DNA from: a virus
Direction: 5' to 3' (one strand)
DNA length: 25,867 bases
Virus record (IMG/VR): IMGVR_UViG_3300045970_000691
Coordinates: 1-25,867 of that record
Shown: in pieces, positions 1-25,867 of the stretch
Numbering within the stretch: the first letter of the stretch is position 1
How the letters are laid out: every line of letters begins with the position of its first letter
Position numbers and translations under genes: made by a program
The notes under the pieces: model-generated
The model's database searches: none
What the model was told of the DNA's origin: nothing
The model's input: only the letters and a program-made list of their open reading frames with translations

Positions 1-507
1 GTCGATCAGGCCGGACAACTCGGCTTCGCGGGCGAAGCAGGCCTGGACATGGTCCTTCACTGCTCGTGCGACGGCAGACAGGGCGGTGCGGTCGATAGCG
101 CGGAAGACTCCGTCGGAGCCCTTCCATTGCACGGTCTCATCGGCCCCGAGCTGTACGACAGCCCCGACGATCATGGCTTGGCTCTGGCGATCCGTGGAGA
201 TAGGCGCGCCGGCGACGGCGATCCCTCCGGTCTCGACGGCGTAGCGGCGCTCGGCGAGGTCGGACTTAGCCTTCGCCTTGCGCTCGGCAAGCGTGGGCTC
301 GGGAGGCGGCAGGGCGGGGGCCGGCTTCTCCACGAGGCAAGCGGCTGCTGCTGCGTAGGCCTCGAAGTCCGCGTCGGAGGAGAACTCGAAGCGGGACAGA
401 GAGGAGTCGGGGCCAGACCGAGTGCCGTTGATAAGGCGGATGGCCAGGGAGTGAGCAGGAGTGCCGGCGATGGCGTCGAGATCTGCACGGGTGTTTATGT
501 TGAGCAT
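1..507 (-). CDS. DUF4376-domain phage protein (partial, runs off left edge)
   Basis: Reading the minus strand from the ATG at 507 gives 169 codons with no stop up to base 1, so the C-terminus is missing. The N-terminal 60 residues are unremarkable. An Ala/Pro-rich linker (LPPPEPTLAE) follows, and then a block with the pattern RRYAVETGGI...ISTDRQSQAMI...WKGSDGVFRAID. That block matches the DUF4376 domain found at the C-terminus of phage tail-fibre and tail-fibre-assembly-like proteins. The start codon overlaps the end of the reverse transcriptase gene by 13 bp, so it is probably co-transcribed with the DGR. Its role is unknown; a tail or adhesin-related job is inferred from family context only. 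Confidence 0.7.
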   Translation of the reverse strand, partial: MLNINTRADLDAIAGTPAHSLAIRLINGTRSGPDSSLSRFEFSSDADFEAYAAAAACLVEKPAPALPPPEPTLAERKAKAKSDLAERRYAVETGGIAVAGAPISTDRQSQAMIVGAVVQLGADETVQWKGSDGVFRAIDRTALSAVARAVKDHVQACFAREAELSGLID

Positions 508-1610
508 GAGGATTGAGGTTGGAGTTGGAGGGAGGAGATAAGGTTACGGGCATCGGCCCATGAAGCATGGCCGAGCCAGGCCCCTAGGAAGCGTGCGCGG
601 GCGGCATGGTCTCCACGCCTTGCGAAGTGTCGGAGCTTGCGGCGAGCGCCACGCACAGAGGATTTCCGGAGCAACTTGTAGCGCTCAAAGATGCGATACC
701 CGAGGAAGTTGATCCCACGCGAATGATGAGCCACCATCCACCGGGAGAAGCGCAGGTGCATCGCCGTCGCGGCGAAATCCTCGGCGCGCCTAAGCAGGTC
801 GACCATCGACCTCCAATCGTGACCGATCACCACGACGTCATCCATGTAGCGATGCCACGTGAGCACGCCCTGCGCCACCAGCCAGCGGTCGAAGATGGCT
901 CCGTATACGTTGGCGAAGAGCTGCGAGGTGAGATTGCCTATGGGCAGCCCGGAGCCGTCGCGAGGAAGGAAGACCTCGATCAGCTGGAGCGTGCGCCGGC
1001 AAGATACTTTACGCTCGATCTCGCGCCAGAGCGTGGGCCGGTGGATGGAGGGGAAGTATTTCGCGAAGTCGGTCTTGAGGAAGTAGACGCCTTCACCCCC
1101 GTGGCATCGGATCGCGCGACGCAGCTCAGCCTGGACGGAGACCACCCCGTGATGCACGCCGGATCCGGAGCGGCACGCGTAGCAGCGGCCCATGAGCGTA
1201 TCATCGAAGAGCGGCTCTATCACATTGCAGAGAGCATGCTGAGCGACGCGATCCCTGAACTTGAGCGCGGAAATCTTCCGGGGCTTCGGCTCATAGACCA
1301 TGAACTCAGCCGGGGGCTCGGGGAGATAGATGCCGGAGGATATATCCCGCAGGAGCAAGGCCAGGCCGGCTTCGGACTCCTCCTTGAAGAGCAGGTACCC
1401 CGGCGTCAGGCGCTTTCCGAGCGAGGTCTTCCGGTAGGCCTCTCGGATGTTCTCCTCAGTGGCGATTGACGTGAAGAGGTTGCGGAATTTCTTACCCACA
1501 AGTGAAGGGCTAACGGGTTTCGATTGCCTACTCGCCGCGCCCTTACCTTGCAGTGTATTCGCCGAAGCGAGACGAGCCGGCTGACCACCTTGGTCTATCC
1601 AGGTGCCCAT
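495..1610 (-). CDS. DGR reverse transcriptase
   Basis: This is the reverse transcriptase of a diversity-generating retroelement. It copies the template-repeat RNA into adenine-mutagenised cDNA that replaces the variable repeat in the target gene. Visible motifs, numbered from the ATG at 1610: catalytic motif A around D181 (FLKTDFAKYF), the DGR-type motif IGNLTSQ at 224-230 (SQ where many group II and retron enzymes have QG), and the catalytic box YMDD at 255-258. At 371 residues the length suits DGR enzymes, which lack a maturase or endonuclease domain. The frame stays open upstream through the template repeat, but that part is not protein. The conserved core starts near GKKFRNLF, so a GTG at 1499 is a serious alternative start. 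No good ribosome binding site supports either. The C-terminus is basic. Confidence 0.93.
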   Translation of the reverse strand: MGTWIDQGGQPARLASANTLQGKGAASRQSKPVSPSLVGKKFRNLFTSIATEENIREAYRKTSLGKRLTPGYLLFKEESEAGLALLLRDISSGIYLPEPPAEFMVYEPKPRKISALKFRDRVAQHALCNVIEPLFDDTLMGRCYACRSGSGVHHGVVSVQAELRRAIRCHGGEGVYFLKTDFAKYFPSIHRPTLWREIERKVSCRRTLQLIEVFLPRDGSGLPIGNLTSQLFANVYGAIFDRWLVAQGVLTWHRYMDDVVVIGHDWRSMVDLLRRAEDFAATAMHLRFSRWMVAHHSRGINFLGYRIFERYKLLRKSSVRGARRKLRHFARRGDHAARARFLGAWLGHASWADARNLISSLQLQPQSSCST

Positions 1611-1637
1611 GGGCGGCCTGGTGTTGGTGAAAATGGC

Positions 1638-1741
1638 GTCACTGCGGCAGCGCGCCCCGATGTTGGAGTTGGAGTTCCACGGGACGTTGTTCCAATTCGA
1701 CGAGCGAGAACCGCAGTTCGCGCCGTTGTCCCAGTTGCCGC
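1638..1741 (-). repeat. DGR template repeat (TR)
   Basis: This is a 104-bp near-copy of 2204-2307 at a constant offset of 566 bp. The two copies differ at ten positions: 1663, 1664, 1669, 1670, 1690, 1691, 1697, 1727, 1729 and 1736. Every one is a T on the plus strand, which is an A in the coding-strand template. By hand count the TR has 22 coding-strand adenines, of which 10 differ, and 82 other bases, of which none differ. The changed adenines are in AAC, AAT or GAC codons, the usual DGR design. The repeat lies between avd and the reverse transcriptase gene and is expected to be part of the structural RNA. Similarity breaks down beyond 1741-1742 and before 1638. Confidence 0.95.
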
Positions 1742-1749
1742 TATCCAGC

Positions 1750-2094
1750 TCATCTCTTCGCGCTCTGCACTCGCCTGATCCAGCTCCCGAGCATGCGCCC
1801 GACTTCCGCGATATGGACTGCGGCCGTCTGGTGCTGATGCTGCGATATGAGTCGGCGCTTGGGCGAGGCGCAGAAGCGCAAAATAAAACGGAGCGAAGCG
1901 AGGCCGGCGTCTGCGGCATAAAGCCGCGAGATTTGGCCGGATTTCCCCGCTTCGATAAACAAATCGACTTGGCGCAGCACGAGCCCGAGTGCGTGGTCGC
2001 GGGCGATGTAGTCGGCCCGACGCAGCCCGATGAATATCGGGTAGGCGTAGTCAATGAAGTGCTCGTATCGCTCCACGATGGCGAGCTGATCCAT
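1750..2094 (-). CDS. avd: Avd-like DGR accessory protein
   Basis: The protein has 114 residues from ATG 2094 (MDQLAIVERYEHF). It is mostly helical by inspection, with many Arg and Lys residues and a basic C-terminus (GSWIRRVQSAKR). Size, composition and position fit Avd, the four-helix-bundle accessory protein that forms a pentamer, binds the reverse transcriptase and the template RNA, and is needed for mutagenic homing in Bordetella phage BPP-1. It lies between the target gene and the TR and ends 8 bp before the TR. The frame is open upstream to another ATG at 2193, but that extension crosses the hairpin at 2169-2186 and has no domain-like sequence, so the shorter start was preferred. Assignment rests on context and general character, not on a sharp motif. 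Confidence 0.75.
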   Translation of the reverse strand: MDQLAIVERYEHFIDYAYPIFIGLRRADYIARDHALGLVLRQVDLFIEAGKSGQISRLYAADAGLASLRFILRFCASPKRRLISQHQHQTAAVHIAEVGRMLGSWIRRVQSAKR

Positions 2095-2168
2095 GCACTG
2101 GTATGGCGCTGGATCAGCTTCTCTTGAGGTAGAGGTGCTCGGGTCATCTTTCGAGGTGCGTGCAATCG

Positions 2169-2186
2169 GCTCCGCTTTCGCGGAGC
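2169..2186 (-). promoter_or_regulatory. DGR target-site hairpin downstream of VR
   Basis: A perfect 7-bp inverted repeat (GCTCCGC/GCGGAGC) encloses a 4-nt loop that reads GAAA on the coding strand. It starts 17 bp past the 3' end of the variable repeat and overlaps the target gene's stop codon. In BPP-1 and other phage DGRs, a short GC-rich hairpin or cruciform with a GRNA tetraloop just 3' of the VR is needed for efficient target recognition. Position, stem length and loop all match that element. Confidence 0.8.
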
Positions 2187-3703
2187 TAGGCATGTTGCAG
2201 GTGGTCACTGCGGCAGCGCGCCCCGATGGAGGAGCCGGAGTTCCACGGGACGTTGAGCCAATCCGACGAGCGAGAACCGCAGTTCGCGCCGTCGACCCAG
2301 TAGCCGCCGAGCAGGATCGCCTTTGGCGAATTGGCTGACGGTGCATAGATCTGACCCCGCCCCCTGGTCGTACCGCTCCACGCCCATGCAGGTGTGCCTC
2401 CCTCGATAGAGAGCTGGCTCGACCACTGCCACATGACGCCGGAGATTTGGTAGAGTCCGCAGCGAGAGGTGAACGCCGGGCTGAGCCCGGTCACGCCGGG
2501 ATCAGCGCCCAGCGATGCCCCCTCGGTCGTGCCGTACGCGAATGCCGAGAACTGCTCGATGCTCATGAGGGTCTTGCCATGGCCGGCGGCGATCTCAGAG
2601 CAGGCCCACCAGTCGCACCCCTCGTAGGTGGCGGTGCCATCTCCGCCGAAAGAGGTGTGTCGTTTCGGGAGAGAGGAGCCATCGGCTATGGTCACGCCGT
2701 ACTTCGAGGTGCCGTTGACCAGGTGGCCGGACCCGAGCATGTACAGGTCTCCCCACCCATTCGCCGCCGACTCGAAGGCCATGCCTCGCGGATCCGGGCT
2801 AGCCGGTCGGAATTTAAGATCCCACAGGCTGCGCGGGTGGATCTGTGGCGTGGAGTCGCCGCCTGCCTGGCCGGCAGCGCAGCCTCCCGGGCCGTAGTGG
2901 TAGCCGCCGATCTTGAGCGAGTTTGCGGTGGTGTAGCCAGTCGGAGCGGTCCAGTTCGCCGAGGCGATAAGGCGTCCGTCGGTCGTCGCATAGATGGCGT
3001 AATCAGTGCCGACGGTGTGGGCGGGGACCTCGATGGCGGTTTGGGCGGCGATGTCGATGATCCTCCCGGCCACGGCGATGCGAGTGCCTGCGAGGACTGA
3101 GATCGACCCCGGTCCCGTCCGGGCGCAGACCGGACTGCTGAAGTCGATCTTGCGCACGATGCCATGCGGGGAGTTCACCGCGATCAGGTCGACTGTCTCG
3201 GTCTTATTGTAGTACTCAGGTCCAGCGGGAGGGGCAGAGGCTCCTCCGTCCCCTGTGGCATCCTCGACAAGGGTGAGGTGCGTAAACCCATAGGTGAGCG
3301 AGGCCCCCCCGGAAGTCAGACCAGAAAGGACCAGCCAGAGAGAGCGCTCAGATCCGCCATCGATCGCCAGGTTGGTCTCGCCGGCTGTCAGGGCGACGGT
3401 GCAGTGCTGCTGTGTCCCGGCTAGCCATTCGTCGTTCGTCAGGGCCGGGTAGATCTGCGCTGCGGCTACGGTCTTTTCGATAAGCAAGGCCTCCGGGGCC
3501 GGGCTTCTCGAGGAGCGTATTTCGAGCTTTAGGCTTGCGAGATTAGAGAGGTCAAGGGGAGCGCCGGCAAAATAAGTAGCCAGCGCGATAGACAGATCTG
3601 TCCCGCGCCAGGCGCGCGGCATATCGCCAGTGCGGGCATCGAGAGCGGGGGCGGTGCCATCTGTCCGGAAACAGAGGCGCATGGGCATGGTGGATAATTG
3701 CAT
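2186..3703 (-). CDS. DGR target protein, Mtd-like, C-type-lectin-fold variable domain
   Basis: This 505-residue protein is probably displayed on the virion to bind the host. The N-terminal 130 residues (RAWRGTDLSIALATYF...LDLSNLASLKLEI) resemble tail or baseplate-associated proteins. A central stretch with EYYNKTETVD precedes a region with EIAAGHGKTLMSIEQFSAFAYGTTEG and GVMWQWSS. That region closely follows the core of major tropism determinant (Mtd)-type DGR targets. The C-terminal segment (GGYWVDG...IGARCRSD) has the GG-W and GARC pattern of the formylglycine-generating-enzyme-like C-type lectin fold and contains the VR. The ATG at 3703 was chosen because it lies 8 bp past the stop of the preceding gene; ATGs at 3688 and 3682 are possible. 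The receptor is unknown. Confidence 0.88.
   Translation of the reverse strand: MQLSTMPMRLCFRTDGTAPALDARTGDMPRAWRGTDLSIALATYFAGAPLDLSNLASLKLEIRSSRSPAPEALLIEKTVAAAQIYPALTNDEWLAGTQQHCTVALTAGETNLAIDGGSERSLWLVLSGLTSGGASLTYGFTHLTLVEDATGDGGASAPPAGPEYYNKTETVDLIAVNSPHGIVRKIDFSSPVCARTGPGSISVLAGTRIAVAGRIIDIAAQTAIEVPAHTVGTDYAIYATTDGRLIASANWTAPTGYTTANSLKIGGYHYGPGGCAAGQAGGDSTPQIHPRSLWDLKFRPASPDPRGMAFESAANGWGDLYMLGSGHLVNGTSKYGVTIADGSSLPKRHTSFGGDGTATYEGCDWWACSEIAAGHGKTLMSIEQFSAFAYGTTEGASLGADPGVTGLSPAFTSRCGLYQISGVMWQWSSQLSIEGGTPAWAWSGTTRGRGQIYAPSANSPKAILLGGYWVDGANCGSRSSDWLNVPWNSGSSIGARCRSDHLQHA
2204..2307 (-). repeat. DGR variable repeat (VR) with invariant 3' end (IMH-like)
   Basis: This is the variable partner of the TR, lying in the last codons of the target gene (residues about 466-500 of 505). 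Seven codons differ from the TR: AAC to TAC, GAC to GTC, AAC to GAC, AAT to GAT, AAC to CTC, AAC to GGC and AAC to TCC. This gives Y, V, D, D, L, G and S in place of N or D. The last 23 bp (2204-2226) are identical to the TR, are very GC-rich and lack changes, as expected for the initiation-of-mutagenic-homing region. The hairpin at 2169-2186 follows. Confidence 0.95.
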
Positions 3704-3711
3704 GATGGGTG

Positions 3712-4182
3712 TCAGTTGGAGGATGAGCGGAGAGGAAAGACGGCTTCGCAGAGCACCTGCCAGCCAGCCATGGGGGCTTCGTCCGGGAACGGCACGAGCG
3801 AGGAAACCCTCCACTGCATGCCCGGGACTCCCTGGATCACGGAAGCGCCGTGGATCATGCGGGCGAAGTCTTCGGCGATCTCGATGGATGCCGCCGGGGG
3901 CGTGTGCAGCCCCGGTATGTGCATGATGCCTACGCTCACGGCCCAGCGTAGCGGAGCGGCGCGAAAGCTTTCAGGGCCTGTCGAGGCCGTGGCTCCGGTG
4001 GCGGTGATAACCACGCACGGGCCGTTCTCCAGAGCCTTGGAGAGGGCCAGTTCGAGACTAGGCTCCGAGGTTTCGACGATGAGGCCGAGCGGAGACCCGC
4101 GCCAGGAGGCGGCGGCCCCGGTGCCACCACATACGATTGTCGCGAGATAGGCGAGCGCGGTACTAAGTTTGACGTCGGCCAT
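3712..4182 (-). CDS. Mu gp37-like head-tail/tail-terminator-type protein
   Basis: The protein has 156 residues (MADVKLSTALAYL...) and is mixed alpha/beta by composition. It follows the DUF1320 gene with a 6-bp gap. In Mu and relatives the gene after gp36 encodes a small head-completion or tail-terminator-like protein (gp37), and size and position fit that. No catalytic motif is seen. In Mu the next genes encode tail sheath and tube; here the DGR target comes next instead. Assignment is by gene order and general similarity only. Confidence 0.5.
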   Translation of the reverse strand: MADVKLSTALAYLATIVCGGTGAAASWRGSPLGLIVETSEPSLELALSKALENGPCVVITATGATASTGPESFRAAPLRWAVSVGIMHIPGLHTPPAASIEIAEDFARMIHGASVIQGVPGMQWRVSSLVPFPDEAPMAGWQVLCEAVFPLRSSSN

Positions 4183-4188
4183 GAGGGA

Positions 4189-4629
4189 TCAGTTGAATGC
4201 TTCTTCGCTGCCGAAGTGGCCTGCCGTCGCGCCGAGGCTCGGTGTACCGCCAGCAGGCAGCGGATCGACCGCGACCAGGCCGCGGGCCACATCTTTGAGA
4301 TAGGCGAGTGCGTCCTGGTAAGCCTTTTGCCGAGGCTCAGACAGCAGCCACTCCGAAGCCTGACGGCCCGAGGCAAGCCGAGTCGCCAGGCGGTAGCGGA
4401 TGATGTCGAGCGCCGCGCCGTGCAGGCTCTGCGGGAGAAGTCCGGCCGCGAGGCTCGAATCCGCCCGCAGCGCCGGCACATAGCTGCGCACTTCCGCCAC
4501 CGCCCTGGACAAGACATCCGGAAGCGGACTGGCCTGCCCCACGGCGAGACCGGTCCCCAGGAGGAGCTCGATCTCACGACTCGTGAGTTGGGCATGTACG
4601 TCTTCCTGACTTAGCGTTGTCCAGGACAT
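4189..4629 (-). CDS. DUF1320 / Mu gp36-like head completion protein
   Basis: The protein has 146 residues. The opening (SWTTLSQEDVHAQLTSREIELL) and the helical stretch LHGAALDIIRYRLATRLASGRQ are typical of the DUF1320 (Mu gp36) family. These are small proteins placed right after the major capsid gene and thought to act at the head-tail connector. It starts 15 bp after the capsid gene ends. Length agrees with family members. Confidence 0.75.
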   Translation of the reverse strand: MSWTTLSQEDVHAQLTSREIELLLGTGLAVGQASPLPDVLSRAVAEVRSYVPALRADSSLAAGLLPQSLHGAALDIIRYRLATRLASGRQASEWLLSEPRQKAYQDALAYLKDVARGLVAVDPLPAGGTPSLGATAGHFGSEEAFN

Positions 4630-4644
4630 GGCGGTTCACTCAGT

Positions 4645-6555
4645 TCAAGGGGCGGCGGAGATCAGGCGCTGGCCGGAGGCTGCATTGCCGACGGCCACAC
4701 CATACTGCAGGGCGATGCGCCAGAAGGCGGATCCCAGCTTGTGGTCGACGTACTGCACGAGCATGACGGAGAGGCCCGTGTCGGGGTTGGTTACCGTGGA
4801 GACGGAGCCTGCGCCCGCCGTGCCGGGGAGCACATCGGAATAGTTGTTGGGCAGGCGGGTCGCGATCGCCAGGGCGTCGGCCGATCCGGCGAAGCCCGTG
4901 AGGTTGCCCGTGCCGGGAAGGCTCACGGATTGGATGACGTTGAAGCCCGCGACCGGGGGCAGCGTATAGGCGGTGATGACCTCGGGCTTCTGATAGGCCG
5001 CGAGATTCACGAGGGCGGAGTCTCCCATGAGCTTCTCGTAGTAGTCCGGGTTGAGCAGCGCGAAGCGGCCCATCGGCGCGACGTTACGGTTGAAGAGAGC
5101 CTTGGCCATCGCGGTCATGTCGGCGCGGGCGAAGTTGGCCAGGGCCTTCGTCGTCGTGTTGGCGAAGTTGGCCGCGATGATCTTTGCATAGATCGCGTCG
5201 ACAAGCACCTTGCCGAGCGCGTAGTGCGCGGCGTCCGCCTGCTCGCCGAAGAGATCGCGAGCGGTGCTCGAGAGTTCGTTCGCATTGAAACTGATCTGCA
5301 CGCCCTTGTGCTGGTCGATGAGGATCGGTACGTCCGTAGCGATGGCGTCGCTCACCGCGTAGCCGGTGCCGGGCACGTAATCGACGGTCGTGGGGATGGA
5401 GCGCAAGCGGGTCTTCACGGTCTGCCCTGAGGCGATCGCCTGGTCGGAGTAGTCCGTCGAAATCGCCGACAGGACGGGGAAGGACTCCTTGAGCAGCGCG
5501 AGCGAGCGGCGTGCGACCAAGTCGCCGGAGAGGCTGCCCAGGTTATTGGCCGCGAGGATGGGTCCGAGGCGTTCGCCACGGTTGAGCACCGGGGAAATCT
5601 CGCGGGCGAAAATCACAGCGCGAGCACTGTCGCTGTTGGAGGCCTGGAAGGCGCGGAGGTTTTCCACGACGCCGTCCCTGGCCTGGATCTGCACGCCTTG
5701 GCGCACGAGGGCCGAGGAGGCCTGCACGGCGGGGTGGGCTGGGAGACTGGCGAGCAGCTCAGCGTTGCTCTCGTCCTCGTTGAGGACCTTGCGCCAGCGC
5801 TCCTGCAGGGCGGCATCTGCTGCGGGCAGGGCACCGCGGGCGACGGCGGCCTGGATGGCGGCGTTCGTGCGTGCGGAGCGCGCGGCCGCGACACTGGCTT
5901 CAGCCGTGGCGAGACGAGCCTGGAGTGCGGAGTTTTCAGAGCGGGCGGCCTGGAGGGCAGCCTGCGAATCAGTGGGTGCGACTCCCGCGGGGGCCGCTCC
6001 GGTGGTTGCGGTCGCAGTGACCGCGGGGGCGTTGGTATCCATGGATGGTGTGTTGTTTTGGTTGTGGGCGCGCTGCGCCCAAATCGGTGAAATCGCTTCA
6101 AATGCCGGATCGTTGACGAGGCCTCCGTGAAACTTGGTGGAGCCCGTCACCTGGCCGCTGGCCGAGGCGAAAAACTCCGGGGAAAATGCCCGGTAGGTGC
6201 GTCCCTGGATCGCGGCGCGGCCGGCGTCGCTCCAGTCGAGGGCCATCATGACGCCCTGGCCTTCCTTCCAGCTGTAGCCCGTGGGCCAGCCGGCCGCCTC
6301 CTGGTGCTTGTGGTTGAAGTCGATCAACGGCCGGTGGCCGGTGGCGATCTCCTCGCGGAGCGCCCGGTCCATGACGCGCGCGGTTTCGGCGGTCACAGTC
6401 ACCTGCTTCGTGATCGGCTGCCCATCGCGCGTCGCGACAATCGTGTGCGTGCCCGCAGGCATCCACATGATTTGCGCGGGCACCTCGGGACTCTCCGAGA
6501 GAATCCTGGGAGCCATGCGTGCCTGCAGGGGAGCTTCTGTGGTGGTCGTGGTCAT
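4645..6555 (-). CDS. Fused Mu I-type protease, scaffold-like linker and major capsid protein
   Basis: This single 636-residue frame carries three parts. Residues about 30-165 resemble the Mu I head maturation protease: IDFNHKHQEAAGWPTGY and RTYRAFSPEF carry the Asp/His and Ser expected for the catalytic site. Residues about 190-290 are an Ala/Glu/Arg-rich coiled-coil-like stretch, as in scaffold proteins. From about residue 320 on (GQTVKTRLRSIPTTVDYVPG...DVPILIDQHKGVQI) it looks like a major capsid protein. In Mu these are separate genes (I with internal Z, then T). An in-frame ATG at 6042 (MDTNAPAV) could start a separate scaffold-capsid product of 465 residues. The start overlaps the preceding gene by 4 bp. 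A sequencing or assembly join cannot be excluded, but the frame is continuous. Confidence 0.85.
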   Translation of the reverse strand: MTTTTTEAPLQARMAPRILSESPEVPAQIMWMPAGTHTIVATRDGQPITKQVTVTAETARVMDRALREEIATGHRPLIDFNHKHQEAAGWPTGYSWKEGQGVMMALDWSDAGRAAIQGRTYRAFSPEFFASASGQVTGSTKFHGGLVNDPAFEAISPIWAQRAHNQNNTPSMDTNAPAVTATATTGAAPAGVAPTDSQAALQAARSENSALQARLATAEASVAAARSARTNAAIQAAVARGALPAADAALQERWRKVLNEDESNAELLASLPAHPAVQASSALVRQGVQIQARDGVVENLRAFQASNSDSARAVIFAREISPVLNRGERLGPILAANNLGSLSGDLVARRSLALLKESFPVLSAISTDYSDQAIASGQTVKTRLRSIPTTVDYVPGTGYAVSDAIATDVPILIDQHKGVQISFNANELSSTARDLFGEQADAAHYALGKVLVDAIYAKIIAANFANTTTKALANFARADMTAMAKALFNRNVAPMGRFALLNPDYYEKLMGDSALVNLAAYQKPEVITAYTLPPVAGFNVIQSVSLPGTGNLTGFAGSADALAIATRLPNNYSDVLPGTAGAGSVSTVTNPDTGLSVMLVQYVDHKLGSAFWRIALQYGVAVGNAASGQRLISAAP

Positions 6556-7205
6556 GGGAGCGAGCGCTTGAGTGTCTCCAATCGTTGGGCCGCGTACTGC
6601 TGCAGGGAGCTCCGAAACTGCTCAGCAGGCGGCAGCAAGCTCGGGTCAGCCGGAATTTTGACCGATGTCCGCAGCACATAGAGAATCTTGAACCGGCGGT
6701 CTCCGACGTTGGAGCGGGCACCCCGCTTGCGGATCGCGGCCTTGCTGCGGGTGTCCCCCACTTTCGCGGCGAGGTACATGCCTCGCGCGCCCCGGATCTT
6801 GAAGAGCGGCATGTCCGGATGCCTGCGTCTCCAGTCGCGCGCCCAGATGCCGTAGCTCTCGGCCGCCACGGGTATGGCGAGGCCCTTGCCTGTTTTCGCT
6901 CGCACCACTCCGCCATAAACCCTCAAGGCGAGGCCGGGCTGCGTGATCGCCACCGACGCCGCCGTGGAATCGAGCACCACGGGATTGTTGACGCTTTCGG
7001 CGACTCGGGCGTACCAGTGCTGACGCTCTCCTCCGAGTTGGTTGGGCCGCGTCGTCTCAAGCCCGCGGAAGTGTTTCTTGAGGAGATTCGCGGCCTGGCG
7101 CGCCACCGGCAGGAGCAGGGCGTCCGGGTTCTGGATCTGCGCGGCGAACCTGCGCAGTTCAGGAGACGCCTTATCGAGAATTGAAATGGACAGGCCGGTC
7201 CTCAT
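6552..7205 (-). CDS. Phage virion morphogenesis protein (Mu gpG-like)
   Basis: The 217-residue protein has the layout of the phage virion morphogenesis / tail completion family (Mu G, P2 S): an N-terminal helix (SPELRRFAAQI), a KKHFRGLETTRPNQLGG segment, HWYARVAESV, and a central beta region with GLALRVYGG and GKGLAIPVAAESYG. These proteins complete heads or join them to tails. It overlaps portal and protease-capsid genes by 4 bp on each side, so translation is probably coupled. Confidence 0.8.
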   Translation of the reverse strand: MRTGLSISILDKASPELRRFAAQIQNPDALLLPVARQAANLLKKHFRGLETTRPNQLGGERQHWYARVAESVNNPVVLDSTAASVAITQPGLALRVYGGVVRAKTGKGLAIPVAAESYGIWARDWRRRHPDMPLFKIRGARGMYLAAKVGDTRSKAAIRKRGARSNVGDRRFKILYVLRTSVKIPADPSLLPPAEQFRSSLQQYAAQRLETLKRSLP

Positions 7206-9013
7206 CGCTTGAGACGCCTGCCCCGGGCACCCTCCACGGCGCCATTGACCATTTCACTCGCCATGGCACGGCGCAGCGCCGTCGCCATCACGTCGGTGTT
7301 CACCTCGTCGAAGAGCTCGGGCAGGGTTGCCCGGGCTTCCTCCAAGGCCTTCTGGAAGTCGGCTTCAGTGATCGCCCCATCTTGGGCCAGCTCCATGAGC
7401 CGGTGGAGAGGCTCCTCCACCGGAGCAAGCCAGCGCGAGGTGGTCCCGGTCATGTCCTCGAAAAACCGCTGCAGAACCGGACTCTGTGCCGGAAACGCCT
7501 GCGCCTGGATCGGACAGCCGAACACGGACCGCCCGCGAACGCCCGCGAATGCCTCATTTTGAGGCTCAGCCGGCTCGGACGGGCAATCACCGCCATCGCA
7601 GGATTTCGGGGCGTTTGCGGCGGGTTCTGCGGGGTCGGCGGTTTCGCCAGGTTGGCCGGGGGCCGTGGGGCCGGGCATGCCAGGCACGCCAGGAGTCTGT
7701 GCCGGCGCTGAGGTTTCGATGACCGGATCTCCTTCTTCGGGCTCCGGGATCCCCGTGGCCTCGTAGGCCCAGCGCTTCGGGATCTTGATGCCGATGCGGC
7801 TGAGGATTTCCAGGCGCTCGGCTTCGGCCTTTGGATCGACGGCGACCGACAGATCGGGCCGCACGACCGGCATCACGAGCGGATCGACTGCGCCCAAGTT
7901 GAGCTCCAGGACGGCCGGCACGAGCTGGTAGGAGAGTATGTCCGCGATCCACCAGGCGGCATCCGTGAGCACCTCGCGGCGTACCTGGCCATGCAGATCC
8001 GAAGTACTCGAGCCCAGGCCCGAGGCCTGGCTGGTGGAGGAGAGGGTCTGGCCGAGGATGAGCAGATCGGCCGCCTGGTCGGCGAGCTCCATGAGCATCG
8101 CCTGGGGATTGTCGCGCACATTGCTCGCGGCCTCCTTGATCTCCAGCTTTGTGCCGTCGGGGAAGGCCGCCCAGCCGGCGGCGCCCAGGTTCCTGAGCAT
8201 GGAGGACACCTGTTCGGCCACATCTGCGCGGGAGGCGTCGTAAGTGGCCCAGCGGATGGGCACGCCGAAGAGTTGCGCCGTGCGCATGAGCCACTGCCAT
8301 CCGTAGGTGCGGCCGATCCAGTACGGCACGAGCGGACGCAGGAGCGCCGTCGAACCAGGACTGCCGGCCCGGGCACGGTGGACGCCCACGAGAAACTTCC
8401 CTGGCACGAAGGGCTGCCAGGCAACGGCCTGCTCGCTGATGGTCCCCTTGAGCCCGAGCTGCTCACCGGTGGGGTTCCACCCGTAGTGCGTCGGGGAGAG
8501 ATGCTGCGAAGCGCGCGGGAGCCAGCCCTGGGGATTCGACTTCCAGAGGATTTCACAGACGGAGACGCCGCGCCAGCGGGCATCGAGCATGTGCTCCAGG
8601 GTTTCCTCGAAGGTGAGTTCATGTGATCCAGGCACCGGCCGCCAGGAGCGGAGAGCGCGGCGCACGAGATCGGCGGCAGCCTTCGCTTCGGGTGTGCATT
8701 CCTCATCGTCGCCTTCGCTGGCTGCCTGCACTTCCCAGGCGGTGCGGCGCACGGCCTGCGAGATCTCGCTCGTGGCCTTCGAGAGGCGCGGCCAAGTGTC
8801 GAGCATCATGCCGAAGAGTTCGTGCTGCGCCGCGAGATCGCCCGCCACTGCGTTGGCCAGGATCACGCGCGCCTGGTCGGGCGTGATGCGTCCCATGCCG
8901 TAGTTGAGCCCCACGAGCTCGTCGCCGAGTCCAGGGCGGACCATGGCCGAAGAGAAGTCTGGAGCGATGGCGGCTTTGATGACGCCGCGAACATAGGTGC
9001 GAAGTGTGCCCAT
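7202..9013 (-). CDS. Portal protein, DUF935 (Mu gp29-like)
   Basis: The 603-residue protein is the portal through which DNA enters the head. The DUF935 character shows in ITPDQARVILANAVAGDLAAQHELFGMMLDTWPRL near the N-terminus and in the segments YWIGRTYGWQWLMRTAQLFG and PDGTKLEIKEAA. The last 190 residues start with a Pro/Gly-rich linker and end in a helical region (FEDMTGTTSRWLAPVEEPL) like that of other DUF935 proteins. The gene lies 3 bp after terminase and overlaps the next gene by 4 bp, the Mu order. Confidence 0.88.
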   Translation of the reverse strand: MGTLRTYVRGVIKAAIAPDFSSAMVRPGLGDELVGLNYGMGRITPDQARVILANAVAGDLAAQHELFGMMLDTWPRLSKATSEISQAVRRTAWEVQAASEGDDEECTPEAKAAADLVRRALRSWRPVPGSHELTFEETLEHMLDARWRGVSVCEILWKSNPQGWLPRASQHLSPTHYGWNPTGEQLGLKGTISEQAVAWQPFVPGKFLVGVHRARAGSPGSTALLRPLVPYWIGRTYGWQWLMRTAQLFGVPIRWATYDASRADVAEQVSSMLRNLGAAGWAAFPDGTKLEIKEAASNVRDNPQAMLMELADQAADLLILGQTLSSTSQASGLGSSTSDLHGQVRREVLTDAAWWIADILSYQLVPAVLELNLGAVDPLVMPVVRPDLSVAVDPKAEAERLEILSRIGIKIPKRWAYEATGIPEPEEGDPVIETSAPAQTPGVPGMPGPTAPGQPGETADPAEPAANAPKSCDGGDCPSEPAEPQNEAFAGVRGRSVFGCPIQAQAFPAQSPVLQRFFEDMTGTTSRWLAPVEEPLHRLMELAQDGAITEADFQKALEEARATLPELFDEVNTDVMATALRRAMASEMVNGAVEGARGRRLKR

Positions 9014-9016
9014 GGA

Positions 9017-10510
9017 TTAGAGGAAGAGCGGATCGGGTTCCGGCAGCGTCCAACGGTCCGGCACATCGGCGCCGGTCCTGACCTGGGCGAGAGTCTCTGC
9101 CGTGAAGGCTCCCGCGTGGTTTTCAGAAAGCGAGTAACAGGCGAGCGCCATGCTCCAGAAGTGATCCGCGTGCCCGTCCGGTCCGGAGTCCGCCGCGATC
9201 GTGGCCCGGCCTCCCTCGGTGAGAGTACGGTGCGGTTTCTGCAGATCTGTCCTGAGCGCGTTGTCGATCGGGTAGCGCACCTGTCCGTCGAGGTGCAGGC
9301 GCAGGAAACGACTGGCGAGGACGAGCGGGGCGGGGGCACGTCCGCCCCGCTCGCCTGCCGATGCGAGCTCACTGCTGAGGGGCAGGGCACTCGAAAAGTG
9401 AATGGGCCTCACGCGTCCGGGGAAGCGCCGGGCGAGATAGTCAGCCGGGCCTTCGCCCAGTCCGGTCGCGTCGAGGATGATCTGGAGCCGGCCACGGCAG
9501 AGGCTGTCCGCCTGGGCGATGATGCTCTCCTGGTCGGGCAGGCTCGCCCCGCGCACGCGCAGGATGGCCCGCGCGAAGTATTCCTGTCCGTAGCGCTCCC
9601 ACACGGAAATCACCGACAAGTCTCCGCGCCGGGCCACATCGTAGCCGAGCGCCAGACGACCGGAGGCGATGCCGAGCTCTGTCAGCCGGGCCAGGGCTTC
9701 ATCGCTCCACTGATCCTCGCACACCACGCCGCAGTCCATGCGCTCGGCGGCGTTGATCAGGTTCATGGTTAGGAGCGGCCCCTGAGCGGCGGCAAACGCG
9801 CACTCGTAGTTTTGGTCGTAGGAGGCTCGGTCGAGTGCCTCTTCACGCGCCTGCTCAGGGGAGATCGTCTTGCCAGTGAGAGCGGAGCGGATGACGACGC
9901 CGGCGCGCCAGGCGTCGGTGCGGGTCACGCGCGAGAGCGGAAACTTTCCGCCCGTCACCATGCGATAAAAGAGGTTGCCCGTGCCGTTGCCCGTCGAGGC
10001 GATGCGGCACAGGAAATCGGGATTCGATGCCAGGATGGGCTCGGCCGCATCCCAGATCGCATCGGCGTCCTGGTGGAAGGCAAACTCATCCAGGATGAGA
10101 TCCCCGGAGAAGCCGCGGGCGGTGCGCGGGTTCGCCGCGAGCACCTTGATGCGTCCGACTTTTCCGGACACCATCACGCGCACCTCGAAATTCATTTCCT
10201 CGAAGACTTCCGAACCTGGAGCCAGGTCGAGTTGCTCGACGGCCTGCCCGAGGGCGCGCGCCACCTCGGCGCACTTGGTGGCAAATTCCCGGCCATTGTC
10301 CTTGCTGTTGCTGAGCACCACGACCAGGCGCCCGGGCCGGGTGAGCAGTCGATCCACGGCCCAGCCGGCGAGTGTGAAGCTCTTGCCGATCTGGCGCGAC
10401 CAGTGCAGCAGCTCCACGGGCGTTTCCCTGTTCCGGAAGATAGGCAACTGGTAGCCGCGGAACTTGATCGCAGGTTCCGCTTCCGTACTGGACTGTGCCC
10501 GTTTCGCCAT
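9017..10510 (-). CDS. Terminase large subunit (Mu gp28-like)
   Basis: This 497-residue packaging motor cuts and pumps DNA into the prohead. It has an ATPase part with a Walker A-like box SRQIGKS at residues 38-44 and a Walker B box (DLILDEFAF). A C-terminal RNase H-like nuclease part has acidic residues in LGYDVARRGDLSVI, IILDATGLGEG and PDGHADHF. The spacing is normal for a headful terminase of the Mu type. The ATG overlaps the stop codon of the DUF3486 gene by one base. Confidence 0.9.
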   Translation of the reverse strand: MAKRAQSSTEAEPAIKFRGYQLPIFRNRETPVELLHWSRQIGKSFTLAGWAVDRLLTRPGRLVVVLSNSKDNGREFATKCAEVARALGQAVEQLDLAPGSEVFEEMNFEVRVMVSGKVGRIKVLAANPRTARGFSGDLILDEFAFHQDADAIWDAAEPILASNPDFLCRIASTGNGTGNLFYRMVTGGKFPLSRVTRTDAWRAGVVIRSALTGKTISPEQAREEALDRASYDQNYECAFAAAQGPLLTMNLINAAERMDCGVVCEDQWSDEALARLTELGIASGRLALGYDVARRGDLSVISVWERYGQEYFARAILRVRGASLPDQESIIAQADSLCRGRLQIILDATGLGEGPADYLARRFPGRVRPIHFSSALPLSSELASAGERGGRAPAPLVLASRFLRLHLDGQVRYPIDNALRTDLQKPHRTLTEGGRATIAADSGPDGHADHFWSMALACYSLSENHAGAFTAETLAQVRTGADVPDRWTLPEPDPLFL

Positions 10511-11061
10511 CAGGCGGCTTGTGCCCCCCAGAGCACTTTGCGCACGGCGGCCACCTGGTCATCGCCCTTGAGTCCTGCCTTGTCGGCGGCGCTGCGAGCG
10601 GCGAGCAGGTCATCCAACTTTGCGAGGACCAGGCGCTCAAACTTGTCGCGCTCCAGGGCGTACTTCTCGCGGTCCAGGCGCAGCGCATCCTCGGCGCGGC
10701 GCTCTTTCATCCAGGCAAAATACAGTTCCGGGTCGTCGCTAGCGATCACACGGCGCTCGAAGTGCAGTTGCGCCACGGTGCGGGCGCGGTCGGCGTCGAG
10801 GTTGAGATCGGGGCGATCCTTGAGCAGATCCTCAAAGGCCAGGGCGTCGTCGCGATTCGCCTCCACGGCGCTCTCCACGCGGTGCCAGGCGCAGAAGCGC
10901 TGCAGCGAAGAGACAGACACGCCAGAGGTGAAACCCGTGAGCTTGCGCACCTGGGACACCGCACCCACCAGGCCGGCCTCAGCGCAGATGAGAACGATGC
11001 GATCCCTGGTTTCCCTGGGCAGCCCCTTGAGCAGGGCGTCATAGCGGGTCTTGCGGCTCAT
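10510..11061 (-). CDS. DUF3486 protein, probable terminase small subunit (Mu gp27-like)
   Basis: The protein has 183 residues. MSRKTRYDALLKGLPRETRD followed by a helical region with GFTSGVSVSSLQRF is a putative helix-turn-helix, and a long helical C-terminal half follows. This is the DUF3486 family that stands directly before terminase in Mu-like phages and is taken to be the small terminase that selects DNA for packaging. It overlaps the following small gene by 4 bp upstream and terminase by 1 bp downstream. Confidence 0.8.
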   Translation of the reverse strand: MSRKTRYDALLKGLPRETRDRIVLICAEAGLVGAVSQVRKLTGFTSGVSVSSLQRFCAWHRVESAVEANRDDALAFEDLLKDRPDLNLDADRARTVAQLHFERRVIASDDPELYFAWMKERRAEDALRLDREKYALERDKFERLVLAKLDDLLAARSAADKAGLKGDDQVAAVRKVLWGAQAA

Positions 11062-11318
11062 GGCGCGTACTGGGCCTTGAGCCAGCTGCGACCCTTCTCG
11101 GTGAGCCGCCAGCGGCGCAGCTCGGAGTCGAGTGGATCGCGCTCGACGTCGACCAGGGCTGTGTTGGAAAGCGTGCGGAGGTGCTCGGTGATCTCCGTCG
11201 CCTCAAGCTGTTGGCCCTCGCGAGCCAGCTGCCCGCGCAGCAGCGCTACGGTGACGGCAAATGGGAAGGCCTGGTTGAGCTTCTCCATGAGAAGCAGGCG
11301 TAGATCGGCGGGATTCAT
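11058..11318 (-). CDS. Small winged-helix-like protein (Mu gp26-like position)
   Basis: The 86-residue protein reads like a winged helix: a helical start (DLRLLLMEKL), a recognition-helix-like EATEITEHLRTLSNTALVDV, and a wing/strand part RRWRLTEKGRSWL. It sits between the DUF2730 and DUF3486 genes with 4-bp overlaps on both sides, the position of Mu gp26. In Mu-like phages this slot often holds a small DNA-binding protein of unknown role. Confidence 0.65.
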   Translation of the reverse strand: MNPADLRLLLMEKLNQAFPFAVTVALLRGQLAREGQQLEATEITEHLRTLSNTALVDVERDPLDSELRRWRLTEKGRSWLKAQYAP

Positions 11319-11734
11319 TTCCCCTCCTTCGCATGCAGGGCCTTCGTCTCTCCGAGGAGGCTGATCACCCGGGCGGGGATTTCGTCTATGCGGTCGTGGA
11401 CGCGCTTGATGTCGTCATCCCAGCGCCGCTCCAGGCGATCCACGCGGACAGAGACCTCGCTGATCGCGCGTTCGAAGTGCTTGGCATGGGTCGCGCAGGC
11501 GCTGCGAGTCGTGGGCGGGTCTTCAGGAGTGACCAGGAACGGCTGCTTGAGATTCACCTCGGTGGGGGCCGCCGGCTGGTTGCGGCGATTCACCTCGTCG
11601 GCGATGAGATTGATCATCTCCTTGCGGCCCGCCTCGAATTTGCGGACGATCACAAGCAGGCCCACGAGCATCGTCACCATGGTGACGGCTGCGGGATTTA
11701 AGAGTGCGCTGAGCTCGGCTGGCATGGGGGTCAC
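11315..11734 (-). CDS. DUF2730-like membrane/coiled-coil protein (Mu gp25-like)
   Basis: The 139-residue protein has one membrane segment near the N-terminus (AAVTMVTMLVGLLVIV). A charged helical region follows, ending in a heptad-like coiled coil (ISEVSVRVDRLERRWDDDIKRVHDRID). This is the usual shape of DUF2730 proteins, which lie between lysis and packaging genes in Mu-like phages. Function is unknown; a link to lysis or membrane assembly is inferred from its position right after the spanin genes. Confidence 0.7.
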   Translation of the reverse strand: MTPMPAELSALLNPAAVTMVTMLVGLLVIVRKFEAGRKEMINLIADEVNRRNQPAAPTEVNLKQPFLVTPEDPPTTRSACATHAKHFERAISEVSVRVDRLERRWDDDIKRVHDRIDEIPARVISLLGETKALHAKEGK

Positions 11735-12048
11735 TTGCGGTTGCGTTCTTGCGTGAGGGCGGCGCTCAGGTCGATGACCTGAGCCTCGAGTTCGCGGTAG
11801 GCGCGGTCACTGTGCCAGGTCTCCGGGGCCTGGGGTTTGTACCGACCTTGCGCGGTCTGAATCTCGACTTCCGGCGTCAGCTGGAGCACCCGTGGCTGGT
11901 AGAGCTGCGGAGAAACCTTCGCGGCGGAGGAGTTGGTTGCGCAGCCGGTCAGCGCGACGCTGGCTGACATCATCACCGAGAGTGCGCAGGCGATCAATTT
12001 CGCGCTCAAAGTCCTCGATGTCTTTTTCGATCCGTTGTGAGAGGTCAT
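11731..12048 (-). CDS. Rz1-like outer-membrane spanin lipoprotein
   Basis: The 105-residue protein carries a lipoprotein signal: basic start (KKTSRTLSAK), hydrophobic core (LIACALSVMMSASVAL) and lipobox LTGC. The mature part is about 70 residues, ends in a helical stretch (YRELEAQVIDLSAALTQER) and lacks other domains. It would be anchored in the outer membrane and pair with the Rz-like protein to fuse the two membranes at the end of lysis. It overlaps the Rz-like gene by 242 bp in another frame, as in classical Rz/Rz1 pairs. Confidence 0.75.
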   Translation of the reverse strand: MTSHNGSKKTSRTLSAKLIACALSVMMSASVALTGCATNSSAAKVSPQLYQPRVLQLTPEVEIQTAQGRYKPQAPETWHSDRAYRELEAQVIDLSAALTQERNRK

Positions 12049-12121
12049 AGTGGGCGGAGAGATTCCGCAGCCGAAGCCACAACACGGCGGCCTCGGCCAG
12101 GAGTTTTAGCAGTGCGAGCAC
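11807..12121 (-). CDS. Rz-like inner-membrane spanin
   Basis: The 104-residue protein starts at GTG 12121, 3 bp after the holin gene stops. An N-terminal hydrophobic helix (MLALLKLLAEAAVLWLRL) is followed by a charged coiled-coil-like part (QRIEKDIEDFEREIDRLRTLGDDVSQRRADRLR). That is the pattern of an i-spanin anchored in the inner membrane and reaching through the periplasm. The C-terminal third is low in structure and is read from the same DNA as the Rz1-like signal peptide region. The pair of overlapping frames supports both genes, though each alone would be weak. Confidence 0.6.
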   Translation of the reverse strand: MLALLKLLAEAAVLWLRLRNLSAHYDLSQRIEKDIEDFEREIDRLRTLGDDVSQRRADRLRNQLLRREGFSAALPATGAPADAGSRDSDRARSVQTPGPGDLAQ

Positions 12122-12124
12122 GGC

Positions 12125-12355
12125 TCAGACAGCGGGAGCGGTGGGCGTCGAGGGAGGAGGGGGAGTGCTCGCTGCCGGGGCGGCAGCGGCGCGCGCGCGT
12201 TTCTCGTAGATGGACCAGCCGAGACCCACGAGGGTGATCACGGCACCGACTCCGGCGGTGATGTCGTCGGACGAGGCGAAGCCCTGCTGGGCTGCGAGAC
12301 CGCCGACGAAAGTCAGCGCGTGGCGAAGGATGGCGAGGAGGGTGTCTTTATTCAT
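12125..12355 (-). CDS. Small holin-like membrane protein
   Basis: The protein has 76 residues from ATG 12355 (MNKDTLLAILRH). Two hydrophobic stretches are separated by a short polar turn: LRHALTFVGGLAAQQGFA and GVGAVITLVGLGWSIY, the second ending in EKR. A Pro/Ala-rich tail (PPPPSTPTAP) follows. This resembles small two-helix holins of the Pam3-gp28 kind. Position directly before the spanin genes fits a lysis cassette. No endolysin lies beside it. A longer frame to 12412 is open, but its extra part is Arg-rich and not expected in a holin. Confidence 0.7.
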   Translation of the reverse strand: MNKDTLLAILRHALTFVGGLAAQQGFASSDDITAGVGAVITLVGLGWSIYEKRARAAAAPAASTPPPPSTPTAPAV

Positions 12356-12448
12356 GGCGCAGCCACTGTGCCGCGCCCGCAGCGCTCGCGACAGAAAGCC
12401 TTGCGCGAGCAAGTCTCAGCCAGGCCAACAAAAGCCGGATTTCGCGCC

Positions 12449-12709
12449 CTATGCCTGAATCAGCTCCGCGAGCGCCTTGGTTTTTCCAAGCGTGCGCTCG
12501 GGATTGCGCGAGTAGGGCATCCACTGAGGATTGAGCGTGTAGAAGGTCCAGGCATCCGTCCACCTGGCATACTTGCCTCGCACATTCTGCGGGGTCGCGC
12601 GGATGAGCTCGCGCGCGTACTCGTCCGCCATGGGCATGCCCAGTTCGCGGAACTTCGCGGCGATTTCCTTCGCCATCAGGTAGGGCTCGGGGCGGGAGGT
12701 CGGAGGCAT
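12449..12709 (-). CDS. Hypothetical small protein
   Basis: The 86-residue protein contains MAKEIAAKFRELGMPMADEYARELIRATPQNVRGKYARW, which looks like a helix-turn-helix, followed by an aromatic segment (WTFYTLNPQWMPYSRN). No family is recognised. ATG 12709 follows the stop of the preceding gene by 7 bp; ATG 12676 (MAKEI) is an alternative. It lies between the MuF-linked small genes and the lysis cassette. About 93 bp between this gene and the holin hold nothing clear. Confidence 0.6.
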   Translation of the reverse strand: MPPTSRPEPYLMAKEIAAKFRELGMPMADEYARELIRATPQNVRGKYARWTDAWTFYTLNPQWMPYSRNPERTLGKTKALAELIQA

Positions 12710-12716
12710 GGTGGAG

Positions 12717-13109
12717 TCAGGTTCCGAGAGCGATGCGCACCAGGGAGGAAGCCACCTCGGAGGACATTACACAGGAGAGCTCCTTTATCCGCTCGCCAAT
12801 CGTGGGCTTGGACGTGAGGGCATCAGGCACCTTGTTGAGAGCTGCGAAGCCCTTTGCGGTCAGGACGACATTGGCGAAGAGCTGGCAGTGAGCCTGGCTT
12901 GAGTAGCGGATGAACCCCTCGACCTGTAGCCACTCGATGGCGGAGCCGATGGGGTTGCTGCCATTGCGCTCCTGCCACCAATCCTTGGCTTCCACCCCAA
13001 GCTCAGTCCTGAGCTTCTCAACTTCAAGGTGGACGGGCTTGGGAAATTCGCTGTAGAGACGGCAGAAAATACCGGCGACGATGGCGTTGAATTGGTCGAT
13101 GTTGTTCAT
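12717..13109 (-). CDS. Hypothetical protein with winged-helix look, second gene after MuF-peptidase
   Basis: The protein has 130 residues from ATG 13109 (MNNIDQFNAIVAGIF), chosen because the preceding gene stops 4 bp upstream. The middle part (EWLQVEGFIRYSSQ...NVVLTAKGFAALN) has the layout of a winged-helix C-terminal wing. The tail is helical. No enzyme motif is visible and no family is recognised. It and its upstream neighbour have visibly more A+T than the genes around them, and it may belong to the same exchangeable block as the MuF C-terminal domain. Confidence 0.7.
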   Translation of the reverse strand: MNNIDQFNAIVAGIFCRLYSEFPKPVHLEVEKLRTELGVEAKDWWQERNGSNPIGSAIEWLQVEGFIRYSSQAHCQLFANVVLTAKGFAALNKVPDALTSKPTIGERIKELSCVMSSEVASSLVRIALGT

Positions 13110-13113
13110 GGCC

Positions 13114-13419
13114 TCAGTGGACGTAGAAATCCTTGAAATCATCCCAGCGAATAAATCCATCCGGACGAATGGAATGAACCTTCATAATCCGACCCCCGGA
13201 ACGCTCGATGATGGTCCTCAAGACGACATCAGCACTGGCAGTGAATACTTCTGATAATCCCGTGGCTTCATCTCTGGTTTCGTCGTCAAACTTGGTGAGT
13301 TCAGAACGGACCTTGGGGCTCCACCACTTCGCATTTTGGAAGTCGTCCAGGATGGGTGTGCCTGTGTAATGGAAAGTCATTCCATCGATTTCAAAATCTA
13401 TGAACGGATAATCTTTCAT
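13114..13419 (-). CDS. Small acidic hypothetical protein directly after MuF-peptidase; possible immunity/partner protein
   Basis: The 101-residue protein is rich in Asp, Glu and aromatics (MKDYPFIDFEIDG...FIRWDDFKDFYVH). Its ATG overlaps the stop of the MuF-peptidase gene by 4 bp, so the two are translationally coupled. Base composition is low: bases 13141-13200 are 50% GC, against 85% at 14881-14940. Polymorphic toxins are often followed at once by a small immunity gene of unrelated sequence; this gene sits where one would be expected. The immunity role is inference from position only, and no family is recognised. Confidence 0.72.
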   Translation of the reverse strand: MKDYPFIDFEIDGMTFHYTGTPILDDFQNAKWWSPKVRSELTKFDDETRDEATGLSEVFTASADVVLRTIIERSGGRIMKVHSIRPDGFIRWDDFKDFYVH

Positions 13420-14873
13420 GGTTGGGCCTTCCGTAGAATGCTGATGACGAAACTAAAATACTCAGGATCATTTTTGGCGAAACCAATCGGGTCCTCATAT
13501 AGACGCTGTGCTCCCATGGTAAGGACCTCGGTAATTCCACCCTGTGAGTAATACTTCCCTGAATACGGGCTGCCACCAAGCTGCTTCCAGCTGTCCTCCC
13601 ATGCGCGCTCAAGGCCGTAATCTGATATTCCAGTAAGCCCGCTCAGCAACTGTGTAGGCTTTCCATCCGCACGCTTCGTAAGAAAATCGGAGCACTTTTT
13701 TTGGATGCCTGGGATCTGGTTTTCAATCGCATGAGTAATCTCATGGATGATGTTGGCAGCGTCATTTCTGACTTCCGCAACGCGAGTATTGAACAGGAAT
13801 TGTCCGCGCGGATTGGCCGGAGTTGCTTTTACAAGGGAATACTCAGGTACGAGATCCTTGTGGACCACACTCGATAGAAACTTTTGTGCGGTCTTCGACT
13901 GGAGACCAAGACCCGAAGGGATTTTGTCTTTCGACTTCCATTCGGTCCGATGCTCCTCAGGAAGCTCAAGCGCTTTATGTGCTGCCTTCCGATCAGCGGC
14001 GGTGGCGACTGCCTGCTGCACCTGATCCTGAGTCATCAGCACAGTCGGGGATGGTGTTGGCCGTTCCAGGTTCTTCAACGCGACACGGTCTCCGACGAGT
14101 TCAACCGCTGATTCGCCGAGCTCGTTGCGAAGACTTTCCATGAGCCAGTCGCGTTTCAGAGGATGGATGTCCTTGGTGCTGGCTTCCACTCGCTGGTCGA
14201 ATGTTGCTTCATCGCTCTCCGCCGGCTGTCCAGGCTGCATCAGCCCGAGCGCCTCCGCCTCTTCGCGAGTCACGTCCTCCACCCCCATGCCACTTCCGAA
14301 ATCATACGGGGGCCACGGCGTCTGGAAACGGCTGAGCTTCACCCACACGGGGTCCGATTTGAGAGCGATCATGCGGCCATCCCACAGCCTGCCACCGGCA
14401 GCAGTCCAGCGGGCCTGCCAGGTCTGGCGCGGTACTTTCCGCGCCTCCACGCGGATGAACTCCTGGGCGGGGAAGGCATCCATCACGTCTGACTGCTGCC
14501 CCTGCTTCCACCAGCCGTAGCCGCGCGCGGCCTGCGTGTTCTGCTCGAAGATCAGCCCCAGGCGCCTGGAGCTCGTGTGGGCCTTCAGATCCTGCTGGTT
14601 CTCCGCCCTGGCAAATCCGTTTTCGAGCATGAAGGGCCGGGCCTTCGCGATGAACTCCGCCTTTGTAGCCACCGACATCACTCGGCTCTGCAATTCTGAT
14701 GCGATCCTGGCTTCGGCCACCTTAGCCGAGAAGAAAGCGCGCTCACGAATAGCCAGCGGCACCATGCGCCAGTCCGCAGAAGATAGCCCCGCGCCCACGG
14801 CGGTCTTCGAGCCGAGCTTCTTCACAGCCTCGGAAAATTCCAGGGGTTTTACGATGGGATCCATGTCGCTCAT
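13416..14873 (-). CDS. MuF head-morphogenesis protein fused to an HEXXH metallopeptidase-like C-terminal domain
   Basis: The protein has 485 residues. The N-terminal half has Mu F (SPP1 gp7-type minor head protein) features: SRRLGLIFEQNTQAARGYGWW, the core WDGRMIALKSDPVW and PWPPYDFGSGMGVEDV. After a linker, the C-terminal third carries NIIHEITHAIEN with H377-E378-x-x-H381, and GGITEVL with E449 as a possible third zinc ligand. That pattern suggests a gluzincin-like peptidase. MuF proteins with swapped C-terminal toxin domains are known in temperate phages and may enter the host with the DNA. The C-terminal coding part is AT-richer (40% GC at 13441-13500) than the N-terminal part, a sign of domain exchange. 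ATG 14873 overlaps the preceding stop. Confidence 0.82.
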   Translation of the reverse strand: MSDMDPIVKPLEFSEAVKKLGSKTAVGAGLSSADWRMVPLAIRERAFFSAKVAEARIASELQSRVMSVATKAEFIAKARPFMLENGFARAENQQDLKAHTSSRRLGLIFEQNTQAARGYGWWKQGQQSDVMDAFPAQEFIRVEARKVPRQTWQARWTAAGGRLWDGRMIALKSDPVWVKLSRFQTPWPPYDFGSGMGVEDVTREEAEALGLMQPGQPAESDEATFDQRVEASTKDIHPLKRDWLMESLRNELGESAVELVGDRVALKNLERPTPSPTVLMTQDQVQQAVATAADRKAAHKALELPEEHRTEWKSKDKIPSGLGLQSKTAQKFLSSVVHKDLVPEYSLVKATPANPRGQFLFNTRVAEVRNDAANIIHEITHAIENQIPGIQKKCSDFLTKRADGKPTQLLSGLTGISDYGLERAWEDSWKQLGGSPYSGKYYSQGGITEVLTMGAQRLYEDPIGFAKNDPEYFSFVISILRKAQP

Positions 14874-15409
14874 TTGAAAAGCTCCGGCTGCTCCGCGGCG
14901 GCCTTGCCGGGCTTCCGCCGGGCGGCCGCGGCCTGCTCGCGGAGGCTCTGCGCCACGAGCTCGGGCATGCTCGTGGGGGTGGGCGCCTTACCCGGTATCA
15001 GCACGCGGTTCATGATCTGCTGCATGTGGCTTCCCGCCGCCATCGAGCGGTCCCGCAGGCTCTCCGCCTCACGCCTCACCCAGCCCTGCCAGCAGGCGCG
15101 GAAATAGGGGTAGATGTCCTCCACGGTGCCGGCGCGCTGCAGCCGCCCGATCTGGTCGAGCTTCTCGCGCAGCAACGCAGCGAGCTCCTTGGGCTGAAAG
15201 AGGAAACCGTGCCGGTCCATGTCCGCCACCGCTTTCATCACAAAGGCCCGGCACTGCCCGATCATCTTCGCGCGAGCGGCCGCATCCACAGGCCATTCGA
15301 GGCGGGCGTGCATCTCGGCGAAGAGCCAGCTCTCAAACGCAGCCAGGCGGGCACCAGGCACGATGCGTGCATTGCTCCAGGCTGCGAAAGTGTCGAAGTC
15401 CTCCCTCAA
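14870..15409 (-). CDS. Hypothetical late-region protein with TTG start
   Basis: The protein has 179 residues starting at TTG 15409, read as MREDFDTFAAW. The start is supported by AAGGAG eight bases upstream and by a 4-bp overlap with the preceding stop codon. Longer readings of this frame run antisense-like through the previous gene and are Arg/Gly-rich. The product is largely helical (RLAAFESWLFAEMHARLEW; LREKLDQIGRLQRA) and ends in a basic Ala-rich tail. No domain is recognised. It stands between a winged-helix gene and the MuF gene. Confidence 0.75.
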   Translation of the reverse strand: MREDFDTFAAWSNARIVPGARLAAFESWLFAEMHARLEWPVDAAARAKMIGQCRAFVMKAVADMDRHGFLFQPKELAALLREKLDQIGRLQRAGTVEDIYPYFRACWQGWVRREAESLRDRSMAAGSHMQQIMNRVLIPGKAPTPTSMPELVAQSLREQAAAARRKPGKAAAEQPELFK

Positions 15410-15735
15410 AGGCCGAGCTCCTTCTGCGGGGCGAGCTCCACGGTCTCGCTCGCGATCCGCTCCTCGAGCTCCAGGCCGGAGAGCGCGCGGTACACGCCCT
15501 CTCGCTTCTCCCGGCCCACCATGTCCACCATGCGGAGCTCCACGAGCTCGCACACGCGCGGCCGCACGGAGAGGATCGAGATCCCGCAGCGCTCCGCCAA
15601 CTGCCTGGTCGTGCAGGGTCCATGCACCTGGAGCGCCTGCCAAACGGCGATCTGCATCACCTTGTGGCCCGGCTGCTGGTGGCCGTAGTTCTCGTTGCGA
15701 ATTTCAGCTGGGGTGCTGGCGGTGGCGGTCATCAT
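15406..15735 (-). CDS. Winged-helix DNA-binding protein
   Basis: The 109-residue protein has MQIAVWQALQVHGPCTTRQLAERCGISILSVRPRVCELVELRMVD, a clear helix-turn-helix of the winged type, followed by a wing (REKREGVYRAL). It is the first gene of the minus-strand late run, right after a 217-bp intergenic region, so it is placed to act as a middle or late regulator or a DNA-processing factor. In Mu the comparable place is held by Mor/C activators, but this protein does not look like either. ATG codons at 15735 and 15732 are both possible starts. Confidence 0.75.
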   Translation of the reverse strand: MMTATASTPAEIRNENYGHQQPGHKVMQIAVWQALQVHGPCTTRQLAERCGISILSVRPRVCELVELRMVDMVGREKREGVYRALSGLELEERIASETVELAPQKELGL

Positions 15736-15952
15736 GGTTTTACGAGGAAAAGCTTGCCTGCCGGGCCGAAACTCGGCAGGGGTGGAAGCGTCGAGCGACA
15801 GACATCACTCGACCCCGACTCACAACAGCGCCACCACGCTGCGGGAAAACGTAGAAGACTTGGGGCTCCTGCCCTGGATAGGTCGCGTCTGGGGTGGTTC
15901 CCGGTGACTGAAAAGTGTCTGCTTCTGAGGTGGGGGCCCCTCCTACAATAAC
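15736..15952. promoter_or_regulatory. Divergent intergenic region between late run and Bro-N gene
   Basis: This 217-bp gap lies between a minus-strand and a plus-strand gene, so it should hold promoters for both. A 7-bp inverted repeat with a 10-nt loop (15757-15763 with 15774-15780) lies in the leader of the minus-strand gene, 22 bp before its start. A TACAAT at 15944-15949 looks like a -10 box but is only 3 bp before the Bro-N ATG; it would fit only if translation begins at the second in-frame ATG (15965). No clear -35 box or operator repeats were found. Confidence 0.35.
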
Positions 15953-16699
15953 ATGACAGACATCATGACTAGCCTCACCAGCTACCAATTCGAGGGACGC
16001 ACCGTGCGCACATCTATGACCGAGATAGGCGATCCTCTCTTTGTTGCTGCAGACGTGTGCGGCATCCTTGAAATCGCCAATACGACAGACGCGCTCAAAG
16101 GGCTTGAGCCTGATGAAGTCCACATGATTACCCTCGCTAGTAGCGAGGGTATTCGCGGCAATCCTAACGTGAATGCGGTGACCGAAAGCGGACTCTACGC
16201 ACTCATTTTTGCCAGTCGGAAACCCGAGGCTAAGCGATTCAGAAAGTGGGTTACGGCTGAGGTTCTGCCGGCCATTCGGAAACATGGCATCTATCGGATG
16301 GCCAGCGTTTCCACCATGCGCCAGATCGACAAGCTGAAGTTGCGCCTTGAGGCGGCTGAGCTGCGCGCAAAGGCCCAGGCCCTGGAAGCAATCGCTCGCG
16401 GAGACCGCGCCAGACCCGAAGACGGAGGCGTGACGGATCGTCCTGTTGGTTGGCTTACTGTGCCGGAATTTGTTGCAGCAAAGCTCCCAAAGACGGATCC
16501 GCGATATGAAGGGACTCTCTTGCGGCTTGGATGGAGAAGGGAGCTTCGTAAGGCAGTGGTTGGCTCCGGTGTGGTGAAAGCCCGCACTGGAAACTCCGTT
16601 GCTCGTAGAGTCTTTCGACCCGATCTGTTGGAGAACGCCTGGGTGTTTGTTGCTGCGGACATCGGGCTCGATAGTCAACTCCCTGGAATGGAGGCCTGA
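15953..16699 (+). CDS. Bro-N domain antirepressor-like protein
   Basis: The 248-residue protein has an N-terminal Bro-N domain: RTSMTEIGDPLFVAADVCGILEI, NVNAVTESGLYALIFASRKPEAKRFRKWV and TAEVLPAIRKHG are family hallmarks. A helical linker (DKLKLRLEAAELRAKAQALEA) and an unassigned C-terminal domain with WLTVPEFVAAKLPKTDPRYE follow; the latter looks DNA-binding. Such proteins often counter phage repressors or act as regulators. Its opposite orientation to the genes on both sides, and a base composition lower than that of the structural genes, suggest a separately regulated insert. A second ATG at 15965 is a possible start. Confidence 0.85.
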   Translation: MTDIMTSLTSYQFEGRTVRTSMTEIGDPLFVAADVCGILEIANTTDALKGLEPDEVHMITLASSEGIRGNPNVNAVTESGLYALIFASRKPEAKRFRKWVTAEVLPAIRKHGIYRMASVSTMRQIDKLKLRLEAAELRAKAQALEAIARGDRARPEDGGVTDRPVGWLTVPEFVAAKLPKTDPRYEGTLLRLGWRRELRKAVVGSGVVKARTGNSVARRVFRPDLLENAWVFVAADIGLDSQLPGMEA

Positions 16700-16702
16700 C
16701 CC

Positions 16703-16915
16703 ATGCACCCCAACGAACACGACCGCATCGCGTCGCTGTACCCGCCCGTTCCCGCGCCGCTCAGCGCCCAGGAGAAGGCCGCCCTTATCCAGCTCATGGG
16801 AGAGGTGCTGATCTCCCAATGGCGTGACCGGTCTCAGACCGACCACGATCAAGAGCACCAGGTCGGAGCTGCCTCCGGCCTGGGCTCCCTGCTCGATCGC
16901 GCACTCAGGAGCTGA
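16703..16915 (+). CDS. Small hypothetical protein in Bro-N operon
   Basis: The 70-residue protein starts 3 bp after the Bro-N stop. It begins MHPNEHDRIASLYPPVP and continues with a helical stretch (AQEKAALIQLMGEVLISQW). No family is recognised. The tight spacing and the terminator just downstream make it the last gene of a two-gene plus-strand operon. Confidence 0.6.
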   Translation: MHPNEHDRIASLYPPVPAPLSAQEKAALIQLMGEVLISQWRDRSQTDHDQEHQVGAASGLGSLLDRALRS

Positions 16916-16917
16916 CT

Positions 16918-17424
16918 TCACAGTCCCTCCTTACCAGCCCCGGAGCTAGTCCCTCCGGGGCTTTTTGCTGCCACCTTGCGGCGGTTCTTGATCGTGAAAA
17001 TGACACTCCACAGCTGCTTCTCCGTGGCCTCACCGAGCTCGCAGCGATACTGTGTCCGGCAAATCTTCGAGGCATAGGCCTCGGATAGTCCGCAGCGGCC
17101 GAGCGCCGCCCGTAGCAGAAACAAGGCCCGGCGCGCACCATCCGTCGCCGCCTGAGCCAGTGCTTTGTTGGCTGCGGCTTCCATGCCGCACAGCCGTTGA
17201 AAATGAGCGCGTAGGATGAGGTAGTCGCGCTGGGTGGCTACAGTAAGGCTCTGCCTCACACCACCCATCGCCTTGCCCTGCTCCGTGTGTCTCCACGCAG
17301 TCTCCATGCCCGAGGCACTCAGCTCGGGATTGCCCGCAATCAGCGCCGCCCGCTCTGGCAGGCGAAGCCACGCCTGGTGTGCCAGGCGGGCTAGTTCGCG
17401 CTTCTGGAGTTTCGAGAGGAGCAT
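16918..17424 (-). CDS. gemA: GemA-like regulatory protein (DUF1018)
   Basis: The 168-residue protein begins KLQKRELARLAHQAW and ends in a helical region with EATEKQLWSVIFTIKNR, the pattern of the GemA/DUF1018 family of Mu-like phages. In Mu, GemA alters host gene expression and DNA topology and lies near the end of the early operon. The same position is seen here, right after gam (4-bp gap). The last 16 codons contain the terminator of the convergent plus-strand operon. Confidence 0.82.
   Translation of the reverse strand: MLLSKLQKRELARLAHQAWLRLPERAALIAGNPELSASGMETAWRHTEQGKAMGGVRQSLTVATQRDYLILRAHFQRLCGMEAAANKALAQAATDGARRALFLLRAALGRCGLSEAYASKICRTQYRCELGEATEKQLWSVIFTIKNRRKVAAKSPGGTSSGAGKEGL
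16936..16966 (+). terminator. Intrinsic terminator of the Bro-N operon
   Basis: A perfect 10-bp stem (AGCCCCGGAG/CTCCGGGGCT) with a 7-nt loop is followed by a run of five T on the plus strand, counting the last stem base. It lies 21 bp past the plus-strand stop codon. It is inside the last codons of the convergent gemA gene. The minus strand has no T run after the stem, so it should act in one direction only. Confidence 0.88.
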
Positions 17425-17428
17425 GAGA

Positions 17429-17953
17429 TCAGGCCGCTGCTTCTGTCTGGGCTCCGTCCACTTTGGGGGTCACGCCGAAGGTCTCAGGCTGTTCCAGGCG
17501 CAGGCCCACCGTGGCGAGTTGCCCCTCGGAGAGTTCTGCCTTCAGGCTGTCCTTCACGAGCTTCTCCTCGGTCTTGACGAAGCGGCCGTCGAAGGAGCGC
17601 TTCACGGCGGCGAGCACTGCGTCCCAAGTCCACTTGCGATTGAGGGGCTTGAGCGCGGGGGGATGCAGGCGGAAGCCATAGCTGGCGAGCTCCGTCTCGG
17701 CGGTCTTCTCTTTGCCTGGGAAGAGCTCCTCGCGGTGCGTCTCGGCGTAGCGCTCCGCCTGGACGAGCAGCGTCTGCATCTCCTCCTCCGTCCCGGCGAT
17801 CTCCGGTTGATATTCGTCCTGGATGCGCTGGATGTGCTTGTCGCGCTTGGCCGTGAGCATGCGCAGGCGCGTCTGCTGCACGGCGATGGTGTCGACGCAG
17901 CTCAGAAACTGAGCCTTCGTGGTGAGGTTGTTGGCTTTTAGTCGGGTACTCAT
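17429..17953 (-). CDS. gam: Gam-type host-nuclease inhibitor
   Basis: The 174-residue protein from ATG 17953 (MSTRLKANN) has a long helical N-terminal half (QQTRLRMLTAKRDKHIQRIQDEYQ) and then TAETELASYGFRLHPPALKPL, the conserved part of the Mu Gam family. Gam forms a dimer that encloses DNA ends and shields transposing phage DNA from exonucleases, as a relative of Ku. Length is close to that of Mu Gam. The frame extends further upstream but only as Arg-rich shadow sequence. It overlaps the preceding gene by 4 bp. Confidence 0.88.
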   Translation of the reverse strand: MSTRLKANNLTTKAQFLSCVDTIAVQQTRLRMLTAKRDKHIQRIQDEYQPEIAGTEEEMQTLLVQAERYAETHREELFPGKEKTAETELASYGFRLHPPALKPLNRKWTWDAVLAAVKRSFDGRFVKTEEKLVKDSLKAELSEGQLATVGLRLEQPETFGVTPKVDGAQTEAAA

Positions 17954-18198
17954 GGGTGTGCGGGGAAAAGTGCTTCGAGGCGTGCGGCGGGAGATTTGCC
18001 TGGCAGCGCCCGTTCGCCCACGGGCACGAGCTCGGGAGCCACGATCTGCACATGGCAGCAGTTGCACCGAGCCACGCGCAGGGCATCCTGGGCCGTCGGG
18101 TAGTTGCCGATGCGGGCCTCTACGGGCTCGTCCTTGAAGCGGAGGCTCCAACCTCCGCGCTCGTTGGGCTCCACGAGGAGCGTAGGGGCGTCGCTCAT
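17950..18198 (-). CDS. Small hypothetical early protein (DUF2188-like look)
   Basis: The protein has 82 residues from ATG 18198 (MSDAPTLLVEP). The first half, ERGGWSLRFKDEPVEARIGNYPTAQDALRVAR, resembles small DUF2188-like proteins, with a strand-strand-helix layout. CNCCHVQ could bind a metal, but there is only one Cys cluster. The gene overlaps both neighbours by 4 bp and so belongs to the early operon. Function unknown. Confidence 0.7.
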   Translation of the reverse strand: MSDAPTLLVEPNERGGWSLRFKDEPVEARIGNYPTAQDALRVARCNCCHVQIVAPELVPVGERALPGKSPAARLEALFPAHP

Positions 18199-18599
18199 GC
18201 GATGGCCCTCCCATGGATTTCGCGGGCCTTCAGGATCGCGCGGTTTGCGGCCTCGATGAGCTCTTCCCACTTGGCGCGCAGTTGCAGCGCGTGGCGGAAG
18301 CCTTCGGAAATCCCGCAGCGCCGCGTGTAGACCTTGCGGCTCACCGAGCCCTGCTGGACGTAGAACACCACCTCGTCATGGCCGTGGCGGTGCAACAAGC
18401 CCTTGCAGATGCCGGGCACGCCGATGTTGCTCCGGCTGTGCTTGCGCACGCAGCGCAGATGAGGGCCGGTCACGCCCTGGCGGCTGTGGTGCCCGAGAGC
18501 GGGCGCAGCCTGTTCGAGTTGCCCATCCGTCGGCCGCACCGGCACCCAACGGCAGGTGGCAGCCTCCGCACGCGAGAGAGGATCATGGCAGGTCTTCAT
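18195..18599 (-). CDS. AP2-like DNA-binding domain protein
   Basis: The 134-residue protein has several His and Cys residues in its N-terminal half (VTGPHLRCVRKHSRSN). A segment SNIGVPGICKG...EVVFYVQQGSVSRKVYTRRCGISEGFRHALQLR follows. The Asn-Ile-Gly-Val-x-Gly opening, three short strands and one helix ending in Leu/Arg match phage AP2/ERF-like domains found in homing-endonuclease and integrase-type proteins. No nuclease motif is seen here, so a plain DNA-binding role is more likely. It overlaps both neighbours by 4 bp. Confidence 0.65.
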   Translation of the reverse strand: MKTCHDPLSRAEAATCRWVPVRPTDGQLEQAAPALGHHSRQGVTGPHLRCVRKHSRSNIGVPGICKGLLHRHGHDEVVFYVQQGSVSRKVYTRRCGISEGFRHALQLRAKWEELIEAANRAILKAREIHGRAIA

Positions 18600-18865
18600 G
18601 GGCGGCCTCCATTCAGCAGCAGAGGCTCTTTGCTCCGGGCTTGCTTGATTGCGACTGGCGGAAGCACTTGATCGGCCTTGACGATTTCTACGCTGATGGG
18701 CCGTGGGCGATCATCGAAGGTCCAACGATCCACCTCACGACTGCTGAAATCCCTGTCGACTGGTACTGCATTGGAAAGCAGGTCTATCAGCTTGCCTGCT
18801 ATGCCAGGCTTTTCTGGAACGGCATATGTCTGGTAACCGATACTGAAGATGATGATCTTTTTCAT
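18596..18865 (-). CDS. Small hypothetical early protein
   Basis: The protein has 89 residues from ATG 18865 (MKKIIIFSIGYQTYAV). The hydrophobic opening is too short and too followed by polar residues to be a clear signal peptide. The middle (SREVDRWTFDDRPRPISVEIV) is mixed, and the rest is polar. No family is recognised. It lies right after the MuB-like gene with a 4-bp overlap and before the AP2-like gene with another, so it is part of the early operon. Confidence 0.65.
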   Translation of the reverse strand: MKKIIIFSIGYQTYAVPEKPGIAGKLIDLLSNAVPVDRDFSSREVDRWTFDDRPRPISVEIVKADQVLPPVAIKQARSKEPLLLNGGRP

Positions 18866-19884
18866 GCGCGGCCTCCTTGCTCTTCGAGGTCCCCGCGCCT
18901 GCGCTTCTGCGCGTCCACGGCGGCGATCACATCCGAGGGCTCCAAGACATCGCCCTTCTTCATCCCCTCGCGCGCTCGGCGGCACACCTGGCGGACGAAC
19001 TGCAGGTTCCCCCGTGTCCGGGCGGAGGCGAGCACCTCGCGCACCACGCCAGCATCCACGGCGTTTTCGCCCAGTCGCCGCTCCAGGAGCTTCTTCACAT
19101 CCGTCTCGCGCAGGCCGCCCAGGCGGATGCGCTCAGCCAGGCGATTGCCCAGGAGCTGCTTCACCTCGGCCCAGGCCGCGCTCTCCAGCTTCCGCCAGAG
19201 CGAAGGCCAGGCGAGCAGGATCACCTCCGAGGGCGTCTGGTTGATGAGCGTCTTGAGCGTGTCGAGCGTCTTCGGCCCCAGGCCATGCGCCTCGTCGATG
19301 GCGATGGCCGTGCGGGTCTCGCGCAGACGGCTCACGACGGCGGCGAGCCTGGGCGCGGTCGCCTTCGGCTGATCGCTATCGCGCACACCCATCGCATCCA
19401 GGATGGAGCCCATCAGCGCCATCGGTTTGTCGTTCCACGCCACGGCGGCCTCGATCACCAGCAGCCGCTGGCCGTAGTCGCGCTGCAGCAGTGTGAGCGC
19501 CGTGCTCTTGCCGCAGCCACTGTCTCCTTCGAGCAGGATCACCCTGGCCACGGACTTCTCCTCGAGGATGTCCAGGAGCGCGCGGCGCAGGAGCAGCACA
19601 GGAGTCAGATCCTTGTACATTTCCTCCTCCTGCCCCTCGCGACCCGAGATGCTCTCGATGAGCGCCGCCACCGCCCGGTAGGAGGCCAGCTGGCGCTCGA
19701 TGTCGGTCTCATCCAGGTCTCCCTTGAGCATGCGCCCGTAGGTTTTATCCGAGCCGAGACCCGGGAAACGGCGGAGCATGTCCGCCGTCGTCGTTTTGCG
19801 CGCTTCCTGCCAAGCGCGGATGCGGCTGGCGAGAGCGGTGAGCTCGTCGCGTTCAGCCTGAAGCAGGATGGTTATTGCTGTCAT
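18862..19884 (-). CDS. MuB-like AAA+ transposition ATPase
   Basis: The 340-residue protein helps the transposase choose and capture target DNA. An N-terminal helix-turn-helix-like part (TADMLRRFPGLGSDKTYGRML) matches the MuB N-domain layout. The AAA+ core has Walker A GDSGCGKST and Walker B TAIAIDEAHGL. A C-terminal helical lid follows. ATG 19884 was chosen because GAAAGG stands just upstream; a TTG at 19899 would add five residues. It begins 23 bp after the transposase ends, as in the A-B pair of Mu. Confidence 0.88.
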   Translation of the reverse strand: MTAITILLQAERDELTALASRIRAWQEARKTTTADMLRRFPGLGSDKTYGRMLKGDLDETDIERQLASYRAVAALIESISGREGQEEEMYKDLTPVLLLRRALLDILEEKSVARVILLEGDSGCGKSTALTLLQRDYGQRLLVIEAAVAWNDKPMALMGSILDAMGVRDSDQPKATAPRLAAVVSRLRETRTAIAIDEAHGLGPKTLDTLKTLINQTPSEVILLAWPSLWRKLESAAWAEVKQLLGNRLAERIRLGGLRETDVKKLLERRLGENAVDAGVVREVLASARTRGNLQFVRQVCRRAREGMKKGDVLEPSDVIAAVDAQKRRRGDLEEQGGRA

Positions 19885-19907
19885 TGTGTGCCCTTTCAAA
19901 AAGTGGT

Positions 19908-21629
19908 TCAGACGCTCATGAGCCCTCGCTCCCGCGCTCGCGCCTCAGCGCGCTCGAGCTCCTCGGGATCCAGCTCCTCATCGCTGCGGCTCGGACGCAT
20001 GCGGCTGCTGGGTTTGGCGATCAGTTCCGTGCCGTCCACGGTCACGGCTCCCTGGTCGCGGCGGGTCGTAGGGCAGGGGAGCGACACCCTCGGCTGTTGC
20101 TCCTGCTCTCCCGTCGATTGATTGCCACGTGAGACGCCCACGGAGCTCACGCTCCCGTTGCTCGCCCGGATCTCGGACTTCCACGCAGCGAGAGTCCCAT
20201 CGGGCCGGAGCACGCGAGCCTCGCGGCGCACGGCCGCGGCCTGCACGGAGCGCAGCCGCCCGCCGGCCACCGCATCCCCCGCCAGGGAAATCGCGCAGCG
20301 CTCCAACACCACGCGGCTTGCCTCATCCACGATGGTTGCCGGGCCACCCGCATCCGCAGGATCGAAATACACAGCCACATCGCGCCCGACGTGCCGCCAG
20401 AGAGTTTCCCCACCCCAGGCGTAGGGCTCGCTCCAGCCCCAGCCGGTGTCGACGGTGCAGGAGACCATGCCCCCACGGCGCACCTTGAGCACGCGGCGCT
20501 CGGGGCGCGTGACCCAGCCGTCGGGGCCTCCCATGTCGAGCGGCTTGCGATGCGAGGAAGATTCCGCGGCCCAACGCTCGGCCGGCACCCACTTGCCGTA
20601 GTGCTTCGATTCGATCCGGTCGTGATGGAAGGCATGCACAGCCTGGCGCAGCCGACCATCGAATGCTTCGAGGCTCAGGCAGCACTCGCGAGGATCCACG
20701 CTGCCACGGCGAAATTGGCTGAGGAGCTTGTCGCCGACTTCGTTCTCCCCACGGCCACGACCCACGCTCACAGGCAGGGATCCGAGACGCGTCCACAAGC
20801 GATTGAAGACCCCTTCCACGAGCTTCGTGCGCGGGTGGTAGCTCTTCACGCGCTCGACTCCCCACACGGAGAGGACTTCGGAAATGCGATGGCTCTCCCA
20901 GGTACTGCGCTCCGTCACGATGCGCCCTGGAGCCTTGATGTCCCCGCCCCAGATCGTTGCCCAGGCTGCGAGCGGATCGGTCTGCTGATACGAGGCGCGC
21001 TCGCGGATCGTCCATTGCCAGCCCGTCACATAGTCGCACGAGACATCGCTGCCGAGCAACAGCTGCCAGCGGCCGCACACGACGCCGAAGCGTTGCGCGC
21101 ACAGATCCCCGAGCTCGGCTGCAGCGGCGGCGATGTCGCCACCCACCCAGAAGACACCATTCACGGTGGCATCATCCCACACCTCGCACTCGCCCGCTGC
21201 CACGCGGCGCAGCTCGCCGGTATGGCGATCCTCCACCATGCGGAGCACGCCTGGCGCGTAGGCCTCGTGTTTGAGGCGCTCGCGGCCCGGAGCCTGGTCG
21301 TGCGCCACGAGTCGGCCGCCACGCCCGCCATTGCAGCGGGGGAATCCGAGCGCCTCTACGAGAGTGCGTGGCACATGGTGCTTGCTGCAGCGCTCCCGCA
21401 CCCAGGTGCGGAACCACTCCGGGCTTTCAGAGCTTTCCGCGTAGAGCCGCACCCCGAGCGAGATCGAGACCACATCCACCCAGCGCGTGGCCGTCAGCAC
21501 ATGGCGCCGGATTGCGAGGATGTCGGCGTCCGTCAGCTTTTCCGTAAAGGCAGGTCGGCCACGGGAGCCCTTTGGGGCTTCGTGCTGCCGAGCAAGAAGC
21601 CGTTCTCCATTATATCCAGGAGTATCCAA
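19908..21629 (-). CDS. MuA-like DDE transposase
   Basis: The transposase carries an N-terminal DNA-binding part (SRGRPAFTEKLTDADILAIRRH...WFRTWVRERCSKHHVPRTL) and a catalytic core. Acid residues are visible as WDDATVNG (codon 21171-21173), WGGDIKAPGR (20940-20942) and KLVEGVFNRL (20814-20816), giving D-77-D-42-E spacing, as expected for the RNase H-like rve fold. The C-terminal part is Arg/Ser-rich. The start is uncertain. The frame is open to ATG 22286 (792 residues), but that extension crosses a stem-loop array and a small gene in another frame. TTG 21629 is the best in-frame start after those; no ribosome binding site supports it. Confidence 0.85.
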   Translation of the reverse strand: MDTPGYNGERLLARQHEAPKGSRGRPAFTEKLTDADILAIRRHVLTATRWVDVVSISLGVRLYAESSESPEWFRTWVRERCSKHHVPRTLVEALGFPRCNGGRGGRLVAHDQAPGRERLKHEAYAPGVLRMVEDRHTGELRRVAAGECEVWDDATVNGVFWVGGDIAAAAAELGDLCAQRFGVVCGRWQLLLGSDVSCDYVTGWQWTIRERASYQQTDPLAAWATIWGGDIKAPGRIVTERSTWESHRISEVLSVWGVERVKSYHPRTKLVEGVFNRLWTRLGSLPVSVGRGRGENEVGDKLLSQFRRGSVDPRECCLSLEAFDGRLRQAVHAFHHDRIESKHYGKWVPAERWAAESSSHRKPLDMGGPDGWVTRPERRVLKVRRGGMVSCTVDTGWGWSEPYAWGGETLWRHVGRDVAVYFDPADAGGPATIVDEASRVVLERCAISLAGDAVAGGRLRSVQAAAVRREARVLRPDGTLAAWKSEIRASNGSVSSVGVSRGNQSTGEQEQQPRVSLPCPTTRRDQGAVTVDGTELIAKPSSRMRPSRSDEELDPEELERAEARARERGLMSV

Positions 21630-21715
21630 CCCTGGGAAAGCAGATCGTTCGCTTCTTGGATCTGCGCTGAGAATCTGAGTTGTCTGAATTGGCTGAGTGC
21701 TATGTCGTTGTTCAT
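21533..21715 (-). CDS. Small hypothetical protein overlapping transposase start
   Basis: The 60-residue protein MNNDIALSQFRQLRF... contains SAQIQEANDLLSQGWILLDI and NGFLLGSTKP. The ANxLLxxGWxLL...LG core is known from many small phage and bacterial proteins of unknown function, which supports this frame. Its codons are AT-richer than those of the transposase. It runs in a different frame through the first codons of the transposase. Its ATG shares a CATG with the ATG of a plus-strand frame, so no 5' leader space exists if both are used. Confidence 0.7.
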   Translation of the reverse strand: MNNDIALSQFRQLRFSAQIQEANDLLSQGWILLDIMENGFLLGSTKPQRAPVADLPLRKS

Positions 21716-21971
21716 GGCTAAAATCGATATTCCTGGCTACCGTGTTTATCTTGCTGGTCGCACCGTTCGCAGCGGCAGCAGCCCTGCAAAGAAGCTGCCC
21801 GTCGGACCCGACCTTGAGCCCTCTAATTTCGTCGATATTCCCGCCAACGACCACCGTCTCCACGAGGGCTTTGGTAAAGGCGGAGGCTGGGTGGTTTTCC
21901 TGCGCGGCGACATGGAGATCGCGCGTTTCGCCCTCGATCAGATTGCCGGCTACGTCGATCTGTCTGTTTGA
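21714..21971 (+). CDS. Possible plus-strand gene, 85 residues
   Basis: The frame MAKIDIPGYRVYLAGRTV... ends in GGGWVVFLRGDMEIARFALDQIAGY. It has almost no rare codons and a balanced, soluble-looking composition, better than the antisense reading of the transposase frame. ATG 21714 overlaps the start codon of the minus-strand 60-residue gene. An ATG at 21702 would add four residues. No ribosome binding site or family is recognised. It is antisense to a minus-strand operon and may be chance coding; it is listed because the region is otherwise unexplained. Confidence 0.4.
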   Translation: MAKIDIPGYRVYLAGRTVRSGSSPAKKLPVGPDLEPSNFVDIPANDHRLHEGFGKGGGWVVFLRGDMEIARFALDQIAGYVDLSV

Positions 21972-21982
21972 CATCAAAGAGA

Positions 21983-22272
21983 GTGGGGCAGGAGGCACCC
22001 CCAAGATGCCCCCTGCCCCGTGTTGCGTCGGCACTCCGACCAGCGAGGTCGCGCTCTCTGGAAGAGGTAGAGACTCCAGAGAGCGTCCCAGGTGTGCCGG
22101 CGCATCAGAGCTAGGCTCTGAAATTGAAGGGGCCGGGCAGGCAGCCAGCACATGCCCGGCCCCGAGGGACTCGACACCGGACCCGTTGCCGAAGTCCGCA
22201 CCCTTTGCAGGGTGTCCTATGCAGGTCCCAAATGGCTCCGAGCCGCGCTCGGAAGATTCTGAAAGTCGTTTC
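21983..22272. repeat. Array of nine stem-loops upstream of the transposase
   Basis: This gene-free stretch (21972-22296) holds nine inverted repeats in 290 bp. Arms are 21983-21995/22005-22017 (13 bp, one mismatch), 22025-22029/22034-22038 (5 bp), 22050-22060/22073-22083 (11 bp), 22103-22109/22113-22119 (7 bp), 22127-22137/22151-22161 (11 bp), 22176-22180/22192-22196 (5 bp), 22197-22202/22207-22212 (6 bp), 22235-22241/22245-22251 (7 bp) and 22257-22262/22267-22272 (6 bp). All except the first are perfect. None is followed by a clear T run. The role is unknown: structured leader RNA, processing sites or DNA structure are all possible. Confidence 0.75.
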
Positions 22273-22296
22273 AGGAAGCTGCTCATCGAAATGGAT

Positions 22297-23019
22297 TCAG
22301 CGGGCTGGTCCCCAGGAGCCGGGAAGCATGGCGGCTACCTCGCTCCAGCACTCCTCCAGCACCTTGCGCTCCATGGGTGTGAGCGTGTCCCAGTAGCGCA
22401 GGCTCGTGTTGAGCTTCTGCAGGCCCTTCGCTATGTTGGCTGCGTGGTTCACGTCGGCCCGCGCCTTGCCCTTGGTGGCCTCGCCCGTGGCGATCCCGGC
22501 CCACTGGCGCATGGGCGTCGGAGCGTAGGGGATGCCCCATACCCAGCGGGACTCGATCGCGATCTGCTGGGCCTCGGCGGTGACGCGGAAACTGTGCGGC
22601 TGATCGTCCTCCTCCCAGGTGATCGTCTCGCCGATTTCAGCCTCGACCACGCAGTCGATCCGCTGCTGGTAGCGGGCGCTCTCCAGGATGCGCTTGGCCT
22701 GCTCGTGGTGAAGACCAAGTTCCGAGGAGAGCTTCGCTTGGAAGCCCTCAGATTTCCCCGAAGGCACAGTTTGTGCCGTCGGAGAATTGCCGCGCCTCAG
22801 ATTGCGGTGTTTGTCCTGGAGATAGAGGTCGCGCAGACGCAGGATTTCACAAGCGAGACGACCAGCGAGTTCACGGCCAGCGGCGAGCAGACGGCGAGCT
22901 TCGTCCCAGGCGGGATCCAAGGGCAGAGCCGGTCCTGCGACCTCAAGGCTCTGGGTTGCCAGCACCTCGTTGGGATAAGTCGCCAGCGGGTGCGATGTGT
23001 CATGAGTTACGGTTTGCAT
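22297..23019 (-). CDS. Hypothetical early protein (DUF3102-like look)
   Basis: The protein has 240 residues. A helical first half (EARRLLAAGRELAGRLACEILRLRDLYL) leads to FQAKLSSELGLHHEQAKRILESARY, a helix-turn-helix like that of DUF3102 and ParB-type DNA-binding proteins. A beta-rich middle (EIGETITWEEDDQPHSFRVTAEAQQIAI) and a helical tail (LTPMERKVLEECWSEVAAML) follow. No enzyme motif is visible. It is the first large gene of the early operon and precedes the stem-loop array. The early position suggests a role in transposition control; that is inference. Confidence 0.75.
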   Translation of the reverse strand: MQTVTHDTSHPLATYPNEVLATQSLEVAGPALPLDPAWDEARRLLAAGRELAGRLACEILRLRDLYLQDKHRNLRRGNSPTAQTVPSGKSEGFQAKLSSELGLHHEQAKRILESARYQQRIDCVVEAEIGETITWEEDDQPHSFRVTAEAQQIAIESRWVWGIPYAPTPMRQWAGIATGEATKGKARADVNHAANIAKGLQKLNTSLRYWDTLTPMERKVLEECWSEVAAMLPGSWGPAR

Positions 23020-23050
23020 AGGAGAGGGGCTTTCGGATCAGCTCAGCGAA

Positions 23051-23332
23051 TTAATCTATGGCAGAAGGCAAAGGAGCATGTGCTAGGGCCTGGGCTGTCG
23101 TGGTCTGTGGAGCTTCTGAAGGACTGGCTGAAGCATGAGCTGTCGAAGCGAGTAGGGATTCCAGGGTGAAGAGGCAGTCCGCGTAACAGCTCATCTTCAT
23201 CTCGATGATTTTTTTACCCATGGGATTAGCCTCAGAACGTGCGTCCATACCTGCGCGGTATGCGATCTGCCTCCATTTTTTCGTTAGTTCCAGGAGGGCC
23301 TTGGAGGAGATATATTTGGCGGGCTTCTTCAT
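23051..23332 (-). CDS. Hypothetical small early protein
   Basis: The protein has 93 residues from ATG 23332 (MKKPAKYISSKALLEL). The first 60 residues are helical and basic (KKWRQIAYRAGMDARSEANPMGKKIIEMKMSCYADCL). The rest is an Ala/Ser/Pro/Thr-rich tail of low complexity. No family is recognised. It lies between the Ner-like gene and the DUF3102-like gene. An upstream ATG at 23362 would add 10 residues. Confidence 0.6.
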   Translation of the reverse strand: MKKPAKYISSKALLELTKKWRQIAYRAGMDARSEANPMGKKIIEMKMSCYADCLFTLESLLASTAHASASPSEAPQTTTAQALAHAPLPSAID

Positions 23333-23377
23333 GAGAGGGGTGTGCGGAAGAGATAACAACACGCGGTCATCAGGGCC

Positions 23378-23593
23378 TCATTCGGGAGCCTGAGCAGGCG
23401 TCTGGGGGAGGGTGGCTACCCAGGCGCGGTAGCGCTCGAGCAGCCTCGGGCTGGTGCGGATGCCCACCACCACATGCCACAGATGCCCACTGCTGCATCC
23501 GAGCACCCTCGCTGCAGCACGCAGGTAGGGAACGCGCGGCTCCCTACCCCTCCAGCGTTTAGTCGTGACTTTCTGCGAAGATTCAAGAAGCAT
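23378..23593 (-). CDS. Ner/Cro-like helix-turn-helix protein
   Basis: The protein has 71 residues from ATG 23593 (MLLESSQKVTTKRW). A helix-turn-helix is visible in YLRAAARVLGCSSGHLWHVVVGIRTSPRLLERYRAW, with the small residues and turn expected for the DNA-contacting pair. It is the first gene of the early minus-strand operon and faces the repressor across the operator array. That is the place of Ner in Mu, which shuts down both early and repressor promoters. The assignment as Ner rests on place and fold, not on a family signature. Confidence 0.7.
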   Translation of the reverse strand: MLLESSQKVTTKRWRGREPRVPYLRAAARVLGCSSGHLWHVVVGIRTSPRLLERYRAWVATLPQTPAQAPE

Positions 23594-23596
23594 GAG

Positions 23597-23655
23597 ACGC
23601 ACAACAAACGCACAGACGCACATCGTCAAGCGTTTATTGTGCGTTACCTGTGCGT
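23597..23655. promoter_or_regulatory. Operator array between repressor and early operon
   Basis: Five copies of the 7-bp motif TGTGCGT or its complement ACGCACA occur in 59 bp: 23597-23603, 23608-23614 and 23616-23622 (ACGCACA), then 23638-23644 and 23649-23655 (TGTGCGT). Copies 1 and 5, and copies 2 and 4, are symmetric around base 23626. Copies 1-2 and 4-5 are each spaced by 11 bp, close to one helix turn. A minus-strand TTGACG (23624-23629) in the centre could be the -35 box of the early promoter. The repressor and/or the Ner-like protein probably bind here. Confidence 0.8.
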
Positions 23656-24141
23656 TTTGAAGAAAAGCTAAAACTCCTCCTGGAAGAGCGACGATTAACC
23701 CAAGTCGACGTAGGGAGTGCTTTAGGCATCGCGCACACTAGCGTAGGTCGATGGCTCGCCGGTTCTATCCCCCACCGGGGACGGTTGCGAGAGCTCGCCG
23801 ACTACTTCGGTGTGACTGTGGAGGAGCTGGTCGACGACCGCCTCCCCCTGCCCGCGAGTGTCCTGCCGCCGGTCCGCGAAGCGGCCGCGGTGGGGTCGCG
23901 GTCGGAGTTGCGGGACTACGAGACAGAAGGGGTGAAGGCCTCGCTCGATCTCGTGGGGAGTGCCCCTGCTTCCCAGCCCCCCGCCGCCGAGCTCCTCCAG
24001 ATCAGCCAGTCCCTGGCCGCCCTAGCCGCCCGCCTCTACGCCGGCGCCGACCTGTCCACCCTGTCTGCCCAGCTCGATTCCCTGATCGCCCGCGCGACAG
24101 CGGTCCACAGCCGGGCGGTTACGAGGAAGGGGAAGAAATGA
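23650..24141 (+). CDS. XRE-type phage repressor
   Basis: The 163-residue protein has an N-terminal helix-turn-helix: RRLTQVDVGSALGIAHTSVGRWLAGSIPHRGRLRELADYFGVTVEEL is a textbook XRE domain at residues about 14-60. The C-terminal half is helical (LLQISQSLAALAARLYAGADLSTLSAQLDSLI), probably for dimerisation; no LexA-type peptidase is seen. The only in-frame start is GTG 23650, which lies inside the last operator copy, so the mRNA may be leaderless and self-repressed. It is divergent from the Ner-like gene, as c is from ner in Mu. Confidence 0.85.
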   Translation: MRFEEKLKLLLEERRLTQVDVGSALGIAHTSVGRWLAGSIPHRGRLRELADYFGVTVEELVDDRLPLPASVLPPVREAAAVGSRSELRDYETEGVKASLDLVGSAPASQPPAAELLQISQSLAALAARLYAGADLSTLSAQLDSLIARATAVHSRAVTRKGKK

Positions 24142-24297
24142 GTCGGACCCAGTGTCCCCACGGGCCATGCGAGCCAACTCGCCCAGGGCCTCTTTCGCCA
24201 AGGCTCGATGATCCTCCCATGGGATGTAGGCATCCATCACTCCACTCAGCCAGTGCGTTATCCTGGCAACCTTGTGTTCATCACTTTCCATGTCCAT
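24022..24297 (-). CDS. Possible small gene convergent with the repressor
   Basis: The protein has 91 residues from ATG 24297 (MDMESDEHK). The first 60 residues (KVARITHWLSGVMDAYIPWEDHRALAKEALGELARMARGD) look like a real helical protein. The last 40 are antisense to the repressor's C-terminal codons and are Gly/Arg-rich, so either the gene originally ended earlier or the overlap is genuine. No family is recognised and no strong ribosome binding site is seen. ATG 24291 is an alternative start. Confidence 0.45.
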   Translation of the reverse strand: MDMESDEHKVARITHWLSGVMDAYIPWEDHRALAKEALGELARMARGDTGSDSFLPLPRNRPAVDRCRAGDQGIELGRQGGQVGAGVEAGG

Positions 24298-24376
24298 AAT
24301 ACGTACTCCAGATAAGGTGCATCTCCTGGGAGGTCAGACGGATTTCTCTTCTGCCTTTCCAATCGTGAAATCGCTA

Positions 24377-24661
24377 ATGGTTTCTGTAAAGGTTCAGAAG
24401 GGAGGAGTCCTTGACCAAAACCCCAAGGAGCTTGTTTTCTCCATGCAGAATCCTCCTGGAGAGATGATCCATTGCACAAACCCCAAGTGTAGTGGAGGGG
24501 GGCTGAGCATAGCAGAATATTTACGGGAGATGGTGGCTAGGAAGGAGACTAAGCGAGAAACCTTCGCCGTGTGCAAAGGCCGCGAACGCATGAGCCGATC
24601 CACGCACCGTCCCTGCCTAGCCCACTTCAATGCGGTGATTGAACTCGCCTACGAAGAGTAG
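24377..24661 (+). CDS. Small Cys-containing protein, possible zinc-binding
   Basis: The protein has 94 residues if ATG 24377 is used. A shorter version starts at ATG 24443, preceded by AAGGAG at a rather long distance. The C-terminal part has CTNPKC, then FAVCKGRERMSRSTHRPCLAHF, giving four Cys in a CX4C...CX12C layout that could hold a zinc ion. SIAEYLREMVARKET is helical. It lies downstream of the repressor in the same direction and might be co-transcribed with it. No family is recognised. Confidence 0.5.
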   Translation: MVSVKVQKGGVLDQNPKELVFSMQNPPGEMIHCTNPKCSGGGLSIAEYLREMVARKETKRETFAVCKGRERMSRSTHRPCLAHFNAVIELAYEE

Positions 24662-24694
24662 CGAACCTTCTCCATGCGTAAGCGCTGAGAGGGT

Positions 24695-24719
24695 AGGGGG
24701 TATCGATCGATCACCCCCT
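24695..24719 (+). terminator. Possible terminator hairpin after the Cys-containing gene
   Basis: A 7-bp stem (AGGGGGT/ACCCCCT) with an 11-nt loop containing ATCGATCGAT stands 33 bp past a plus-strand stop codon. No T run follows on the plus strand and no run is present on the minus side, so termination would be weak or Rho-dependent. It separates plus-strand genes from the convergent ASCH-type gene. Confidence 0.4.
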
Positions 24720-24773
24720 CTGGCTATTCGCAGCCAGTGCAGGAGGCGTAAGCCGGAGCGAGAGTGGCTTGCT

Positions 24774-25406
24774 TCACATTATCCTCCTGAAATTGATCAC
24801 CCACACCCATGGGTTCTCATACCACGATCCTCGGCCATTGATCGAATCCCAGAGCTGGTGGTATCTGTATCGCGCTGGTAGATCTGCCATAAACCGATCA
24901 CCTAGTTGATCTGGTAATCCCTCCGCTAATGCATCCTCCTGGCTGATGTCTTGCAGCCGCTCCGCTCGTATCGATTTGAGATCCAGCACGATTCGGCTAG
25001 CCCAGCGAGGGGCCAGTATAGATGGCCTCCAGGTGTGATCGTCGGCCACCCAAGCGTCGCAATCATCAGGGAGATCGCTTCGATAGACCTCGGCTCCATC
25101 CGCCCGGTAAGTTATCCGAGGGCCGGCCATAGTCCCGTTTACCTTGACCGTCTCGCGGACATAGAGCTGATCGCCAGCTACACCAAACGGGCATCTACGC
25201 ACTTCGTCTAATCCGTGGCAGTCCGACCATATCCCGCTGGATCCGGACACCATGCATTTTAGGTACCGATCGATCGCTGGCATCTCAGCGAACTCCGTCA
25301 CATCTGATGGCAGCGTGGGCGATATTATGCGACGCGTCTGAGTCTTTCTTCCCTCAAGCATAGCACGGACCATTTCGCCGCTGAAAAGGATGGGGCGTGT
25401 CTTCAT
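24774..25406 (-). CDS. ASCH-like phage protein
   Basis: The protein has 210 residues. It opens with MKTRPILFSGEMVRAMLEGRKTQTRRII, the typical start of phage-encoded ASCH-like proteins. It continues with GDQLYVRETVKV, WRPSILAPRWASRIVLDLKSIRAERLQDIS and a C-terminal ENPWVWVINFRRI. The fold is a beta barrel thought to bind RNA or modified nucleotides; no specific reaction is known for this group. It overlaps the upstream small gene by 4 bp. Its composition is AT-richer than that of the head genes. Confidence 0.85.
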   Translation of the reverse strand: MKTRPILFSGEMVRAMLEGRKTQTRRIISPTLPSDVTEFAEMPAIDRYLKCMVSGSSGIWSDCHGLDEVRRCPFGVAGDQLYVRETVKVNGTMAGPRITYRADGAEVYRSDLPDDCDAWVADDHTWRPSILAPRWASRIVLDLKSIRAERLQDISQEDALAEGLPDQLGDRFMADLPARYRYHQLWDSINGRGSWYENPWVWVINFRRIM

Positions 25407-25609
25407 TGCATCCCCTTGTAACGCTTACTCGTTTGTAATATGTCACGCAGCCTGGCGGCGCACCTGGCGTAGATTTCGCCGCGCGTTCTGTGCGTCCTGG
25501 CATCGTGCAGGGAGGATGCCTTTTCAGCGTCCTGGAATGCCGCTCGCGCGTTGATCTCCCAATCGCTTGCCAGGAGATCGATCACACCGTGTGCCCGTGT
25601 ATCGTTCAT
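25403..25609 (-). CDS. Small hypothetical protein before ASCH-like gene
   Basis: The 68-residue protein is helical throughout (INARAAFQDAEKASSLHDARTHRTRGEIYARCAARLRDIL) and has one Cys. No family is recognised. Its stop overlaps the ASCH-like start by 4 bp, so the two are translated together. It is the last gene seen at the right of the window. Confidence 0.65.
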   Translation of the reverse strand: MNDTRAHGVIDLLASDWEINARAAFQDAEKASSLHDARTHRTRGEIYARCAARLRDILQTSKRYKGMQ

Positions 25610-25867
25610 GGTGCGAGAAAACGCGCGGCCGCCTGGAGATTCGACGCACCAAACCGCGAGCGATTCCGAATTTGTCCGCCGGCGATTTTTGAAGCCTTGA
25701 ATGACCCCTTTCTAATTTCGCAGGTGACCCATTTCTCCGATTTTATGATTTCCGGCGCGGCTGATTTTCTAAGTCCCTCTCCATCAAGGCCTGATTCACA
25801 TATGCCCGGATCTTCTCACCTATTCCCACAATTTAGCTGGGTCGCACGCACAGCGCTGCGCTCCGAG
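25610..25867. other. Gene-free right end
   Basis: This 258-bp stretch has no convincing reading frame on either strand and is AT-richer than the genes to its left. It should hold the promoter of the small gene/ASCH operon, and it may include the left end of the phage genome, since in Mu the end lies beyond the repressor. Apart from the tandem repeat described separately, no clear att or TG/CA terminus could be defined. Confidence 0.4.
25702..25736. repeat. Tandem 12-bp repeat near right edge
   Basis: TGACCCCTTTCT (25702-25713) and TGACCCATTTCT (25725-25736) match at 11 of 12 bases with a 23-bp period. A similar spacing occurs among transposase-binding sites at the ends of Mu-like phages. GGGTCA-type repeats at about this spacing also occur at the ends of IS21-family elements. 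Neither a transposase gene nor an element end is visible here, so the nature of the repeat is open. Confidence 0.45.

Follow-up and report, generated by a model that had tools for sequence, protein, structure and literature searches.

Within the window analysed, the whole 25,867-base stretch of a viral record that constitutes a 25.9-kb fragment without host flanks, the parts of a diversity-generating retroelement (DGR) were located together on the minus strand, as follows:

495-1499, minus strand: reverse transcriptase (RT), 334 aa, likely GTG start, motifs intact including YMDD
1504-1624, minus strand: Phage_DGR RNA (RF03022, Rfam match), a structured spacer downstream of the TR
1638-1741, minus strand: template repeat (TR), non-coding, from the recomputed repeat alignment
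1750-2094, minus strand: Avd accessory protein, 114 aa, ATG at 2094
2169-2186, minus strand: hairpin/cruciform downstream of the VR, 7-bp GC-rich stem and GAAA loop
2204-2307, minus strand: variable repeat (VR), 3' end of the target gene, 104-bp gapless match to the TR
2186-3703, minus strand: Mtd-like tail protein (the target), about 505 aa, ATG at 3703, start picked by inspection

Read along the minus strand, the element opens with the target gene and its VR and continues with the hairpin, Avd, TR, Phage_DGR RNA and RT, an arrangement that corresponds part for part to that of phage BPP-1 (mtd, avd/bbp7, TR, brt); a DUF4376 gene (4-507, minus strand) lies directly downstream of the RT with a slight overlap. 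A preliminary description of the element had placed it at 1638-2307, which is correct for the span from TR to VR but too narrow for the element as a whole, which occupies about 495-3703; the hairpin, and the Phage_DGR RNA between TR and RT, were absent from that description. A simple scan for promoter and terminator signals returned nothing above chance.

The RT was recognised by both RVT_1 (E = 5.6e-11) and phrog_1423 (9e-92), and aligned with its BPP-1 equivalent as present in the solved RT-Avd structures (8ub7; 1.7e-100), which at 49% identity is its closest counterpart among named phages. Because the Phage_DGR RNA occupies the beginning of the listed RT frame, translation most likely starts from the GTG at about 1499, the exact position at which the alignment to the BPP-1 enzyme also begins. 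The RNA itself matched RF03022 over the full length of the model with 70.6 bits (E = 2.1e-10; gathering threshold, 50), and the accessory protein was assigned by Pfam bAvd (2e-25), phrog_3206 (Avd) and PDB 4dwl, the Bbp7 protein (3e-33). The hairpin lies 17 nt beyond the VR, its first base being the last of the target stop codon, and the 76-nt stretch that contains it gave a fold z of -2.3. Hairpins of phage DGRs have been characterised by GRNA loops, stems of 7-10 bp and distances of 4-34 bp, and both loop and stem were shown to affect homing in BPP-1 (Guo et al., PMC3240598); the hairpin described here conforms to this published rule in loop, stem and distance, and comparable structures are present in the related cassettes and in BPP-1.

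The target protein proved to be composite. Its C-terminal part returned the second domain of Mtd (Pfam mtd_2nd, 1.5e-22), the target was assigned to the tail protein family phrog_11262 (6.7e-107), and residues 190-507 of the translated stretch aligned with Mtd-U1 (PDB 1yu4; E = 8.9e-83), the alignment to the Mtd crystal-structure chains running through the VR to the end of the protein. The lectin-like C-terminal domain proposed beforehand is thus supported by sequence alignment across the VR itself. The N-terminal 170 or so residues are unrelated to Mtd and were assigned to no family in the domain and family searches. Use of the whole target, and then of its N-terminal part, as queries recovered no relatives, by a short-pattern method that may overlook some; relatives of the target do occur beside related RTs.

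Recomputation of the repeat alignment directly from the sequence gave 10 mismatches and no gaps over 104 bp. The coding strand of the TR is composed of 22 A, 34 C, 32 G and 16 T, and all ten differences fall on the 22 adenines, with none at the 82 other bases, a distribution with a probability of 2.5e-8 of arising by chance. The substitutions in the VR (A to T, four; A to G, four; A to C, two) alter seven codons, namely N to Y, D to V, N to D (twice), N to L, N to G and N to S, so that asparagine is the residue specified by the TR in six of the seven. These seven residues lie at the C-terminus of the target and, to judge from the Mtd alignment, sit in its receptor-binding domain. The gapless 104-bp pairing, the confinement of its ten differences to adenines and the diversification of seven target residues, all of which had been claimed previously, were each reproduced by this recount and codon comparison. 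Neither a third copy of the repeat nor a remote target was detected in the entire record.

Elsewhere in the window, Portal_Mu (1.6e-71), Mu-like_Pro protease (4.9e-15), Mu Gam (5.5e-22), a phrog_310 transposase (6.7e-08) and phrog_296, a MuB-like ATPase or DNA-transposition protein (3.5e-17), were all found, and the earlier designation of the phage as Mu-like is well founded. A search with the portal recovered one relative, the 9-kb L035. The protease (residues 30-237) and the major head protein (about 336-550) share a single 636-aa frame (4645-6555, minus strand); in Mu these are the products of separate genes. Two regulator-like genes, coding for a BRO-N antirepressor-like protein and a Cro/C1-type HTH regulator (15953-16699 and 23650-24141), are on the plus strand, the rest of the layout being mostly on the minus strand.

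When the RT was used as a query, 28 loci were recovered in viral contigs and three in bacterial genomes, of which one exactly duplicates a viral record. The best relatives, with RTs 63-67% identical, were three IMG/VR contigs (L003-L005) and a locus in an Opitutaceae MAG (L031), all with the same layout including TR, VR and Phage_DGR RNA. A search of IMG/VR with the TR pattern found no near-identical copy of the present cassette, and the population test was conducted on its relatives, in nearly all of which a seeded scan identified TR/VR pairs. Across 34 such pairs from 29 loci (this one and BPP-1 included) the VR differed at 400 of 767 TR adenines and at only 9 of 3146 non-adenine bases, a contrast biased upwards by a pair finder that penalises non-A mismatches. 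Two close pairs of cassettes were more telling. In L003 and L004, which are about 99% identical, 12 of 107 sites, every one a TR adenine, distinguish the two VRs, while the TRs differ at 0 of 107 and the remaining aligned bases at 28 of 3703 (0.76%); in L016 and L019 (96.5% identical) all seven VR differences are at TR adenines and the TRs are identical over 116 bp. The check originally suggested, that VR changes in related genomes should be confined to positions of TR adenines while the TR stays constant, thus gave the expected outcome in relatives.

These data bear directly on how the repeats originated. A direct repeat at the end of a gene can arise by plain duplication, with the differences then supplied by point mutation or by selection for variable binding residues; however, such an origin would have to place all ten changes on adenines (P = 2.5e-8), hold a non-coding TR constant while the VR changes in close pairs, and leave an RT, Avd and DGR RNA adjoining the repeats by coincidence. 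Its likelihood is negligible, and the recurrence of the adenine-only pattern in independent close pairs refutes it. By way of contrast, that same pattern, together with the BPP-1 order and protein homologies, the Phage_DGR RNA and the GAAA hairpin, makes it very nearly certain that the locus is a complete BPP-1-type DGR, situated in the tail region of a transposable, Mu-like phage. The defining parts of a DGR are all in place: near-identical repeats differing at TR adenines in ten cases out of ten, an RT that retains its catalytic YMDD motif and matches phrog_1423 and 8ub7, an accessory protein of the bAvd and Bbp7 type, and a VR at the 3' end of a gene whose C-type-lectin fold is indicated by sequence alignment to Mtd structures. 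To these are added the two parts typical of BPP-1, the structured RNA beside the TR and the GRNA-loop hairpin 3' of the VR. The initial proposal of a complete adenine-specific DGR, with a YMDD-containing RT, an Avd-like gene and an Mtd-like target adjacent to one another, is accordingly upheld, each protein matching its BPP-1 equivalent in both sequence and position.

Whether the element is still at work is a separate matter. The VR/TR pattern is the footprint of past homing, and we infer that activity in this phage is ongoing. It could instead be that the DGR is now inactive and that the VR records former homing alone, a reading which draws on the failure to find a second copy of this phage that would show continuing change. 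However, the cassette retains intact RT motifs, Avd, RNA, hairpin and target frames, related cassettes show recent diversification, and the dN/dS values for the RT (about 0.23 relative to L003, and 0.11 for L003 relative to L005) indicate purifying selection among relatives, with dS near saturation in comparisons with the nearest of them. Present inactivity consequently appears improbable, and the cassette is probably functional. The original wording, that the element 'is or was active', is reasonable in view of the VR/TR footprint, the intact RT motifs and the VR-only, adenine-only change in near-identical relatives.

That the mechanism is RNA-templated, that it serves host attachment and that it operates today are inferred from the biology of BPP-1. 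The TR and its adjoining structured RNA would be transcribed, and the RT, acting with Avd, would copy the TR into cDNA with random bases inserted opposite template adenines. That cDNA would then take the place of the VR that ends the Mtd-like tail gene, the exchange being guided by the GC-rich 3' end common to both repeats and by the downstream hairpin, the predicted outcome being an altered receptor-binding face of the tail protein. Rewriting of the tail tip in this manner probably serves attachment to changing bacterial surfaces.

The resemblance to BPP-1 extends over part order, RT, Avd, the body of Mtd, the Phage_DGR RNA and a GAAA hairpin that overlaps the stop codon of the target. Unlike the present phage, BPP-1 is not known to be Mu-like, and an attachment site is annotated in it at tRNA-His; furthermore, the Mtd body is here fused to a longer and unrelated N-terminal part. 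Cassettes of this kind seem to be common to different phage types. Since the nearest are in records with different head genes, exchange between phage types is suggested: the fragment records L003-L005 contained no match to the Mu-like portal of this phage, and L005 differs in its head and portal families. Because of those other head genes, and because the N-terminal residues of the target match nothing found, we are inclined to favour, with some reserve, joint movement of the cassette and Mtd body between phages of unrelated types followed by re-anchoring, in which event the different N-terminal part probably fits the tail of this Mu-like phage.

DGRs in Mu-like phages are already published. 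The Bacteroides hankyphage likewise combines a Mu-like transposase with a DGR, its 117-bp repeats showing mismatches at 14 adenine positions and its VR varying between hosts while the TR is constant, but there the VR (residues 2188-2225) ends a much larger protein (PMC6199706). More than 30,000 DGRs have been catalogued, and phage DGR clades target host-attachment proteins in which varied N-terminal domains are joined to C-type-lectin VR domains (PMC8144416). The joining of the Mtd body to an unrelated N-terminal part and the suggested exchange of the cassette are the only mildly unusual aspects, and they agree with that variety. The locus thus illustrates a known system well and is of low novelty: it enlarges an already extensive catalogue (PMC8144416) by one clean, complete BPP-1-type cassette, carried by a Mu-like phage, and raises no new question on how DGRs work. 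Its small value lies in comparison, the machinery and the receptor-binding body recurring on phage chassis of different kinds with N-terminal anchors that differ.

The L031 cassette (5235-5870; RT 63% identical, 806-codon target frame) belongs to an Opitutaceae (Verrucomicrobiota) MAG and offers a hint as to the host range of the lineage; phage proteins sought around it gave no PHROG match. Five other related cassettes (L006, L008, L014, L025 and L030) each contain one TR with two VRs, and hence two target regions per template.
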